From a virus, in IMG/VR virus record IMGVR_UViG_3300024306_000023, positions 1-64,000 of that record: a stretch of DNA of 64,000 bases. One strand, 5' to 3'. The notes beneath the pieces were generated by a model. That model did no database searches. It saw nothing but the letters and a program-made list of their open reading frames with translations, and was not told where the DNA came from. The position numbers were made by a program, and so were the translations under genes. The stretch's first letter is position 1; each line of letters opens with the position of its first letter. Of the stretch, positions 1-64,000 are shown one piece after another.

Positions 1-560
1 TACCTTGTGCTCCAGTAGTACCCTGAGATCCTGTAGTACCTTGTGCTCCAGTAGTACCCTGAGATCCTGTAGTACCTTGTGCTCCAGTAGTACCCTGAGA
101 TCCTGTAGTACCTTGTGCTCCAGTAGTACCCTGAGATCCTGTAGTACCTTGTGCTCCAGTAGTACCCTGAGATCCTGTAGTACCTTGTGCTCCAGTAGTT
201 CCTTGTGCTCCAGTAGTTCCTTGAGTTCCGGTAGTGCCTTGAGATCCTGTAGTTCCTTGGGTTCCATCAGTACCTTGAGTTCCTGTGGTTCCTTGAGATC
301 CGGTAGTGCCCTGAGAACCTGTAGCACCTTGAGTTCCAGTAGTACCCTGAGATCCTGTAGTGCCTTGAGTACCTGTAGATCCTTGAGTTCCGGTGGTTCC
401 TTGAGTTCCAGTGGATCCTTGAGATCCTTCAGTACCTTGTGCTCCAGTAGTACCCTGAGATCCAGTGGATCCTTGAGATCCTTCAGTACCTTGTGCTCCA
501 GTAGTACCCTGAGATCCTGTAGTACCTTGTGCTCCAGTAGTACCCTGAGATCCTGTAGTA
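1..560. repeat. Tandem 36-bp (12-codon) collagen-type coding repeats
   Basis: Near-exact head-to-tail 36-bp units encode [12 protein letters not shown]-type triplets on the minus strand. Units in the first ~190 bp look essentially identical, and units toward 560 are diverged. The frame is preserved, as expected of a repeat that expands and contracts in 9- or 36-bp steps. Confidence 0.8.
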
Positions 561-988
561 CCCTGAGGACCTACTTGCTGAGTAAATGTAACATCTGCAG
601 TAGTACCATTTGCAGATGCGGTTACTCCTAGACCAATAAAATTAATTGAAGTAAAAGTTGTACCTATACCAACACCTTCTTCTTTTATCTGAATTCCAGT
701 AAGAGAATTATTGATAATTTGAGTAATGGTTTGAATACTATCAATATCTTGCCAATCTACACCAGTATTTGTAGATACTAAAATCTGTCCAGTATTTCCT
801 GATGAATTATCTTTATCATAAACAGCGCCACGAACTCTAACACCACCATTTACATCTAACGATGTAGTTGCATTTGTGGTTCCAATACCAACCTTACCAG
901 TAACCTCAAGTACTGTATTACTCTCGGTATAAGAAGAAATACCAATCTTAAGATTTTTTTGACGGTTGCTGATATATCCTTTTGGCAT
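1..988 (-). CDS. Collagen-like tail fiber / virion surface protein (C-terminus beyond window)
   Basis: The minus-strand frame is open from an ATG at 988 to the left window edge with no stop, so the C-terminus is missing. The first ~140 residues are non-repetitive and include [11 protein letters not shown] and [10 protein letters not shown], a fiber-type motif also found in S74-chaperone fibers. From about residue 142 the protein becomes a long run of Gly-X-Y triplets ([12 protein letters not shown]), typical of phage collagen-like fiber stalks. The role as a trimeric stalk is inferred from the family. It is the first of a block of surface proteins extending rightward. Because the end is missing, I cannot say whether an S74 or adhesin domain follows. 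The open plus-strand frame over the same repeat is a shadow. Confidence 0.75.
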
Positions 989-997
989 TGTTCTATA

Positions 998-1327
998 TTA
1001 GTTGAGGGTTTCTAGAATACTTGCAATAAATTTTAAATCGGTTGCATTACTACCTGATAGTACTAATTTATCTCCACTTTCAAGAACTAATTTTCCTGCA
1101 AGAAGATTTGCAGTATCACTTGCAGAAATTGGATAGTTCTTCAACATTTCAGTATCAGTCGAACTTCTTCGATGAAGTAAAGTCACATCAGCAGAGTTTG
1201 CTCCAATATTTGTGACTTGTGCTAAAAGAACTACGCCAGTATATCCAACTGGAGCAGTGTATACCTCCGTTGGACTTGTTGATACTACTGCGGTAACTGT
1301 TTGGAATACATTGAGTGCTAAAGCCAT
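998..1327 (-). CDS. Small virion structural protein (hypothetical)
   Basis: This is a 109-aa protein beginning MALALNVFQTV, rich in Val, Thr and Ala with no charged linker and no signal peptide. It looks like a compact beta-sandwich (alternating VVSTSPTEVYTAP and GVVLLAQVTNIG strands). It lies 9 nt upstream of the collagen-like fiber gene and 4 nt downstream of the 526-aa gene, so it is probably co-transcribed with surface proteins. Such small beta proteins occur beside tail fibers in cyanomyoviruses. No catalytic motif is visible. The structural role rests on context. Confidence 0.55.
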   Translation of the reverse strand: MALALNVFQTVTAVVSTSPTEVYTAPVGYTGVVLLAQVTNIGANSADVTLLHRRSSTDTEMLKNYPISASDTANLLAGKLVLESGDKLVLSGSNATDLKFIASILETLN

Positions 1328-1331
1328 TTTT

Positions 1332-2912
1332 TTATTCTCCTAATGCGAGTATAAATGGTGTTATTGTAGAGAACAAACTCTTAGAATAGAATGTTCCACT
1401 GATTGTTCCAGTTTGTTGATTTATAACAACACCATCACCTATTCTAAAATTTCCAGATTGATCTGTTGAGGTATAAACAACAAGACCACCATTACGAGCA
1501 TCAGTTTCATTTGCTTGAATTGGTACTCCACCAACAGCAGGAAGAGCACTTGCAATTGTCACCCCACTTCCAATATATTCAAAAGAATGACCAGATGCTA
1601 AAATACGACTTTGTTTAAAAAATGGGACCGTTGTTCCAACACCAACAGCATAAGGAACATTATCAGTTAAAGTAATTGTGCAAATTCCAGAAATTACTGG
1701 AGTGGAACTTTGAATTACATAATATGTTGGAAGTAATGAAATAGATGCAGTTGCAGTGTTAACCCCAACATTTGGTGTAGATATGGTTATTGTTGGAGTG
1801 GTTTCATATCCTCTCCCACTAGAAACAATTTCAATTCCAGTAACACTCCCATTTTTAATTTCTGCAACTGCTTGAGCTTGAACTCCCCAAGAAGTAGATG
1901 GTGGAGAAATTGTAACTGTGGGTGTTGAAGTGTACCCTGTTCCGCCGGATGAAACTACTACTCTTCCAATAGTATTATATAAATTACCAAAATAAACTAC
2001 TTGACCATCAAATGGTCTGGTGTTTCCTAAACCAGCTAAAACAAATTCACTACTATTTGCCGAAGCATATGTAGTGACAATACCTACAAATTGTTCTGAT
2101 CCGACTCCATCTGCAACTAATCCATAATTTCCAAAAGATGAATTTGAGTTTGTTAAATCACAAGCACCACCGGAACCACAATAAACTGCAATATCATTGC
2201 AAATAGTGAAAAGTGAAACTAATTGCGCATAACCATTGTTAGTAATTGAAACACCAATACCACCTTGATTGTATTGAGTATATGAATCAAGAACCATTGA
2301 TTTCAAATCACCGCTCGCATGATTTCCATCAATTTTCATTCCAATGCTATTTGGAATGAAATTAGTACAATTTTGAATATATGGTGATTGTGTGATTGTT
2401 CCAGCACCAACTGGATTAAATGCAAATATTGATTTACCAGAATTCAGAGTGCCTGTATAAGACATCTCTGCAATATAGTTTCCTGTTGTCACATAAAACA
2501 AATCTTGATTTGAATTTTGTGGAGATACTGATACTTCCCTTAGACTATCTCCAACAATTGAAACTTGTTCTGGTAATGAAAGAGGATTATTCTCTACATA
2601 AGATCCAGCACTAACTTTAATAACTGTTCCTGTTGATGCTGCTGTGAGTGCTGCTCCGATTGTTCTTTTTGCGTCTCCAAGTTTTTTTCCTGTGTTGGAG
2701 TCGCTTCCGTCTTGTGTGACATATAAAATATTAGTAACTGTTGCTCCAGCACCGAGTCTTACAATATCGGTGCCAATACCTGCGCGTTCTCTACGAGCAA
2801 ATAACTCTGCATCATAAGTATTAAGTCCTAATTCCCCCAAAGGTAAATCATTTACCGTTGGTTTCTTTCCGGGAACGGCCGATCGTTTAATTCTTAGATT
2901 AGGATTTGTCAT
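1332..2912 (-). CDS. Beta-helix-type virion structural / tail fiber-like protein
   Basis: This is a 526-aa protein. After a short N-terminal region (residues ~1-60, with PLGELGLNTYDAELF), residues ~60-130 match the DUF1565/pectin-lyase-like start of right-handed beta-helices: YVTQDGSDSNTG, then a KRTIGAALTAA helix and IKVSAGSYVENNPL. Long stretches of short beta strands follow, then GY..TPT.TI-type repeats (GTGYTSTPTVTIS, GRGYETTPTITIS) at about 325-380 that recur in the hub protein at 38012-40327. This suggests a trimeric surface or fiber-like virion component. The same N-terminal style appears in the 1818-aa protein at 26287-31743. The gene has a late promoter about 58 nt upstream and a GAGG ribosome-binding site. 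No enzymatic residues can be assigned. Confidence 0.65.
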   Translation of the reverse strand: MTNPNLRIKRSAVPGKKPTVNDLPLGELGLNTYDAELFARRERAGIGTDIVRLGAGATVTNILYVTQDGSDSNTGKKLGDAKRTIGAALTAASTGTVIKVSAGSYVENNPLSLPEQVSIVGDSLREVSVSPQNSNQDLFYVTTGNYIAEMSYTGTLNSGKSIFAFNPVGAGTITQSPYIQNCTNFIPNSIGMKIDGNHASGDLKSMVLDSYTQYNQGGIGVSITNNGYAQLVSLFTICNDIAVYCGSGGACDLTNSNSSFGNYGLVADGVGSEQFVGIVTTYASANSSEFVLAGLGNTRPFDGQVVYFGNLYNTIGRVVVSSGGTGYTSTPTVTISPPSTSWGVQAQAVAEIKNGSVTGIEIVSSGRGYETTPTITISTPNVGVNTATASISLLPTYYVIQSSTPVISGICTITLTDNVPYAVGVGTTVPFFKQSRILASGHSFEYIGSGVTIASALPAVGGVPIQANETDARNGGLVVYTSTDQSGNFRIGDGVVINQQTGTISGTFYSKSLFSTITPFILALGE

Positions 2913-2945
2913 TCAATCCTCGCATTTTTGGTATTTACCGTAGAA

Positions 2946-2963
2946 AACTCTTATATAAGAGTT
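2946..2963. other. Perfect 18-bp palindrome in the leader of the 526-aa gene
   Basis: The sequence AACTCTTATATAAGAGTT is its own reverse complement. It lies between the late promoter at 2970-2977 and the start codon at 2912. It could be a dyad operator or an RNA hairpin in the 5' leader. Confidence 0.5.
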
Positions 2964-2969
2964 ATTGAT

Positions 2970-2977
2970 TATTTATG
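2970..2977 (-). promoter_or_regulatory. Late promoter box CATAAATA
   Basis: On the minus strand it reads CATAAATA, matching the T4-type/cyanophage late consensus NATAAATA recognised by the gp55-type sigma factor. It overlaps the stop codon of the upstream 63-aa gene and lies ~58 nt before the 526-aa gene. Confidence 0.55.
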
Positions 2978-3164
2978 AAAAATCTTCTTCTTGTTTTGTA
3001 GTTCTTTTTTGTTTTTGTGATAATTTTTCAACTTGCAATTGTAAAGAAGAAACCAATTTATTAAGCTGCTCAATTTGAGTTTCTAATACCACATTACTAT
3101 TATATAATTCAAATGTTTTTTGTTGATATTTTGCAAGAATTGCCTTTAAGTCTTCTTCAGTCAT
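2973..3164 (-). CDS. Small coiled-coil protein (hypothetical)
   Basis: This 63-aa protein begins MTEEDLKAILAKYQQ. Heptad-like spacing of leucines and valines (LETQIEQLNKLVSSLQLQ) predicts one continuous coiled coil, and the C-terminus is Lys/Gln/Glu-rich. I prefer the ATG at 3164 over an in-frame GTG at 3176 because the GTG lies inside the terminator stem. The ATG itself sits in the terminator's T-tract, so a promoter for this gene is unclear and it may depend on readthrough. A very similar small coiled-coil gene sits at 31825-32028 next to the other beta-helix-type protein, suggesting a paired partner or chaperone role. That is inference. Confidence 0.55.
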   Translation of the reverse strand: MTEEDLKAILAKYQQKTFELYNSNVVLETQIEQLNKLVSSLQLQVEKLSQKQKRTTKQEEDFS

Positions 3165-3195
3165 AAAAAAATACACCCAGTTTCCTGGGTGTATT
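3165..3195 (-). terminator. Rho-independent terminator after the 838-aa gene
   Basis: An 11-bp perfect stem (AATACACCCAG / CTGGGTGTATT) with a 4-nt loop is followed on the minus strand by a T7 tract. It starts 20 nt past the stop codon at 3216. Confidence 0.85.
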
Positions 3196-3215
3196 TAGGA
3201 TTATCAAATCAAATA

Positions 3216-5732
3216 TCAGAAAGTACCTGCATCAACGGTGATATTCTCAAGGAATCTTTCAGTTCCTGTGCAGGAAATAACTTGAGATTGTCCAGCACAA
3301 TCATTTACCCAAAGTGAACCGATTTCAATAGGAGCAAAAGTAGAAACTGTGATTTGTGGATTATTAACTCCAGTTCCACCACCATCACTGATTACAGAAC
3401 CAAACTTAAATCTTCCGTCTCCGTGTTCCCATACAACTGCAGATTGCTTTGCGCTATCAGTATAATAGTTGAAGAGAACTCCAAGGTCCCAAGTTGTCGC
3501 AGTTGATGGTGCTGCACCATCAACAATACCAAGTTGAATGGTACGATCTTCTACGGTAAGTGTAGAAGTATTAACTTGAGTTGTGCTACCATTTACATAA
3601 AGATTTCCACTAACAGTTAGGTTTGAAGAAACTCCAACATTACCGGTAGCATCAATTGTAACTGCTTCTGTTCCATTTGAATGTTGGATGGTTGCAGTTT
3701 TAATTGTTGGTGAACTTAATGAAGTACCAACAACAACTGCATTGGGAAGACCAACTGTAATTGTTTGAGCTGAAGTAGATGTTTCAATCTCATTTGCAGT
3801 TCCTGCAATCGTCAGAGTTTGTGAAGTATTGACAGTGCTTGAACCACTATCAGCACTCAATCCAAGAGTTAAATCAATGTTTCCAATTTGTGTATCAACA
3901 TAATCAATAACGGCTGATGAGGTAGGAACTGAAGATGTTGAAGTTCCCGAACCAACTGCAGATGAGAATTGGGTAATACCAACCCCGCTTCCTACAGTAA
4001 GATTGGTTGTAGTTAGAGCAATACTTACATTTACAGTATCTAATTCAGTATGACCAGAAATATCCGCACCACCATTACCATCAATTAATCCAGATACTGT
4101 TGCTATTCCAGACGCATTAATATTTCTAGTAGAAATATCTTCCCCAACAGATGACCCACCAGAAGTAGAACCAATAGTAACAGAACCAACTGTTAATGTT
4201 CCACCAACATAAACCGACTGATTAAATGTTGCAACTCCAGATACAGTGATGGTATCAGAACTATTATCACCAAGATTTACATTTCCTGCAAGAGTGGTAA
4301 TTCCAGCAACATTTAAATTGCCAGTAAAAGAAGCATGTTGTGTAGTAAAGGTGTTTGTTGCTGGATTGTAGTATATACCATTATCGGTATATACAGTTTC
4401 ATTTGTGGCAGAACCATTGTTTGCATCTACAAATGTCACATAATAATTTGCATCGCTATCAGATGCAGTAACAGTTTTAACTTGATCTGCCGAAGATACA
4501 TTACCAACTAAAGAACCATAAAAAGTTGATGCAGTTACTGAGGTGTCACTAATAGTAACTCCAGTTCCGACAGCAAGACGAACACCATTTGCCATCGTGG
4601 TGGTGCCAATAGCAACACCATAATTGAAAGCAAAAGCATCAGTACTAAATCCAAGAGTTCCACTCTTGAACCACATCATTTGCTTGTAAGTATCTGGAAG
4701 TGTATTAATTCCAGAAGAGGCAAATGGAACTAATGGAGTTCCTTCAGTAGATGCAATTGCAACACCTGCATGATTTGCAGTTGTGTCATTTGGTGTTATT
4801 GATGTGGTATATCCAAGAACGATATCCTTATTTTGGATAAAAACATCTTCGCCTAGTAATGTAATTGTGGTTCCACCAACAGTTACATTACCGTTGACAT
4901 TCAAATTAGTATTAATCTGTACACTTCCAGTAAATAATGCACCATCATTACAAACAATAGAACCAAGTGTTGCTACACCATTAGTATAAATATCTGCCCA
5001 TCTTTTTCCAGAAGTACCTAAATTATAACTACCAGTATCACTAGGAATTAAACTCGATTTAAATTCGCCAGCAACTACAATATCGTCAGTATCACTATCA
5101 CCGAGATTAATCTGACCGCCATAAAATGTTACTGCACCATTAAAATATGATGCGCCAGCCACAGAAAGTCCTGCACCAACGCTAAGATTTTTCTCAACAC
5201 CTACGCCACCATCAATTTGAACAGCGCCAGTATTAACATCACCTAAAGTATTGTCAGTTGTATTACTAAATGTAGTAATACCGGAAAAATCAGAATTTGT
5301 ATTTACATCAAATAAAGTTCCATTTACAGTGGTGATGCCAGTTAATGTCGGATTTGAGAAATTACCATTTGTACCACCAACAGTATCCCATGAAAGAGTT
5401 CCGTCTGAAGCAACTTTTAGGAAATATCCGTCAACAATTGAGTTAGTATCTGGAAGAACATATGTACCGACGCCTGCTAGAGAATCGGGTGCTTTTAATG
5501 TAATAAATCCAGATCCATTTGAAGTTCCTTCAACTAGATTGAGTCCACTACCAGTTGAAGTTGTTTCTCTTTTCCAATAACGATGTGAACCAAAGAATTT
5601 ATTAGTTGCTGTGTCTGAGGTTAAACCTACATATAGGTCATAAGTATCTGTTGTAAATCCAGGTTCACCTGCCCTAAGAGCTGGCAGATTAGCAAGAAGA
5701 CCTCTTTTAAACTGTAAAACAGGAGCTGCCAT
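3216..5732 (-). CDS. Large tail fiber-like virion structural protein
   Basis: This is an 838-aa protein. The N-terminus (LQFKRGLLANLPALRAGEPGF, then a TDTYDLYVG motif) matches the widespread phage fiber/receptor-binding N-terminal pattern R-G....LP.L..GE.gf.tDt.dlyvG. The body is many repeated beta elements such as GVATFNQSVYVGGTLTVGSV and NLTVSGNLYVNGSTT, the motif style of trimeric beta-prism/beta-helix fibers. The C-terminus holds a VVWEHGDGRFKFG segment and two cysteines, and has no S74 lysine/serine dyad. It is transcribed from late boxes at 5743-5766 and ends at a strong terminator. A fiber or distal baseplate-attached role is inferred from the N-terminal motif and neighbours. Confidence 0.7.
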   Translation of the reverse strand: MAAPVLQFKRGLLANLPALRAGEPGFTTDTYDLYVGLTSDTATNKFFGSHRYWKRETTSTGSGLNLVEGTSNGSGFITLKAPDSLAGVGTYVLPDTNSIVDGYFLKVASDGTLSWDTVGGTNGNFSNPTLTGITTVNGTLFDVNTNSDFSGITTFSNTTDNTLGDVNTGAVQIDGGVGVEKNLSVGAGLSVAGASYFNGAVTFYGGQINLGDSDTDDIVVAGEFKSSLIPSDTGSYNLGTSGKRWADIYTNGVATLGSIVCNDGALFTGSVQINTNLNVNGNVTVGGTTITLLGEDVFIQNKDIVLGYTTSITPNDTTANHAGVAIASTEGTPLVPFASSGINTLPDTYKQMMWFKSGTLGFSTDAFAFNYGVAIGTTTMANGVRLAVGTGVTISDTSVTASTFYGSLVGNVSSADQVKTVTASDSDANYYVTFVDANNGSATNETVYTDNGIYYNPATNTFTTQHASFTGNLNVAGITTLAGNVNLGDNSSDTITVSGVATFNQSVYVGGTLTVGSVTIGSTSGGSSVGEDISTRNINASGIATVSGLIDGNGGADISGHTELDTVNVSIALTTTNLTVGSGVGITQFSSAVGSGTSTSSVPTSSAVIDYVDTQIGNIDLTLGLSADSGSSTVNTSQTLTIAGTANEIETSTSAQTITVGLPNAVVVGTSLSSPTIKTATIQHSNGTEAVTIDATGNVGVSSNLTVSGNLYVNGSTTQVNTSTLTVEDRTIQLGIVDGAAPSTATTWDLGVLFNYYTDSAKQSAVVWEHGDGRFKFGSVISDGGGTGVNNPQITVSTFAPIEIGSLWVNDCAGQSQVISCTGTERFLENITVDAGTF

Positions 5733-5758
5733 CTTTTTACCGATATTTAGATGTAATA

Positions 5759-5766
5759 TTATTTAG
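5759..5766 (-). promoter_or_regulatory. Late promoter-like box CTAAATAA
   Basis: CTAAATAA lies ~27 nt upstream of the 838-aa gene. A second copy, CTAAATAT, lies at 5743-5750, nearer the start codon. Either could be the functional late box. Confidence 0.4.
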
Positions 5767-5771
5767 TTTTT

Positions 5772-6071
5772 TTAAAAACCTCCCCCGTCCAAATCTATTC
5801 TATTATTAAGATCAACATCTAGTTGATTTTTAAAATCTGTGGGTAATCCTGGTTGTGTTGTTTCTGTAGTTGACGAAGCAGAAAGAACAACATCGGGATT
5901 TACTGCTTTATATTTTCCGGTAGCAGAATCATACATGATAAGGTATTTATCTTTAACTCCAGATACATCAACATCTAGGAGTTCATTTAAAGTTCTTGCC
6001 ATAACTACACCTGATGCTACAGTTGCTTTAATTTTTTGTGCTTGGGATTTTACTCTTACATTGATAGTCAT
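5772..6071 (-). CDS. Conserved-looking small virion protein (hypothetical)
   Basis: This 99-aa protein begins MTINVRVKSQAQKIKATV and ends with the acidic, glycine-rich tail NNRIDLDGGGF. The middle (YLIMYDSATGKYKAVNPDVVL) resembles the 'status quo' linker sequence seen in phage fiber proteins, where a data frame is compared with KY.AV. The start overlaps the end of the upstream 111-aa gene by 4 nt (ATGA-type coupling), so the two are probably translated together. No catalytic residues are visible. Its role is probably fiber or baseplate attachment, from context only. Confidence 0.5.
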   Translation of the reverse strand: MTINVRVKSQAQKIKATVASGVVMARTLNELLDVDVSGVKDKYLIMYDSATGKYKAVNPDVVLSASSTTETTQPGLPTDFKNQLDVDLNNRIDLDGGGF

Positions 6072-6403
6072 ACGGATACAGTTTCCTCTACAATTACATT
6101 TCCTTGTAAAACTTTTGATTTTATACCACCAGAAGATGTAATAATGATGTCATAATAACATCTTCCGCTCGGTAAAGTTGCAGTAACAGCATTACTCATA
6201 GAAATTTTAACTGTACTATCTGATACTGTAGTCAAAGTTGAAAATGTATAAGCAACTCCTGCTGTTGGGTGTTTTCTCAATTTCGCTGTAGTAGTAGCAC
6301 CTGTTAAATTCAATCCCAACCCATCTTCAGCGGTTAGAGAAAAAGTCTCTTCAAAATAAGTTCCCTTATGTATTGTTAAGTTTACCGCAGATACTGCAGC
6401 CAT
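6068..6403 (-). CDS. Small beta-rich virion structural protein (hypothetical)
   Basis: This 111-aa protein begins MAAVSAVNLTIHKGTYFEETF. The pattern 'I.KG..F...f.l...DG..lnLtGat..aklRk' resembles the N-terminal domain found in phage upper-baseplate and fiber proteins that bind the baseplate. The C-terminal GRCYYDIIITSSGGIKSKVLQG is also typical of that beta-sandwich. This gene and the next form a two-gene unit behind a late box at 6427-6434. The structural role is inferred from this pattern and from position. Confidence 0.5.
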   Translation of the reverse strand: MAAVSAVNLTIHKGTYFEETFSLTAEDGLGLNLTGATTTAKLRKHPTAGVAYTFSTLTTVSDSTVKISMSNAVTATLPSGRCYYDIIITSSGGIKSKVLQGNVIVEETVSV

Positions 6404-6426
6404 CTTTTATCTTTAATATTATCAAT

Positions 6427-6434
6427 TATTTATT
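6427..6434 (-). promoter_or_regulatory. Late promoter box AATAAATA
   Basis: AATAAATA lies 24-31 nt upstream of the 111-aa gene and overlaps the stop codon of the DUF6165-like gene. Confidence 0.5.
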
Positions 6435-6792
6435 CCGAATAAAACTTTATCTCTTTGTACTCTGAATTGCAGAGATCATTAATCTTTCTCTTTATCTCTG
6501 CTCTCTTATCATTAGTAATATAAACACTGCGAGCAAGTTCAATAAATCTTTCACCAAAATCTTGTTTCTTTTCCAGTTCTCTTAATTCATCTTCAATCTT
6601 CCAAAGTTTTTGATTCACTTCTCGCAATTCATTCATATACTCAAGAGTGAATTGAGTGATTGTACTTTTAATCAGATTCAATTCATCAAGTTCTTTGAGG
6701 ACATATTCATTGTCGGTGAACAACGATTTAATCTCAAGAATTGAAATCTTATCTAATAGTTCACCAACTGACACTGGAATTGTGATTTTCAT
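6430..6792 (-). CDS. DUF6165-like protein
   Basis: This 120-aa protein begins with MKITIPVSVGELLDKISILEIK, the signature start of the small DUF6165 family (SVGELiDKitILeIK). It is otherwise a helical, charged protein with no membrane segment. Members of this family usually sit next to glycosyltransferase and TPR genes for surface polysaccharides, as here, where it overlaps the GT2-methyltransferase gene by 4 nt. Its biochemical function is unknown. It is the last gene of the glycan-modification run and lies just before virion genes resume. Confidence 0.6.
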   Translation of the reverse strand: MKITIPVSVGELLDKISILEIKSLFTDNEYVLKELDELNLIKSTITQFTLEYMNELREVNQKLWKIEDELRELEKKQDFGERFIELARSVYITNDKRAEIKRKINDLCNSEYKEIKFYSE

Positions 6793-8327
6793 AGAGGATT
6801 ATCTAGATCAAAATTAGACTTAATAAATTCAATAAGTTCTTTATTTTTAGAAGCAACTCCAAGACCAAAAGTATGAGTAAATGTTACTTTTGGTATATCA
6901 AGTTCTTCAAAGAACTTCTTCACTCCATATTGATGACCATTCAATTCTTCAACACAAGTATCGTGGAAAAGAATTACTCCATTCTCTTTTAAGAAAGGAC
7001 TCCAAGTTTCATAATCGTGCTTGACGGATTCATATGCATGATCTCCATCAATATGAAGAATATCAATTTGCTTATCCCAAGTTTTTGCAACATCATCAAA
7101 CAAACCTTTAATGAAAGTTACATTGTCTTTCATAAAGAGTTTCTCTTGTTTATTCAAAACATATTCATAAGATCCCTGTGGAGCTGGACCAGTAAATATA
7201 TCTCCCTCAAAAGTATCAACCCCATAAACATGACCAATACGAGGCATACCAAAACAGAAGGTAGAAAATCCTCTATCAACTCCGAGGTCAACAGTTACTT
7301 CTGGTTTGATTTGAGTTACTAACCATTCAGCAAATTTACGATGTCCTCTCCAACAAGAAGGAACATCTTCCAAATTAGTCAAGAATAATTTATCAATAGC
7401 ATCAATTCTTTCCGAAGAGTGTAGTAAATCTGGATTAAATCCAGTTGCAAAGATTGTAAGATTTGGATTATTCAATCTTGTAGAAAGTTCAAACAAATAT
7501 CCAAATGCTTGTGACAAATGAGAACCTCCCATATTCATTCCTTCACTGACTGCGTGGAATGCATAGTTCATTCCTCGTTGGAAATCACCAGTAGAAAGTA
7601 AGATTTGACTACAACGAATGAAAGCAGTAATTCTAAAACTATCAAAGTATGGTTTAGAAACATTCAAAAACTCTTGACCATATTCAAGTGCTTTCTCTGT
7701 GTTCTTCACATTAAAATAATGATTGAAAATAAACCAAATCCAATACCAGTTGGATGGATCTTTCTTATGCTCTCTTTCACAGATTGAAAAGTAAAAGAGT
7801 TCTTTGTCTATGGTCTTATGAATTTTTTTAGTAATCTTAATTGTTGTATCTACACTATTTGGATTTAAGTATTCTTCTGTTGGAACAAAGTTAGGAACTT
7901 CATGAACAGCATTGACCCAAATATAATTCTTTGTTCTATGAAACCTTGTATGAACCTCATTAGATTGAACTGGATCTCCTTTACCATTATCATCAAATCT
8001 TAAATGATTAAAGGTAGTGAACTCATCAGCAATCACACCAAATCCTTCTGGATAAAACTCATCTACATCTTCATTAAAGTCAAGTGCAAATGCCCAATCA
8101 GTTTCAACATAAGAAAGTGCCTGATTTCTTGCAACTGAAAAATCAAACTCTTCTCTTGTTTGTGGATGCTCATAGACTTTAATACCAGCATCTTTGAGTA
8201 GTTGAACCGTGTTGTCTGTACTTCCAGTATCAACTACAACTACATCGTCAAACTTCTTTGAGTTTTTAAGAAACTTTTCAATATTTTTTTCTTCGTTTTT
8301 TGCAATTGCGTATAGTGTTACTTTCAT
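6789..8327 (-). CDS. GT2 glycosyltransferase fused to a SAM-dependent methyltransferase
   Basis: I use the ATG at 8327, which overlaps the upstream stop as ATGA, giving 512 aa; a TTG 15 nt upstream is less likely. Residues ~1-100 are a GT-A/GT2 domain: MKVTLYAIAKNEEKNIEKFL, then VVVDTGSTDNTVQLL and a FALDFNEDVDEF acceptor/metal region in place of a plain DxD. The middle (~200-290) is helical and TPR-like. The last ~170 residues are a class I methyltransferase resembling the Methyltransf_24 family: TVDLGVDRGFSTF (SAM loop), YGVDTFEGD, then LHIDGDHAYESVKHD and GVILFHDTC. This is probably a bifunctional sugar-transfer and O-methylation enzyme for a surface glycan or virion protein. The substrate cannot be told from sequence. 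Confidence 0.75.
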   Translation of the reverse strand: MKVTLYAIAKNEEKNIEKFLKNSKKFDDVVVVDTGSTDNTVQLLKDAGIKVYEHPQTREEFDFSVARNQALSYVETDWAFALDFNEDVDEFYPEGFGVIADEFTTFNHLRFDDNGKGDPVQSNEVHTRFHRTKNYIWVNAVHEVPNFVPTEEYLNPNSVDTTIKITKKIHKTIDKELFYFSICEREHKKDPSNWYWIWFIFNHYFNVKNTEKALEYGQEFLNVSKPYFDSFRITAFIRCSQILLSTGDFQRGMNYAFHAVSEGMNMGGSHLSQAFGYLFELSTRLNNPNLTIFATGFNPDLLHSSERIDAIDKLFLTNLEDVPSCWRGHRKFAEWLVTQIKPEVTVDLGVDRGFSTFCFGMPRIGHVYGVDTFEGDIFTGPAPQGSYEYVLNKQEKLFMKDNVTFIKGLFDDVAKTWDKQIDILHIDGDHAYESVKHDYETWSPFLKENGVILFHDTCVEELNGHQYGVKKFFEELDIPKVTFTHTFGLGVASKNKELIEFIKSNFDLDNPL

Positions 8328-9013
8328 AGATATGTGCTCCAATCAATACAGGGTGATAAAAAGTCTTTATGTGCGTGTGTAGAATAACCAGGAATACTTG
8401 AAATTAAATTTCTTCCTCTCTTATGTAGTTCTAAAAATTTACCGTGATCTGCGGAAGGTTCAAAACCAGTTGAGAAGTGTTTATGAACTTCTTTATCTTC
8501 TTTGAGTGTCTTGAACTTAACTGCAAAAGTATTAGTCGTAGAAGGAGTTGGCATCCAGTGAGAATACTTTGTTGCAAGAACTTTTGACATAAAGTCTTTA
8601 TACATCTCCTGATACTTATCTCCGTGATCATACAAAGTTACATATTGAACAGGTAGAGTAAATCCATCTATGAGGGCTCTATCCCAGTTTGGACGATGTA
8701 CATAATCATCTTCAAGGAAATAAATGATTGTATCATCATCAAAGTCTTGTGAAAGAATGTGGTCCAGTGTCTTACAGAAACTTTCACTTTCTTTACCGCA
8801 GTTGATTGTAATAGAACTTTCATCTTTGAGAAATGTATCTTCCTGCTTTCCATAACACTCATCAAAGATGATTGTGTAGTTGGTGGTTTCTGAGTTGAGT
8901 GTATTCTTGAAGTTTTGGAATACCTTTTCCTTGTCCCACCACTCTGGACGATTTGCTCCTGAAAGATTTACTTTGGATGTATAGCAATGTCTTAAAAATA
9001 CTTCAATTTTCAT
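8324..9013 (-). CDS. Putative glycosyltransferase-like protein (GT-A style)
   Basis: The ATG at 9013 (MKIEVFLRHCYTS) is preferred to a GTG two codons earlier, giving 229 aa. The segment DDTIIYFLEDDYVHRPNWDRAL carries an acidic EDD motif at a strand end, as in GT-A glycosyltransferases, and is preceded by TNYTIIFDECYG. A conserved-looking HFSTGFEPSADHGKFLELHKRG segment follows. The gene overlaps its neighbours on both sides (ATGA with the GT2-methyltransferase gene; 11 nt with the acetyltransferase gene), so it belongs to one operon of glycan enzymes. No close family is recognised with certainty and the activity is inferred. Confidence 0.5.
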   Translation of the reverse strand: MKIEVFLRHCYTSKVNLSGANRPEWWDKEKVFQNFKNTLNSETTNYTIIFDECYGKQEDTFLKDESSITINCGKESESFCKTLDHILSQDFDDDTIIYFLEDDYVHRPNWDRALIDGFTLPVQYVTLYDHGDKYQEMYKDFMSKVLATKYSHWMPTPSTTNTFAVKFKTLKEDKEVHKHFSTGFEPSADHGKFLELHKRGRNLISSIPGYSTHAHKDFLSPCIDWSTYL

Positions 9014-9521
9014 TTTCACACTTCCTAATAAATTCGTAGATGTTGTTTGAACACAATAATTTAAGATGTTGATTAATCTTTTCTTCTTCCCAATCCCACC
9101 ACTTGATTTTTAAAAGTTTTTCAATAGCATTCTTTTCAAATCTATGTTTAATAAATTTTGCAGGATTTCCACCAGTAATAGAATATGGTTCTACATCTTT
9201 AACTACATGACTATTATATGCAATAACTGCTCCATCCCCAATAGTTACTCCACTCATAATAGTTACATTGGATCCTATACAAACATCATTTCCAATTGTC
9301 ACATCACCATTTGATTTGACATTTCCTTTACCATCAAAAGTATTAAAAATATCACAATGCATACTACCAAAAGGATAAGTTGTTATCCAATCTGTTCTAT
9401 GATCTGCCATTAAAATAATATTACAGTTTTCTCCAATGGAACAAAACTTCCCTATATGAACCTGTTTATTTCCAGGATGATGAATACTCATCCTTTCTAA
9501 ACCATAACTATACTTACTCAT
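9003..9521 (-). CDS. Hexapeptide-repeat acetyltransferase (CatB/XAT-like)
   Basis: This 172-aa protein has left-handed beta-helix hexapeptide repeats: IGKFCSIGENCNI near the N-terminus, and DVTIGNDVCIGSNVTIMSGV followed by TIGDGAVIAYNSHVVKDV in the middle. It also has the typical PYSITGGNPAKFIKHRF exit motif and the catalytic-type histidine in MADHRTDW. The order and length fit xenobiotic/sugar O-acetyltransferases of the CatB group, acting as trimers with acetyl-CoA. The start overlaps the sulfotransferase gene by 4 nt. The likely substrate is a sugar made or attached by the neighbouring transferases (inference). Confidence 0.85.
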   Translation of the reverse strand: MSKYSYGLERMSIHHPGNKQVHIGKFCSIGENCNIILMADHRTDWITTYPFGSMHCDIFNTFDGKGNVKSNGDVTIGNDVCIGSNVTIMSGVTIGDGAVIAYNSHVVKDVEPYSITGGNPAKFIKHRFEKNAIEKLLKIKWWDWEEEKINQHLKLLCSNNIYEFIRKCENEN

Positions 9522-10300
9522 ATGTTAAATTTATCATAAAGTTTTACATTTTCTTCACCAATCACTTCTTCTGGTGGTGGTGAAGTTCTTTGAAGTTTAG
9601 ACCGAATTTGATGAAGATTATCAATACCCCATTCGTGATCTTTTTCTTCGGCACAAGTATTAAAGATATTAGAAAGATCGTGAATGTGATTTTCTATTTC
9701 CAGAAACTCATAAATTTTCTTGAGTTCCTGTTCTGGATTTTGTGTAAGATCATTATAATCTACTAGGTGAATATTGTCTCTGTAATTAGTCAAACCATAA
9801 ACCAAACTTTCATAAGGATCGCAAACATAATTCTTCCAAAGACATTCAATACGATTGTCAGTATTGATTTCCTTTCCTTCTCTTTTTAAATGAGCATCTA
9901 CAAAATTATCTGCTTCATTGTTTCTTTGAATGAGTAAGATATAAGAAGAAAGAACTTCACTAATTCTTCTGTTGGTTGCAATAATTTTTGGTTTTTGGTG
10001 AAGAAACTTTTCAATAGAAGAAACATTCTTGCACCAACCACGATGTTTATCAAGAACGCAAGGTTTCTCTATGTGATTATAAAAGTTCTCAAGAATTGAA
10101 TTGTAAGTGTTATATACTACTTGTGGTTTATCATAAGTATATTGTAAGTCTATTTTTGAAAAACCCTCATCAATCCAACAGAGCAAATCGGCAAGTGGTG
10201 ATGTTGGAGTTGCTTGTAACTTTGGATGTTGTGAAAGAATTGAACCAAGTAAAGTAGAACCTGATCTTGGAAGACCAGAAAGGAAAAATAATGTTTTCAT
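9518..10300 (-). CDS. Sulfotransferase family protein
   Basis: This 260-aa protein carries the PAPS-binding 5'-phosphosulfate loop near the N-terminus (FLSGLPRSGSTLLGSIL, residues ~6-22). A putative 3'-phosphate loop follows around residue 110 (IIATNRRISEVLSSYIL), then an acidic central region and a C-terminal LHQIRSKLQRTSPPPEE motif typical of sulfotransferase-3-like proteins. It would transfer sulfate from PAPS to a hydroxyl of a glycan or protein. The phage encodes no PAPS synthesis here, so it would use host PAPS. It is the first gene of a five-gene overlapping run (10300 to 6430) whose other members are an acetyltransferase, glycosyltransferases and a DUF6165 protein. Confidence 0.8.
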   Translation of the reverse strand: MKTLFFLSGLPRSGSTLLGSILSQHPKLQATPTSPLADLLCWIDEGFSKIDLQYTYDKPQVVYNTYNSILENFYNHIEKPCVLDKHRGWCKNVSSIEKFLHQKPKIIATNRRISEVLSSYILLIQRNNEADNFVDAHLKREGKEINTDNRIECLWKNYVCDPYESLVYGLTNYRDNIHLVDYNDLTQNPEQELKKIYEFLEIENHIHDLSNIFNTCAEEKDHEWGIDNLHQIRSKLQRTSPPPEEVIGEENVKLYDKFNI

Positions 10301-10317
10301 AATTAAGAAATAATGTT

Positions 10318-11496
10318 TTACCGATAATCATCTATGTAGGTTGTTGCTGCTGCATGAGAATATCCACTAGCAACTTGTTTCCAATTAGTTCCTCCAGCGA
10401 ATGTTGTTACTGGAGTGGATCTATTGGTTGTTGTATTGTCTCCTAGTTGTCCACTACTATTACGACCCCAAGTCCATAAGGTTCCATCAGTTTTGACTGC
10501 TGCTGTATAATTGCCAGCACTAGCAACTTGTTTCCAGTTAGTTCCTCCTGCGAATGTAGTGACTGGAGTTAGTCTATTGGTCCCTGATGTGTTGTCTCCT
10601 AGTTGTCCATAAGAATTACGACCCCAAGTCCATAAGGTTCCATCGGTTTTAATTGCTGCAGTATGATATCCATTAGCACTAAAAGCAACTTGTTTCCAAT
10701 TAGTTCCTCCAGCGAATGTTGTTACTGGAGTGGATCTATCAGTTGCTGCATTGTCTCCTAGTTGTCCACTATTATTACGACCCCAAGTCCATAAGGTTCC
10801 ATCAGTTTTGATTGCTAATGTATGTAGACTTCCTGCACTTACTTGTTTCCAGTTAGTTCCTCCTGCGAATGTGGTGACTGGAGTTTGTCTTTGGGTTGTT
10901 GTATTGTCTCCTAGTTGTCCACTACTATTACGACCCCAAGTCCATAAGGTTCCATCGGTTTTAATTGCTGCTGTATGAATTTGACCACAAGCAACTTGTT
11001 TCCAGTTGGTTCCTCCTGCGAATGTAGTGACTGGAATGGATCTATTGGTTGATGTATTGTCTCCTAGTTGTCCATAAGCATTACTCCCCCAAGTCCATAA
11101 GGTTCCATCAGTTTTGATTGCTAATGTATGTAGATTTCCTGCACTTACTTGTTTCCAGTTAGTTCCTCCTGCGAATGTGGTGACTGGAGTGGATCTATCA
11201 GTTGTTGTATTGTCTCCTAGTTGTCCAGTAATATTATAACCCCAAGTCCATAGGGTTCCATCTGTTTTGATTGCTACTGTATTATTTACTCCAGCAAAAA
11301 CTTGTTTCCAGTTTGCTCCGCCAGCAAGTGTTGTGACTGGAGTGGATCTATTGGGTGCTGTATTGTCTCCTAGTCGTCCAGAAGAATTATTACCCCAAGT
11401 CCATAAGTTCCCCTGCCTAAAAGCATCAGCAGGGACGAAAACATCGTCAAAGTTATATGAGAGACCGTCTTGTAAAAAGTTATAAAAGTTTGGCAT
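10318..11496 (-). CDS. RCC1-type seven-bladed beta-propeller, copy 1
   Basis: This is a 392-aa protein. A ~30-residue unique N-terminus (MPNFYNFLQDGLSYNFDDVF) is followed by seven tandem ~51-residue repeats. Each has the frame [19 protein letters not shown], then [15 protein letters not shown] and HTxAIKTD, which is the RCC1/regulator of chromosome condensation pattern. Seven repeats is the number needed to close one propeller. Framework codons are nearly identical between repeats at DNA level, and differences concentrate in a few loop positions. The protein ends with YIDDYR, shared with copy 2. Eukaryotic RCC1 function is not implied. In a phage next to fibers, a receptor- or glycan-binding surface role is the best inference. 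Confidence 0.8.
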   Translation of the reverse strand: MPNFYNFLQDGLSYNFDDVFVPADAFRQGNLWTWGNNSSGRLGDNTAPNRSTPVTTLAGGANWKQVFAGVNNTVAIKTDGTLWTWGYNITGQLGDNTTTDRSTPVTTFAGGTNWKQVSAGNLHTLAIKTDGTLWTWGSNAYGQLGDNTSTNRSIPVTTFAGGTNWKQVACGQIHTAAIKTDGTLWTWGRNSSGQLGDNTTTQRQTPVTTFAGGTNWKQVSAGSLHTLAIKTDGTLWTWGRNNSGQLGDNAATDRSTPVTTFAGGTNWKQVAFSANGYHTAAIKTDGTLWTWGRNSYGQLGDNTSGTNRLTPVTTFAGGTNWKQVASAGNYTAAVKTDGTLWTWGRNSSGQLGDNTTTNRSTPVTTFAGGTNWKQVASGYSHAAATTYIDDYR

Positions 11497-11497
11497 A

Positions 11498-12673
11498 TTA
11501 TTGATAATCGTCTATGTATGTGGTTGCTGCTGTATGACCAGTTGCACCAGCAACTTGTTTCCAGTTGGTTCCTCCTGCAAATGTAGTAACTGGAGTGGAT
11601 CTAGTGGTTGTTGTATTGTTTCCTAGTTGTCCGGTAGAATTTTGCCCCCAAGTCCATAAGGTTCCATCTGTTTTGACTGCTGCTGCGCTCGTTGCACCAA
11701 TAAAAAAAACTTGTTTCCAGTTGGTTCCTCCTGCAAATGTAGTAACTGGAGTGGATCTAGTGGTTGCTGTATTGTCTCCTAGTTGTCCAGTAGCGTTATA
11801 ACCCCAAGTCCATAAGGTTCCATCGGTTTTGATTGCTGATACAGACCACGCCCTTGCGGATAAACCAATCTGTTTCCAGTTGGTTCCTCCTGCAAATGTA
11901 GTGACTGGAGTTAGTCTTTGGGTTGTTGTATTGTCTCCTACTTGTCCATAAGAATTAAAACCCCAAGTCCACAAAGTACCATCAGTTTTGATTGCTGCTG
12001 TATATCTATATCCACAAACAACTTGTTTCCAGTTGGTTCCTCCTGCAAATGTAGTAACTGGAGTTAGTCTATTAGTGAATGCTTGATTAATTCCTGCACC
12101 GTTAGGAATCCCCCAAATCCATAAGGTTCCATCAGTTTTTATTGCAGCAGTGTTCCAGTCACCGTTAGTAGATTGTTTCCAGTTGGTTCCTCCTGCAAAT
12201 GTAGTAACTGGAGTTAGTCTATTGGTTGTTGTATTGTCTCCTATCGTTCCATTAGCATTACTCCCCCAAGTCCATAAGGTTCCATCAGTTTTGATTGCAG
12301 TAAAATTATATCCACCAGCAACTTGTTTCCAGTTGGTTCCTCCTGCAAATGTTGTGACTGGAGTGGATCTATCGGTTGTTGTATTGTCTCCTAGTCTTCC
12401 AGCATAATTACGACCCCAAGTCCATAAGGTTCCATCAGTTTTGATTGCTGCCATAGCTTGTAAATGGCAACCAGTAACTTGTTTCCAGTTTGCGCCACCA
12501 GCAAGTGTTGTGACTGGAGTGTTTCTTTGGGTTGTTGTATTGGTTCCTAGTTGTCCATAAGAATTACGACCCCAAGTCCATAAGTTTCCCTGCCTAAAAG
12601 CATCAGCAGTTACAAAAAGATCATCAACAGCAGCAGTTGTTCCAAAAATACTAGTGGAAAAATTGGTAGGCAT
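11498..12673 (-). CDS. RCC1-type seven-bladed beta-propeller, copy 2
   Basis: This 391-aa protein is a paralog of copy 1: a unique N-terminus (MPTNFSTSIFGTTAAVDDLF), the shared ADAFRQGNLWTWG junction, then seven repeats ending in the shared TYIDDYQ tail. One blade is degenerate (IWGIPNGAGINQAF replaces the usual GxNxxGQLG loop), an insertion or diversification in a loop. The stop is one nucleotide before the start of copy 1 and the start abuts the Cys-cluster gene, so transcription from the island upstream can run through both propellers. The role is inferred as a host- or glycan-recognition surface protein. Confidence 0.8.
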   Translation of the reverse strand: MPTNFSTSIFGTTAAVDDLFVTADAFRQGNLWTWGRNSYGQLGTNTTTQRNTPVTTLAGGANWKQVTGCHLQAMAAIKTDGTLWTWGRNYAGRLGDNTTTDRSTPVTTFAGGTNWKQVAGGYNFTAIKTDGTLWTWGSNANGTIGDNTTTNRLTPVTTFAGGTNWKQSTNGDWNTAAIKTDGTLWIWGIPNGAGINQAFTNRLTPVTTFAGGTNWKQVVCGYRYTAAIKTDGTLWTWGFNSYGQVGDNTTTQRLTPVTTFAGGTNWKQIGLSARAWSVSAIKTDGTLWTWGYNATGQLGDNTATTRSTPVTTFAGGTNWKQVFFIGATSAAAVKTDGTLWTWGQNSTGQLGNNTTTTRSTPVTTFAGGTNWKQVAGATGHTAATTYIDDYQ

Positions 12674-13041
12674 TAGAGAACTTCCCAGTTATTATCTTTT
12701 GAGTAAAAAACAGAAGTATTCATGATACTACTCCAATTTCTAAAATATTCTAGTATATCTTTATTTATTTCTTTTTTAATTGAAACCAGTTTAAGATACT
12801 GACCTTTCTCATTATTTTCTACTGAAACAAGAACACCACACTTATCAGGTCTCATTTCTTCTGCTAAAAGTTCTTGTGCCCAAGCACAGAAATATCCCTC
12901 ACATAATTTTGGTCTTGCCTTATGAACACTACACCCAGTATCACACAAAAACTTACAAGACTTTCCACCACCAAACTCATATCCATAAGCAGAACCCTGT
13001 AACCAAGTGCAACAGGCAGTGCATTCTCCACACTCTCTCAT
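12673..13041 (-). CDS. YkgJ-type cysteine cluster protein
   Basis: This 122-aa protein has the family's spaced metal-ligand pattern: CGECTACC near the start, then CKFLCDTGCSVH, RPKLCEGYFCAWAQ. This matches the putative zinc- or iron-chelating CxxCxxxCC domain family (YkgJ). The remaining C-terminal third has no clear signature. It overlaps the 234-aa gene by 4 nt and abuts a propeller gene. Members of this family have been noted next to modifying enzymes and are thought to bind a metal. The function here is unknown. Confidence 0.7.
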   Translation of the reverse strand: MRECGECTACCTWLQGSAYGYEFGGGKSCKFLCDTGCSVHKARPKLCEGYFCAWAQELLAEEMRPDKCGVLVSVENNEKGQYLKLVSIKKEINKDILEYFRNWSSIMNTSVFYSKDNNWEVL

Positions 13042-13742
13042 AAGTATTCCACCTCACTAAAGTAATGTGTATAAGGTTCATAGTCACTCATACCTTTCTT
13101 TAATGGAATGGGATGATTGTCGGCAATGTAATCACTATCAGTATACTCCATAAATGACTTTGCTTTTACATTCTTATTCGTTCCAATCCAAAACTCTCTA
13201 TCAAAACGATAATCAGTATTCAAATAACTATGGTCTAGTGTTTGTATATATGAAGCATTTGCCCACCAGAAGTTCCCACAGTAGCATCCAAGACCTTCGT
13301 TACTCGTCATAGTCCCATCACCCCATAAAGTCGGTCCTAGAGGTTTATAGGTCTGTCCTACGCAGTCATAGTTATTCAAATATTCTACACACTCTTTCCA
13401 TCGGTCAATCACAAAGTATTCCATCATCAATCTCCAAGAGTTTGCAACAAGAGTTTCTTTGCTTGCTCCTTTCATATGAAAATACAAAATCTTATAGTCT
13501 GGATTTTCATAAGCAAAATTCTTAAGTGCAATCAGAGTTTCTGTTTCTTCTTTCCAATTAGTATTATAAACTACTTTTGCTTTTTCAGGAACATTAAACA
13601 TCTCTTGATCACCATTCACACCAATATGAATGTAATCAGCAGCATCAATTAATCCAGAACAATAAAGTCTATGAATTTGAGATTGATACACAAAAGCACC
13701 CATACCTGACTGAAAAGTATGATAAAAGATTGCAATTTTCAT
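13038..13742 (-). CDS. Glycosyltransferase-island protein with YFHMKG motif (function uncertain)
   Basis: This is a 234-aa soluble protein beginning MKIAIFYHTFQSGMGAFVYQ. The central DYKILYFHMKGASKETLVANSWR followed by MMEYFVIDRW, then a GCYCGNFWWANASYIQTLDH segment, is a pattern I associate with uncharacterised glycan-biosynthesis proteins; no Pfam assignment is claimed. It sits between a second unknown glycan-type gene and the Cys-cluster gene, each overlapping by 4 nt. It probably takes part in building or attaching a surface sugar; this is inference from context. Confidence 0.5.
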   Translation of the reverse strand: MKIAIFYHTFQSGMGAFVYQSQIHRLYCSGLIDAADYIHIGVNGDQEMFNVPEKAKVVYNTNWKEETETLIALKNFAYENPDYKILYFHMKGASKETLVANSWRLMMEYFVIDRWKECVEYLNNYDCVGQTYKPLGPTLWGDGTMTSNEGLGCYCGNFWWANASYIQTLDHSYLNTDYRFDREFWIGTNKNVKAKSFMEYTDSDYIADNHPIPLKKGMSDYEPYTHYFSEVEYL

Positions 13743-14506
13743 AATGAATATCTATCTCCATCCATACCTTTAATCAAATCAAATCCAAGAACTGGAACAT
13801 TTAAAATCTTATCTCTGTCTATAAAATGATAAAAAGAATGTTCAATATCAATTCCAGCAGTCAATTGAATTGCCCTCTCCATATATTCAAAACTTCTTTG
13901 AAGAACATTGAAAATATCATTGAACAAAAATCTATCAAATGACCACAAACCAGTCACAATACTTCCCTTACATCCATAAAGAGTTGCATATATGTTTTCA
14001 ATATCTTCAAATCTTTCTTCATAGTCATAATATTTCATTACATACTTATTCATCAAGAACCTAGTTTTGTAATCATTAATATCAAAGTATTCATTCAGTT
14101 TATATCTACCACTTAGTTTGAATACTCTTGTTGCATCATTAAAAATATTATGCTCCATCATATGATTTAGAACTAATTGCAAACATCTACATTCCAACAT
14201 AGATTTTACAAATGTAAATTTATCTGGGTCTCTATGAAGATTTTCATATAGAGATTTCATATATGGGTCATCACCACATTCAATAAACAAATCACTTTTC
14301 TCTATAAACTTCTCCTTATACTCTTCTTTAATAAGAGTTTCAGAACCTTCATAGATTAGAATATAAGCATCGGGAACTTTATCTTTGATTGATTGAATAG
14401 TATCTAATGTCTGCTGAAATCTTTCTTCCGATTTAAATGCACTTAAATCATCTTCCTTAAAATGATTAATCGCAGATCCAACTAAAAACAAAAACTTATA
14501 GTTCAT
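13739..14506 (-). CDS. Glycan-island protein of unknown function
   Basis: This is a 255-aa protein beginning MNYKFLFLVGSAINHFKED, with AYILIYEGSETLIKEEYK, then VFKLSGRYKLNEYFDINDY and TLYGCKGSIVTGLWSFDRFLF. The 'FKLSGRY.L...Fd' element is reminiscent of GT-A-like capsule proteins, but I do not recognise a firm family. It has no signal peptide or membrane helix. It is translationally coupled to both neighbours (overlaps of 4 and 11 nt) in the operon that starts at 16964. Confidence 0.45.
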   Translation of the reverse strand: MNYKFLFLVGSAINHFKEDDLSAFKSEERFQQTLDTIQSIKDKVPDAYILIYEGSETLIKEEYKEKFIEKSDLFIECGDDPYMKSLYENLHRDPDKFTFVKSMLECRCLQLVLNHMMEHNIFNDATRVFKLSGRYKLNEYFDINDYKTRFLMNKYVMKYYDYEERFEDIENIYATLYGCKGSIVTGLWSFDRFLFNDIFNVLQRSFEYMERAIQLTAGIDIEHSFYHFIDRDKILNVPVLGFDLIKGMDGDRYSL

Positions 14507-15179
14507 AAAAGCACGATGAATGATGTGAAATAATCTTTTGACCTTCTAATATATTATTTACTCGTGTTGTCCAAAGGTCTGGTATTTGATCTTTAAATTT
14601 ACTAATTCTAAACCAGTGATAAGTTGCAGGATATAAAGTTCCTGTTCCATACATTCCATACCCAGAAAGTTTGTATTCTTCCGGACCATCATAACCAACT
14701 GGATACATTAATTGATAAGGCATTCCAATCTGATCTGCTCTCAATGTAAGAAGTTGTGCAGTATCTATTTGAACTCCATTCTGAATAAACCAAGCAAAGT
14801 CTGGATTACCCAAAGTATTCCAAGCATCTTTGGTAACAATCAAACAAGAAGCAGCAGCATAGATATGATTTCTCATATGCGTATGAGAAATATTTTGAGC
14901 ATTACCAACAAAAGATTTATTTTCTATTGCCCAGTTGTATGCTTTTTCTAGAAGTTCTTTACTATGTGGGAGACAATCAATATCTAAGAAGCAAGAAACT
15001 TCTTCTTGCTCCATCACAGAAGTCATAAACTTTCCGTGAGCAGTATAAAGAGTATCATAATCATCTATTGCATCTTGAATATGATAAGTCACATCAATGC
15101 CAATATGATTACAGACTTTCTTATGATCTTCCATTAGTTGCTCTGGAAGATTTTTTGTATAAAAGGTATGAAATCTCAT
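14496..15179 (-). CDS. Putative GT-A glycosyltransferase
   Basis: This 227-aa protein begins MRFHTFYTKNLPEQLMEDHK. The strand-plus-acid motif EVSCFLDIDCLPHSKELLEKA is a clear DxD-type metal/nucleotide-sugar site. Downstream it has SCLIVTKDAWNTLGNPDFAWF, consistent with a GT-A acceptor side. It overlaps the 2OG oxygenase gene by 4 nt upstream and the 255-aa gene by 11 nt downstream. The donor and acceptor are unknown. It is more likely a sugar transferase than anything else because of the DID motif and operon context. Confidence 0.55.
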   Translation of the reverse strand: MRFHTFYTKNLPEQLMEDHKKVCNHIGIDVTYHIQDAIDDYDTLYTAHGKFMTSVMEQEEVSCFLDIDCLPHSKELLEKAYNWAIENKSFVGNAQNISHTHMRNHIYAAASCLIVTKDAWNTLGNPDFAWFIQNGVQIDTAQLLTLRADQIGMPYQLMYPVGYDGPEEYKLSGYGMYGTGTLYPATYHWFRISKFKDQIPDLWTTRVNNILEGQKIISHHSSCFYEL

Positions 15180-15631
15180 AAGTAGTCTGTATTAAAACTG
15201 ATTACGGTTCTTTGTTCTTTTTCTGGTTCAGTGTAATGTTCCATTTCACTTGGAAATAAAACTAACAAACCATTTTTTGGTTTGATTTGTTCTGTAGAAA
15301 AAATAAGAGGAACTGAATTTTCCCCCACATTTACATAGAAAGCACCACTTACGATACTGTCTTCGTGTTTGTGTATTTTTAGTTCATCACCCACATTCAT
15401 TGTATTAAACCAACTGTTAATAATTTGAAGTGGTTTTTGATAATACTCATTCAAGTGTTTCTGAATAATCTTTTTTAAGTCAAAGAGTTGTGGATGTTCT
15501 AGAATAGGCATTCCATAATTATAACTTGAAACTCCACCAGTTACAAGTCCATGTTCTCTTGCTTGTGTTGAGTAAAGTATTTTGAGTATCTTTTCTAGAT
15601 TTAAAAAAGATAAGTCATACTGCTTTATCAT
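15176..15631 (-). CDS. 2OG-Fe(II) oxygenase (TIGR02466-like)
   Basis: This is a 151-aa protein. The iron-binding region reads KIHKHEDSIVSGAFYVNVG, resembling the HxHxxS.lSG.yYv pattern of the small 2OG-Fe(II) oxygenase group common in cyanophages. A second histidine lies in FPSEMEHYTEPE, followed by the 2OG-binding arginine in EQRTVISFNTDYL. At 151 aa it is shorter than the ~200-aa typical length, lacking part of the N-terminal helical region. Its gene overlaps the TPR-GT9 gene by 17 nt. Substrate unknown: hydroxylation of a glycan precursor or a protein are both possible. Confidence 0.7.
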   Translation of the reverse strand: MIKQYDLSFLNLEKILKILYSTQAREHGLVTGGVSSYNYGMPILEHPQLFDLKKIIQKHLNEYYQKPLQIINSWFNTMNVGDELKIHKHEDSIVSGAFYVNVGENSVPLIFSTEQIKPKNGLLVLFPSEMEHYTEPEKEQRTVISFNTDYL

Positions 15632-16964
15632 TCATAAACTCTCCAAACTCTTTGATAGGTGCATCCCAAGTTCTTGGTTTCTTTTGACGAAACAAATGAA
15701 CATTATCCCCATACCACATACACTTTCCAGTAGAAGAAGTCCAAACATAATATTCCATAATCGGAACAAAAACACAAACTTCTTTACCCATAGATGCTGC
15801 GACATGAGCAACAAAACTACAAGAAGTCACAACCAAATCAAGGTTCATAATGATTGAGAATGTGTCAGCATATTCTCTGTTAGGAACTGACAGTGACTGT
15901 TTGATTTCTGGATAATCATTTGCATCCTTATTATCAGTATAAGTTTGAAGTGAATACAATGAGTATCCTTTGTTTCTCAGAACACTCATATAATCTTTGA
16001 GTTCTACTGACCTGAAAGAATTCTGTTCAAATCCAGAACTAGATGCCCAGAACATACCAACTTTATACCCAGTATCTTCTTTCATCCACTCCCACTTTTT
16101 ATCAAACTCTGGAATTGTTGAAAGATAAGGTTCTCTTCCCATATCTTTGAGTTCCAAATTAAGATAATAAGGAAGTGCAAGACCATAAACCCAACAGGCA
16201 TCTTTTGGAAACTCTGGTTTGTCCCAAATACAAACAGCATCATAACCATTATGTTTGAAGAGTTCTACAAGTTCTCTACGAGTAGAACTCCAAATTGGTT
16301 TCATTCCAAGTTCTTTGAGATGCTTCATAAACCGAATATGAATAACCTCATCCCCAGCACCACATTGATTATCAACGATGATGGTTCTTCCTTGAGTTAC
16401 AGTTCCATCCCACTTTTCAAAATCAGGATGCTTTTGATTTTTGTATGCCTCAACCTCTCCTGCTTTGAGAAAGTGTTGAAGACCAGTATGAATATCATCC
16501 TTACGGAAGTAATGTCCGGATAGATTATGATATGCTTTTCGTTCAATCTCTTCTGGTAGTTTCTTTTGAAGGAGATTGAATAGAAGTTTTTCTGATTTCT
16601 CTTTCTGATTCAGTGCAGAATATGCAAAAGTTTCTTCCAGAAGAAGTTCAGTGTCTGTTGGATTTACCTTCTTACACTTTTCAATTTGAGTAATAGACTT
16701 CTCTGGATGATTTGATTGATTATAAGCATTAATCAGATTCATAGAGGTAGTATATTTCTCCTCCTTTGTCTGTGCTAACTTAAGAGACTTTTCTCCATAC
16801 TCAATTGCTTTGGAGAAGTTTTTAAGTTCAAAAAATATCTTTGCAATCTCATCATACTGTGAAAATGCTTGTGCTTGTTTTCCAAAGGCATCAAGAAGTT
16901 CAAAAGTTAGTTGTTGTTCTTTAAATGAATATAAGGTCTTTGCAACTAGTTCAAGTGGATTCAT
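15615..16964 (-). CDS. TPR protein with GT9-like glycosyltransferase domain
   Basis: This is a 449-aa protein. Residues ~20-180 are TPR-like helical pairs (FFELKNFSKAIEYGEKSLKLA, AYHNLSGHYFRKDDIHTGLQ). Residues ~190-445 look like a GT-B heptosyltransferase/GT9 domain: IIVDNQCGAGDEVIHIRFM in the N-lobe, YKVGMFWASSSGFEQNSFRS, and the donor-site region NLDLVVTSCSFVAHVAASMGKEVCVFVP. TPR-GT fusions of this kind are frequent in polysaccharide and protein-glycosylation loci. It is the first gene of the overlapping run down to 12673 and has its own sigma70-like promoter at 16988-17016. Confidence 0.7.
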   Translation of the reverse strand: MNPLELVAKTLYSFKEQQLTFELLDAFGKQAQAFSQYDEIAKIFFELKNFSKAIEYGEKSLKLAQTKEEKYTTSMNLINAYNQSNHPEKSITQIEKCKKVNPTDTELLLEETFAYSALNQKEKSEKLLFNLLQKKLPEEIERKAYHNLSGHYFRKDDIHTGLQHFLKAGEVEAYKNQKHPDFEKWDGTVTQGRTIIVDNQCGAGDEVIHIRFMKHLKELGMKPIWSSTRRELVELFKHNGYDAVCIWDKPEFPKDACWVYGLALPYYLNLELKDMGREPYLSTIPEFDKKWEWMKEDTGYKVGMFWASSSGFEQNSFRSVELKDYMSVLRNKGYSLYSLQTYTDNKDANDYPEIKQSLSVPNREYADTFSIIMNLDLVVTSCSFVAHVAASMGKEVCVFVPIMEYYVWTSSTGKCMWYGDNVHLFRQKKPRTWDAPIKEFGEFMNDKAV

Positions 16965-16987
16965 ATTTTTGAGTATGATATAGAAGT

Positions 16988-17016
16988 ATTATATCAGATA
17001 TTAGATGCCCTGTAAA
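16988..17016 (-). promoter_or_regulatory. Sigma70-like promoter for the glycan island
   Basis: On the minus strand TTTACA, a 17-bp spacer and TATAAT are preceded by an extended -10 TG. It lies at the end of the upstream propeller gene and ~25 nt from the TPR-GT9 start codon. Confidence 0.6.
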
Positions 17017-18197
17017 TCGTCAGAGGTTCTTATTGCTGCTGTATGAGTTTCTCCACCAGAAACTTGTTTCCAATTGGTTCCTCCCGCGAATGTTGTGACT
17101 GGAGTGCATCTATTGGTTGTTGTATTGTCTCCTAGTTGTCCATAAAAATTCCACCCCCAAGTCCACAAGGTTCCATCAGTCTTGATTGCTGCAATATTAT
17201 TAATAGTACAAGAAACTTGTTTCCAGTTGGTTCCTCCTGCGAAGGTAGTGATTGGAGTTAGTCTTTGAGTATTGTCATTGACTCCTAGTCCACCAAATCC
17301 AGCCGATCCCCAAGTCCATAAGGTTCCATCGGTTTTAATTGCTGCTGTATGAGTACCACAAGCAACTTGTTTCCAATTAGTTCCTCCTGCGAATGTTGTG
17401 ACGGGTGTTAGTCTGTCTGTAAATGTATTATCTCCTATTGCCCTCCCACCATTAGATCCCCAAGTCCATAAGGTTCCATCGGTTTTAATTGCTGCTGTAT
17501 GGAATTGCCCCCCAGCAACTTGTTTCCAATTGGTTCCTCCTGCGAATGTCGTGACTGGAGTGGATCTATTGGTTGTCGTATTGTCTCCTATAGCACCAAA
17601 AAAACTACGACCCCAAGTCCATAAGGTTCCATCGGTTTTGATTGCTGCTGTATGATAACCTCCACAAGCAACTTGTTTCCAGTTGGTTCCTCCAGCGAAT
17701 GTAGTGACTGGAGTGGATCTATTGGTTGCTGTATTGTCTCCTAGTTTTCCATAAGAATTATCGCCCCAAGTCCATAAGGTTCCGTCAGTTTTGATTGCTA
17801 CACTAGTCCCCCTTCCACCAGAAACTTGTTTCCAGTTGGTTCCTCCAGCGAATGTCGTGACTGGAGTGGATCTATCGGTTGTATTATTGGTTCCTAATTG
17901 TCCAAGATTATTACGACCCCAAGTCCATAAGGTTCCATCAGTCTTGATTGCTATTGTAACAAGGTATCCAGCAGCAACTTGTTTCCAGTTTGCGCCACCA
18001 GCAAGTGTTGTGACTGGAGTGGATCTATCGGTTCCTGTATTGTCTCCAATAGCAAATATATTACGACCCCAAGTCCATAATTCCGGAGTGATTAACTGAC
18101 CAGCAATCTGCGGATACACAGACATCAAATAGTCTTTAGATATAAAACGATTACCTAAATCGCCATCAGATGAACTTGTAAAATTAATATTAGGCAT
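17001..18197 (-). CDS. RCC1-type seven-bladed beta-propeller, copy 3
   Basis: This 398-aa protein has a unique N-terminus (MPNINFTSSSDGDLGNRFIS, residues 1-40) and then seven RCC1-like repeats. Loops vary between blades (RSFFGAIG, SNGGRAIG, SAGFGGLG). The C-terminus is TAAIRTSDDLQGI, unlike copies 1 and 2. It overlaps the DUF4376 gene by 8 nt. The N-terminal 'DGDL.N.FIS..yL' is shared with copy 4, so copies 3+4 and 1+2 form two sub-families with different attachment ends. Confidence 0.8.
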   Translation of the reverse strand: MPNINFTSSSDGDLGNRFISKDYLMSVYPQIAGQLITPELWTWGRNIFAIGDNTGTDRSTPVTTLAGGANWKQVAAGYLVTIAIKTDGTLWTWGRNNLGQLGTNNTTDRSTPVTTFAGGTNWKQVSGGRGTSVAIKTDGTLWTWGDNSYGKLGDNTATNRSTPVTTFAGGTNWKQVACGGYHTAAIKTDGTLWTWGRSFFGAIGDNTTTNRSTPVTTFAGGTNWKQVAGGQFHTAAIKTDGTLWTWGSNGGRAIGDNTFTDRLTPVTTFAGGTNWKQVACGTHTAAIKTDGTLWTWGSAGFGGLGVNDNTQRLTPITTFAGGTNWKQVSCTINNIAAIKTDGTLWTWGWNFYGQLGDNTTTNRCTPVTTFAGGTNWKQVSGGETHTAAIRTSDDLQGI

Positions 18198-18846
18198 TTT
18201 GAGTTACTGGATTTGAAACTGGAGGAGTAATTTCAACTTCATAAACTGCTTCTTTTGTTTCACAAGCATCAATTTCTTGAAGTTTTGCAAGTTCCCAATC
18301 ATATGCTTCTTGAACTTTTGCATCAATTGCGGCAATAATAGTTTGAAGATCTGCTTTTGTCACTTCTACCCATACACCATTCGCAAACTTAAAATTAAAA
18401 GGACCGTCACCAGAAACTACTTTTGAAGTCAGAGCAAGTCTATTTTCTCTATCAGTAGAAACAGTAACTTCAGTATCATTTACAGTAACTTTAATTGTAG
18501 TATTTTCTCTGCGTTGCCTTTCTGGTTTTACTTGTAATTTATATACTTCTTTAATATCTTCTAGAGTTCTATCTGCTTTCCAATAATTAAAGACTACTTC
18601 ATCCTCTTTGATTTCGTGAACAGGACCATAAAGATACTCATATCTCGGATCAAATTCTGGTTGCTGATTTCTTGTAGGAAGAATTTTTACTTCATCAGTA
18701 ATTGATAAAGGAACATTCTGATAGTCAGAAGAACTAACTCTAAATCTTTCAGGAAGTTCAAGTTCTTCCAGTTCGGAGTTAATCATTCTAACATTAAAAC
18801 CAATGGGTCCTAATAGTAATTCTTGACCATTAACGAGTGCGTACAT
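18190..18846 (-). CDS. DUF4376-containing protein (putative fiber accessory)
   Basis: This 218-aa protein begins MYALVNGQELLLGPIGFN. The C-terminal half follows the DUF4376 pattern: R....i.v.v....v.vstDreNRlaLt, then FKFANGVWVEVTKADLQTII, an AID helix and WELAKLQEIDACETKEA. DUF4376 proteins are found next to tail fiber genes in many phages and are thought to assist or be part of fibers. It sits between two propeller genes with a late box upstream, consistent with a virion or fiber-assembly role. Confidence 0.65.
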   Translation of the reverse strand: MYALVNGQELLLGPIGFNVRMINSELEELELPERFRVSSSDYQNVPLSITDEVKILPTRNQQPEFDPRYEYLYGPVHEIKEDEVVFNYWKADRTLEDIKEVYKLQVKPERQRRENTTIKVTVNDTEVTVSTDRENRLALTSKVVSGDGPFNFKFANGVWVEVTKADLQTIIAAIDAKVQEAYDWELAKLQEIDACETKEAVYEVEITPPVSNPVTQNA

Positions 18847-18865
18847 ATCCTTATAGTTTTTCTTT

Positions 18866-18873
18866 TATTTATG
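18866..18873 (-). promoter_or_regulatory. Late promoter box CATAAATA
   Basis: CATAAATA lies ~20 nt upstream of the DUF4376 gene start and overlaps the stop of propeller copy 4. Confidence 0.5.
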
Positions 18874-20077
18874 AGATGAAGAAGGTAGGATCGGTGCCTG
18901 ATGTGACTGCTGCTGTATGACAAGGTTCAGATCCACCGCTATAAGATCCCAAAGAAGTAGAAACTTGTTTCCAGTTGGTTCCTCCTGCAAATGTAGTGAC
19001 TGGAGTGGATCTATCGGTTGTATTATTGGTTCCTAGTTGTGCTGAATAATTACGACCCCAAGTCCATAAGGTTCCATCAGTTTTGATTGCTGCTGTATGC
19101 TTGTATCCACCAGAAACTTGTTTCCAATTGGTTCCTCCTGCAAATGTTGTGACTGGAATACTTCTTCGAGTTGTTGTATTGTCTCCTATTTGTCCAGAAT
19201 TATTATTACCCCAAGTCCATAAGGTTCCATCGGTTTTGATTGCTGCAGTATGATTATATCCACCGGAAACTTGTTTCCAGTTGGTTCCTCCTGCAAATGT
19301 TGTGACTGGAGTTAGTCTATCGGTTGTATCATTATTTCCTAAAGAACCAAAAAAACCAGAACCCCAAGTCCATAGGGTTCCATCGGTTTTGATTGCTGCT
19401 GTATGATTACTTCCGCCAGCAACTTGTTTCCAGTTGGTTCCTCCTGCGAATGTAGTAACCGGAGTATTTCTTTGAGTTGTTGTATTGTTTCCTAGTTGTC
19501 CAGAATTATTAACACCCCAAGTCCATAAGGTTCCATCTGTTTTGATTGCTGCTGTATGTTCTCTTCCACCAGCAACTTGTTTCCAGTTGGTTCCTCCTGC
19601 GAATGTAGTAACTGGAGTGATTCTTTGAGTTGTTGTATTGTCTCCTAGTTGTCCATAAGCATTACGACCCCAAGTCCATAGAGTTCCATCTGTTTTGATT
19701 GCTGTTGTACAGTATACACTACCAGAAACTTGTTTCCAGTTGGTTCCTCCTGCAAATGTTGTGACCGGAGTATTCTTTTGGGTTGTATCATTATCACCTA
19801 AAGCACCAAAAGAATTAGCACCCCAAGTCCATAGAGTTCCATCAGTCTTAATTGCTGCTGTATGATACTGAAGAGCAGAAACTTGTTTCCAGTTTGCGCC
19901 ACCGGCAAGTGTTGTGACTGGAGTGGATCTATTGGTTGTTGTATTGTCTCCTAGTCGTCCAGTAGCGTTATGACCCCAAGTCCATAAGGTATCACCAACC
20001 CACTGGTCAATTAACCAACTTTCAGTTATAAAATAATTTTCTAAATCTCCTTCTGGAGATAAAAACTGATTAGGCAT
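18869..20077 (-). CDS. RCC1-type seven-bladed beta-propeller, copy 4
   Basis: This 402-aa protein has the N-terminus [22 protein letters not shown], seven RCC1-like repeats and a C-terminus with an inserted [20 protein letters not shown] loop. Blade framework sequences ([15 protein letters not shown]) are the same as in the other three copies. The start overlaps the end of the S74 fiber gene by 8 nt, which places it directly downstream in a fiber transcript, as adhesins or fiber partners often are. Confidence 0.8.
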
Positions 20078-23069
20078 TTAACTTTCTCTCCAATTCTTCA
20101 ATACGAATTTGTTGTTCTTTAATTGCTTCAATTAATACACCAACAATATTTCCATAAGAGACTGATTTCAAACCATTACTATTTGTTTCAACTACTTCTG
20201 GAAGTACTTTTTCGATATCTTGTGCGATCACACCAATTGAAGGTTTATTATTATTTATCCAATCGTAACGCACACCTTCAAGTTGTTTCACAAGTTCAAC
20301 TGAATTATCTATGGATCTTATATTGGTCTTTTGAGTTTTATCAGATAATGATGTAAATTGAGTTGCTGAAAGGTTTCCTGTTGCTGGGTTGAACTGTAGT
20401 TTTGATGAAGATACATTAACACCAGACAAAGTTCCAGAAGTTGCATTTTGGAAAAGTGGATATAAAGTAGAATTAGATGAGGTATCATCAGTAATTGAAC
20501 CAGCACTCCCTGTAGTTCCCTGTGTTCCTGTGGTTCCTTGAGTACCTTGAGTACCTTGAGTACCTGTTCCAGTTGTACCTTGAGTACCTTGAGTACCTGT
20601 TCCAGTTGTACCTTGAGTACCTTGAGTACCTGTTCCAGTTGTACCTTGAGTACCTTGAGTACCTGTTCCAGTTGTACCTTGAGTACCTTGAGTACCTTGA
20701 GATCCACCGCCGCCGCCGCCATCGCCAGATGGTCCTTGAATACCTTGAGAACCTGTAGTACCTTGAGTACCTGTTCCTTCAATACCTTGAATACCTTGAG
20801 TACCTGTTCCTTCAATACCTTGAATACCTTGAGTACCTGTTCCTTCAATACCTTGAATACCTTGAGTACCTGTTCCTGTGGTTCCTTGAGTTCCTTGAAG
20901 ACCTAAAATTCCTTGGGTTCCTTGAGTTCCTTGAGTTCCTTGAGTTCCTTGAGTTCCTTGAGTTCCTTGAACACCTTGGATTCCTTGAGTTCCTTGAACA
21001 CCTTGGATTCCTTGAGTTCCTTGAACACCTTGAATACCTTGAATACCTTGAATACCTGCCGCGAACGGAGTAGTCCAACTTACACCAGCGCCTGTAGAAA
21101 CTAAAACTGATCCTGCAGCACCTACTTGATTATAAAAATCTTTAAGTCCAGAATCAAACTCAATTGTATTGGTGAAGGTAGAAACGCCAGAAACATTTAA
21201 TTGACCGGTTCTAACACTACCAAAGGATCCAATACCAATATAATCAAGGTTTGAACCATTGATTGTCGTAATAATACCAGTGTTTACATATCCAGTATTA
21301 ATTACCGCAGTATTAATAGTACCAACACCAGTTACATTTAGATTTGTAGTGTTGATTACATTATCAGTAAACTGTATACTACCGGCAGCAAATGTTACTC
21401 CATTTGGAACTTGTGTACTTCCAACACCAACAGCATAATTAAATAAGAATGCATCAGTGGTTCCAGCACCCATTGTATTGCGCTTTAACCACATAATTTG
21501 TTTATAAGTATCCGGTAAGGTATTAATACCAGATGCTGACATTGAGATTAGTGGATAACCTTCTGTTGATGCAATCGCAATACCACCGTGATTTGCAGTA
21601 TCATCACTTGGTGTTATTGTCGTAGTAAATCCAAGAACAATATCTTTATCTTCTACTCTTACTTGTGCCGCATTAATAATTGTTGATGTGCCACCAATTG
21701 ATAAGTTTCCATCAATTGTTAAATTGCCATGAAAAGTTGAGTCTGCTGCATAGACATCAAATTCAGTATTAACTGCTAAAGAACCCGTTGTAGTAACACC
21801 AGATACAATTACATTAGTTGCATTAAAATTAACAATAGTACCAATACCAGAATAATTTAATGTAGTACCACTTAGAGTTGTTATAATACCAGTATTAATT
21901 CTACCAATATCAGCATTTACGCTACCAAAGGAACCAATACCACTATACTCTAAGTTTGATCCACTTAGAGTTGTTATAATACCAGTATTAATTCTACCAA
22001 TATCAGCATTTACGCTACCAAAGGAACCAATACCACTATACTCTAAGTTTGATCCACTTAGAGTTGTTATAATACCAGTGTTTACTTGTGCAAGATCACT
22101 TGCTACAGTATTAATAGTACCAATACCAGAGGTAATTAGATTAGTTACGATACCAGTGTTTACTTGTGCAAGATCACTTGATACAGTATTAATAGTACCA
22201 ATACCACTATACTCTAAGTTTGATCCACTTAGAGTTGTTATAATACCATCATCAGATTGAAATATAACGACTGTTCCAAATCCAATATAAGCATCAGTTG
22301 TAGTAACTAAACCAGTAACTGAAACTGAGTTAGCAAATAGTGCTCCAGAAACTGTCACTGATCCATCAGAACCATTTATAGTTACATGATCATTAACAAA
22401 TTGAGATCCAAAAATAAAGTTAGAAGTTCCATCAACAACATCAAATCTTAGATCTCCATTTGATGTAAAGATATTTGCAGTTCCACCGGTACCAGGAGTT
22501 CCTAAAGAATTATCATAATAAATTCCAAGATGATCTTGACCAGATCCATCTACATTGTGTCCAACAGTTAATACTGCTAATGTTGGATCAACAACTGCTA
22601 GCGATGATGTAGTAGTAAATCCAGCATAAAGATCATTCGCAGTTAAAATTCCAACTGTTGCTACGCCAACAACTTCTATGTTATTAAAAGTTGCTTGATC
22701 TAGATTTATATCATCTGCATATAAATCACCAGTAATTTCTACATCACCTTGAACATATAATGCAGTTTGTCCTGTTGATACTGGTGAGCGAATATCAACA
22801 ATATACGCTGGAGATGTGGTATTAAAACCAGTAAGTCCAGAATTTAATGAAGTAATTACTGTACCACCAAGTCCGATATTAAGTTCACTGACTATAGTGC
22901 TTACGCCAAGAACACTGATGTGTGTGGCTGCAATTCCACCTATGACTTCCAAAGTATTCTTTGGATTTGATGTTCCCAAACCAACATTATTGGTTATTGC
23001 ATCAACAACGAATATATTACCGTCTACTTCTAATCCATTACGGATAATAAAGTTCTTTTGAATACCCAT
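20070..23069 (-). CDS. Collagen-like tail fiber with C-terminal S74 intramolecular chaperone
   Basis: This is a 999-aa protein. Residues ~1-640 are repeated beta elements ([36 protein letters not shown]), ~660-840 a long Gly-X-Y stalk ([16 protein letters not shown], with a short GGGGGG interruption). The last 92 residues are a Peptidase_S74 domain: [10 protein letters not shown] with the Ser-Lys dyad at about S909/K914, [41 protein letters not shown] and a final coiled coil. The family trimerises the fiber and then cleaves itself off at the serine. A late box lies just upstream. Confidence 0.85.
20520..21058. repeat. Tandem coding repeats of the collagen-like stalk
   Basis: Units of 9, 27 and 36 bp encode [14 protein letters not shown] and GIQGIEGTG triplets on the minus strand. 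They read as open frames on several strands, producing many shadow ORFs. Confidence 0.75.
21874..22079. repeat. Exact 93-bp tandem duplication in the S74 fiber gene
   Basis: Two consecutive 93-bp units beginning at 21874 and 21967 appear identical and a third begins at 22060 and diverges after ~20 bp. Each encodes a 31-residue block ([18 protein letters not shown] followed by [13 protein letters not shown]). Confidence 0.75.
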
Positions 23070-23093
23070 TGGAGGAGAGCGCCTACCTTTTTT

Positions 23094-23101
23094 TTATTTA
23101 G
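23094..23101 (-). promoter_or_regulatory. Late promoter-like box CTAAATAA
   Basis: CTAAATAA lies ~25 nt upstream of the S74 fiber start codon. Confidence 0.4.
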
Positions 23102-23106
23102 GTATA

Positions 23107-26100
23107 TTAAACTCTAGTTCCACACTCATCAATTGCACCAGTACTAGAGTAAAAAGCACCAGAACCTGCAATTGCAGATTGAATTTCAGTTACAGTATTA
23201 TAACTGTAATTTACATATACTTCAATCCAATAATTCATTTCTTGAGAAGTGGGAGGTCTATTGAAAGAATTTTTATACTGTTGAGCAATTCTGCTTATTA
23301 GATCGCTCCAACTAGCTCCTTTAATAGATTGTGTCCATGAAATAGAGATCCAACCTCCTATTCCATTAGATCCGTTAGTATTTTTTCCTCCACCATTTCC
23401 ACCAGAACGATAAAGTGCTCCTGCATTAGTTACCGATCCATCACTTCCATTATTAACTCCACCATTACCAGTATTATTAACATTTGTTCCATTATATGTT
23501 TGCCATGAACTGGGAGTTCCACCACCACCAGTACCTCCCAAACTTCTTCCTCCACCATAACCACCTCTTCCTCTTAGAAGATCACTCCAAGTACCATCAG
23601 AATTTTGAGTTTGAATCGCTGAACCCTGACCAGTCATCCCAAAACTTCCCGTTCCCCCTGAAAGATTTGGAGTCCTTCCAGCATCACCACCAGGAGCACC
23701 AGCACCACCAGGACCATAGATAATTTTATATATTCTTCCGGGAGAAGTGAAAATAGTACCAAATGCTCTACCTCCTCCTCCACCACCACCACCTAAGCGG
23801 GGATCTCCACCACCACCACCACCACCACCACCACCATTACACTCACAATTAATTGAATAAACATTATTAGGAACAGTAAAATAGGTCTCAGTTTTTGATG
23901 GAACACTATTTCCATCATAAGTCTGAGCTCCAGTAGTATTCAAAGATCTTCTCGATTCACTGGCCAACCCATAACCAGAGGCACCAGTATAATAATAAGC
24001 ATAACCCTGTCCAGCATCAGATAAAGTATAATTTATTGCTACACCAGCTGCAACATTTTCTACATTTGTTGTTTTTGTGCAAGATGCAACATTCACTGTA
24101 ACACTCTTAGTTGCAGAATCTGCGCATCCACTATTTGAAACTGCTCTTATTGTATAAGTTGTTGTAGATTTTAAATTATTCAAAGTAATTGATCCCGATG
24201 TAGCACTTACTCCAAAGTTAGAAACCACACTACTTGCGTTGGATGATGACCAACTTAAGGTTACACTTCCGTTATACGCAATGCTTGTCGAACTAGCATT
24301 TAACTGAACATCAGCAGTACTATTAACCAAAACTGTTATAGAAGAAGTTGCTGTAGTATTATCAGTGCTTCTAGCAGTAATTGAAAAAGTTGTAGTTTGT
24401 TTTAAAGGTCCAACAGAAAGTGATCCTGATGTAGTTACTCCGGTGAATCCATTCGTTGTTATGCTTGCGGCTTTAGTAGTGAACCAAGTTAGTGTGCTAC
24501 TTTCATTACAAGAAATTGTAGAAGGATTTGCGGTAATAGTAGCAGTAGGATCATTAGTAGATCTAGAAGATATTGACCAATTAGAAGATGTTGTAATTGG
24601 AGATGGTATATTATTATTAGCAGTTAGAGTTACAGTTGTTGTTCTTGTTGTCGAGAAATCTGGAGCTGTCATGAAAACAGTACATGCAACTCCAGGAAGA
24701 ACTGTTAAATTATTTCCAATAGTACCATTTACATTTAAATATGAACTTGTATTTGAAGTATTAACAACAACTCCACAATCACTATCATAGCTTACTGGAG
24801 TAAAAGTTACAGATTTTAATGAAGCGGGATCTGCATCTGAAACATTAGTAAATGTTGGAGCAACTAATGTACAATTTCTAACAGCACTTTGAACGATCCA
24901 GGTATCATTAATTGTTTGAGATACGATATTATTAATATCAGTATTATCAGTACCGGAAACATTAAATCTAGTTAAAACTGAACCATTTGAAGCTGGAGAA
25001 GTAGTAATTTTTAAATTAATTACATCACCATTGCGAATTTGAGCAGGATCTGCACTAAAATCCCTTACAACAACACCTCCTCTAGTGATTCTAAATTGTC
25101 CACCATCATTATTATTTGTTAAGAATGCACTTGCAAAATCATTAGCATGAGTTGTAATTCCAGAAATAGTAATAGGATCACTAATAGTAGATATATTTCT
25201 TCCTTGTCCAGATTTATCCACAAACTGAAACTGATTTGGAATAGTGTCACTTATAATCGGTCTTGTAGTAAGTCTAAAAGTACTAGTAACACCCACAGGA
25301 GTATTTGCGCCAGTAATTGTTAGAATTGCAGATGTATTTGTACTATAACTAGGAGAAGAATTTAATCGCAAAGTTAAAACATCACCATTATAAACAGTTG
25401 TTGGATTTGCATTAAAATCTCTAACGATAGACGATGCTCTTACAACTTTCAAAAATCCACCAGAAACTGTCGCAGTCAATGGCACAGGAGCTGTAAAAGT
25501 ATTAGTATCTGCACCAGATAATACTATTGGAACACTATCAAAAGAAGATGAGAGACCAACATTTACATAATTTGGAAAAGAAAATTGATCGACAGTTGTA
25601 TCAGATGCTCTAGTTGAAACAGAAAATGATGCGGTATAAGTTCCTACAGTAAATGTGGTGTTATTAACTTCCGAATAATTTGTAGGTCCTGAAAGAGTTA
25701 TTGCAATAGTGTCACCATTTCCAACTGTTGCAGCAACACCTGTCGGACCTCCATTTTTACTGAAAGATCCAATACCAGAAGTAATCGATGCATTTGTAGG
25801 AACAGAAGTTTCTATTCCAGTAATTGTAATCGTATTACTAGTTCTTACAACACCCAATTCCTGATTAGAAAAACTAGTAAATGTAAATGGATCCGGAGTT
25901 AAATCTTTATTTCTTGTAGTAACTACCCAATCTTTGTTTAGTTTACCAACTTTAACTCTAGAAAAATATGATTTAGAAAAATCTGCATCAGTTCCTTTGG
26001 TAGTTGGAATCCTAATAGAAATCGTTTGATTATTTCTAACATAAACAGGTCCACTTGTAAATATTCCACTACTAACCGCAATCGATGATCCAGCACTAAC

Positions 26101-26274
26101 AGACACTAATATTTTATTGTTAATTCCACTGATAGTCACTGGTCCAGTAGTATATGCTATACCCGGTTCGGCATTACTCACATTAGTGAAAGAAAAATCA
26201 TTAGGCAAATCATCAAGATTTCCTCTATAAGAGTATTCTGAAGAATCTCCAATTGCACCTAGAAGTGGACTCAT
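23107..26274 (-). CDS. Ig-like, polyglycine-tailed virion surface protein
   Basis: This is a 1055-aa protein. Residues ~1-480 contain repeating ~100-residue beta-sandwich units with the recurring element 'vrNGDtv.lr.ttp..' (TVYNGDVLTLRLNSS, QIRNGDVINLKITTS). Residues ~550-720 hold bacterial-Ig/PKD-like units (TITANPSTISCNESSTLTW, STSIAYNGSVTLSWSSSN). From ~815 to 960 there is a glycine-rich region with Gly runs (GGGGGGGGGG, GPGGAGAPGG, GRGGYGGG, GGTGGGG) separated by short variable loops. The last ~65 residues are helical (RIAQQYKNSFNRPPTSQEMNYW), similar to DUF4214-type modules. It sits between two large fiber or structural genes. An adhesin role is plausible; no enzymatic site is visible. 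Confidence 0.65.
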   Translation of the reverse strand: MSPLLGAIGDSSEYSYRGNLDDLPNDFSFTNVSNAEPGIAYTTGPVTISGINNKILVSVSAGSSIAVSSGIFTSGPVYVRNNQTISIRIPTTKGTDADFSKSYFSRVKVGKLNKDWVVTTRNKDLTPDPFTFTSFSNQELGVVRTSNTITITGIETSVPTNASITSGIGSFSKNGGPTGVAATVGNGDTIAITLSGPTNYSEVNNTTFTVGTYTASFSVSTRASDTTVDQFSFPNYVNVGLSSSFDSVPIVLSGADTNTFTAPVPLTATVSGGFLKVVRASSIVRDFNANPTTVYNGDVLTLRLNSSPSYSTNTSAILTITGANTPVGVTSTFRLTTRPIISDTIPNQFQFVDKSGQGRNISTISDPITISGITTHANDFASAFLTNNNDGGQFRITRGGVVVRDFSADPAQIRNGDVINLKITTSPASNGSVLTRFNVSGTDNTDINNIVSQTINDTWIVQSAVRNCTLVAPTFTNVSDADPASLKSVTFTPVSYDSDCGVVVNTSNTSSYLNVNGTIGNNLTVLPGVACTVFMTAPDFSTTRTTTVTLTANNNIPSPITTSSNWSISSRSTNDPTATITANPSTISCNESSTLTWFTTKAASITTNGFTGVTTSGSLSVGPLKQTTTFSITARSTDNTTATSSITVLVNSTADVQLNASSTSIAYNGSVTLSWSSSNASSVVSNFGVSATSGSITLNNLKSTTTYTIRAVSNSGCADSATKSVTVNVASCTKTTNVENVAAGVAINYTLSDAGQGYAYYYTGASGYGLASESRRSLNTTGAQTYDGNSVPSKTETYFTVPNNVYSINCECNGGGGGGGGGGDPRLGGGGGGGGRAFGTIFTSPGRIYKIIYGPGGAGAPGGDAGRTPNLSGGTGSFGMTGQGSAIQTQNSDGTWSDLLRGRGGYGGGRSLGGTGGGGTPSSWQTYNGTNVNNTGNGGVNNGSDGSVTNAGALYRSGGNGGGKNTNGSNGIGGWISISWTQSIKGASWSDLISRIAQQYKNSFNRPPTSQEMNYWIEVYVNYSYNTVTEIQSAIAGSGAFYSSTGAIDECGTRV

Positions 26275-26286
26275 TTACTGCTCTCC

Positions 26287-29200
26287 TCAGCTATATTGTG
26301 ATTGAGAATATAAAACTGTATAAGTATTGTTCGCGGTCTTAATAATTACATAAGTATAAACATCAATTCCATTTGCATTACCTGAAGTAATTATATTTCC
26401 ACCATAATATTTTGGTGCTTGGTTAATACCATCAATTTGAACTGTAGCATTATAATATGGAGTAGCACCCTGAGTTGTTATAATAGCAACAGTAGTTGAT
26501 TCACCTACCGAAAGGAAACTATTCAAAGTTTGAGTCGAATTGCCACGGAAATTAATAGTCCAATTACCTTGAGCTTCTGAAGTAAAATAGTAAACATTAT
26601 TATCACCCAAATCAATATTCTGAACTGTTGTTGTAGTCAAAATACCAGAGGTAATTGTCGCAGTTTCAATGATTTCAAAAACTCTTAAAGTTCCATTGAT
26701 TGAAGTGCTTCCTTCAACATAAAGTCCAAATCCAGATTTTGCACTTGTTGTTCCAATACCAATTGGAGTTGATGTATGAACTCCGACTGCATCCGTTCTC
26801 CAAATATCGGAAACATTATAGAGACCAGAACCATCACCACTAAATGAACCAATGAAAGAATTTGAATTGATTTGATTAACCGTAAGATTTATACTTGTAG
26901 TAGAAGTGCTGACAGGGCCAAATCTTCTCCAGTTATTATCGGAGGTATAAACCCATCCCAGAGTTCCACCACTTTCAGGAGTTGCTTGGAAAACAACATC
27001 TCCAGGGTTTCCTGCATTAGATGGAGTTGCAATTCCTACAGTATATTTTCTAGAAATAGTTGCATCACCTTGAATAAAGACCGAACTTGCCTCTAAACCT
27101 TTAGGTGAGGTAGAGGTTAGTTTGTTTGTGAAAACAACTGGTCCATCAAATTTAGAAATAATTTTATTATCAGCACCACCTTCAACACGAATTGCATTAC
27201 TAAAGTTACCCTCAACTGGAGTGATTACATTAAGAGATGGTTGATTAGAAATATCTTCCCCAGTTATTGTTTGAATTGGAGTATCAAAGATTTCTTCCTG
27301 TCCAGTGATTGTACTTAACTTCTTATTACCAGAGTATGAAATACCCTTGTCATTCATTCCAGTGAAGAAGTTGATGCCACCTTCAGACTTAAATGATTGT
27401 GAAATCAATTCTTCCTGTGGCGAAATCTGACGATCCTGACGATCTGGGAATGCAGTTGAATAGTTACCAGGACCATAACCAACATATTCAAAAGTATGTC
27501 CAGAAGCACGAATGATAGAGTGTCTTCTGAATTCAATTGGAGTTGGTTTAATTCTTCTGACCACAGATCCCGCAGTGTGAGATCCACTTAAAGTTCCAAG
27601 AACACCTCTGTATACTGAAACAGTATCACTAGTAACAGTCGATTTAATTCTTACGATTTCATCATTAATTTCAAGATAATCACCAATGTTTAAATCCAAT
27701 CCAGTTACTGGAATTGTAATTGTACCTACAGTAGGTCCTGTAATAGAGGCAGAAAGGGTCGTTGTTACTCTATCATACTTAGTAACTAAACGGCCACCAA
27801 GATTTTCATCGTTTGGAGTAACTGTACCAGCATTTGATGCGATACCACGACGATAAAGATAAATTGATCCAGATCCAACTGGAGATGTGGTTCCGACGCC
27901 AATATTAATTGCAAATGAAGTTAAACTATTAATCTGCTTAACTGTAAAAGATCCATTATAAAGAGAATTGTCAGCTCCACCTAAAGATATTACATTATTA
28001 ACCAATAATCCATGATTATTTGAGGTTGTTACAATTCCAATTCCAGTAGAAGCATTATATGTTAATGAAGAAACTCCTATGGCTTTACCAGTAATAGAAG
28101 CAGATGAATTTCCGAGGATTAATTGATTTAATCCAGATTCAGCAGTAGGAGATATTGGAGAAATAGGAGTAACTTCTACTTGTTTAGAATTTCCTTGTAC
28201 AACACCAGAAACTCTATAAAGAGAATTATAAGACTTATAACCAACAGAGGTTATTCCACTGATTTTAATAATTTCATCAACACTGTTATAAATTGAAGTT
28301 ACACTTACAATACCAGCAGTGTGACCAGAAATAGTAGGAACTCCGGATACCGCAAGTGTATTTCCAACTCCAAATGCACTACCACCATCTATTATCTTAA
28401 TATCAGTAATAGTACCACTATCAACTTTAATTCTAGCAGTAGCATTTTTACCAGTACCAGACTCTCCTATCAATGTTGCATTATAAAAATATTCCGTGCC
28501 TATACCAGTACCATAACCAGAACCACCAGAAATAATACTTAAATTGGTTGCTCTATTCAATCCATGATCAACTGAAGTAAAGATAGTATGAGATGTACCC
28601 ACAGAATCAGAAATAATATTTGTAATACCAACGCCAATATTAAAATCCTTTATTACCTTTTGTATTGTTTCTTTTGTAATACTGTTTTGAGGATCATCAA
28701 TAACTACTTGACCTATTGGATCAGGTAAAGCATACGAAACAGAAGGATCTGGATCAGAAGATGGGTTGTCCCTATTAAGTTGAGGATATAAATTAGTTAC
28801 TGGTTGAAGTAATTTAAGATCAGTAAATGGCGTTACACTTGGGGAGTTAGAAGAATTAATAAGAGTTAAATGATATACACCATCTTGATCATTTTTAATA
28901 TACTTTTTAATTTCTTGAGTTCTATAAATCAAATAAGTATCTTTATATTTTTTTCTTTGGAAATATGGTAATGAAGTATTGCGAATTGATGTATTATTAG
29001 TAAATGTACCTGGATTATCTCCTAAGGCATATCTAAAATGTTTAGAGCTGCTAATACCTGTTACAGTAAATGTACCATTAAAAGCAGAATTTGCAGCTCC
29101 TGCTAAGTTACCTGTACTAGTAACATTTAAAATTTTAACTTGAGATCCTACAGAAAGATCGTGAGGAAGTTCTGTGATGACATCAGCAAAATTTTCTTGC

Positions 29201-31743
29201 CAAGAAGCATTTGCTATAAATCTATTATTTCTTAAATTTGTTACATTTGAAAGAGTTACTGATGATGGATTAAACTGATATCCAATTTCAGTATTTGTTT
29301 TTCCAATTGTAGAATTTGATTCTTGAATGATAAATCCATCAGAAGGAGGTCTAGCTGTTACAGGAGAATCTTTAGGGATAACATAACGAACTCTATAAAG
29401 AGAATCATTCAAGGATCGAGTATCAGATCTACGAGTGATAAATGTTCTTGAAGTTGCTGAACCAAGAACGGCAGATCCAAAACCAACTAATGCGGGATAA
29501 ATGTTATTATCAGTAACTGCAGTACCAACATTTATATACCATGAGTTATTTGAAGTATCATATTGAATTGGATGTCCAATGTCACCCGAATTTTTATCAG
29601 ACACTCTACTTACGACAGTGAGAATACCACCTTTGCTGTTTATGGTAATCTCAGAATCATCAAGAGCATCATTTAAGGTTTGAGCAAGTTTTAATTGATT
29701 TGCAGAAAGTCCAGTAGTAATAGCATAATAGATTTGATTTGGAATGATTCCATCAGGAAGATGTCCATTATTACTAATTACTCTTACAGTTTCTCCATTT
29801 AAGAGCGAATGATTTGTTGTCAAATTAATTATGTTGCTACCAATAGAATTTACTCCACCAGCAACAGCAACACGATATGATTTTTCGGAAGTAATTTCAT
29901 TTCCAGTATATTGAGTATTCGGCATAACAATTCTTGCCGAATATTGAGTCGTAATTCCACTTTGAGATATTAATACATTTAACCTATCTTTTTCTTTTGC
30001 CCCAATCCTATAACCTTCCAAAACATTATCTGGTGGAATTGATTGGTTTGTTTCATTATAAAGATAAAGACGACCAGTTGATGCAACACCAACAGTTTGA
30101 TTAACATCTACAGAAGAAAATTCTAGAGTAGTTTCAGATAACTCTAGTTCTTTTGGTGGAATAACATGAGTAATATATCCAACATCATCTTTTTCATATG
30201 CATTAGCTCTAAATCCAAAAGCAACAAGTGACTTTGCTCCGAAATTGGAGTTTGAATTTGTGATAGATTGGTCTCCACCAGATTCCACCACAAAATGAAG
30301 TGCATAACCAATAGCAAAAACAGAAACTACCTGAATGAAAGAATCGTTAGAACATTTTATATGATAGTTCTCATATTCTGGTTTATATCTGGCAAGAGAA
30401 TCTGTATGAATATTTTCATTTCCACTTACAGTATTATCCTCATATAGTCCAGAAGATGGATTATATTTTACAAAAGCATTATCATCTTTTTGTAGTCCAA
30501 TGCCAGTAAACTGCGCAACGACCATGGATTTAAATCCAGTTGCTTTGCTACCATCAGCGTGCATTCCACACATACCATACACTGATCGCATGGAAATATT
30601 AAAGATATATGGAGATGCTGAAGTAACAGTGTCAACAGAAATATTAAGAGTCGCACCTGTCACAGAAGGAAGAGGTACAACTGGAGGTGTTGAAACTTGA
30701 TATTTAATTTGAGTTGTGCTTACGACTTCACTAACAACATACTGTCCATCATAACCAGAAGATGCAATACCCTCAATTCTAATAGGAGTATCTACATCAA
30801 GACCTAGAGTATTTTGCTCCAGATTTACAGTAATTACATTACTAGAAACAACCCCATCACCAGCTTTAATACTGGTGATGCCAACATTGCCTCCTGTAGA
30901 TCCAACAATACGATATTCGTCAATTTTTGGTTGAATATCTAAGGGAGATCCAGTAACTTCTGGCGGAATCTCTCTTCCACTTGCAGGACCATAGGCAATA
31001 CCAATTTTTTCATAATACAGATCCATATCTGTCTTATTGACAGAATAAGTCAGGAAATTGTCATCAATATTAATATCATTGACACCATCAGCGTACTCAA
31101 AACAAGTTAGTTTGTGGTGAGAAAAGTTAGGTACATAAGTATTTGCAGTGTAATCCTTATAAACTGAACCATTAGGATCTGCATCAAGAATACTAAATTG
31201 CCAGAAGTAACAAATACCAGTTACTTTAAAAATAGCAGATCTTTCAATAGCAGAATTTCTAGGGTCTGGAACATATTTAGGTCTAATTTTTGTTTTTCTT
31301 AAATCTACACCAACAAGAGAAGTTCCTCTTGGTATTATTACGCCACCACTAACACTATTAAACTTATAAAGAATATTGGTATCAGAATTAATATCAAAAT
31401 TTGTAGTAAGATCAAAAGGTTGAAAATCAGTTACAACTTCACCAGATCTAGCACGAAAAGAACCTCCATTTGGGCTTAGTGGAATCCATCCAGGTCTATT
31501 ATCGACAATATGTTCTCCTGGATAAACCATGATTGTGGTTTTTCCAAATCGGTCATTATCTAATCCTCTTTGATAAGAGAATCTTGCGGCTTCAATTAAT
31601 GCCCTCTGAATAGTTTTAAATGGACGAGTTAAACTATTTCCGCGATTTTCTATAGAATCTGTTGAATCACTACTAGAGGGATCGACATACAAAATTTCCC
31701 CTCTAGTATTTTTCAGAAAATTATCAAGACGACTTAATCCCAT
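26287..31743 (-). CDS. Very large virion structural protein with beta-helix N-terminus
   Basis: This 1818-aa protein is the largest gene in the window. The N-terminus (GLSRLDNFLKNTRGEILYVD, then a TRPFKTIQRALIEAARFS helix and TTIMVYPGEHIVDN) matches the DUF1565-like start of right-handed beta-helices. The 500-residue region after it continues with strand-rich segments and a MHADGSKATGFKSMVVAQFTG turn typical of this cyanophage family. The C-terminal 300 residues contain fiber-type elements (KYTVGIATPSNAGNPGDVVF, LYVEGSTSINGTLRVFE) and a small-beta end. It probably forms a fiber or baseplate-attached spike. It has a clear late promoter and starts below a terminator, so it begins a new transcription unit. 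Confidence 0.65.
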   Translation of the reverse strand: MGLSRLDNFLKNTRGEILYVDPSSSDSTDSIENRGNSLTRPFKTIQRALIEAARFSYQRGLDNDRFGKTTIMVYPGEHIVDNRPGWIPLSPNGGSFRARSGEVVTDFQPFDLTTNFDINSDTNILYKFNSVSGGVIIPRGTSLVGVDLRKTKIRPKYVPDPRNSAIERSAIFKVTGICYFWQFSILDADPNGSVYKDYTANTYVPNFSHHKLTCFEYADGVNDINIDDNFLTYSVNKTDMDLYYEKIGIAYGPASGREIPPEVTGSPLDIQPKIDEYRIVGSTGGNVGITSIKAGDGVVSSNVITVNLEQNTLGLDVDTPIRIEGIASSGYDGQYVVSEVVSTTQIKYQVSTPPVVPLPSVTGATLNISVDTVTSASPYIFNISMRSVYGMCGMHADGSKATGFKSMVVAQFTGIGLQKDDNAFVKYNPSSGLYEDNTVSGNENIHTDSLARYKPEYENYHIKCSNDSFIQVVSVFAIGYALHFVVESGGDQSITNSNSNFGAKSLVAFGFRANAYEKDDVGYITHVIPPKELELSETTLEFSSVDVNQTVGVASTGRLYLYNETNQSIPPDNVLEGYRIGAKEKDRLNVLISQSGITTQYSARIVMPNTQYTGNEITSEKSYRVAVAGGVNSIGSNIINLTTNHSLLNGETVRVISNNGHLPDGIIPNQIYYAITTGLSANQLKLAQTLNDALDDSEITINSKGGILTVVSRVSDKNSGDIGHPIQYDTSNNSWYINVGTAVTDNNIYPALVGFGSAVLGSATSRTFITRRSDTRSLNDSLYRVRYVIPKDSPVTARPPSDGFIIQESNSTIGKTNTEIGYQFNPSSVTLSNVTNLRNNRFIANASWQENFADVITELPHDLSVGSQVKILNVTSTGNLAGAANSAFNGTFTVTGISSSKHFRYALGDNPGTFTNNTSIRNTSLPYFQRKKYKDTYLIYRTQEIKKYIKNDQDGVYHLTLINSSNSPSVTPFTDLKLLQPVTNLYPQLNRDNPSSDPDPSVSYALPDPIGQVVIDDPQNSITKETIQKVIKDFNIGVGITNIISDSVGTSHTIFTSVDHGLNRATNLSIISGGSGYGTGIGTEYFYNATLIGESGTGKNATARIKVDSGTITDIKIIDGGSAFGVGNTLAVSGVPTISGHTAGIVSVTSIYNSVDEIIKISGITSVGYKSYNSLYRVSGVVQGNSKQVEVTPISPISPTAESGLNQLILGNSSASITGKAIGVSSLTYNASTGIGIVTTSNNHGLLVNNVISLGGADNSLYNGSFTVKQINSLTSFAINIGVGTTSPVGSGSIYLYRRGIASNAGTVTPNDENLGGRLVTKYDRVTTTLSASITGPTVGTITIPVTGLDLNIGDYLEINDEIVRIKSTVTSDTVSVYRGVLGTLSGSHTAGSVVRRIKPTPIEFRRHSIIRASGHTFEYVGYGPGNYSTAFPDRQDRQISPQEELISQSFKSEGGINFFTGMNDKGISYSGNKKLSTITGQEEIFDTPIQTITGEDISNQPSLNVITPVEGNFSNAIRVEGGADNKIISKFDGPVVFTNKLTSTSPKGLEASSVFIQGDATISRKYTVGIATPSNAGNPGDVVFQATPESGGTLGWVYTSDNNWRRFGPVSTSTTSINLTVNQINSNSFIGSFSGDGSGLYNVSDIWRTDAVGVHTSTPIGIGTTSAKSGFGLYVEGSTSINGTLRVFEIIETATITSGILTTTTVQNIDLGDNNVYYFTSEAQGNWTINFRGNSTQTLNSFLSVGESTTVAIITTQGATPYYNATVQIDGINQAPKYYGGNIITSGNANGIDVYTYVIIKTANNTYTVLYSQSQYS

Positions 31744-31772
31744 CTTATTCGTTTATAAGTTCCGTTATGGAT

Positions 31773-31780
31773 TATTTATC
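31773..31780 (-). promoter_or_regulatory. Late promoter box GATAAATA
   Basis: GATAAATA lies between the terminator of the previous unit and the 1818-aa gene start, ~30 nt upstream of the ATG. This is among the best-placed late boxes in the window. Confidence 0.65.
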
Positions 31781-31784
31781 CAAT

Positions 31785-31812
31785 AAAAAAACCTCTAGTT
31801 ATCCTAGAGGTT
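31785..31812 (-). terminator. Rho-independent terminator after the 67-aa gene
   Basis: The stem ACCTCTAG / CTAGAGGT is followed on the minus strand by a long T tract, ~12 nt past the stop at 31825. Confidence 0.85.
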
Positions 31813-31824
31813 TTATAAAATTAA

Positions 31825-32028
31825 TTATACTTCTTCTTCCTCTTCTTCATCCTCTTGTTTTTGGTCATCTAGAGTGACTCCAAGTTGATCAAGATATTCA
31901 ATGATACCTTGAACTTTGAGAAGTAAATCTCTTTTTGTTGTTAATTTTGTATTTAAAGAATTAATTTCTTCAATAAGAGTGTTTTGCTTTTCAAGCAACT
32001 CTAAAAGATGATTTTGTTGTTCTGACAT
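31825..32028 (-). CDS. Small acidic coiled-coil protein (hypothetical)
   Basis: This is a 67-aa protein with residues 1-50 forming a leucine-rich coiled coil (MSEQQNHLLELLEKQNTLIE) and an acidic tail (DEEEEEEV). It has its own late promoter and its own terminator, i.e. a monocistronic late gene. It is related in size and style to the coiled-coil gene at 2973-3164. No function is recognised. Confidence 0.6.
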   Translation of the reverse strand: MSEQQNHLLELLEKQNTLIEEINSLNTKLTTKRDLLLKVQGIIEYLDQLGVTLDDQKQEDEEEEEEV

Positions 32029-32051
32029 ATCAATTCAACCTATTAAAAATT

Positions 32052-32059
32052 TATTTATC
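32052..32059 (-). promoter_or_regulatory. Late promoter box GATAAATA
   Basis: GATAAATA lies 24 nt upstream of the 67-aa gene, directly after the terminator of the Mom-like gene. Confidence 0.6.
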
Positions 32060-32068
32060 GCATACAAC

Positions 32069-32089
32069 AAAACCTCCATGAGGAGGTTT
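32069..32089 (-). terminator. Terminator after the Mom-like gene
   Basis: The stem AAACCTCC / GGAGGTTT with a TCAT loop (minus strand) is followed by only four T residues. It lies just beyond the stop at 32095. Confidence 0.65.
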
Positions 32090-32094
32090 CGAAG

Positions 32095-32742
32095 TCACAC
32101 GGAAGGGGTTTGGTTTTGTATCGCCTTTAGTATTTTAGCGTCTTCTTCTTTCCATGTCAAGCGTTTTTGTAATCCACTATCAAATACAAGTAAATATCTG
32201 TGCTTTCTACTCCGATCTCTCCATTCACCCTCTTGTCCTTTTATTTTTCCACGAGAGTGTTTAGTTCCGTCTGAATAATAGAAATCTTTTTTTCGATCCG
32301 TGAGACCGTAGTACTTAAAGTTGCAAGCGCGATAAATTGTACCAGAATGGTGATCTGAATCAGCATAAGAAAGGATTGCTTTAACTTCAGTATCTTTCCG
32401 AAATTGTCTAATCGCCTTTGACACAAACCAAGAAGTGATGTTATATTCTCGTGACTGCGTACTAGGGTGGATGCAAAGTCTTGAGAGTTCAAAGAGTCCT
32501 TGTTGTTCGTTTCTTTCAAGTCCAAATGCTCCTTTTGCTATTTCAGGTACTGGTAATCCAGTAAATATACAAACTCCTCGAAGACCGCCAATATTGAGAG
32601 GAGAGAACTCATTTTTCTCAAAGAGTCCATAATTATATCCAGACTTAAAACTTTTGGAAATATCTTTTAAGTAATGATATTGCAATAAAAGATCTTCTGA
32701 TTGTTTCTTTGTTACTTTATCAATGTAGAAGTCGGACTTCAT
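32095..32742 (-). CDS. Mom-like GNAT-fold protein (candidate DNA adenine modifier)
   Basis: This is a 215-aa protein. Features in order: YHYLKDISKSFKSGYNYGL, then NIGGLRGVCIFTGLPVPEIAKG, then ELSRLCIHPSTQSREYNITSWF, AILSYADSDHHSGTIYRACNF and YYGLTDRKKDFYYSDG. The block of HYL, GvcifG.P, ELsRl.i....N..S and SYaD...Hs GtiY.a.nf is the arrangement of the phage Mu Mom family, a GNAT-fold protein that modifies adenine in phage DNA. If so it would protect phage DNA from restriction. The start overlaps the 57-aa gene by 4 nt. The assignment is by pattern recognition; another GNAT activity is possible. Confidence 0.6.
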   Translation of the reverse strand: MKSDFYIDKVTKKQSEDLLLQYHYLKDISKSFKSGYNYGLFEKNEFSPLNIGGLRGVCIFTGLPVPEIAKGAFGLERNEQQGLFELSRLCIHPSTQSREYNITSWFVSKAIRQFRKDTEVKAILSYADSDHHSGTIYRACNFKYYGLTDRKKDFYYSDGTKHSRGKIKGQEGEWRDRSRKHRYLLVFDSGLQKRLTWKEEDAKILKAIQNQTPSV

Positions 32743-32912
32743 TCAGGTTGCTTACACTCTAAAATATATTCCACAGTATTTGCTACATCATTCATAGCAT
32801 CACGAAGGTGTGGTTGTTGTCCAGATTCTTGCTTCAGAATAGGTCTTGAATCATCAGTAAGAATCCAACGCCACTGTTTCATGGACTCACAATACCAAAG
32901 ATTAACTTTCAT
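32739..32912 (-). CDS. Small protein (hypothetical)
   Basis: This 57-aa protein begins MKVNLWYCESMKQWRWIL, with DDSRPILKQESGQQPHLRDAM and a C-terminal ANTVEYILECKQPE helix. A longer in-frame start at 33023 would run through the overlapping 52-aa gene, so the ATG at 32912, which overlaps that gene's stop by 11 nt, is chosen. Function unknown; it is translationally coupled upstream of the Mom-like gene. Confidence 0.55.
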   Translation of the reverse strand: MKVNLWYCESMKQWRWILTDDSRPILKQESGQQPHLRDAMNDVANTVEYILECKQPE

Positions 32913-33060
32913 GTTTGAAGTGCTCCAATTCGACCCAGTTAAGGAGGGTTTGGAATGCACTGATAGAGGCAGGAGTGCAGTTATCTTCCTTAAGTTTTTG
33001 AACATAATATTCAAGTGCTTCAATGACCATTTGACGGTCTTGTTGTGAAATAAGTGACAT
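32902..33060 (-). CDS. Small helical protein (hypothetical)
   Basis: This 52-aa protein begins MSLISQQDRQMVIEALEYYV. Two amphipathic helices are predicted around QKLKEDNCTPASIS. The ATG is at 33060, just downstream of tRNA-Thr, and the stop overlaps the next start. The overlap with the gene below argues that it is real. Function unknown. Confidence 0.5.
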   Translation of the reverse strand: MSLISQQDRQMVIEALEYYVQKLKEDNCTPASISAFQTLLNWVELEHFKHES

Positions 33061-33077
33061 TGGAGTTATAGAACTCA

Positions 33078-33148
33078 AGCCTCTAGACAGAATTGAACTG
33101 TCGTCTCCGCTTTACAAGAGCGGTGCATCACCACAATGCTTTAGAGGC
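33078..33148 (-). tRNA. tRNA-Thr (anticodon UGU)
   Basis: A full cloverleaf can be drawn: acceptor GCCTCTA / TAGAGGC, anticodon stem CCGCT / AGCGG with loop CTTGTAA (anticodon TGT), and a T arm with GTTCAAT. Length is 71 nt. CCA is not encoded. It decodes ACA, a common codon in this AT-rich phage. Confidence 0.9.
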
Positions 33149-33151
33149 AAA

Positions 33152-33421
33152 TTAATCGACAGGCAACATTTCTGGATTTTCCAGTTCAAGTTCAAACATA
33201 AGAGGATGACACTCTTCCAACATCAAATAATATGATGCTTGATAAAGGTCTTCTGGTTCAAATCTTCTTTCGTTATCTGCTAATTTGATTAATTCCAAAT
33301 CGAACATTGATTCGTCTGGAAGGTCATCAAAAGTAAAAGGAATTTGATTTATGAAATACATCAGAACAATTTGGGTTCCGCGATTATACCAAATGTATCT
33401 GGCATCAATACGGTATTTCAT
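33152..33421 (-). CDS. Hypothetical protein between two tRNAs
   Basis: This 89-aa protein begins MKYRIDARYIWYNRGTQIVL. It is acidic (DDLPDESMFDLELIKLADNE) with a hydrophobic C-terminal half. It starts just downstream of a late-like box at 33441-33448 and sits between tRNA-Leu and tRNA-Thr. No family is recognised. Confidence 0.6.
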   Translation of the reverse strand: MKYRIDARYIWYNRGTQIVLMYFINQIPFTFDDLPDESMFDLELIKLADNERRFEPEDLYQASYYLMLEECHPLMFELELENPEMLPVD

Positions 33422-33440
33422 AAAGGTTCCGTACTTTTGT

Positions 33441-33448
33441 TTATTTAG
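33441..33448 (-). promoter_or_regulatory. Late promoter-like box CTAAATAA
   Basis: CTAAATAA lies ~20 nt before the 89-aa gene and just 3' of tRNA-Leu. Confidence 0.4.
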
Positions 33449-33461
33449 AGGTAGAACCTCA

Positions 33462-33545
33462 TAGGAGCGGGGGGAATCGAACCCCCACGGTCATACGACC
33501 AGCAGATTTTAAGTCTGATACGGCTACCAGTTACGTCACGCTCCC
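33462..33545 (-). tRNA. tRNA-Leu (anticodon UAA)
   Basis: This is an 84-nt type II tRNA with a long variable arm. The acceptor GGGAGCG pairs with CGCTCCT (one G-U), the anticodon stem CAGAC / ATCTG flanks TTAAA (anticodon TAA), and the T arm contains GGTTCGATT. CCA is not encoded. Confidence 0.93.
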
Positions 33546-33553
33546 AAAAAAAC

Positions 33554-33757
33554 TTACGCTTGGTAAGTAATAGGATTATACTTGATAAACTCCCAAAATG
33601 TCAACTTCATTTCTTTTTGTGACATTCCGCAGTGTTTTGCTGCTTTAGGGAGATTCCACTTTGCTGTAAAGAGTGCTTCATTTGCTTCTTTTACATTTTC
33701 GGGAGTGGTTTTGACTGGTTCCTCTTTGAGGTCTTTGTATGAAATTTTATAAACCAT
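33554..33757 (-). CDS. Small helical protein (hypothetical)
   Basis: This 67-aa protein begins MVYKISYKDLKEEPVK. Its C-terminal half (NEALFTAKWNLPKAAKHCGM, SQKEMKLTFWEF) reads like a helix-turn-helix, so DNA binding is possible but not demonstrated. The sigma70-like promoter for tRNA-Leu lies inside its last third. Confidence 0.5.
   Translation of the reverse strand: MVYKISYKDLKEEPVKTTPENVKEANEALFTAKWNLPKAAKHCGMSQKEMKLTFWEFIKYNPITYQA
33575..33604 (-). promoter_or_regulatory. Sigma70-like promoter upstream of tRNA-Leu
   Basis: TTGACA, 18-bp spacer, TATAAT on the minus strand. It is embedded in the coding end of the 67-aa gene, ~30 nt before the tRNA 5' end. Confidence 0.6.
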
Positions 33758-33820
33758 ACTTTTTCAAAAAAGTAATAAGGGCAATTTTTACCGGGAAAAT
33801 TTTTGGACCAAAAATGAAAA

Positions 33821-34003
33821 TTAAAGTGGATTTGCGTATGAGAGAGTCTCTTCATCCACTGCAGAACGAACAAACTCTAGCACATTCATAAATTCATCTA
33901 CCGTATCACAGGTCACTTGCTTCTCTGACCCTTCGTTAGAATACAGATACACTGTACGCTTGATAGGGTCCACCACGCAGCGTGAGAGGTACTCGTCTTG
34001 CAT
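33821..34003 (-). CDS. Small protein (hypothetical)
   Basis: This 60-aa acidic protein begins MQDEYLSRCVVDPIKRTVYL, with SNEGSEKQVTCDTVDEFMNVL. It is the first gene below a strong sigma70-like promoter, so early expression is likely. No family is recognised. Confidence 0.55.
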   Translation of the reverse strand: MQDEYLSRCVVDPIKRTVYLYSNEGSEKQVTCDTVDEFMNVLEFVRSAVDEETLSYANPL

Positions 34004-34028
34004 TCGGTCGTCCGTTGATTACCTAGGT

Positions 34029-34057
34029 ACTATAGGACCTTTGGGGTCATGTGTCAA
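34029..34057 (-). promoter_or_regulatory. Sigma70-like (early) promoter
   Basis: TTGACA, 17-bp spacer, TATAGT on the minus strand, ~26 nt upstream of the 60-aa gene. It overlaps the end of the structural gene above. Confidence 0.65.
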
Positions 34058-34364
34058 GGGTTTGTGGACGAGGCAGATCTCTTCTTTCTGCAAAAATCAA
34101 ATAATAAAAATCGGGGGGAAATCCATTTGTATCAATATGAACGGTCAATCCCTGAACTCTTTTAACAATCAATGACTGATTTGCTCCAATAGAAGTCAAA
34201 TGAACAGTTATTGTAGATGGATTAACTAAACCTTCCCATTCGGGAGGAAGATTAATATATTTTTGATTTAAAATACGACCTTGAACAAACAAAAGATGTT
34301 TATCCGTTAATGGTTGTTCGTAATGAAGAGTTTTTGATTCATCTAAAGGATGTTGAAATTTCAT
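34047..34364 (-). CDS. Virion beta-domain protein related to the C-terminus of the 325-aa protein
   Basis: This 105-aa protein begins MKFQHPLDESKTLHYEQPL. The pattern 'inLP.eWe.LV...iTVhLTsIGa.QsLiV..v....v.id...' and the ending YYLIFAERRD closely parallels the C-terminal ~110 residues of the protein at 36421-37398 (LPDYWKELVD, SLTPIGVYQELFV, FVIFAERKD). It is probably a stand-alone copy of that beta domain. It is coupled to the 452-aa gene (4-nt overlap). A structural role is inferred. Confidence 0.55.
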   Translation of the reverse strand: MKFQHPLDESKTLHYEQPLTDKHLLFVQGRILNQKYINLPPEWEGLVNPSTITVHLTSIGANQSLIVKRVQGLTVHIDTNGFPPDFYYLIFAERRDLPRPQTLDT

Positions 34365-35719
34365 AATACCACATTAGTTACAGTTGATACACCAAGATAG
34401 GTGAGTGCTTTATTATAAGTTATTATATCAGCACGATACGCAGATATTTGTTGTCTTAATCCCCAAATTTCAGATTGAATTTGCTTTCTTTCGTTCCTAA
34501 AAGTATTGGCGACATCTATTTTATAATTTAAAGTACTAATACCAGATGTAATATTAGTCTTCGCAGTATTTAGTTCTGTAATTGCATTTGTTAAATTAGT
34601 TTCTTGAGTTGGGCAAGGTGTTGATGTTGCCAATAAACTAGGAAGTTGAATTGCATCAACCGCAGTAACAAATCCAACGGCAACTCTTTGTCCGTTAAGA
34701 TTAACTGGATATGAAGTAAATCCAACAAGTGAATAATAAATTCCAGCACCAACATCAGGTTCAAAAGTGCTTGGATCTTCCTCATCTACCGCATCTGGAT
34801 TCCAAGAAACTGGATTTGGATTTGATCCTGTATTATCATATGCAATAGAAACTCCAATTCCTATTGTACCCGTCGTCATAATTCCGATAGTCTGAGGAGA
34901 ATACGGATCTTTATCGGACTGAATTTCATAATCATCATAATTAAACTCAGTTGTAGATTTTAACACCGTAAAAGTCACATAAGATCCATCAGACTCTGGA
35001 GCAGAAGCAGTTTCTGTGGCAAAAGTATCAAGAGTTAAACTGGTAACTACAGATCCTGTAGTTATTCCGAGAATAGATCTATCCAAAGAAGTAGTCCCTA
35101 TCCCAATAATATTACTTGAAGAAGGAAGAACACTTGATTTTGAAGAAGTAACTAATTGTCCTGTGCTAATTCCAATTGTAGAAGAAGATCCAACAACTGA
35201 AAGAACAGTAATTTTGTTTGATCCAAATGCAATCGTTCCTATGAAACTGGTAACAAAAGTATCACCAATATCCTTTGTTACTGGTTCATCATAATATTTA
35301 ATTCCATATGCATTTTCGGGAGTATATCCAAAAGTATTATAATTACCATAAGTTGTAAACCCAACACCATCAAAATACTCAACATTTGGAAGTGTACCTG
35401 CATATCCAGCAAGAGAAAGTTGAGTTGCAACTAAAGTATAGGTTGTTCCAGCAAATCCAGTTTTTCTCCAAAAAACATCAGTCCTGCATCCTACATTAAT
35501 ACGATTCTTATATGCAGCACCAACTGCTTCTATTTTAGCATTTACTGTTCTAACTTCTGATAAAACATCATTATCTAATGATGTAATAATATCGTCATAC
35601 GCTCCTTTATTGCCATCAAGTTCGATAATTCTTTCAGAAGAATCCTCAATCGCACTATGAGCATCATCCAACTTAGTCTTTAAATCATCATTAAGAACTG
35701 TATAATATCTTGGATCCAT
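34361..35719 (-). CDS. Virion structural protein with coiled-coil ends (hypothetical)
   Basis: This is a 452-aa protein. Residues ~1-75 (MDPRYYTVLNDDLKTKLDDAH, ELDGNKGAYDDIITSLDNDV) and ~365-435 (TNAITELNTAKTNITSGIST) are coiled coils flanking a beta-rich body. A late box lies upstream and the 105-aa gene downstream overlaps it. The architecture of helical ends around a beta body fits a fiber or baseplate protein. No exact family is recognised. Confidence 0.55.
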   Translation of the reverse strand: MDPRYYTVLNDDLKTKLDDAHSAIEDSSERIIELDGNKGAYDDIITSLDNDVLSEVRTVNAKIEAVGAAYKNRINVGCRTDVFWRKTGFAGTTYTLVATQLSLAGYAGTLPNVEYFDGVGFTTYGNYNTFGYTPENAYGIKYYDEPVTKDIGDTFVTSFIGTIAFGSNKITVLSVVGSSSTIGISTGQLVTSSKSSVLPSSSNIIGIGTTSLDRSILGITTGSVVTSLTLDTFATETASAPESDGSYVTFTVLKSTTEFNYDDYEIQSDKDPYSPQTIGIMTTGTIGIGVSIAYDNTGSNPNPVSWNPDAVDEEDPSTFEPDVGAGIYYSLVGFTSYPVNLNGQRVAVGFVTAVDAIQLPSLLATSTPCPTQETNLTNAITELNTAKTNITSGISTLNYKIDVANTFRNERKQIQSEIWGLRQQISAYRADIITYNKALTYLGVSTVTNVVL

Positions 35720-35737
35720 CTTTTTTCTACTTTTGAA

Positions 35738-35745
35738 TATTTATT
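35738..35745 (-). promoter_or_regulatory. Late promoter box AATAAATA
   Basis: AATAAATA lies ~19 nt upstream of the 452-aa structural gene. Confidence 0.5.
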
Positions 35746-35746
35746 T

Positions 35747-36421
35747 TCATAACTCTAACCATTGTGAAGGGTGCGTTGACCCTTGATGATAATTAGAATG
35801 TTCTTTTTTTAAAGTGATTTTTATATCACCTGGAATTGTTATTCTTTCATCTCTTCTTTCTGTAAATTTTTGTGTAAAATGATGCACATGACTTGGAAAC
35901 AGTAGTACGGTTCCTTCAATTGGCGTGATTGTATAATAATCGCAATTATATCTGTTAAATCCAAGAAGTAAGTTTCTTTGTTTTGATGTTTCAAATAATC
36001 CACCAACAACTTCATTTTGATTGGATGGTTGATTTATGCAAAACTTATCAGAAGTTTCATCTGTATTCAAATAATACACGAAACTAATATTAGATTCATT
36101 GTGATAATGTGGATTTAGTTCTGGAGTATCTTTGTCATGATATCCAATCCAGGATTTTATAATATGATAATCTAGTTTAGTATAATCAACATTCAAATGC
36201 GTCATATACTCATCAATATTTCTTTTCAAGCTATCAAAAAAAATTTTATACTCTTTTTGGAGATGTAAAAATATTTTACCAGAAAACTCTGGACTTTCAT
36301 TTTCATATCCATTAAACCAATATTCCTTTAAAACTTCCAAGTATTTGGATTTAAATTCTTTATGACAATCAACTTCTCCTTGATAAACAACTAGTGGAAA
36401 TATTTCATGTACCTTATTCAT
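35747..36421 (-). CDS. 2OG-Fe(II) oxygenase (TIGR02466-like)
   Basis: This is a 224-aa protein with the ATG at 36421 overlapping the upstream stop (TGATG). It carries the motif set of this cyanophage oxygenase group: YWFNGYENESPEFSG in the N-terminal region, the iron ligands in LNPHYHNESNISFVYYL, GTVLLFPSHVHHFTQ (third ligand) and the 2OG arginine in ERRDERITIPGDI. Length is normal for the family. The substrate is unknown. It lies in the middle of the hub/spike gene run, an odd place for an enzyme, so it may modify a virion protein. Confidence 0.8.
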   Translation of the reverse strand: MNKVHEIFPLVVYQGEVDCHKEFKSKYLEVLKEYWFNGYENESPEFSGKIFLHLQKEYKIFFDSLKRNIDEYMTHLNVDYTKLDYHIIKSWIGYHDKDTPELNPHYHNESNISFVYYLNTDETSDKFCINQPSNQNEVVGGLFETSKQRNLLLGFNRYNCDYYTITPIEGTVLLFPSHVHHFTQKFTERRDERITIPGDIKITLKKEHSNYHQGSTHPSQWLEL

Positions 36422-37398
36422 CAACCACCATTAATAGTATATTCTTTATTATCTCCTGGATAGTCATTAGGTGTCAACCCCTCATATTCTGCAATATTTT
36501 TTGGCGTATCTTTTCTTTCCGCAAAAATAACGAAGTTGCAGTTGATAGGTCCACCAAGATTATTTCTTACAATAATACGTGTCCCCCATTCAATTTTATC
36601 AACAAATAATTCCTGATACACTCCAATGGGTGTTAAAGATACTCCTATAGTCTCAACATCAACCAATTCTTTCCAGTAATCGGGAAGATTAATTATATTA
36701 GACCCGCTAAGTTTTCCTCTAAAATAAACTTCTGCTGCAGGTCCTTCTATACAAATGTATCTTAATCGATGTTCACTCTTTGTTGGATGAGGAATATCAA
36801 ATCCTTTTTTTGATGCAATTTTTGCTTTCAAAAGTGTAATTGTAGGACTACTGATTAATCCAGCAACAGTAAGTTTTCCACCTATTTTGACTAGTCCAGC
36901 TACAGTTAATTTTCCACCAACATTTAATTTGGGTGCGATATTTGTTTTACCTACAACATTTACTTTGCCTATCCAATTTAGTTTACTTACAGCAGTTGTC
37001 TTTGGTGATATAAGTGAAACTGTTTTTGCATTAAAAATATTGATAAGTGTAGAGTTGATAGTCATTCCAACTGGACCACCCGCAGGATCACCAATCAAAA
37101 GATCCGTTGGAGTAGGTGCAGATCCTCTACTACTCACCATCAAAATAGGTAGTGCATTTGTTTCTGGTGCTAAGTAGTTTTTGCTTCTACCTATCATCAA
37201 AGTTGCAGTAGGTCTTGGAAGAGGGTATGTAATAGGAGAACCGATTAACATTGGTCCTTCAACCCAAGCACTTCCATTAATAGGAGGAGTACCAGCACCA
37301 CCACCTAAAACAGTTGCGGGCAATCCAGGAACACCTCCAGGAAGGTTCGCTGTTACTTGAAATTGACCACCAACTAAAAGATTACCTAGATCGGGCAT
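36421..37398 (-). CDS. Spike-tip or fiber-like virion protein
   Basis: This 325-aa protein begins MPDLGNLLVGGQFQVTANLP. The N-terminal ~120 residues hold short Pro/Gly-rich repeats with VEGPMLIGSPI and TATLMIGRS, followed by beta repeats (NVGGKLTVAGLVKIGGKL). The C-terminal ~120 residues (FDIPHPTKSEHRLRYICIEG, AEVYFRGKLSG and FVIFAERKD) match a domain common at the ends of phage fiber and spike proteins with the motif FdIpHPtk...LrH.ciEGPe..VYyRG. It may cap or extend the central spike. It lies 2 nt above a beta-helix spike gene. Confidence 0.55.
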   Translation of the reverse strand: MPDLGNLLVGGQFQVTANLPGGVPGLPATVLGGGAGTPPINGSAWVEGPMLIGSPITYPLPRPTATLMIGRSKNYLAPETNALPILMVSSRGSAPTPTDLLIGDPAGGPVGMTINSTLINIFNAKTVSLISPKTTAVSKLNWIGKVNVVGKTNIAPKLNVGGKLTVAGLVKIGGKLTVAGLISSPTITLLKAKIASKKGFDIPHPTKSEHRLRYICIEGPAAEVYFRGKLSGSNIINLPDYWKELVDVETIGVSLTPIGVYQELFVDKIEWGTRIIVRNNLGGPINCNFVIFAERKDTPKNIAEYEGLTPNDYPGDNKEYTINGG

Positions 37399-37400
37399 TA

Positions 37401-38015
37401 TTAACCTCCAATACTACCAATTAATTTTTTAAGACCATCAATAAATTGTAAAGGACTTACTGCTCCAGAAATAGGTCCAAAAATAAAATCACAATCCTCC
37501 AACCAATTTCCAGGTCCTCTAATTTTAATATTTCCAGGAGAGGCAACTTGAACTTGTTTTTCTGCTGCAAGATTAATATTTGACGCTGCTTGAATATTAA
37601 TATTTGTTCTTGAATTAATTTCAATACCACCGTTGGCAGCAATTTGAACAAAACCAGTAGTATTACTACTACCACTAGCAATTAACTCAATGTCCTTTGC
37701 AAATATTCTGATTCTACCATTTGGAGCACCTATAATCATATCACCATTTTTTGCATAGGTTACAAAAGAAACTCCATCAACAGGAGTGGTTCCACAAAGA
37801 ATTTGGTATACTCCAGGGCATGAATTCCAAGTGGATCCATTAAATTTTCCAGAACTACCAAACCCCATAAAGTGATCAGATGCCTTAGATGGATTTGTAT
37901 TGCGAATCAATGCTGCAAGTTTAGTTCCATCAAATGCAACATCACCAAATCTTAATTCACCTTGTGTTGTGCCTATACGAGAATAGTCCCAACTTGTTTG
38001 ATGTCTATCACTCAT
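37401..38015 (-). CDS. Central spike beta-helix protein (gp5C-like)
   Basis: This 204-aa protein has an N-terminal ~100 residues without recognised motif and a C-terminal half made of the octad-like strands of membrane-piercing spikes: GRIRIFAKDIELIASG, GIEINSRTNINIQAASNI and LAAEKQVQVASPGNIKI. This is the triple-stranded beta-helix signature of T4 gp5C/VgrG-type spikes. It overlaps the 771-aa hub gene by 4 nt. It is likely the needle at the tail tip. Confidence 0.6.
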   Translation of the reverse strand: MSDRHQTSWDYSRIGTTQGELRFGDVAFDGTKLAALIRNTNPSKASDHFMGFGSSGKFNGSTWNSCPGVYQILCGTTPVDGVSFVTYAKNGDMIIGAPNGRIRIFAKDIELIASGSSNTTGFVQIAANGGIEINSRTNINIQAASNINLAAEKQVQVASPGNIKIRGPGNWLEDCDFIFGPISGAVSPLQFIDGLKKLIGSIGG

Positions 38016-40327
38016 TCTCTTTTACCTACACAATCTACAACTTCCAAAATTCCAACTCCAGTATCTCTTCTAGTAATTAAATTATTTCCTCTTAAGAATC
38101 TAAAGACTGGTTTAATTATTGCATTATATCCAGTATTACTATCTATACCAATCTCTGGAAGTTCAGTAAATCCTATACCAGTATTTTCTATAGTAATACC
38201 AATAAGTTGACCATTATACCCAAACTTTGGAGTTAATTTTGTTCCATTATCTGGAGTAACAACAATTTTATCCCCATCTTTATATCCAAATCCAGGATCA
38301 GTAATTTTAACATCAACAAGCTCAGATATTACGGGATAAATTCCTAGGTTTGGATCTTGAATATCTTCTGGAGGACACTCTGGAGCAGTGCTTGTCGTAT
38401 CAAAAGCAGCAACAAATGGAGACTGTCCTGCAAACTGAACATAGTCACCTGTTTTGATTTGCATGATCTCACCAGGACTGTATGGATACTCCCAATTACC
38501 ATCAGATCTTCTTATTGTTGATTGACATCTACTTGCCCATACTCTTCCATCACCTCCTCTACTTCCATCTGGTTTAGGTAGATAGTCAGTTCCACTATCA
38601 ATCACAACAATTTTAGTAATTCCTTTCACAATCTCTCCTGGTTTTGGTCCGATATCAGTACCACCAGTTCCTCCAACAATTCCACCAGTACCACCAGTAC
38701 CACCAGTACCACCAGTTCCACCACCAGTACCATCAGTTCCAGTTGTCGGTGGTACATAAGGAACATCACCAATTTCAGCAATAGCAACGGCACCTTTTCC
38801 TTTTCCACAAGAATCTTCAATATTCACAAATGGTGCTTTTGTATATCCATATCCAGAAGAAACAATATCTATACCTAAGATGTCACCTGCAGCACTTACA
38901 ATTGCATTTCCAGTAGCACCTTTTCCACCTCCACCCCAGAATGAAATTTTTGGTGGTCCACAAAGAATTGGTCCAACATTACAAGAGTCACCAACACCAG
39001 CAATCATGGAATTAATATCAAGATTAAACTTGAAATTATTCGGATCTACTATTGATGTCGCTGAAGAAATAATTGATTTTGCTGAGTTCATAATTTTACT
39101 CACATCCAAAGAAATTCCTGGAGAAGAAGATCCTTCTAAAGGACTCCATTCGGTAACTTCAGCACATTCTGCTTTCACATCACAAGTAAGAAAATCTAAA
39201 AGAGAAGAAATAGCATCAAGAATAGAATCAATTAATCCTTTAATAGCAGAAATAGTTCCCAAAACAGCATTTAGAATACCATTAACTGCAGATAATATCT
39301 GACCAATTATCTGACCAACTAATTCAGTCAAAAACTTTTCGACCGCACAGGTTGCCATATTAACATAACGGTCAACAATAGAAGTTAAAAATTTCTCTAT
39401 TAGTCCAGCAAGATTATCTAAAATTTTATTAAAGAGGCAAAGAATTAAATCAATTGCTGTTGCTTTTTTTTCTTGAAGTTGAAATCTTTGATTTAAAAAT
39501 GCTGCTGCTTTTGCCTTATTAAGAGCCCAATTAATGCCCCTAATTACCATATCTTTTATATAACCAATCAACCATTTTACATATCCAGTTATTTTATCAG
39601 CAAATCCATTGATTACTGATTTGGCTTCGTTTAAAAAGTTTTCTGCATTTGAAAGGGCACTATTAGGTCCATTGAGTTTATTTCTTAAAGCCTCAATGTC
39701 TTTCTTCATATTCTTAAGACCATTATTGATAGCATTACTATCAAAAGGTTTACATGCAGACGGAACAGCAAAATTTGAAGCTAACTTTGCAAAGTCATCA
39801 TCAGACTGAGAAAACTTACAATCTGCTCCTGCTCCATTCAAGTTTGCAACTTTTGATTCCGCAATATTTGACGAAGGAACAACTGCCCATTGGCCAAGTC
39901 CAGCAGAAAATCCAGATTTTGGTGTGCAACCTTTTTGATTCTGACCTTCTTTCTTTTCAGGAAAAACACATAAAGAGTTATTAATTAAACTGGTAATATA
40001 GTACTGCTTATTAAATCTACTCTTATGAATATTTACAAAAGAATCTGCAGCAAGTGGCATATACATCTGTAGACCAGCTTGCCCTGAAGGAAAATCAGTC
40101 TGTCTTATTGCATCAATTAACTGATCTTCTGGAGTATCTCCAGAATTTAAAAAACACAAACGAACCTTATATCTTTCAGACCAACCTACAGCATCTTTTC
40201 CCTTCTCACCACCGCGATTAGGAATACAAAATTGTTTATAGGTTTCGGCAGATATTTGACCTATTCCAATATATTCATACTCTTTATCAAAATCAAAGAT
40301 ATAAGGTTTGTTTGAGTAAAATGTCAT
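38012..40327 (-). CDS. Baseplate hub/spike-base protein (gp5-like position)
   Basis: This is a 771-aa protein. Residues ~1-110 may be an OB-type domain (YEYIGIGQIS, then RYKVRLCFLNSGDTPED and LQMYMPLAADSFVNIHK), resembling gp5's N-terminal fold that sits on the hub. Residues ~180-400 are long amphipathic and hydrophobic helices (LNGPNSALSNAENFLNEAKS). The C-terminal third contains glycine-rich linkers and repeats such as SGYGYTKAPFV, GFGYKDGDKIVVTPD and IGFTELPEIGI. It follows the hub gene and precedes the spike beta-helix gene with overlaps. No lysozyme motif is visible, unlike T4 gp5. Confidence 0.5.
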   Translation of the reverse strand: MTFYSNKPYIFDFDKEYEYIGIGQISAETYKQFCIPNRGGEKGKDAVGWSERYKVRLCFLNSGDTPEDQLIDAIRQTDFPSGQAGLQMYMPLAADSFVNIHKSRFNKQYYITSLINNSLCVFPEKKEGQNQKGCTPKSGFSAGLGQWAVVPSSNIAESKVANLNGAGADCKFSQSDDDFAKLASNFAVPSACKPFDSNAINNGLKNMKKDIEALRNKLNGPNSALSNAENFLNEAKSVINGFADKITGYVKWLIGYIKDMVIRGINWALNKAKAAAFLNQRFQLQEKKATAIDLILCLFNKILDNLAGLIEKFLTSIVDRYVNMATCAVEKFLTELVGQIIGQILSAVNGILNAVLGTISAIKGLIDSILDAISSLLDFLTCDVKAECAEVTEWSPLEGSSSPGISLDVSKIMNSAKSIISSATSIVDPNNFKFNLDINSMIAGVGDSCNVGPILCGPPKISFWGGGGKGATGNAIVSAAGDILGIDIVSSGYGYTKAPFVNIEDSCGKGKGAVAIAEIGDVPYVPPTTGTDGTGGGTGGTGGTGGTGGIVGGTGGTDIGPKPGEIVKGITKIVVIDSGTDYLPKPDGSRGGDGRVWASRCQSTIRRSDGNWEYPYSPGEIMQIKTGDYVQFAGQSPFVAAFDTTSTAPECPPEDIQDPNLGIYPVISELVDVKITDPGFGYKDGDKIVVTPDNGTKLTPKFGYNGQLIGITIENTGIGFTELPEIGIDSNTGYNAIIKPVFRFLRGNNLITRRDTGVGILEVVDCVGKRE

Positions 40328-40329
40328 TA

Positions 40330-40545
40330 TTAATCTTCGTAAACTCTACATTCTAAAGCTGCTGGATTTTCGTCACAATATAATTCCAGGGGTGTTGGAT
40401 CATGATCATCATCTGGGTGACTAACCTGATATTTTTCTAATGAATCAAGTTCACCTTCCAAGTGTCTTCTTCTCTGTGAACTTGTATTAGGATTATCAAG
40501 TTCATCTCTATCATCATTAATGTGTTGTTGAAGTGATCTTTCCAT
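40330..40545 (-). CDS. Small acidic protein (hypothetical)
   Basis: This 71-aa protein begins MERSLQQHINDDRDELDNPN. A helical charged N-terminus precedes a Pro/Asp-rich section (SHPDDDHDPTPLELY) and a conserved-looking cysteine pair (YCDENPAALEC). It lies between the hub and spike-base genes in the same direction. Function unknown. Confidence 0.55.
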   Translation of the reverse strand: MERSLQQHINDDRDELDNPNTSSQRRRHLEGELDSLEKYQVSHPDDDHDPTPLELYCDENPAALECRVYED

Positions 40546-40556
40546 TTTAGGTTACC

Positions 40557-41828
40557 TTAAACTTTTACACCAAAAGAATCTCTAACTAGAGATAATCCAG
40601 TATAAGTTTGTGTGGGAGAAATGTAATGACATAACTCCAATATCATATATATACCACTATCTTTGGGACTTCTAATCGGAGTATCCTTTGTAGACAGTTC
40701 TGGTAAGTCGCACTGAATAATATCTCCAGCATGTAAACTAAAGTCTGCTGGTATTTTGATTTCTGTCATAAAGTTTAATCTTTGTCGATAGTTTTGTATT
40801 GATTGACCTATTGTTTCGGAAACATTGAAGTTTTCTTCTTTGGATTTTTTCAACTGTTGCTCCACAGAATCACCAGTTCCATATGCCATACCAATAGATT
40901 TTGGAGAAGCAAAGAAATTAGTTGGTTGTTTTGTATATTCGGTATAATCAGGAAGATCTAAACCTGCTAAAACTTTTCCAGCATCTTCAGCAATCAAAGG
41001 AGAATTTTTTTCATAAACAAATTTGGTAAAATCAAAAGTTTCTGTAACAGATCCAAAGGCACTATAGTCTAACTGCTTTTCAACATCAGCAACTCTTACT
41101 GCATTTGCATCTAAGATTTTATCATCATATCCTGCTGGTATTTCTTCATCAACTTTAAAGTTATAGATATATTTCTTGATTGGTTTCCCCTTAAATATCT
41201 CATCTGCAGATTTGAAATGAAATCCTTTTGCAGTTTGCCAAAAGAAAAATCCAGCAGTCTTTCCACCTACCGTTGGAATTGCGATTGGTTGAAGTTCTAA
41301 GATAACTTCAAATGGTTCTTTTCTTAATCCAAAATCAGAAAAAGTATTTAGAGTTTCACTAATGTCTAACTTCTTATCTGTTTTTAAATCATCCTTCAGA
41401 ATACTTTCAACTGTCTTGGAAATTTTACCGCTATATCTTTTCGTTACTCTATTCTTTAAAAGTTTATTATCTAAAAACTCTTTAGAAACAATTTGAGCAA
41501 TAAAACTAGATGACTTAAAAGATCTTGTTTCAAAGTTTTTATGAGACAATCTTAATGAATTTCCGTCAGAAAAATCTAAAACATTTCCTACAGCATCAGT
41601 GTACTTGAAGGAAACCTTTTCTCCTCCCTGAAGTTTAAGTGCTTCTGCTGCAGAAAGTCCAGATTGTCCAGTGTCAACAACGGCAGCACTAATTCTAATA
41701 GTATGATCAATCATACTTTCACGATACTCAATTCTAGGAGCACCAGTTCTCACATCAAAAGAACTGCCACCAGTGTTTGATGATATTTCAAATAGATTTG
41801 CTGTAGATGCTTCCTTACTTCCAGGCAT
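40557..41828 (-). CDS. Baseplate hub protein (gp27-like)
   Basis: This is a 423-aa protein with the general pattern of hub proteins of the gp27/gpD fold. Two parts are visible: an N-terminal beta domain (IEYRESMIDHTIRISAAVVDTG) and a second with the 'FFWQTAKGFHFKSADEIF' element. Near the C-terminus is ADFSLHAGDIIQCDLPEL, resembling the GD.I....P exit of such hubs. It lies below the two tape-measure-like genes and above the spike genes, where gp27 is expected. Similarity is by motif style and position only. Confidence 0.55.
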   Translation of the reverse strand: MPGSKEASTANLFEISSNTGGSSFDVRTGAPRIEYRESMIDHTIRISAAVVDTGQSGLSAAEALKLQGGEKVSFKYTDAVGNVLDFSDGNSLRLSHKNFETRSFKSSSFIAQIVSKEFLDNKLLKNRVTKRYSGKISKTVESILKDDLKTDKKLDISETLNTFSDFGLRKEPFEVILELQPIAIPTVGGKTAGFFFWQTAKGFHFKSADEIFKGKPIKKYIYNFKVDEEIPAGYDDKILDANAVRVADVEKQLDYSAFGSVTETFDFTKFVYEKNSPLIAEDAGKVLAGLDLPDYTEYTKQPTNFFASPKSIGMAYGTGDSVEQQLKKSKEENFNVSETIGQSIQNYRQRLNFMTEIKIPADFSLHAGDIIQCDLPELSTKDTPIRSPKDSGIYMILELCHYISPTQTYTGLSLVRDSFGVKV

Positions 41829-41833
41829 AGTTG

Positions 41834-41841
41834 TTATTTAC
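41834..41841 (-). promoter_or_regulatory. Late promoter-like box GTAAATAA
   Basis: GTAAATAA lies just upstream of the hub gene start (41828). It is very close to the ATG, so its use is uncertain. Confidence 0.3.
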
Positions 41842-41852
41842 CGTATTACTAT

Positions 41853-44800
41853 TTACACCACGGGTACAGGTGTTTCTATTGGGACAAAAGCAACTTTTTC
41901 AATAAAGTAAATTGTGTCCGAAGTATCCGTCTTTCTTATGTCACTATTTGCAAAAGCAACTGTAGAAGAAGTTGGTTGAATTGGTGACAATGAAGCGTTT
42001 GCTCCAGGTCCTGCTGAGTTCCACAATAACCATTTACCATTTCTCCATTCATAATAACTTCCATCTGCTGCTCTTTTTTTCTCACCTTCTTTTGTTCCAC
42101 TACCCAATCCAAATTCTTTAACAGTTGCTCTGAGATATGTATTTGATGCATCTGTAACAGAAATTTCTTGATTTGTTCCTAAGAATCCTCCACCTTTTTT
42201 AATAAATTTACCTGTTTCTGGGTCATAAACAACTCCTTTGTTACCTATTGGTGAAGGTGTTGATGTTGGTGGTTGGTTTGGTTGTCCTGGTGGATTTTGT
42301 TTAGGAGCAGATCTTAATTTTTCTACAGTTACATTGATAACTCCAGTAGAGTGACTTGCTATTTTACCAAATGCACCATGACTCAAATCTATTATTCTAC
42401 CAAGTTTATCAAATCCACCAGTGTCATTAACTCTAACTACAACACTCTTACCATTTGCATTGTTTGTAACTTTTGCCCAAAATGGTTGTCTGCCGTCAAA
42501 TCCAGGACTAATCATTGCAGCTGTCATTTTTTTAGAATCAAAAATTTCACCACTAGCAGTTTGTCTTCCTTCCCAATAACTATCATTTGGTCCCCCATAA
42601 TAACTTGCTTGTCCAGAAATCTTTTTTCCTGTTCCTTGTAAATCTGGAGGAACAACTGTTGCTTGTTGTCTTTGGTACTCAAGAATTTTTTGTGGATTTG
42701 CAGGTCCTCCACTTAAATGTCCAAGAAGATATAAGGTTCCTCTTTGATCTTGGATGATTGTTACATTTCCATACCCATCATATCTCGGATCTGTACCTTC
42801 TTTAACATACTTTACAAACTTAAGACCTCCAGTTAGTTTGATTGGCTTCCCTTCGGGCATTGCCCAATCTTCACCTGCGTGTGTTTTCCCCCATCTTGGA
42901 CCCGGACCAGAAGTAATAACCCAAGAACTCATTGGTTTACCACCAACAATAATATTATCTCTAACATTGCTTGGAAGATCTGTTTTAGCACCTGTCAAAT
43001 TTTCAAAGTGAATATGGGGACCTGTCGAGTATCCAGTTGAACCAACATATCCAATAACCTCACCTTTTACATCTATTCCATCCACACCATCTAATGAATC
43101 TCCCGGTGTAACTCCAGGAACAGTATCTTTACCATCCAAATTCAATTCTCTATTTAAGTTCTGAAGTATTTTTGATGCAGAACTCTCAATAGAAATTGCA
43201 AGAGCATTAGAAATAAATCTACCAATTCTTTCTCCAATACTTAACCCACTTCCAAGTTGCTTTGTTGGAACAGATCCACCATTTGCCATCGCAATGGTTT
43301 TGGAAATATCACCAAAAGAATTATTAAGTTCCATGTTTACTGCATTCTCAACAACAGAACCAAATACATCACCGATTGATCTTGCAAGTTTCTTATCTGG
43401 TTTTTGTCCGAGGGTCATGTCAATGCCAGCACCAAACATTGCACCAGCGAGTCCATTGATAGACCTCATCTTCTTCACATCTTCAGAACTTCTCTTCAGT
43501 GCTCTTAATGCGCTTTTCTTCCCTGGTTCATCTGTTCCATATAACTCTTCGATTCTTAATTTACCGCCAGAATCTTTTCCTGGTTGTGTTTTTTGAGACT
43601 GAATTTTTGGTGGAGTTTTTCTTGGTATAGTTTTAAGTCTTCTACTAGGTTTAGATAAAGATTGATTTCTTCCACTAACAGTTCCACCTTGCGCTTTTGC
43701 TTGAACTGGTTTTGTATTATAACCAACAACAGTGTCATATAAAGCTTTACCAATCCAATCGCCAGCAAAACCACCAACAAACATTCCAACACCAGCACCA
43801 AGTCCAAATGTTGTTCCTCCAGCAAGAGCAATACCAATTCCTTGTCCTATAGCACTTCCCACTGCACCAGCAGCTGCTCTAGATGGTTTTTCACGAAACA
43901 CAACAGTATCAATAATAAAACCAATTAATGATCCAATAACTGGTACAGCAACCAATGATTTCAAAGATTGTTTTGCACCTTGAGTTGCTAACTGTTTTGT
44001 TGTTTGTTTTGCCGCTTGTTGAGCAGCGACTGATTGTTCAAATGTTAATTTTTTCCTTGCAAGTTGTGATGCAAAATCACCACCCGCTTTAGATTGACCG
44101 GGTAAACGATATCTTCCGGGAGTCATTGCAGTTCCAGCACCAAATCCTCCAGTTGGTTTTGGAACTACGCCACCTAAAGTTTTCGAAACACTTGCTCCCA
44201 AACCACCAGCAGATCCACCTGGAGTTTTTGGCGCAGTGCTTGCAATCAACATTGCAGCACCAATTGCACCATTCAATACGACATTTAAGTTCTTTGAGAA
44301 CTCATCAAAAGTCTTCTGTGCTCCTTCTCCACCAATCTGTTTAACAAAGTCTCTTGTTTGGTCATATGCTTTATAACCACGATCAATAAAATCAACCACA
44401 CCCTGAAGTAAATTTTTAGCAAATCCCTCAATAAATTTACCTACAGGTTCAAGAACTTTTCCAAACTCCATAAGTTTGGGAAGTAATTCTCCATATTGAT
44501 TGAAAAGATAACCAAGTAAAGTAAATCCAATAAAACGATTAATTCTATCAAAGATACTTTGTCCAGGAATTGATCCTATGAAATCAGATTTAATATTATT
44601 TTTTTTAACTTTTTCTTCTAATTTTTTTTCTTTCTGTTCTCTTCTAGATTTTTCTTCTTCTTTTCTTTTTGTAGATGCTTCCCTTTGATCTAGTAAAAGA
44701 TTGTTGTTTATAATCTTACTTAAACTTATAATTTTTTTCTTAACTACAACTAGACTTCCAGGTTCATCAGTTCCCTTTTTATCTACCGGTTTTAAATCAG

Positions 44801-44915
44801 AACCTGTTATCTTTTTTACTGAGATACTTTTAACAGGTACAAGAAACTTTGGTTTCTCTATTGCACTACTTTCTTTACTTGGGGGTAAAAGTTTTTTGGA
44901 ATCTATAACTGCCAT
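41853..44915 (-). CDS. Tape-measure-like protein with permuted M23 and RlpA-like domains
   Basis: This is a 1020-aa protein. Residues ~60-115 are charged coiled coil. Residues ~125-165 hold the motif RINRFIGFTLLGYLFNQYGE, shared with the neighbouring 698-aa protein. Hydrophobic Gly/Ala-rich helices follow at ~210-400. An M23-like region has H634/H636 (STGPHIHFEN), then H679/D683 (THAGEDWAMPEG) and H733 (LLGHLSG), i.e. the usual C-terminal motif precedes the N-terminal one. Residues ~766-866 are an RlpA-like double-psi barrel (GQASYYGGPND, RQTASGEIFDSKKMTAA, VVRVNDTGGFDKLGR, IDLSHGAF). It probably extends through the tail and cuts peptidoglycan on injection. Confidence 0.7.
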   Translation of the reverse strand: MAVIDSKKLLPPSKESSAIEKPKFLVPVKSISVKKITGSDLKPVDKKGTDEPGSLVVVKKKIISLSKIINNNLLLDQREASTKRKEEEKSRREQKEKKLEEKVKKNNIKSDFIGSIPGQSIFDRINRFIGFTLLGYLFNQYGELLPKLMEFGKVLEPVGKFIEGFAKNLLQGVVDFIDRGYKAYDQTRDFVKQIGGEGAQKTFDEFSKNLNVVLNGAIGAAMLIASTAPKTPGGSAGGLGASVSKTLGGVVPKPTGGFGAGTAMTPGRYRLPGQSKAGGDFASQLARKKLTFEQSVAAQQAAKQTTKQLATQGAKQSLKSLVAVPVIGSLIGFIIDTVVFREKPSRAAAGAVGSAIGQGIGIALAGGTTFGLGAGVGMFVGGFAGDWIGKALYDTVVGYNTKPVQAKAQGGTVSGRNQSLSKPSRRLKTIPRKTPPKIQSQKTQPGKDSGGKLRIEELYGTDEPGKKSALRALKRSSEDVKKMRSINGLAGAMFGAGIDMTLGQKPDKKLARSIGDVFGSVVENAVNMELNNSFGDISKTIAMANGGSVPTKQLGSGLSIGERIGRFISNALAISIESSASKILQNLNRELNLDGKDTVPGVTPGDSLDGVDGIDVKGEVIGYVGSTGYSTGPHIHFENLTGAKTDLPSNVRDNIIVGGKPMSSWVITSGPGPRWGKTHAGEDWAMPEGKPIKLTGGLKFVKYVKEGTDPRYDGYGNVTIIQDQRGTLYLLGHLSGGPANPQKILEYQRQQATVVPPDLQGTGKKISGQASYYGGPNDSYWEGRQTASGEIFDSKKMTAAMISPGFDGRQPFWAKVTNNANGKSVVVRVNDTGGFDKLGRIIDLSHGAFGKIASHSTGVINVTVEKLRSAPKQNPPGQPNQPPTSTPSPIGNKGVVYDPETGKFIKKGGGFLGTNQEISVTDASNTYLRATVKEFGLGSGTKEGEKKRAADGSYYEWRNGKWLLWNSAGPGANASLSPIQPTSSTVAFANSDIRKTDTSDTIYFIEKVAFVPIETPVPVV

Positions 44916-47011
44916 TATGATGCTCCTACTAGATCAGAAATACCCAATGACAATGCAATTTTTGATCTGGAATCATTATTACTTGAAATAATGAACTCAG
45001 GAATTTTAGAACCTCTCGGAATAGAAGGTGTTTTAGTAGGTGATTTAATGGGTGGCAATACTGTATAAGTTGTTTTTGATACGATCACACGAGGACCTGG
45101 AGCAGGTGCTTTGGATTGTGGACCCATAGGAAATCCCATTCTTTTAGCATCATCTAGAGTTGGACTAAATGCTGGTTCAGGAAAAGCCATATCCATAAGA
45201 ACACTACCAACTCCACCACCAAGACCTTTTAAAACTTTAGGAGCAGATGAGAAAGATCTTAATGGTCTTTCTATTGCCTGACGAATTGCAGGAGTTGGTC
45301 CGGTCTTTACCATATTTGGAGTGAATGCCTTGAATGGATTCCACCCTCGATATCCAGTTGCACCAGATTGAAATGCTTTATTACTTCTCGTAATTTGTAA
45401 GGCATCGTCACCAAATAGTGTTTTTGGATTTGGATTTTTTCTAGCATACTGTCCAAGTCCACCAAACTTTGCAGTATTTTCATTTGGAACTCTTACATTT
45501 CTTCCACGATTCCACCAATTCATAAATCCACGCATAGGATTAAATCCACTCCCACTGCTAGATGAAGTAGGAACAGTGTTAGAACCAATCATTCCACCAC
45601 CTGCAGCGAACTGAATATTGTTTGCTATCTTTGGAATATTAGTTCCGCCAGCTTTTTTATTTAAATCTAAAAAGAAATTTGCTCCATGCTTATCAACTGC
45701 CTTTTTAGACATCACAACTTCACCTGGTTGTGCAGCAATTAATTGTGTATCAGGACCAGCACCTGTTATTTTTACACCACTATCGTTAGAAATTCCACCA
45801 CCACCTTCAAATGCAATATCATTTACATCAATTTCCCTATCAACTAAACCACCACCAAAGAAGGATCTTTTACCAACTAATCCTCCCCCATTGTAGTACA
45901 TAGCGGACGGAGTTGGCAACCCTATTGGATTTTTAGGTCCGCCTGGAGCATTTAAACTTTGATTTGCAAATGATGCTCCAAGTTTTTGATACCAAGGAGT
46001 TTCTTTACTTTGTAATGTTTTATCTATTTCTTTTTGAGACTTCTGAGTGAGAGGTTTCATTCTCTCAGATTCTTTTATTTTTACAGCTCCACCAATAGCG
46101 GCCGCTGTATATAAACTTAACCAAGGATTAGCAGCAATAAATCTTCCAATTTGAGGAATAAATCCTCTGAGCATTTTAAGAGTAGTTCTTACAAACTTAC
46201 CAAAAGGTGTAGCAAATAATCCATATGCAGTCAGTAATGCAGGCCACCAATCCTTTAAAAATCTACCAAGAGATTTTACTTTATCTGCATTCTTAGGATC
46301 ACTAAACCATTTTACAAGTTGATTAAATGCATAACCAAGCAAAGTAAACTTAATAAATCTAAAGATGCGATCAAGTATTCCTTGAGCTGGAGCAATAATT
46401 TTCTTTGCAAGTGACTTTAATTGAGTTAGAGGTTTTTCTAGATCCCCTTCGCGTTGTCTTCTTCTACGATCTTCAGATTTCTTTTTCTCTTCTTCTGTTC
46501 TCTTTTTCTTTTCCTTATTTTGAAGTGTCAAACTTTTTAAAATATCATCCAGTGCTTTTTCAATATCTTGTATATCCTTAGAAGAATCTTGTGTTTCTGT
46601 AGGAGTTACTGGAACAATCGCTTTACTTGCAAGAAAAAACTTGTCTCTAGAAATTTGTATTGGTCCAGTTGTACCTATAGTTTCTGCTGTTATTTTTTTC
46701 TTATTTAATTTAAATCTACCAGTTTTGCCCTTTACTCTTTTAAATTCACTGACAAGTAACTCATCTTCTTCAGTAGAAAGTTTCTTATCAAAACTTCTTG
46801 AAGCAACTAATTTTTCTTTCAGAAGAGAAGTGTATGTACCATAGTCAATATCAAAAACATCCTCTATCCCAAGAAGTTTTAAAATTCTTTCATCTATATT
46901 TTCATCAACAAGATCCGTTTCTTTAGTACCTTCATACAAAGCAAGAGCGGATTCTTTCTTAGCTTCCGCTCTTATACTTGCAAGTAGGTCGTCCAGATCG
47001 TCAGGTCCCAT
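44915..47011 (-). CDS. Tape-measure-like protein (first of a tandem pair)
   Basis: This 698-aa protein starts immediately after the tail-chaperone ORF, the usual place of the tape measure gene. Residues ~130-200 are a strongly charged coiled coil (KEKKKRTEEEKKKSEDRRRR). Residues ~215-245 carry RIFRFIKFTLLGYAFNQLVK, the motif shared with the 1020-aa protein. A hydrophobic, membrane-like region follows at ~255-315 (WPALLTAYGLFATPFG). The C-terminal half is glycine/proline-rich with GGGLVGKRSFFGGGLVD. Stop and next start overlap (TAATG), so the pair is coupled. No enzymatic domain is visible. Confidence 0.65.
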   Translation of the reverse strand: MGPDDLDDLLASIRAEAKKESALALYEGTKETDLVDENIDERILKLLGIEDVFDIDYGTYTSLLKEKLVASRSFDKKLSTEEDELLVSEFKRVKGKTGRFKLNKKKITAETIGTTGPIQISRDKFFLASKAIVPVTPTETQDSSKDIQDIEKALDDILKSLTLQNKEKKKRTEEEKKKSEDRRRRQREGDLEKPLTQLKSLAKKIIAPAQGILDRIFRFIKFTLLGYAFNQLVKWFSDPKNADKVKSLGRFLKDWWPALLTAYGLFATPFGKFVRTTLKMLRGFIPQIGRFIAANPWLSLYTAAAIGGAVKIKESERMKPLTQKSQKEIDKTLQSKETPWYQKLGASFANQSLNAPGGPKNPIGLPTPSAMYYNGGGLVGKRSFFGGGLVDREIDVNDIAFEGGGGISNDSGVKITGAGPDTQLIAAQPGEVVMSKKAVDKHGANFFLDLNKKAGGTNIPKIANNIQFAAGGGMIGSNTVPTSSSSGSGFNPMRGFMNWWNRGRNVRVPNENTAKFGGLGQYARKNPNPKTLFGDDALQITRSNKAFQSGATGYRGWNPFKAFTPNMVKTGPTPAIRQAIERPLRSFSSAPKVLKGLGGGVGSVLMDMAFPEPAFSPTLDDAKRMGFPMGPQSKAPAPGPRVIVSKTTYTVLPPIKSPTKTPSIPRGSKIPEFIISSNNDSRSKIALSLGISDLVGAS

Positions 47012-47168
47012 TTTGTTGCTGTTTTGTTTTTTCTTCTTCTAGATAATTTTTCAACATTGCAACATAAACATCCCTTTCCCAAGGCATCATGTTTTCAATT
47101 TCCCATAATGAATATTTATGATACTGAATCAAAGCAAAGTTCAACTTATAAAAATTTTCAAGGTCCAT
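47001..47168 (-). CDS. Tail-assembly chaperone C-terminal part (gp51-like ORF in the -1 frame)
   Basis: This 55-aa ORF begins MDLENFYKLNFALIQYHKYS, with the 'EIENMMPWERDVYVAMLKNYLEEE' element typical of the second part of phage tail-assembly chaperones and of small gp51-like proteins. It lies in the -1 frame relative to gp26. The only ATGs (47177 and 47168) lack a Shine-Dalgarno sequence. Its frame continues back to the slippery heptamer at the end of gp26, so it is probably made mainly as a C-terminal extension of gp26. The stop overlaps the start of the tape-measure gene by 11 nt. Confidence 0.7.
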   Translation of the reverse strand: MDLENFYKLNFALIQYHKYSLWEIENMMPWERDVYVAMLKNYLEEEKTKQQQNGT

Positions 47169-47179
47169 ATGGACCATAC

Positions 47180-47899
47180 TTATGCGAAAAAACTGGATAA
47201 ACCCTCCAGAACAACTTCACTCTCAACTTCAGTTTTTGGATTCTTAACCTTCACTGAATGCGAAAGTTTAGGCATTGTTTCAAAGAACTTTTCAATCTGC
47301 TTGAACTGAGACGAATTCATTTGTTCTAAAAAGTCAATAAGTTCTTTCTTAGTGACATCGCCAGAAACCCAAATTTCATCTTCAGTATAAATTTTATCAA
47401 TACAACTTGCAACAAGATCAAAAGATTGATCCATATTTGCATCACCAGAAAAATCAAAATTATTTTTAATGAATTGATCCAATGAAGGATATTTCATTTC
47501 CATAATAATATTATCATCTACTTTAATTTTATTTGTATGATCTTCATTCTTTTGAATTTTGATTTCATCAATATTAATTTTTACGGAAACATAAGTTTCC
47601 CCATCATCCGGACAAATAATATTAACTTCGACTTCTTCTCCTACAGATTTACCTCGAATATTTAAAAAGAGATATTCAATATCAAAAGTAGGTAACGATT
47701 CTACTTTAATATTTTTTGTTAGAATACAACTTTTAATTACATTTTTAATTGCTGTTGTAATCTCTTTGGTATTCTCGCTTTCTAATGCAAGAACAAGAAG
47801 TTTTTCTTCCTTAACTAAAAAAGGTCTATATTGAATTTCTTTTCCAGTAGAAGGAAGTTCCAACTCATATGTTGGTGTAGAGATCTTTGGTAAAGGCAT
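47180..47899 (-). CDS. 26: Baseplate hub subunit gp26 / T4_baseplate family
   Basis: This 239-aa protein begins MPLPKISTPTYELELPSTGK and has the T4_baseplate (PF12322-type) pattern: YRPFLVKEEKLLVLALESEN, then ITTAIKNVIKSCIL, EYLFLNIRGKSVGE and YPSLDQFIKNN, with IDKIYTEDEIW in the middle. T4 gp26 is a hub/chaperone-like subunit of ~208 aa. The last in-frame codons are AGT TTT TTC GCA TAA, placing a slippery heptamer 6 nt before the stop. It is transcribed from a late box ~30 nt upstream. Confidence 0.8.
   Translation of the reverse strand: MPLPKISTPTYELELPSTGKEIQYRPFLVKEEKLLVLALESENTKEITTAIKNVIKSCILTKNIKVESLPTFDIEYLFLNIRGKSVGEEVEVNIICPDDGETYVSVKINIDEIKIQKNEDHTNKIKVDDNIIMEMKYPSLDQFIKNNFDFSGDANMDQSFDLVASCIDKIYTEDEIWVSGDVTKKELIDFLEQMNSSQFKQIEKFFETMPKLSHSVKVKNPKTEVESEVVLEGLSSFFA
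47186..47192 (-). other. Slippery heptamer T TTT TTC (candidate -1 ribosomal frameshift site)
   Basis: In the gp26 frame the heptamer reads T-TTT-TTC, a canonical X-XXY-YYZ -1 slip site. Slipping continues into CGC ATA AGT ATG and on through the 55-aa ORF with no stop between. Confidence 0.7.
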
Positions 47900-47926
47900 A
47901 ATGACCTATAGATGTTTCAGTGTGAT

Positions 47927-47934
47927 TATTTATT
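47927..47934 (-). promoter_or_regulatory. Late promoter box AATAAATA
   Basis: AATAAATA lies ~28 nt upstream of gp26 and overlaps the last codon region of the tube-like gene. Confidence 0.55.
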
Positions 47935-48670
47935 AAGCAATATTTGGTGGCGCAAATCCCTCAAATCCAGCTCCAACAAATCCACCAACATTTCCAGGGA
48001 GTTGCTGTAAACCAAAATTATTTTGTAATGGGCTTTCGTTACCATTACTAGTATTAATAGTGTTTATATTATTCATAAAATATCTGATGTAACTGAAAGA
48101 TACTGTACATTTCAACAATTGTGAAGAGTCATAAGATACTGGCATTGAATTAATTGAGATTGGATATGCGCCAATAAAAGTATACTCAACAAATTTATCA
48201 AAATCTTTTTCAAATTTTTGCACATACATATCAACTCTATAATCATCTGGAAATTTTACTCTGTAGTAATAATTTCTTTTTGCTTGATCTTTATATTGAT
48301 CTTCACCTACAGACCAAGACATCCAAGTTTCAAAAAATTTGATGATCTTATAATCATGATCAACATAAAAAGTAAAATCTATTCTATCATCATATTGTCT
48401 TCTGTAAACATGTCTCTCAGTCACACCAGTGAAATCATTATTAATTTCATGAGTTGCTAAAGAAGATCCTGGAAGAGACGCTTCGGAGCAAGAAAGAGTT
48501 AAAAGTTCTGGATCAATATCAGACTGTCGATCACCAAAAAATTTTGCAGCTTTATTTTTAATTTCTGAAGTATTAAAATAAACTGCATAATGGGAAGTTA
48601 ATGCAGGTCTTAATATCTTTGACTTAAGTTCCGAAGTTGGATTAAATTTTGGTGTTTGACCTGAAGGCAT
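47933..48670 (-). CDS. Tail tube-like protein (gp19/gp54 family, tube initiator candidate)
   Basis: This 245-aa protein follows the phage T4 gp19-family pattern: LTLSCSEASLPGSSLATHEI, then a YRRQYDDRIDFTFYVDHDYK strand pair, FFETWMSWSV, YYYRVKFPDDYRVDMYVQKF and YTFIGAYPISINSMPVSYDS followed by LKCTVSFSYIRYF. Residues ~205-245 are Asn/Gly-rich. It is longer than a typical tube monomer (~163 aa in T4 gp19) and lies next to gp26. It is divergent from the gp4-gp48 operon, so gp54, the tube initiator on the baseplate, is the better guess than the major tube protein. Confidence 0.6.
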   Translation of the reverse strand: MPSGQTPKFNPTSELKSKILRPALTSHYAVYFNTSEIKNKAAKFFGDRQSDIDPELLTLSCSEASLPGSSLATHEINNDFTGVTERHVYRRQYDDRIDFTFYVDHDYKIIKFFETWMSWSVGEDQYKDQAKRNYYYRVKFPDDYRVDMYVQKFEKDFDKFVEYTFIGAYPISINSMPVSYDSSQLLKCTVSFSYIRYFMNNINTINTSNGNESPLQNNFGLQQLPGNVGGFVGAGFEGFAPPNIA

Positions 48671-48675
48671 TTGCC

Positions 48676-48683
48676 TATAAATA
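48676..48683 (+). promoter_or_regulatory. Late promoter TATAAATA for the plus-strand operon
   Basis: An exact consensus TATAAATA, facing rightward, lies between the divergent tube-like gene and the NUMOD ORF. It is the only clear promoter for the plus-strand run. Confidence 0.7.
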
Positions 48684-48699
48684 TTTTTACTTATATATT

Positions 48700-49134
48700 A
48701 TGTATATGAAAAAGATAAAAACACATTCGTATATTTGGGATACAACTAAATTGTGTGAAACATTCAATGTTAATGGAGCAACCATTTTATCCGAAACGTA
48801 TGAATATATTTCCGGAAACCATTTTTCCGGAATGTTAGGCAAAAAACACTCAGATGAAACTAAAAAACAAATGAGTGAAATTGCAAAAGGAAGAAATATG
48901 AAAAAAGCAATTGAGTCTTCTTCAAAAAAAAGAAAAGGAAATCCTGCACATAATATAGGCTGCGAATATCCACAGTTTCAGAAAGGAGGAAAAATAATAT
49001 CAAAAGATGGAAAAGTGGTAGAATTTAAATGCATATCCCACATATGCAAAAAATTAAATTTAAATCCAACACATCTAGGTCAGGTCTTATCTGGAAAAAG
49101 AAAATCTCATAAAGGTTGGAAAAATGCCTCGTGA
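48700..49134 (+). CDS. NUMOD-type homing-endonuclease-like ORF lacking a nuclease domain
   Basis: This 144-aa ORF starts at the ATG at 48700 (MYMKKIKTHSYIW) or at 48706. It holds two DNA-binding modules of GIY-YIG/HNH homing endonucleases: a NUMOD3-type segment (GKKHSDETKKQMSEIAKGR) and a C-terminal NUMOD1/IENR1-like segment (FKCISHICKKLNLNPTHLGQ, then VLSGKRKSHKGWKN). No GIY-YIG or HNH catalytic motif is visible upstream, so it looks like a decayed or truncated homing gene, or a repurposed DNA-binding protein. The last 11 nt overlap the start of gp4, which it now precedes in the operon. Confidence 0.7.
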   Translation: MYMKKIKTHSYIWDTTKLCETFNVNGATILSETYEYISGNHFSGMLGKKHSDETKKQMSEIAKGRNMKKAIESSSKKRKGNPAHNIGCEYPQFQKGGKIISKDGKVVEFKCISHICKKLNLNPTHLGQVLSGKRKSHKGWKNAS

Positions 49135-49576
49135 CTCCAAGTATCATCAGGGATATTTTCATCCAAAAAATCCAGAAAAATATATTGGAAACTCCCAAAA
49201 TATAGTGTATAGAAGTAGTTGGGAACTAAAATTTATGCAGTGGTGTGATCGCTCACCTAATGTATTAAGGTATGGATCAGAAGAATTTTGTATTCCATAT
49301 TATAATCCAGTAAAACAAAAAGTATGTAGATACTTTCCAGATTTTATTATTGAAGTTCTTGAAAATAATGGAAAAACGCAAAAATATGTGATAGAAATAA
49401 AACCAAAAAAACAAACAGTTCCTCCAGTTCAAGGAAAAAAGAAAAATAAAACCTATATTAATGAAGTAAATACTTATACAGTTAATCAATCAAAATGGAA
49501 ATCAATTCAGGAATGGTGTGATGATCATTTAATTAAGTTTCGCATAATCACAGAATCTGAATTAGGCATAAAGTAA
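49124..49576 (+). CDS. 4: Head completion protein gp4 (TnsA-endonuclease-like)
   Basis: This 150-aa protein begins MPRDSKYHQGYFHPKNPEKY and shows the gp4 family signature: YRSSWELKFMQWCDRSPNVL, then YGSEEFCIPYYNP, CRYFPDFIIEV and VIEIKPKKQT, i.e. the E, D, E-x-K set of a TnsA/restriction-like fold. It completes the DNA-filled head so tails can attach. An AAAGG ribosome-binding site precedes the ATG. The gene begins inside the NUMOD ORF and ends 1 nt over the next start. Confidence 0.88.
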   Translation: MPRDSKYHQGYFHPKNPEKYIGNSQNIVYRSSWELKFMQWCDRSPNVLRYGSEEFCIPYYNPVKQKVCRYFPDFIIEVLENNGKTQKYVIEIKPKKQTVPPVQGKKKNKTYINEVNTYTVNQSKWKSIQEWCDDHLIKFRIITESELGIK

Positions 49577-49965
49577 TGGAAATCAAAGGGTTCGGGCAAT
49601 ATGTTGATTCAGGTTCAAAAAGAGTTAATGATCTAAAAGCAAGATTAAAAAAATACAAGTATACTGAACCCGATGATATTATGATGACAATTATGGAAGT
49701 CTTTCGTGAGGGAGACTTCGTTCCTGATGTTGGAAAATATTATACCTTTATATACTCAGCAAAAACAAAAGGATTAAGATATGATGAGTTCCCTTTGATC
49801 GCAACACTTTCAATAGAAAAGTGGGGATTTACTGGACTTAATTTTCACTGGGGAACAGTCAGAAATTATACTTGGTTTGAAGTAAATAGCAAATTATTAG
49901 AAGTTAAACAAAATGAAATTGACTATCTTCGTTCTCTCGAATATGCAAAGTTTAGAACTAAATAA
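49576..49965 (+). CDS. Conserved T4-like phage protein of unknown function
   Basis: This 129-aa protein begins MEIKGFGQYVDSGSKRVNDL. The central section KYYTFIYSAKTKGLRYDEFP, then IEKWGFTGLNFHWGTVRNYTW, is a pattern seen in proteins beside head-completion and baseplate genes of many T4-like and jumbo phages ('FPL....gF.GlNfHw'). It lies between gp4 and gp48 in the same operon, so a head or tail completion role is likely. I do not assign a gene number. Confidence 0.6.
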   Translation: MEIKGFGQYVDSGSKRVNDLKARLKKYKYTEPDDIMMTIMEVFREGDFVPDVGKYYTFIYSAKTKGLRYDEFPLIATLSIEKWGFTGLNFHWGTVRNYTWFEVNSKLLEVKQNEIDYLRSLEYAKFRTK

Positions 49966-49977
49966 ATAAAAAACATC

Positions 49978-49985
49978 TATAAATG
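49978..49985 (+). promoter_or_regulatory. Late promoter-like box TATAAATG for gp48
   Basis: TATAAATG lies ~60 nt upstream of gp48 and just downstream of the 129-aa gene. Another copy of the core, CTAAATAA, overlaps the end of that gene. Confidence 0.4.
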
Positions 49986-50044
49986 TCTCATACTCTACAA
50001 AAAATTGAGATGACTCATCATCTTATGGTTGAGGGAGATTTCTA

Positions 50045-51370
50045 ATGGCAACTGTATATAAAGACACTCCACCCCAATATTTTAAACCAACTATACAAAA
50101 TAATTCAGTTAATGCACAAGGATATTATGTAACTGTGACTGATGGAGTGACAACTGTATTCAGAAAAGGTAAGAATGCATCAGGTCAAGATGAAATTATA
50201 AATGTTGGAAGTATTCCAAAAGTAGGTAGCGGTGGATTTACAAATACTAGTAATGCAAGCAAAGAAGAAATACAATATTTTACTGCCAATGCAAGAAAAA
50301 CAGTCAATGAGCAAGCAGTTCCTGTAGTAAGTAGAGGAATAGGTGGATCTGCTGGGGGAGGAAACGCTAAAATTAATCAAGTCTTAGGGACAAATTTAGC
50401 TTCAACATCAGCAAATCCTACATCAGGAACAAAACCTCCAGATCCACCACTATTACCTCAAGACATATCAGTGTCAATTCCTGACAGCGATATATCAAAA
50501 TCTATAGATGAAACTTTAAAGGTAAATTTAAGGTATCCTTTAGGAATAAATTCAAACGATCAAGATAGAATAAAGTTTAGTGTAAAACAAATTATAGGAA
50601 GAACAGGTATTAATATTAGTGCAGATGCAAAATTTAATCTAGGAACTAGAGATCTCTCTAAACCATTGGGAACTGTTGTTTTGCCAATTCAACCATCAAT
50701 TTCAGATAGCAATGGCGTTGATTGGGGCGGAGCAAATTTAGATCCAATTACAGCATATGCTGCAGCTTTATCGTTAGATATTGCTGCATCAGGAGGAAAT
50801 ATTGCAGGAGAAGTATCAAGAGCTTTAAATTCAGCTGCAGAAGAATTTAAAAAAGGTTTTGGTGGTCCAAATGATAAAGGTTACAAAAAAGCACTTCAAG
50901 TTTTCTTTGCTCAACAAGCAGTAGGAGCTCAAAACTTATTATCAAGAACTGGTGGAGCAATTTTAAACCCCAATCTTGAACTTCTTTTTAATGGACCAAC
51001 ATTAAGACCATTCAATTTTACCTTTAGATTATCACCTAGAAATAAACCAGAAGCAGAACAAGTAAAAAAAATTATAAATTTTTTCAAGAAAGCAATGTCA
51101 GTTAAAAAAGCAGCATCTGAAGTATTTTTAAAAGCACCAAATGTTTTTGAAATAGAGTATCAATCAGGAGATGGTAAGTTACACGAATCATTAAATAGAA
51201 TAAAAACATGCGCTCTTCTAAATTGCGATGTTGATTATACTCCAGATGGAAGTTACATGACTTTTGATGACGAAAATAAAACAATGACCTCATACCAGTT
51301 AACTTTAAGATTTAGTGAACTTGATCCAATCTATAATACAGATTATACAAGTCATTCAATAGGATACTAA
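50045..51370 (+). CDS. 48: Baseplate tail-tube cap gp48
   Basis: This is a 441-aa protein. It has the early segment MATVYKDTPPQYFKPTIQNN, a flexible Gly/Ser region, then SIDETLKVNLRYPLGINSND. A C-terminal tube-like domain follows with LEYLFNGPTLRPFNFTFRLSP-type strands (actual text ELLFNGPTLRPFNFTFRL), VFEIEYQSGDG and SYQLTLRFSELDPIYNTDY. The latter is the usual gp48/tube-fold ending. It lies directly upstream of gp53, as in many cyanomyoviruses. A GAGGGAG Shine-Dalgarno is present. Confidence 0.78.
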   Translation: MATVYKDTPPQYFKPTIQNNSVNAQGYYVTVTDGVTTVFRKGKNASGQDEIINVGSIPKVGSGGFTNTSNASKEEIQYFTANARKTVNEQAVPVVSRGIGGSAGGGNAKINQVLGTNLASTSANPTSGTKPPDPPLLPQDISVSIPDSDISKSIDETLKVNLRYPLGINSNDQDRIKFSVKQIIGRTGINISADAKFNLGTRDLSKPLGTVVLPIQPSISDSNGVDWGGANLDPITAYAAALSLDIAASGGNIAGEVSRALNSAAEEFKKGFGGPNDKGYKKALQVFFAQQAVGAQNLLSRTGGAILNPNLELLFNGPTLRPFNFTFRLSPRNKPEAEQVKKIINFFKKAMSVKKAASEVFLKAPNVFEIEYQSGDGKLHESLNRIKTCALLNCDVDYTPDGSYMTFDDENKTMTSYQLTLRFSELDPIYNTDYTSHSIGY

Positions 51371-51371
51371 A

Positions 51372-52040
51372 ATGTCAAGTTACTTCAGACAAGTTCCAGA
51401 CTTTGAATATGTTAATAGAACTGCAGATGCAAAGAACATTTCAGACTATAGAACTGTAAAAAATCTTTTTAAACGCGGAAAACTAAGAGAAGATATTTTT
51501 GGAGATCTTCAATTTTTTACAAAATACAAAATCATTGGAAACGAAAGACCCGATAATGTAGCGTATAAAATTTATCAAGATGCTACACTCGATTGGATTA
51601 TTTTATTGTCAAATAATATACTTAATGTTCAAACTGAATGGCCATTATCACAAATTTCATTTGATAATTATTTGATGGATAAGTATGGAACATACTCAAA
51701 TATAAATGCGGTTCATCATTATGAAACAAAAGAAATAAAAGATAGTAATGAAATCATAATAGTTCCAGAGGGACTTAGAGTACCATCCAACTTTTCAGTA
51801 ACTTATTATGATCGTATCCTAGGAAGACAAATAAATCGAACAAATATAACTAAAGAAATTACAAATTATCAATTTGAAGAAAAAATTCAAAATGATAAAA
51901 GAAATATATTTGTACTTAAACCTAGGTATCTAAATGTAATCTTAAATGACATGAATGAACTCATGAAATATAAAAAAGGTGCCGCTCAGTATGAGAGCGA
52001 CACCTTAAAGAAAGGAGACAATATTAGACTTTACACTTGA
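51372..52040 (+). CDS. 53: Baseplate wedge protein gp53
   Basis: This 222-aa protein begins MSSYFRQVPDFEYVNRTADA. It contains the gp53 motif set: FGDLQFFTKYKIIGNERPDN, VAYKIYQDATLDWIILLSNN and a run of INVQ/WPLS-type segment (ILNVQTEWPLSQISFDNYLM). The C-terminus (DKRNIFVLKPRYLNVILNDM) is the LysM-like end that binds the wedge. T4 gp53 is 196 aa. It converges on gp32: the two stops abut at 52040/52041, and the gp32 terminator lies within its last codons. Confidence 0.85.
   Translation: MSSYFRQVPDFEYVNRTADAKNISDYRTVKNLFKRGKLREDIFGDLQFFTKYKIIGNERPDNVAYKIYQDATLDWIILLSNNILNVQTEWPLSQISFDNYLMDKYGTYSNINAVHHYETKEIKDSNEIIIVPEGLRVPSNFSVTYYDRILGRQINRTNITKEITNYQFEEKIQNDKRNIFVLKPRYLNVILNDMNELMKYKKGAAQYESDTLKKGDNIRLYT
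51972..52004 (-). terminator. gp32 terminator embedded in the gp53 coding end
   Basis: On the minus strand, the imperfect stem GGTGTCGCTC / GAGCGGCACC is followed by T6. It lies ~40 nt past the gp32 stop and inside codons of gp53, so both strands are used. Confidence 0.7.
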
Positions 52041-52988
52041 TCATTCTTCAGCAAGACGCTGGAAATAAGAAAGTGCATCATCTTCATCCTCATCTTCAGT
52101 AGTAATCTTTGGAAGAGAAGGAGACTTAGAACGAGCATAAGACTGCTCTAGTTCTTCTACAACTTTAGATTCAACGGAAGGAGATTGCTCATAACTAGCA
52201 AACTCATCTTCCTGTTCTACAACTGCACGAGAGCGAGTCGGAGAAGAATTCTTAAGACCGAGAACAGTGTTCATACGGTTCTCAAGTTCTTCATAAGACT
52301 TGAATTGATCAGGTGCAATAGTAGCAGCTAGAGAATATTGCTTCTTCCAGATTGCTTCAAGAGCATCATCATCACTAAGAAGAGGTTCGACAGGACCAAA
52401 CTCAGACTTATCATAATTCCAATACCCATCTTTCTTTACGATCTTGAGTTTGAAATTAGCACCTTGCCAGAAGTCAAAAGGATTGATCGGAGTTTCATCC
52501 TCAAACTCAGGTTGCATTGCTTCCATGATCTTATCAAAGATCTTCTTACCATACTTAAACAGGAAGACTTTACCTTCGTTGGCAGGATTAGAAGGATCCT
52601 TCACAACATAAATGTTGCTGTAATAAGAGAGTTTACGCTTTTGTTTGCGAACGATTTCTTTGTTTGCTTCGGTTCCACTATTCCAGAGTTGTCGGTTATA
52701 CTCAGAAACAGGATCTTTTTGTCCGATAGTGGTCAGAGAGTTCTCAATATACCAACCACCAGGACCTTGGAATCCATGGGAATAAACTTTAGACCAGGGA
52801 ACATCTTCTCCTTCAGGTGCAGGAAGGAAACGAATCACTGCAAAACCGTTTCCAGTTTTATCCAGTTCTGGTTTCCAGAGACGCTCATCAGCACCCCCAG
52901 AAGTTGCACTCATCTTCTCCACTTCTTTTACCAGTTTAGAAGTCAGAGAACCAAGAGAGGATTGTTTTTTAAGATCAGCAAAAGACAT
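52041..52988 (-). CDS. 32: Single-stranded DNA-binding protein gp32
   Basis: This is a 315-aa protein. Residues 1-20 (MSFADLKKQSSLGSLTSKLV) are the basic N-terminal region for cooperativity. The OB core contains IRFLPAPEGEDVPWSKVYSH, KLSYYSNIYVVKDPSNPAN and GKVFLFKYGKKIFDKI, all gp32 hallmarks. The tail is acidic (TTEDEDEDDALSY). It binds ssDNA in replication, recombination and repair, and contacts the gp59 loader encoded two genes upstream. It has a sigma70-like promoter and a terminator of its own. Confidence 0.95.
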   Translation of the reverse strand: MSFADLKKQSSLGSLTSKLVKEVEKMSATSGGADERLWKPELDKTGNGFAVIRFLPAPEGEDVPWSKVYSHGFQGPGGWYIENSLTTIGQKDPVSEYNRQLWNSGTEANKEIVRKQKRKLSYYSNIYVVKDPSNPANEGKVFLFKYGKKIFDKIMEAMQPEFEDETPINPFDFWQGANFKLKIVKKDGYWNYDKSEFGPVEPLLSDDDALEAIWKKQYSLAATIAPDQFKSYEELENRMNTVLGLKNSSPTRSRAVVEQEDEFASYEQSPSVESKVVEELEQSYARSKSPSLPKITTEDEDEDDALSYFQRLAEE

Positions 52989-53035
52989 TAGATTACCTCG
53001 GATTGTGTACGGATTTGGCTTTTGTGTACTTCGTT

Positions 53036-53064
53036 ATTCTACAGGTCGGAACCTGTTTTGTCAA
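53036..53064 (-). promoter_or_regulatory. Sigma70-like promoter of gp32 with internal dyad
   Basis: TTGACA, 17-bp spacer, TAGAAT on the minus strand, ~48 nt upstream of gp32. The spacer contains the dyad ACAGGT-N4-ACCTGT. The promoter overlaps the end of the 114-aa gene. Confidence 0.7.
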
Positions 53065-53383
53065 TCTGTTCTTTCATCATCTCAAGCATCTTAGACATGT
53101 TATTGAGAATTATAGTCATATCAGTACCAGGAGGCATTCCCATCATAATCGCAGAATTGACAACTCGTTCTTTCATCTCAACTGCTTCGGGATCATCAGA
53201 TAAACTCATTCTTGTATAAAGAACTTTTTGTTTATCTAAAAGAGTTTCAAGAACTTCAACATGTTGAAGTTTTTCTTCTTTGGTCATTGTAGGAAACTTG
53301 AAAATGTTTCCGTAAATTTGTTCTTGAAGTTCTGCAATTTGAGTCATTTCTGCTCGGACAACTTCGGAACTAAAAAAACTCAT
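53039..53383 (-). CDS. Conserved cyanophage protein, DUF1825-like
   Basis: This 114-aa protein begins MSFFSSEVVRAEMTQIAELQ. It is fully helical with KEEKLQHVEVLETLLDKQKVL and SLSDDPEAVEMKERVVNSAI, a pattern like the cyanobacterial DUF1825 family. A Met-rich stretch follows (MMGMPPGTDMTIIL). It lies between gp59 and gp32, overlapping gp59 by 4 nt, and its stop is inside the gp32 promoter. A replication or transcription-related role is inferred from context. Confidence 0.6.
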   Translation of the reverse strand: MSFFSSEVVRAEMTQIAELQEQIYGNIFKFPTMTKEEKLQHVEVLETLLDKQKVLYTRMSLSDDPEAVEMKERVVNSAIMMGMPPGTDMTIILNNMSKMLEMMKEQIDKTGSDL

Positions 53384-53976
53384 TGATCCTCCAGGACTAT
53401 TTCTTTCAAAAGTTTTCGATAACGAAATACATCAATATTTAGAAATGGATTATATTTTTTAATTCTACGACTGACGGTTTCCCACACTGGGTCTTTAAGT
53501 TTCTTATCAAACTTATTCCCGAACAGGAATATCTTATCATATATCACTAGTGTTTCTAGGCTAATTTTCCCGCTCAGGAACTTTTTTAGAAGCGGTGGAT
53601 GACCCTTTGAACACTTAAAAACATCTTCAAATTTATTTTCTTCAAATAAAGATTGACTTTCTTCTTTGAAAACATAAGAAAGAGACTGTACTTTCTTCTG
53701 CCAATTTTGATATCTTTCTTCCCCTTCTTTGATCATTTCCCCAATCCAAAGTGTTTCTGGATCAGGACATGAGACAAAGTTGGCAACAAAAAATTCTAGA
53801 ACTTCTTTATCTGATTTTTGTCTTGAAATTTTTTCGAACCACATTCTGTCTTTGCGTTTATAAAAAGACTGAACGGTTGCTCTACTTTTACCACAATATT
53901 TAAAATAATCATAACTGTCTTTGGTAAAATGATTTTTCAAAGACAGATAACATTTGTAGGCATCAAAAGGCATCAT
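53380..53976 (-). CDS. 59: Helicase loader gp59
   Basis: The start is the ATG at 53976 (overlapping the gp33 stop as TGATG), giving 198 aa. Motifs follow T4 gp59: DAYKCYLSLKNHFTKDSYDY, FKYCGKSRATVQSFYKRKDR, then FVANFVSCPDPETLWIGEMI and SGKISLETLVIYDKIFLFG, with PVWETVSRRIKKYNPFLNID at the end. It loads the gp41 helicase on gp32-covered forks. Adjacent gp32 and gp33 reproduce the T4 33-59-32 cluster. Confidence 0.85.
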   Translation of the reverse strand: MMPFDAYKCYLSLKNHFTKDSYDYFKYCGKSRATVQSFYKRKDRMWFEKISRQKSDKEVLEFFVANFVSCPDPETLWIGEMIKEGEERYQNWQKKVQSLSYVFKEESQSLFEENKFEDVFKCSKGHPPLLKKFLSGKISLETLVIYDKIFLFGNKFDKKLKDPVWETVSRRIKKYNPFLNIDVFRYRKLLKEIVLEDQ

Positions 53977-54233
53977 CAAAAAATTAATTTTGCACGGGAG
54001 GTTTTTTTAAGAAAGTTCAATTCCATTGCTTCATACTTTATTTTTTCTTTCAATGGTTTTGATATGAGCTTTGGAACGGATTCCAAATCAATATTGTTTT
54101 GCTCACAGAAATAAACAATAGCATCAATATAATTCATTTCAGTATTAACCTGAACAAGATTTTCAATTTCTTGAGCAAAACTTGATGGGCAGAAGAATTT
54201 ACTTTCTAACGCTTTTTCTAATTCATTCTCCAT
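53976..54233 (-). CDS. 33: Late transcription accessory protein gp33
   Basis: The ATG at 54233 (AGGT ribosome-binding site) gives 85 aa; a TTG upstream is unlikely. The central YIDAIVYFCEQNNIDLESVP, then KLISKPLKEKIKYEAMELNF, matches T4 gp33, which with gp55 and the clamp lets RNA polymerase use TATAAATA late promoters. The presence of gp33 agrees with the many late boxes found in this window. It overlaps the exonuclease gene by 11 nt. Confidence 0.82.
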   Translation of the reverse strand: MENELEKALESKFFCPSSFAQEIENLVQVNTEMNYIDAIVYFCEQNNIDLESVPKLISKPLKEKIKYEAMELNFLKKTSRAKLIF

Positions 54234-54903
54234 CTGACCTAGTATTGTGATGTACAAATTCTTTGATATACCGAACTAATAGCTTAATATAATCGTCTTT
54301 GTTTCTTTTGTCAAATACCTTTACCTCTCCACCAGGAGTCACCATAAGTGTAATGAGTTTCTTAATAGGTATTTCTGTCAATTCATAATATGCAGCAGCA
54401 TAAAACATTTCTTGAACAAAATAATTTTCAATCCACTTTTCTGGTTTAATCTTATCTGATGTCTTGAAGTCTATAACAGCAAGTTCACCTTCGTATTCTG
54501 CAATACAATCGACTCTTCCCGCAAGTCCAAGATATTCTGAATAGAGTGTGCGCTCAATTGCATGAATATTATTTATCTTGTCCAAATATGGTTTTGCATG
54601 ATGATACATGATTTTTGTCATGGGTTGATAATCATTCCACACAAGTTCTTTGTTTTCAAGATAATCTTGACAGACTTGGTGAAAGTCAGTGCCTCTTGCA
54701 GTTGCTCTTTTAGTAATACGATTTGCTTCTTCTAAACCTACTCGATTTCTCCAATCAATAAAAATTTGTCGATTGTAAAAAGAAGTAACCGAAGTAATTG
54801 AAGGAACCCAATCTCCATTTGGAAGATTATAGAGACGAATCCCATTCATCTCTTTTTTATTTAATTCAAGTTCACCTAGGTAATTATGATGAATAAATGT
54901 CAT
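54223..54903 (-). CDS. PD-(D/E)XK exonuclease (Cas4/MGME1-like)
   Basis: This is a 226-aa protein with a nuclease core: ATARGTDFHQVCQDYLENKE (N-terminal helix), then YSEYLGLAGRVDCIAEYEGE and LAVIDFKTSDKIKP, i.e. the GxxD...(D)-x-K catalytic strand pair, and VQEMFYAAAYYELTEIP as the Q-containing helix. This arrangement is the RecB-like/MGME1 type common in cyanomyoviruses. It processes single-stranded ends in replication or recombination. Neighbours phoH and gp33 overlap. Confidence 0.78.
   Translation of the reverse strand: MTFIHHNYLGELELNKKEMNGIRLYNLPNGDWVPSITSVTSFYNRQIFIDWRNRVGLEEANRITKRATARGTDFHQVCQDYLENKELVWNDYQPMTKIMYHHAKPYLDKINNIHAIERTLYSEYLGLAGRVDCIAEYEGELAVIDFKTSDKIKPEKWIENYFVQEMFYAAAYYELTEIPIKKLITLMVTPGGEVKVFDKRNKDDYIKLLVRYIKEFVHHNTRSDGE
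54286..54314 (-). promoter_or_regulatory. Sigma70-like element inside the exonuclease gene
   Basis: TTGACA, 17-bp spacer, TATATT on the minus strand, ~53 nt upstream of gp33. The -35 lies in codons for FDKR, so it could be chance. Confidence 0.35.
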
Positions 54904-55652
54904 GCACCGATTTCCATTTTTGCGAGAATGTATTCTTTAACAAATCCTGAACGAACAATATCATCCACACTAAATTCAATAATATCAATTGATGGCATGA
55001 TTCGAAGAATCTTCATGAAATCAACAATTCCATTTTTCTCATTTGTTTTGATGAGATCGGATTGAGTAGCATCACCACAGAAAAGAATTTTAGAATTCTC
55101 ACCCACACGAGTAATGATTGAATCAAGTTCATGAAAGTTTAGATTCTGAAACTCATCGACAATGATGATTGCATTGTCTAGAGTTGTACCACGAATAAAA
55201 GAAGTGCTCCAGAAACTAATCGTACCTTGAGTTTTAAGATTTCCATAGAGCATTTCAAAAGAAGCTTCATCAGGCATTTCAAACATGTACTTCACCATGT
55301 TCTTATATGGAATCTGATAAAGACTTGACTTGTCTTCATGATCTCCAGGAAGGAATCCAATTTCACGAGTAGCAACCAAAGACCTTACGATATAAATTTT
55401 TTCATAAGGACTTTTTTCATCGAGAACATCTTTGATTGCATTATAAAGTGCAATAAAGGTCTTACCAGTTCCAGCGCAACCATAAGCAACAATGTTTTTA
55501 TCTAACTTATAAGATTTAAAAAACTCTTCTTGATTGTCAGTAAGAGGTTCAATATTTCTTATAATGTCGAGATTGATTGGTTTCTTTCTCTTCATTTGCC
55601 TGTTGCTCATACCAAATGGAACTGGATTTTTAGGGGTGTTTTTTCTAGGCAT
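54900..55652 (-). CDS. phoH: PhoH-like ATPase
   Basis: This 250-aa protein carries the PhoH/RNA helicase-like P-loop (VAYGCAGTGKTFIALYNAIK, residues ~55-75), then SLVATREIGFLPGDHEDKSS, the Walker B DNAIIIVDEFQNLNFHEL and GENSKILFCGDATQSDLI. The latter motifs are diagnostic of PhoH. Phage phoH is a host-derived phosphate-stress or RNA-metabolism ATPase of uncertain role. It overlaps the exonuclease gene by 4 nt. Confidence 0.93.
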   Translation of the reverse strand: MPRKNTPKNPVPFGMSNRQMKRKKPINLDIIRNIEPLTDNQEEFFKSYKLDKNIVAYGCAGTGKTFIALYNAIKDVLDEKSPYEKIYIVRSLVATREIGFLPGDHEDKSSLYQIPYKNMVKYMFEMPDEASFEMLYGNLKTQGTISFWSTSFIRGTTLDNAIIIVDEFQNLNFHELDSIITRVGENSKILFCGDATQSDLIKTNEKNGIVDFMKILRIMPSIDIIEFSVDDIVRSGFVKEYILAKMEIGA

Positions 55653-55653
55653 A

Positions 55654-55902
55654 TCAGACTGGTTTTACATTTGATCCTGGTACTTTTGATGCTTTGTATA
55701 GAACATCATTCCATCCAGGGTGAGATTTTTTAAGTCTATCATAGATTTCACCGACTTCTCCTGAATTGGGACAAGTTGACGGATCTGACCAATCCCTATC
55801 CCAATCTGGATTATCTATTTTCCACTGGTCCCAATCATGAACACTTAAAGTGACTTCTTTTTGTTCACCAGTCTGTTTATTAATAACAGGATATGTTGCC
55901 AA
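55654..55902 (-). CDS. Small conserved-type protein with Trp/Asp-rich centre (hypothetical)
   Basis: This 82-aa protein starts with TTG (55902), preceded by a good GGAG ribosome-binding site 8 nt away. It contains VHDWDQWKIDNPDWDRDWSD, then SGEVGEIYDRLKKSHPGWND and a C-terminal KVPGSNVKPV, features I associate with an FmdB-like cyanophage family. The zinc cysteines of true FmdB proteins are absent. A late box lies upstream at 55929. Function unknown. Confidence 0.55.
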   Translation of the reverse strand: MATYPVINKQTGEQKEVTLSVHDWDQWKIDNPDWDRDWSDPSTCPNSGEVGEIYDRLKKSHPGWNDVLYKASKVPGSNVKPV

Positions 55903-55928
55903 TGTTACTTCTCCATAGTATGTAAGGA

Positions 55929-55936
55929 TATTTATT
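55929..55936 (-). promoter_or_regulatory. Late promoter box AATAAATA
   Basis: AATAAATA lies ~27 nt upstream of the TTG-started 82-aa gene and at the end of thyX. Confidence 0.5.
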
Positions 55937-56663
55937 CAATCGTAATTGAAGGAGCATCAGAGCATTCTGGACAGTCTTCACGAGTCCATCCAAGTGCTTC
56001 AGATACCGCAGGGAACTGGCAAGTAAAGATACAACGAACAAGTTCTGCAATCTCCATATGTTCCTTCTGCGTACCGTGTGCAGAGCGAAGATCGATGTAA
56101 TGTATCCATGACCTTACAGAACCGGTCATATAAAGTCTTGTGGGGGTCGCCAAGGGCAGTACGAACCTTGCGCACTCCTTTGCTACTCCTTTCTCCAGAA
56201 GACGGTTGTAGAGTCTCAGACCCTGCTCAAAATGAACGCGGATGTCTTCGGTCAGAGTCAGTTTCAAATAGTCAGGAATGTCATCAATAGAGTTCTGACG
56301 ATTCTTATTGTCTTGACGACGAAGTTCTGGTAGCGGAATAGTTTTATTCAGAAGATTTGTGTCAGCATACCGTTGTGAAAATTCTTGATATGTGAAAGAA
56401 CGGTGTCGTAAGATTTGAGCTGCTAGACCGCGAGTGGTGTTAATCTCTACGGTCATACTTGCTTGCTCAAAGATACTCCAGTGTTGATGTTGAATACAGT
56501 ACTTAAGGAGACCAGAGAACTTTTCATTATCCTGATTAGCAGGATTAGAAACCCTAGCACAGTATGCCATATGTTTCTCTGCATCAGGAGTAACACTAAT
56601 CAGTTTTACTTCTGGTTTCATAAATTCAAATTCTTCAGTCAGCATATCCATCGTCATCGTCAT
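55932..56663 (-). CDS. thyX: Flavin-dependent thymidylate synthase ThyX
   Basis: This 243-aa protein from the first ATG has an alternative start at 56621, since residue 15 (MKPEVKLISV) better fits family starts. The ThyX signature RHRSFTYQEFSQRYAD (residues ~86-101) is complete. Other family features are FEQASMTVEINTTRGLAAQI and ARFVLPLATPTRLYMTGSVR (substrate arginines), followed by RSWIHYIDLRSAHGTQKEHM. It makes dTMP using FAD and methylene-THF, supplying phage DNA synthesis. It overlaps the 60-aa acidic gene. Confidence 0.95.
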   Translation of the reverse strand: MTMTMDMLTEEFEFMKPEVKLISVTPDAEKHMAYCARVSNPANQDNEKFSGLLKYCIQHQHWSIFEQASMTVEINTTRGLAAQILRHRSFTYQEFSQRYADTNLLNKTIPLPELRRQDNKNRQNSIDDIPDYLKLTLTEDIRVHFEQGLRLYNRLLEKGVAKECARFVLPLATPTRLYMTGSVRSWIHYIDLRSAHGTQKEHMEIAELVRCIFTCQFPAVSEALGWTREDCPECSDAPSITIE

Positions 56664-56817
56664 AAAATACTTCGTCGTAATCGTTTAGGTAAGGTGCAAT
56701 TTCTTCATATCGTGGTTCTTGTGTATAAGAATCCACATCAGAATTAATCTCTGACTTGAGACATTCTACCAGAGACTCAAGGTTTCTGACAATAATCTTA
56801 AGCTTTTCTTGATTCAT
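56635..56817 (-). CDS. Small acidic protein (hypothetical)
   Basis: The ATG at 56817 gives 60 aa (MNQEKLKIIVRNLESLVECL), chosen over an upstream non-ATG start. A helix is followed by an acidic tail (YLNDYDEVFYDDDDGYAD). It overlaps the start of thyX by 29 nt. Function unknown. Confidence 0.55.
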   Translation of the reverse strand: MNQEKLKIIVRNLESLVECLKSEINSDVDSYTQEPRYEEIAPYLNDYDEVFYDDDDGYAD

Positions 56818-56849
56818 GTTTATCAACCTCGACAAAGGTAATTATACAC

Positions 56850-56880
56850 AAAAAAAAGAGGGGAGTCAAGTCCCCTCTTA
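56850..56880 (-). terminator. Rho-independent terminator before the 60-aa gene
   Basis: The stem AAGAGGGGA / TCCCCTCTT with a 6-nt loop is followed by T7 on the minus strand. It ends the two micro-genes at 56883-57130, so the 60-aa/thyX genes start a separate unit. Confidence 0.85.
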
Positions 56881-56882
56881 AA

Positions 56883-56981
56883 TCATTTTGCTGCTACCAG
56901 AGTAGCAAGAGATGCTTTACGACGCCTCTCTTCTTTTTGCTTTTGCTCTTTAATGAGTTGAAGTGCATTAAGTTTTTTCAT
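56883..56981 (-). CDS. Basic micro-protein (hypothetical)
   Basis: This 32-aa protein begins MKKLNALQLIKEQKQKEER and has a basic helix (RRRKASLATLVAAK). The ATG overlaps the stop of the DUF4278-like gene (ATGA) and follows GGAGAGG, so translation is likely. It is followed by a terminator. Function unknown. Confidence 0.55.
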   Translation of the reverse strand: MKKLNALQLIKEQKQKEERRRKASLATLVAAK

Positions 56982-57130
56982 TTTGACCTCTCCATGGAAA
57001 GTTTATTTCCATTTTCATCAACATAAAACATGGTTCCACGATAGATTTCTACTCGCGGTTCTTGTTTAAATGATTGATTTGGGCGGTTAGCAGTATCATA
57101 TTCGATACCACGATATACTACTTTTGACAT
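56978..57130 (-). CDS. DUF4278-like micro-protein
   Basis: This 50-aa protein begins MSKVVYRGIEYDTANRPNQS and has the double YRG pattern (VEIYRGTMFYVDENGNKL) of the cyanobacterial DUF4278 family. A good Shine-Dalgarno (GGAG) precedes it. It is coupled to the 32-aa protein below. Function unknown. Confidence 0.6.
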   Translation of the reverse strand: MSKVVYRGIEYDTANRPNQSFKQEPRVEIYRGTMFYVDENGNKLSMERSK

Positions 57131-57185
57131 TAGGTTTCTCCTTAATGGTTTAGGTTAAAGAGCGTTCCTTCAGTCGGCGTTTGCG

Positions 57186-57207
57186 TTCGCTATTTGCGAA
57201 TAGCGAA
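57186..57207. other. Perfect GC-rich hairpin in an intergenic region
   Basis: TTCGCTATT and AATAGCGAA pair perfectly across a 4-nt loop. The 121-bp gap also has a direct repeat GTCGGC (57173 and 57225) and is unusually GC-rich for this phage. No T tract follows on either strand. Confidence 0.5.
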
Positions 57208-57251
57208 TGAACGATCCGTTCCGCGTCGGCTTACTTCCGTCCTATTAGGTT

Positions 57252-57455
57252 TTAGCACTTTACTATGAAGTCCTTTCGGAGTTCTAATAACAATCGGTCC
57301 TCTATCTTTTGAATTACTACATCGTCGTTTTTAACGATGTCCATTAGTTCCATCGCGGTGTCGCAAGAAACTGCAACCTGTTGGATGCTAGATGCTTGTG
57401 GCGCTGAAACGAAGAGGAAAGGAACCCATGCTAAAAGCAAGAGTGCTTTAGTCAT
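57252..57455 (-). CDS. Small secreted-type protein (hypothetical)
   Basis: This 67-aa protein has a signal-peptide-like start (MTKALLLLAWVPFLFVSAPQ, cleavage near ASSIQ). The mature part has two cysteines (VSCDTAMELM, FIVKC) that could form a disulfide. No family is recognised. It lies between a structured intergenic region and speD. Confidence 0.55.
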   Translation of the reverse strand: MTKALLLLAWVPFLFVSAPQASSIQQVAVSCDTAMELMDIVKNDDVVIQKIEDRLLLELRKDFIVKC

Positions 57456-57533
57456 AGGATGAACGGTAGAGGATTATTATACCTCTAATCAACTTATATA
57501 GGAAGTTTTGTGTGTATTTCCTGATACAATTTT

Positions 57534-57860
57534 TTACCTCTCAATATAACTTAATGTATGATTGGTAGCATAAAGTTGTTGGATAATTATATCGCATCCA
57601 ATTTTAGGATTACAATCTCCACAAGTATAAACATCCACTGCTGCTTTACCTTCTTCAGGCCATGTATGAATACTAATATGACTTTCTGAAAGTAAACAAA
57701 TTACAGTAACTCCCTGTGGTTCAAACTTTTTTGAAATTGTTTGAACCACAGTAGCACCACTTGCAACTGCTGCATTTTCGAGTAAGTCTATAAGACAACG
57801 CTCGTCGTCCAAAAGGACAAACGAGCATCCATACAAGTTAAGTAGATAATGCTTTCCCAT
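57534..57860 (-). CDS. speD: S-adenosylmethionine decarboxylase proenzyme (SpeD/SpeH)
   Basis: This 108-aa protein follows the bacterial SpeH form. The self-cleavage site lies in CLLSESHISIHTWPEEGKAA, between Glu and Ser (the Ser becomes the pyruvoyl group), and DVYTCGDCNPKIGCDIIIQQ gives the catalytic cysteine region. It produces decarboxylated SAM for spermidine synthesis and is a known auxiliary gene in cyanomyoviruses. A spermidine synthase (speE) is not present here. Confidence 0.93.
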   Translation of the reverse strand: MGKHYLLNLYGCSFVLLDDERCLIDLLENAAVASGATVVQTISKKFEPQGVTVICLLSESHISIHTWPEEGKAAVDVYTCGDCNPKIGCDIIIQQLYATNHTLSYIER

Positions 57861-57867
57861 TTTGACG

Positions 57868-58050
57868 TTAGTTTTCTTCCGCTTCTTTTATTAATGAACT
57901 TATAATATCTTCCGTACCATCCATCGTTTTAATAGTAAACAAAGATGACCTTTGATATTTTTTAATTTTTTTATATTTTTTAAGAAGTTTATTTAGTTCT
58001 TCTTTATAAATTGCTACTTCAATTTTTTCTTCACTAAAACCTTCACTCAT
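57868..58050 (-). CDS. Small basic protein (hypothetical)
   Basis: This 60-aa protein begins MSEGFSEEKIEVAIYKEELN and is rich in lysine (LLKKYKKIKKYQRSS). Its start overlaps the upstream gene by 4 nt. Function unknown. Confidence 0.5.
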   Translation of the reverse strand: MSEGFSEEKIEVAIYKEELNKLLKKYKKIKKYQRSSLFTIKTMDGTEDIISSLIKEAEEN

Positions 58051-58385
58051 TTTCTTTTTTTCTTCTCGGGTTGTTTATATCCCCAAAGCTTTGGATTTGT
58101 TCTACCATATCCAAAATCAATCTTTTTAACAGCACCTGGACCATACTTGTCATAGTACATATCAAAAAGATTTACTCGTTTGGGACAACGAGTTAAATCA
58201 ATATGTTCTTCACCATCAACAACATACCAAATCAAGTATGCATCGTTGGGAAGTGAAGAATCTTTTGCTTTTTCTACAGTAGTTTTTTCAAAAAGAATTT
58301 CACATCCATACTCATGAGGCAGAACTTTATTAATCTTGCTTTTATTTTCTGCCATTTTCTTTTTCGCTCCTACTGCTATACTCAT
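58047..58385 (-). CDS. Conserved-type phage protein (hypothetical)
   Basis: The ATG at 58385 (ATGA overlap) gives 112 aa (MSIAVGAKKKMAENKSKINK). It contains LPHEYGCEILFEKTTVEKA, then YLIWYVVDGEEHIDLTRCPK and FDMYYDKYGPGAVKKIDFGY. I know this style only from uncharacterised cyanophage proteins. No catalytic motif is visible. Confidence 0.6.
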   Translation of the reverse strand: MSIAVGAKKKMAENKSKINKVLPHEYGCEILFEKTTVEKAKDSSLPNDAYLIWYVVDGEEHIDLTRCPKRVNLFDMYYDKYGPGAVKKIDFGYGRTNPKLWGYKQPEKKKRK

Positions 58386-58951
58386 GAACGACCACCCCAC
58401 TGAACATCGGGGTATGCTTCTTTTACATTTTCAAGAGTTATTTTGTATTTAGTTTGCAGTTTTTTATCTTTTGTAAGGATCAATAATTCTGCTTCTTTTG
58501 GATGAAGTCCCTGAAGTAAATTGATAAACATCATCTCTCTACGAATTGTAGATAGACTGTTGTTTCCACCTTTTACATAGTGATATAAATTTTGATACTC
58601 TCTGCGAAGAGAGGTTCTGCCGCGAGCATTAAGATCCTGTCCAGTGGCAGATTCACCACCAGAAGCTTCTCTCATCAAATTCTCAGAAAGAGTTCCAGAA
58701 TAAACAGATTGCTCATCCGCATTTGCATAAGGAACATCACCTTCAGGAAGAAGAGAAACTACAGACTCATCAAAGTTCCAAATAAAAATAGTTTTTAAAG
58801 AATCATGTTCATAAGTTTTTAAAACTTCAATCTTCTTTGCATTCGATCTCTGCTTTGAAGCAAGTTCCAAAATTTCAAATACAAAAGGATTTGGCGGAAG
58901 AACTTCGATATTTTCTTCAGTCTTCTTCCTCGTCTTCGTCGGTGTAGTCAT
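58382..58951 (-). CDS. DUF6433-like conserved phage protein
   Basis: I use the ATG at 58951 (MTTPTKTRKKTEENIEVLPP), since the only upstream option is TTG; 189 aa. The pattern PPNPFVFEILELASKQRSNA, then KTIFIWNFDESVVSLLPEG and GLHPKEAELLILTKDKKLQT, is typical of a cyanomyovirus family I believe is DUF6433; no function is known. It overlaps the membrane-protein gene by 35 nt. Confidence 0.6.
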   Translation of the reverse strand: MTTPTKTRKKTEENIEVLPPNPFVFEILELASKQRSNAKKIEVLKTYEHDSLKTIFIWNFDESVVSLLPEGDVPYANADEQSVYSGTLSENLMREASGGESATGQDLNARGRTSLRREYQNLYHYVKGGNNSLSTIRREMMFINLLQGLHPKEAELLILTKDKKLQTKYKITLENVKEAYPDVQWGGRS

Positions 58952-59150
58952 AATCGTAATCGTTTTCAAATCGTACAGATACTATTTCGTCAGGTATTAC
59001 CTGCCCATTTTCATCAAAAAACTCTGGATGCAAATATGGAGGTTTTGATTCCAATAAATGTCTATAAGTTAACCAACCTATTATACCTCCTACCATAAAA
59101 AAGAGCAATGTGAACATCGTGACGAATGTTATTACATATGCTGTTTCCAT
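58917..59150 (-). CDS. Small membrane protein with acidic tail (hypothetical)
   Basis: This 77-aa protein has one transmembrane helix near the N-terminus (YVITFVTMFTLLFFMVGGII) and an acidic, tyrosine-rich C-terminal tail (DYDYDYTDEDEEED). It is likely in the host membrane. The tail overlaps the next gene. Function unknown. Confidence 0.6.
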   Translation of the reverse strand: METAYVITFVTMFTLLFFMVGGIIGWLTYRHLLESKPPYLHPEFFDENGQVIPDEIVSVRFENDYDYDYTDEDEEED

Positions 59151-59168
59151 TTTTCTTCTCCAGAGAGT

Positions 59169-59372
59169 TTATTTTTTCCTAATATCAAAATGAAATTCTA
59201 TAAAGAAATGAAACTCCCTACGGAATAGAGAAATCATTTTACCAAACTTCACTTGAAAAGTTTTTGGTTCTGGTAATTTTTTCCTCCTATTCCTAAGTAA
59301 TAATTCAATTCCCCGATTAATTTCGGGTTCTGATTTATTTAGTTTGCTTCTTTCGTCTTCCTGGTCTCTTAT
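59169..59372 (-). CDS. Small basic protein (hypothetical)
   Basis: This 67-aa ORF starts with ATG at 59372 (MIRDQEDERSKLNKSEPEIN) preceded by GGAG; a longer version starts at 59408. It contains RGIELLLRNRRKKLPEPKTF, then FGKMISLFRREFHFFIEFHF. It overlaps the 119-aa gene by 38 nt, so the start is uncertain. Function unknown. Confidence 0.45.
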   Translation of the reverse strand: MRDQEDERSKLNKSEPEINRGIELLLRNRRKKLPEPKTFQVKFGKMISLFRREFHFFIEFHFDIRKK

Positions 59373-59694
59373 CATGATTATATCTCCAGGCATCCTCAAG
59401 AATACCATGCAGGTAATTTCTTATTTTTCTTGCTTGTGGTTTGGGAATGTGACCATATCCTTCACGAAGTTGTTTATGAATTTCATCAGATCCACCCTCA
59501 AGATAATCGTCCAAATCCATCACAAGATTACTTAACTCGTGTGCTGTATTGCTTTCAATAAACTGTTCAACTTCTACTTTTTTAGTTCCACGAACTTTTA
59601 AATAATCATAAAAACTCAAAACAAATTGTCCATTAAAAGCATAATCAATTGCTTTTTCCACATCGTTACAAACTTCGTAAAAATTATTATCCAT
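59335..59694 (-). CDS. Conserved-type hypothetical protein
   Basis: This 119-aa, soluble, mostly helical protein begins MDNNFYEVCNDVEKAIDYAF, with FVLSFYDYLKVRGTKKVEVE, then MDLDDYLEGGSDEIHKQLRE and a basic C-terminus (DKRPGRRKKQTK). It abuts the glutaredoxin gene (stop/start overlap). Function unknown. Confidence 0.55.
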   Translation of the reverse strand: MDNNFYEVCNDVEKAIDYAFNGQFVLSFYDYLKVRGTKKVEVEQFIESNTAHELSNLVMDLDDYLEGGSDEIHKQLREGYGHIPKPQARKIRNYLHGILEDAWRYNHDKRPGRRKKQTK

Positions 59695-59930
59695 TAAACT
59701 AGTTTTTGCTCCTGAAGGTATTGAACAGTATCAGAACAACCACCAATGTGTTGATCATTAACAATCACTTGGGGAAAGGTAGATCCATTCCCAAATTCCG
59801 CATAGAATTCTTCTCGCGTAAAATCGCTATTCAATTTATAAACTACATGCTGTAGTTGCGCCAACTCTAGCACTTGTTGAACTTTTGTGCAATATGGGCA
59901 ACCATCTTTTGAATAAACTGTAAACTTCAT
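59694..59930 (-). CDS. nrdC: Glutaredoxin
   Basis: This 78-aa glutaredoxin has the active-site motif CPYC (MKFTVYSKDGCPYCTKVQQ), the cis-Pro region STFPQVIVNDQHIGGC and a terminal helix. It likely reduces ribonucleotide reductase using host glutathione; phage glutaredoxins are often next to nucleotide genes. The symbol nrdC follows T4 usage. Confidence 0.9.
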   Translation of the reverse strand: MKFTVYSKDGCPYCTKVQQVLELAQLQHVVYKLNSDFTREEFYAEFGNGSTFPQVIVNDQHIGGCSDTVQYLQEQKLV

Positions 59931-59950
59931 AATTGTTATAAAACTGAAAG

Positions 59951-59958
59951 TTATTTAG
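59951..59958 (-). promoter_or_regulatory. Late promoter-like box CTAAATAA
   Basis: CTAAATAA lies ~21 nt upstream of the glutaredoxin start and overlaps the stop of the 94-aa gene. It may simply be an AAA-TAA ending. Confidence 0.3.
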
Positions 59959-60235
59959 CGTTAACTGGAATTCCTTGTCCTTCAGGTAACCATACTTGTT
60001 GTTGAAGTTCCACATAAGGTAGTTCTTCTTTTGCTGCAGGTAAACCCAATTGACCAGGAAGCTGTTTATCTGTGGTTGATGTTACTGTAATAACTTGATC
60101 TAAAATAAACTTTTGTTTGCGATAACTTCTTTTATCCTTATCAAATCCAACTAACATCAATGCATCTTTTTCTTCTCCACAGTGAGCAATTACTCTACCT
60201 GTGGTTTTGTCAGTGACCACCCAATAATCATACAT
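59951..60235 (-). CDS. Conserved-type hypothetical protein
   Basis: This 94-aa protein begins MYDYWVVTDKTTGRVIAHCG and contains EEKDALMLVGFDKDKRSYRK, then a Pro/Gln-rich C-terminus (LPYVELQQQVWLPEGQG). No family is recognised. Its start overlaps the end of the 39-aa gene by 8 nt. Confidence 0.55.
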   Translation of the reverse strand: MYDYWVVTDKTTGRVIAHCGEEKDALMLVGFDKDKRSYRKQKFILDQVITVTSTTDKQLPGQLGLPAAKEELPYVELQQQVWLPEGQGIPVNAK

Positions 60236-60347
60236 TCTTTTCTTGTGCTTTTGATTGATTATAAGTCTTTGCTGTCGGTCTGTAAAGTCCTGGCCATGTA
60301 TCTCTAATGATTTCTGCGAGTTTGTATGGTGTTGTGGAAGTTATCAT
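60228..60347 (-). CDS. Micro-protein (hypothetical)
   Basis: This 39-aa protein begins MITSTTPYKLAEIIRDTWPG and ends TYNQSKAQEKNV. It overlaps both neighbours (ATGA upstream, 8 nt downstream), which suggests it is translated. Function unknown. Confidence 0.5.
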   Translation of the reverse strand: MITSTTPYKLAEIIRDTWPGLYRPTAKTYNQSKAQEKNV

Positions 60348-60418
60348 AAGTCTTGCATAACAGATAATATAAACATTATGATTCCAAAGAGTTGGAATAG
60401 TATGAGAATAAGAAGCAT
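60344..60418 (-). CDS. Possible single-TM micro-peptide
   Basis: A 24-aa hydrophobic ORF (MLLILILFQLFGIIMFILSV) begins just after the psbD terminator, with no Shine-Dalgarno. Its stop overlaps the next start. It may be a small membrane peptide or chance. Confidence 0.3.
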   Translation of the reverse strand: MLLILILFQLFGIIMFILSVMQDL

Positions 60419-60444
60419 AAAAAAAGGAGTTCAGAGAACTCCTT
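60419..60444 (-). terminator. psbD terminator
   Basis: The stem AAGGAGTTC / GAACTCCTT with a TCT loop is followed by T7 on the minus strand, ~11 nt past the psbD stop. Confidence 0.85.
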
Positions 60445-60454
60445 GTATTTATTT

Positions 60455-61516
60455 TTAGAGTGCGTTTCCTCGCGGCAGAACCTCTTCTGGGAACACAAAG
60501 TTCTCATGAGGTTGATCGACTGGTGCCATCCAAGCGCGAAGACCTTCATTTAAAAGAATATTCTTTGTATAGAAGGTTTCGAACTCAGGATCTTCTGCTG
60601 CTCTAACTTCCTGACTAACAAAGTCGTAAGCACGAAGATTGAGAGCAAGACCGATAATCCCGATAGAAGATGTCCAGAGACCCATGACGGGAACAAAGAG
60701 CATAAAGAAATGTAGCCAACGCTTATTGCTAAAAGCAATGCCGAAGATTTGAGACCAAAATCTGTTCGCAGTGACCATACTATAAGTCTCTTCCTCTTGC
60801 GTGGGTTCAAAAGCTTTAAAAGTGTTTGCTTGATCGCCATCTTCAAAAAGCGTGTTTTCTACGGTAGCACCATGAATTGCACAAAGTAGTGCTCCGCCTA
60901 GAATACCAGCAACTCCCATCATATGGAAGGGGTTGAGGGTCCAGTTGTGGAAACCCTGAAGGAACAACAGAAACCTGAAGATAGCAGCAACACCAAATGA
61001 AGGTGCGAAGAACCAACTGGATTGTCCCAGAGGGTACATCAGGAACACGCTGACGAACACAGCAATAGGACCAGAGAAAGCAATAGCATTGTACGGACGA
61101 ATACCTACCAGACGAGCAATCTCAAACTGGCGGAGCATAAATCCAATCAGGCTGAAAGCCCCGTGGAGCGCCACAAAAGTCCATAGTCCCCCAAGTTGGC
61201 ACCACCTGACGAAATCCCCTTGAGACTCAGGACCCCAAAGTAGAAGAAGAGAATGACCCATAGCGTCAGCAGGGCTGCTGACTGCCGCTGTGAGAAAATT
61301 GCAGCCTTCAAGATAAGAAGACGCCAACCCGTGGGTATACCATCCTGTGACAAACGAAGTGCCAGTAAGCCAGCCACCAAGCGCAAGATAAGCAGTGGGA
61401 AAAAGTAGTAGTCCAGACCAACCCACAAATACAAAGCGATCTCGTTTAAGCCAGTCATCCAGGACATCGAACCAACCTCTCTGAGAAATGGGCGGTGAAA
61501 GAGTTGAAGAAGTCAT
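60455..61516 (-). CDS. psbD: Photosystem II D2 protein
   Basis: This 353-aa protein is full length for D2. Landmarks: [60 protein letters not shown], TyrD-region [13 protein letters not shown] (Y161 here), P680 ligand His198 in [10 protein letters not shown], iron ligand His215 in [11 protein letters not shown], and [17 protein letters not shown]. It keeps the PSII reaction centre working during infection. It has a sigma70 promoter overlapped by a late box and ends at a terminator. Confidence 0.98.
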
Positions 61517-61537
61517 AGCCTCCTATATCGTTTCTCA

Positions 61538-61571
61538 TATTTATCTTAACATTGCTTAACAAAGAAGTCAA
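61538..61571 (-). promoter_or_regulatory. psbD promoter: sigma70 overlapping a late box
   Basis: TTGACT (61566-61571), a 17-bp spacer and TAAGAT (61543-61548) form a sigma70-like promoter. GATAAATA (61538-61545) is a late box that shares three bases with the -10. The start codon is ~22 nt away. Confidence 0.7.
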
Positions 61572-61584
61572 TGAGTGTTTGTGC

Positions 61585-61707
61585 TCATCCCCAATAAATT
61601 ACCGAAAGAGTGAATACGACAAACACAATGATTGTGAATCCCATCATACCTACACCTGCCCAGATAATCCAGGGTTCCATAGGATGATGTTGATTATTAT
61701 GAGACAT
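61585..61707 (-). CDS. Small single-TM protein between psbA and psbD
   Basis: This 40-aa protein begins MSHNNQHHPMEPWIIWAG with one hydrophobic helix (MGFTIIVFVVFTLSVIYWG). The start overlaps the endonuclease stop by 11 nt; no Shine-Dalgarno is seen. Size and topology resemble low-molecular-weight photosystem subunits, but no specific subunit is recognised. It is probably membrane-located if expressed. Confidence 0.45.
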   Translation of the reverse strand: MSHNNQHHPMEPWIIWAGVGMMGFTIIVFVVFTLSVIYWG

Positions 61708-62137
61708 TGGTTTTATGCTTTTTAACATATTCTATCATATTCCTAATCAAATCAACATCCTCATTTACATATCCAATAGTTCTATTGCAGACATTACAGA
61801 GTAGACCTCTTACCTTACCAGTTTTATGGTTATGGTCAACATAGAAAACATCTACACCACCACCTCTACCAGATTTTCTACCTTTCGGGTCAGTAGAACC
61901 ACAGACAGCACATTTATGTCCTTGTTTTTCTAGAAGATTATTATACTCTTCAATACCAATACCATAAACCCTTTTCAAGTTTTCATCTCTCTTTTTTATA
62001 GGGTCATAGTTTTCTTGTTGCTTTTTTACATAACATTTTTTACATTTACCATGATGTCCATAAGGAGTTCCATTCCTTACTGTCTGGTAAAATTCTGTAA
62101 GTGGTTTTAATTCGTTGCAAATTTTACAGGTTTTCAT
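61697..62137 (-). CDS. Free-standing endonuclease VII-like homing endonuclease (F-CphI-like)
   Basis: This 146-aa protein has an N-terminal zinc-type motif (CKICNELKPLTEFYQ and CKKCYVKKQQ) and an endonuclease VII core: YGIGIEEYNNLLEKQGHKCA with CAVCG, then DVFYVDHNHKTGKVRGLLCN, CNRTIG and VDLIRNMIEYV. A free-standing endonuclease of this kind next to psbA is known from cyanophage S-PM2 (F-CphI), where it cuts psbA. Here psbA is intron-less. It has its own sigma70-like promoter just past the psbA terminator, an autonomous cassette between psbA and psbD. Confidence 0.82.
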   Translation of the reverse strand: MKTCKICNELKPLTEFYQTVRNGTPYGHHGKCKKCYVKKQQENYDPIKKRDENLKRVYGIGIEEYNNLLEKQGHKCAVCGSTDPKGRKSGRGGGVDVFYVDHNHKTGKVRGLLCNVCNRTIGYVNEDVDLIRNMIEYVKKHKTNVS

Positions 62138-62163
62138 AGTCCTTTGATTAAGTTGTTAAAGTT

Positions 62164-62193
62164 ATTATAGCATAACTTTAAGTATTTAGTCAA
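62164..62193 (-). promoter_or_regulatory. Sigma70-like promoter of the homing endonuclease
   Basis: TTGACT, 18-bp spacer, TATAAT on the minus strand, ~27 nt upstream of the endonuclease ATG and directly after the psbA terminator. Confidence 0.6.
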
Positions 62194-62201
62194 GTAGTCA
62201 C

Positions 62202-62229
62202 AAAAAAAGACCTCTCGAAGGAGGTCTTA
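62202..62229 (-). terminator. psbA terminator
   Basis: AAGACCTC pairs with GAGGTCTT across a short loop, followed by T7 on the minus strand. It lies ~20 nt past the psbA stop. Confidence 0.85.
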
Positions 62230-62247
62230 AAAACTATTGAGTTTTTA

Positions 62248-63327
62248 TCAACCGATTGCAGGAGCAGTCAGAGCAACAGGAGTGTTCTGTGCAGTAGCAA
62301 GGTCCAGAGGGAAGTTATGAGCATTGCGCTCGTGCATTACCTCCATTCCCAGTCCAGCACGGTTAAGGACATCTGCCCAAGTATTGAGCACACGACCCTG
62401 ACTATCCAGAATGCTCTGGTTAAAATTCAGACCGTTGAGATTAAAAGCCATCGTGCTTACACCAAGAGCAGTGAACCAGATGCCAACCACAGGCCAGGCA
62501 GCCAGGAAGAAGTGCAGCGAACGGGAGTTATTAAAGGAAGCATATTGAAAAATAAGGCGTCCGAAATAACCGTGAGCAGCAACGATGTTATAGGTCTCTT
62601 CTTCTTGACCGAACTTGTAACCATAGTTCTGTGACTCGTTCTCGGTGGTTTCACGAACCAGCGAGGAAGTAACCAGAGAACCGTGCATAGCACTGAACAG
62701 AGAACCACCGAACACACCAGCAACTCCAAGCATATGGAAGGGGTGCATCAGGATGTTGTGCTCTGCCTGGAACACAAGCATATAGTTGAAGGTGCCACTG
62801 ATACCCAGAGGCATTGCGTCAGAGAAGGAACCCTGACCAAAAGGATACACCAAGAACACTGCACTCGCAGCAGCAACAGGTGCAGAGTAAGCAACGCAGA
62901 TCCAAGGACGCATACCCAAACGGTAGGAAAGTTCCCACTCACGACCCATATAGGCATAGATGCCGATGAGGAAGTGGAACACAACCAGTTGGAAAGGTCC
63001 ACCGTTGTAAAGCCACTCATCTAGGGAAGCAGCTTCCCAGATGGGGTAAAAGTGCAGTCCAATTGCGTTGGACGAAGGAATCACAGCACCAGAGATGATG
63101 TTGTTTCCGTACATCAGAGAACCAGCAACTGGTTCGCGGATGCCATCAATGTCCACTGGGGGAGCACCGATGAATGCGATGATGAAACAAGTTGTTGCAG
63201 CAAGCAGACAAGGGATCATCAGCACACCGAACCAACCCACATAGAGGCGGTTGTCGGTTGAAGTTACCCAGTTGCAAAACTGTTCCCAAGTATTCGATTG
63301 TCGTTGTTGTGAAATTGTAGCAGTCAT
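62248..63327 (-). CDS. psbA: Photosystem II D1 protein
   Basis: This is a 359-aa D1 with no intron. All functional ligands can be placed: Tyr161 (TyrZ), Asp170, His190, His198 and His215, His272, and the manganese-cluster end His332, Glu333, His337, Asp342 and Ala344, followed by a 15-residue C-terminal extension that is normally cleaved. Residue 130 is Glu (MGREWEL), the high-light-type D1 in host nomenclature. Phage D1 replaces damaged host D1 during infection. Composition is richer in GC than flanking genes. Confidence 0.99.
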
Positions 63328-63377
63328 TGTTTTTAAAAGCTAAGTAGTCCATCAGGGAAATGGTGGAGATACTTATT

Positions 63378-63400
63378 TCCTAAACACCCTTAGTTTAGGA
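63378..63400 (-). other. Hairpin in the psbA 5' leader
   Basis: TCCTAAAC and GTTTAGGA form an 8-bp stem with a 7-nt loop ~50 nt upstream of the ATG. The long leader also carries AATGTT / AACATT around 63453-63475. No T tract follows. Confidence 0.5.
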
Positions 63401-63493
63401 TATGAGAGACGATTTTATACTCCCTATAGGTCTCGGTTTGCGGAGAGTTTAACAATGTTGCAAAACATTAAAGATTCGTAACATTTGTTTACC

Positions 63494-63527
63494 TATTTAT
63501 AATACACCCCTTTCAGAACTCTGTCAA
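63494..63527 (-). promoter_or_regulatory. psbA promoter: sigma70 overlapping a late box
   Basis: TTGACA (63522-63527), a 17-bp spacer and TATTAT (63499-63504) form a sigma70-like promoter. TATAAATA (63494-63501), a perfect late box, overlaps the -10. It starts 5 nt past the stop of the adjacent gene and ~167 nt before psbA. Confidence 0.8.
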
Positions 63528-63531
63528 GCCC

Positions 63532-64000
63532 CTATTTGGGTTTTTTCTGTGCTGCTTTGACTTTTTTATCAATATGAGGATTGCCTGTAGGAGGCATTGC
63601 CTTTGCACTCTCAGGATCTAGACGATTAAATCTATTAGCAACTTTTTTACCATCAACCAAATCTGAATGCATACCATTAACCATTTCTGGTGGTTTTTCT
63701 ACTGGGAATCCTAATGGTGCTGGTTTTCCATCATAATACCCAGGAATTTTACCTAATACTTCTTCTGGAGATTTGAGTTTTTTTCTTTCTGAAATTAGTT
63801 GTCCTTTTGGTTCATAATGTGCCAGTCTAACAGGAGGTCCAGATGGAGTTGGTCCAGTATAAGGTCTTTGACCAGGATGTAATGGCTCTCCAGGAGCCCA
63901 AACAGGAGCGATTGGTGTTGTTTGAGATGGTTTTGCATCTTTTATAGATGGCCAATTTTGAGCGATTTGAGTATCTTGATCCGAAGTAATTTCAACACCA
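63532..64000 (-). CDS. Proline-rich hypothetical protein (N-terminus beyond window)
   Basis: The minus-strand frame is open from the right window edge to a TAG at 63532; about 155 residues are visible. It is Pro- and Lys-rich (PIAPVWAPGEPLHPGQRPYT, then SGPPVRLAHYEPKGQL), with GKIPGYYDGKPAPLGFPVEK and a basic C-terminal end (IDKKVKAAQKKPK). No family is recognised. The last codons lie next to the psbA -35 box. It is probably a phage-specific protein. Confidence 0.65.
   Translation of the reverse strand, partial: GVEITSDQDTQIAQNWPSIKDAKPSQTTPIAPVWAPGEPLHPGQRPYTGPTPSGPPVRLAHYEPKGQLISERKKLKSPEEVLGKIPGYYDGKPAPLGFPVEKPPEMVNGMHSDLVDGKKVANRFNRLDPESAKAMPPTGNPHIDKKVKAAQKKPK

Follow-up and report, generated by a model that had tools for sequence, protein, structure and literature searches.

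The tail chaperone genes of T4-like phages are said to have been identified by Vladimirov, Gautam and Davidson (2022, Virology 566:9-15), with frameshifting reportedly kept in several T4-like groups and T4 itself using the separate genes 26 and 51. Because these genes have already been described, a frameshift in cyanophages is not new in kind. PMC12846349 attributes to Vladimirov et al. 2022 the report of poly-T -1 signals in T4-like TAC-N genes, and according to PMC10885494 the short and the fused chaperone are instead encoded by separate genes in some T4-like phages. Earlier, Atkins et al. (2016, PMC5009743) had ascribed the lambda-type frameshift to long-tailed phages with the exception of T4. 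Among the papers that our literature search covered, none treats a gp26-gp51 frameshift in cyanophages.

Here we describe the gp26-gp51 junction in a window of 64,000 nt, the whole stretch of DNA analysed, which comes from a T4-like cyanophage record of 98.8 kb, and compare it with the same junction in several hundred relatives. The two genes very probably encode a long tail chaperone of the lambda G/GT type, made by programmed -1 ribosomal frameshifting at T TTT TTC. The breadth of the survey, a three-part cis cassette, natural cases that lack a start codon, and the exceptions are what we add, at moderate value; of these, the combination of Shine-Dalgarno (SD)-like element and hairpin, together with the start-less set, may be additions to Vladimirov et al. 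2022. Judged by sequence, the RNA signals around the cyanophage slip site are unusually clear.

Results

On the minus strand, a tail tube gene (48670-47933) is followed by gp26 (47899..47180), a gp51-like ORF (47177..47001 from its ATG) and two long genes. The gp26 product (239 aa, 27.4 kDa) matches Pfam T4_baseplate (5.5e-77) and phrog_150 (3.4e-82) and would be the short tail assembly chaperone form, TAC-N, with a role like that of lambda gpG. The gp51-like ORF matches phrog_634 (1.2e-26) and is contained in a -1 frame extension (47001..47186, minus strand) that would supply TAC-C, with a lambda T-like role. The next gene (44915..47011, minus strand, 698 aa) is a candidate tape-measure gene by its position and its weak matches to tape-measure phrogs, and a low-confidence model of its product, built without an alignment, suggests long helices. 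The alternative candidate (41853..44915, minus strand) encodes a 1020-aa protein in which hydrophobic stretches are combined with a two-part match to M23 peptidase and with a lytic transglycosylase domain of the DPBB type, and the tape measure may be this protein or its 698-aa neighbor. The gp26 and gp51 genes thus sit between the tail tube gene and the candidate tape-measure genes, as expected of a chaperone pair of the lambda G/GT type. On the opposite strand, a 161-aa ORF (48649-49134, plus strand) with NUMOD3 and I-HmuI NUMOD-like domains fits in between the tail tube gene and a gp4-like gene with a TnsA-like nuclease domain, overlapping both; it is a probable homing endonuclease gene or remnant.

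The initial annotation had gp26 ending in AGT TTT TTC GCA TAA with a perfect T TTT TTC heptamer, and the sequence agrees: the gene closes with CTG GAG GGT TTA TCC AGT TTT TTC GCA TAA, in which the heptamer (47192..47186, minus strand) falls as X XXY YYZ in the zero frame. The zero-frame stop (TAA, 47180..47182, minus strand) lies one codon (3 nt) past the heptamer, not the 6 nt first given. After a -1 slip the frame would read CGC ATA AGT ATG GTC CAT... for 61 codons to a stop at 47001. That this frame runs without a stop into an ORF overlapping the next gene (by 11 nt, from that gene's start at 47011) had been described correctly, but the length of 55 aa had not, the ORF having 58 aa from its ATG and the extension 61 codons (RIS + 58). 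Likewise a fusion of 299 aa and 34.9 kDa is predicted rather than one of the ~29 kDa proposed, 27.4 kDa being the unshifted gp26, while the lack of a good Shine-Dalgarno before the gp51-like ORF was borne out. As predicted coding, a short and a C-terminally extended form of one protein are both present. An in-frame TTTTTTC occurs only twice in the window's 68 ORFs of at least 100 aa (20,719 codons), and only the one in gp26 lies near a stop.

To survey relatives, IMG/VR was scanned for gp26 regions in seven scans, with six divergent queries besides or including that of the window, and named phages were added, giving 342 non-redundant gp26-gp51 junctions, mainly from marine IMG/VR contigs. Because the scans were queried with gp26, the junctions were not selected for the heptamer. 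A perfect slippery heptamer nevertheless stands at the same place in 339 of the 342, and the -1 frame is open for at least 120 nt downstream in 340, so that the conservation of heptamer and frame on which the proposal depends holds among relatives. One codon before the stop we find 316 TTTTTTC and 19 TTTTTTA; the other four heptamers are TTTTTTC or TTTTTTT directly before the stop or, in one case, TTTTTTT two codons before it. Spacing from heptamer to stop is 3 nt in 334/339, and the T run is exactly 6 T in 336/339. A few members from outside the cyanophages (KVP40, Aeromonas Asswx_1, Sinorhizobium phiN3 and Pelagibacter HTVC008M) have the same arrangement.

Two sequences depart from this pattern. 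Synechococcus phage S-SCSM1 has the heptamer, and is counted among the 316 TTTTTTC, but extra bases past the stop put gp51 in the +1 frame and its -1 frame meets a stop after 8 nt; it was left out of the 339 used in further counts. Its closer relatives (L097, L098) are normal, which makes S-SCSM1 either a real exception or a sequence problem. Stenotrophomonas phage IME-SM1 (KR560069) was considered as a natural in-frame gp26-gp51 fusion, its ORF being annotated as a 280-aa baseplate hub, and rejected: the stretch is near-identical to that of Mendera apart from the T run, which is 5 instead of 6, so that the long ORF arises from a one-base indel at the slippery site, probably a sequencing error.

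In public cyanophage records gp51 appears as internal ORFs of 30-45 aa (P-SSM7, P-HM2, S-RSM4) or is omitted (ACG-2014e), and among those inspected (L090, L091, L092, L093 and others) none presents gp26 and gp51 as a single gene with a frameshift.

Codon usage at the slip site departs strongly from that of the surrounding gene. The P-site codon is TTT in 339/339. Where the A-site codon encodes Phe it is TTC in 317/320, against 26% of Phe codons elsewhere in gp26, and the codon preceding the slip ends in T in 339/339 whatever its amino acid (S, N, D, A or G), against a background of 42%. Since relatedness inflates binomial P-values, we give weight to how these columns differ from the others and to a thinned set of 48 sequences, in which the A-site codon is TTC in 39, TTA in 7 and TTT in 2. 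The window also encodes tRNA-Leu(TAA) (33461-33546, minus strand) and tRNA-Thr(TGT) (33078-33148, minus strand), the former reading UUA, the A-site codon of the TTTTTTA variants found in relatives.

A candidate stimulator, the SD-like GGAGGG (47202..47207, minus strand), ends 9 nt before the heptamer. Among the 339 junctions, 86% have an SD-like 4-mer ending at about 9 nt upstream of the heptamer, while other positions in the flanks carry one in no more than 15%. At the Glu codon beneath it, GAG is used in 206/284, the background being 29%, and the SD-like signal therefore exceeds what the protein would impose.

Downstream, the window has a candidate stimulatory stem-loop, GGTCC-ATAT-GGACC (47162..47175, minus strand; -8.3 kcal/mol), which taken alone is not significant (z -1.1) and starts 10 nt past the heptamer, compared with 5 nt in several other clades. 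The signal lies in the set: the 45 nt past the heptamer have a mean MFE of -11.2 kcal/mol versus -5.6 kcal/mol with synonymous recoding, and 292/339 (86%) can form a hairpin at least as stable as -6 kcal/mol, versus 23% of control windows. SD-like element and hairpin occur together in 246 sequences, and only 3 have neither. Within the window's clade, 4 of 5 stem pairs show changes on both sides, with a covariation score reached by 0/500 shuffles, and a synonymous Asp base co-varies with the opposing Val/Ile base (Fisher 9e-11, a value uncorrected for relatedness). Stem registers vary between clades. Because sequences differ in register, RNAalifold recovers little if any shared structure when applied to entire clades, and the stems have to be analyzed register by register. 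Grouping the sequences in this way is circular, and for this reason the covariation test was repeated on sequences that had not been picked by register. In the P-SSM2 clade the 11-bp stem varies too little to provide compensatory evidence. Both an SD-like element upstream and RNA structure downstream are thus present as conserved sequence features.

Profile alignment with T4 places both forms of the protein. The match of T4 gp51 (249 aa) to the fusion spans the junction (E 1.8e-9), and that of T4 gp26 is confined to the short form (E 1.3e-15), which suggests that T4 encodes the long and short forms in two genes and that, by alignment, T4 gp51 is a natural in-frame fused homologue. A search of the 98.8 kb record, itself possibly a fragment, for a second full-length fused copy found none, phrog_150 and phrog_634 matching one locus only. 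The gp26 fold was modeled at pLDDT 88, and the highest-probability solved structure among the matches listed is the HK97 chaperone 2ob9 (0.66 and 0.60; TM to target up to 0.53), at E 1.6-2.2, which is not significant; a PDB sequence search with gp26 returned nothing relevant, the HK97 chaperone included. With structural E-values above 1, it is chiefly the position in the genome, the arrangement in two forms and published work that point to a chaperone role. The proposal that gp26 and gp51 are the G and T parts of a lambda-like system draws support from the natural T4 gp51 fusion and, weakly, from the resemblance in fold between gp26 and the HK97 chaperone.

Discussion

In the mechanism that we favor, most ribosomes would stop at the gp26 TAA and release the 239-aa short form. 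A minority, paused by the upstream SD-like contact and the downstream stem-loop, would move back by one base on T TTT TTC while Phe-tRNAs occupy both the P and the A site, and would then read through the gp51 frame to give the 299-aa gp26-gp51 fusion. By analogy with lambda gpG and gpGT, the short form may cover the tape-measure protein, and the long form, which would be made less often, may recruit the tail tube protein. The slippery site, its frame and conservation, the want of start codons in many relatives and the two flanking elements can be read from the sequence; we infer the slippage in cyanobacteria, its rate and the chaperone function.

The continuity of the -1 frame with gp51 bears directly on whether gp51 is instead a separate protein, made by termination-reinitiation or from its own start, an ATG 2 nt past the gp26 stop, with the T run incidental. 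Databases do annotate gp51 as its own gene, and an in-frame ATG is the fourth codon past the slip point in the window and in 161 of the 339 junctions in all. However, no gap interrupts the alignment of the -1 translation between the slip point and the gp51 core in 339 sequences, and the predicted fusion matches phrog_150 in a single stretch (1.7e-93). At the position of the window's apparent start Met there are 172 Leu, 162 Met and 5 Ile, so it behaves as an internal hydrophobic position. Before the conserved gp51 core, 92/339 junctions have no ATG and 60/339 have no ATG, GTG or TTG, so that a separate initiation of gp51 cannot be general. Such junctions, which force annotators to short internal ORFs or to the omission of gp51, provide the strongest argument against separate initiation as the general mode; that gp51 is only initiated separately, a possibility raised against the frameshift at the outset, is excluded as far as sequence goes. 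Reinitiation would also leave unexplained the invariant heptamer, the TTC bias, the gapless spacing and the natural T4 fusion, and we consider it highly improbable as an account of the locus. Because many members, including the window, have an ATG right after the stop, some free gp51 could be made in addition to the fusion.

Slippage need not be ribosomal: RNA polymerase slipping on the T6 run could add one U, so that some mRNAs would encode the fusion in frame. This would yield the same protein, and hairpins can also promote polymerase slippage. Against it, the run keeps one phase, X XXY YYZ, the TTTTTTA variants remain compatible with a ribosomal heptamer, and the SD-like element is of a kind that ribosomes recognize. 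The run is exactly 6 in 336/339, as opposed to the runs of 9 on which bacterial transcriptional slippage has been described (PMC5009743). We regard polymerase slippage as just as improbable as separate initiation. An intrinsic transcription terminator ending gp26 (CTGGAGGGTTTATCCAG + T6), suggested by a pattern scan that finds exactly one terminator-like site here, was rejected and is the most improbable reading of all, since its stem is not conserved (kept in only 35/339 relatives against an invariant T run) and the downstream same-strand genes overlap, suggesting one transcript.

Within the programmed ribosomal frameshift, we propose more tentatively, and with rather less than even confidence, that T4-like cyanophages drive the frameshift with a full dnaX-like cassette in which the slip site stayed put and the stem-loop was remade in registers that differ between clades, giving a tuned rate that is probably higher than lambda's. 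In some clades the stem would bury the apparent gp51 start and so block separate initiation.

Reading gp26-gp51 as frameshifted would correct how two core tail genes are annotated across hundreds of cyanophages, whose genome records now show gp51 as separate, truncated or missing, and it supports reading the T4 'baseplate hub' proteins gp26 and gp51 as tape-measure chaperones. The more than 300 natural variants also form a panel for studying how an SD-like element, a slippery heptamer and a hairpin act jointly on bacterial ribosomes.

Compared with lambda gpG/gpGT (and P2 E/E+E' and the HK97 gp13 family), the cyanophage locus shares a short gene with a -1 slippery site at its end, directly ahead of the (here candidate) tape-measure gene, and the coding for short and C-terminally extended forms; it differs in its T TTT TTC heptamer, its larger gp26, and its candidate SD-like upstream and hairpin downstream stimulators. 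We know of no sequence similarity to lambda-type chaperones. With the -1 cassette of E. coli dnaX it shares the three-part layout of upstream SD-like element, slippery heptamer and downstream stem-loop, but gene, heptamer and purpose are others, and the dnaX frameshift yields a shorter product. In T4, genes 26 and 51 stand apart on opposite strands and gene 26 does not end in a slippery site; the T4-type arrangement of separate TAC-N and TAC-NC genes was not found in the 98.8 kb record, possibly a fragment. The T4-like TAC-N/TAC-NC system of Vladimirov, Gautam and Davidson (2022) apparently comprises the same genes and the same idea, a gp26-like short form with a gp51-like extension.
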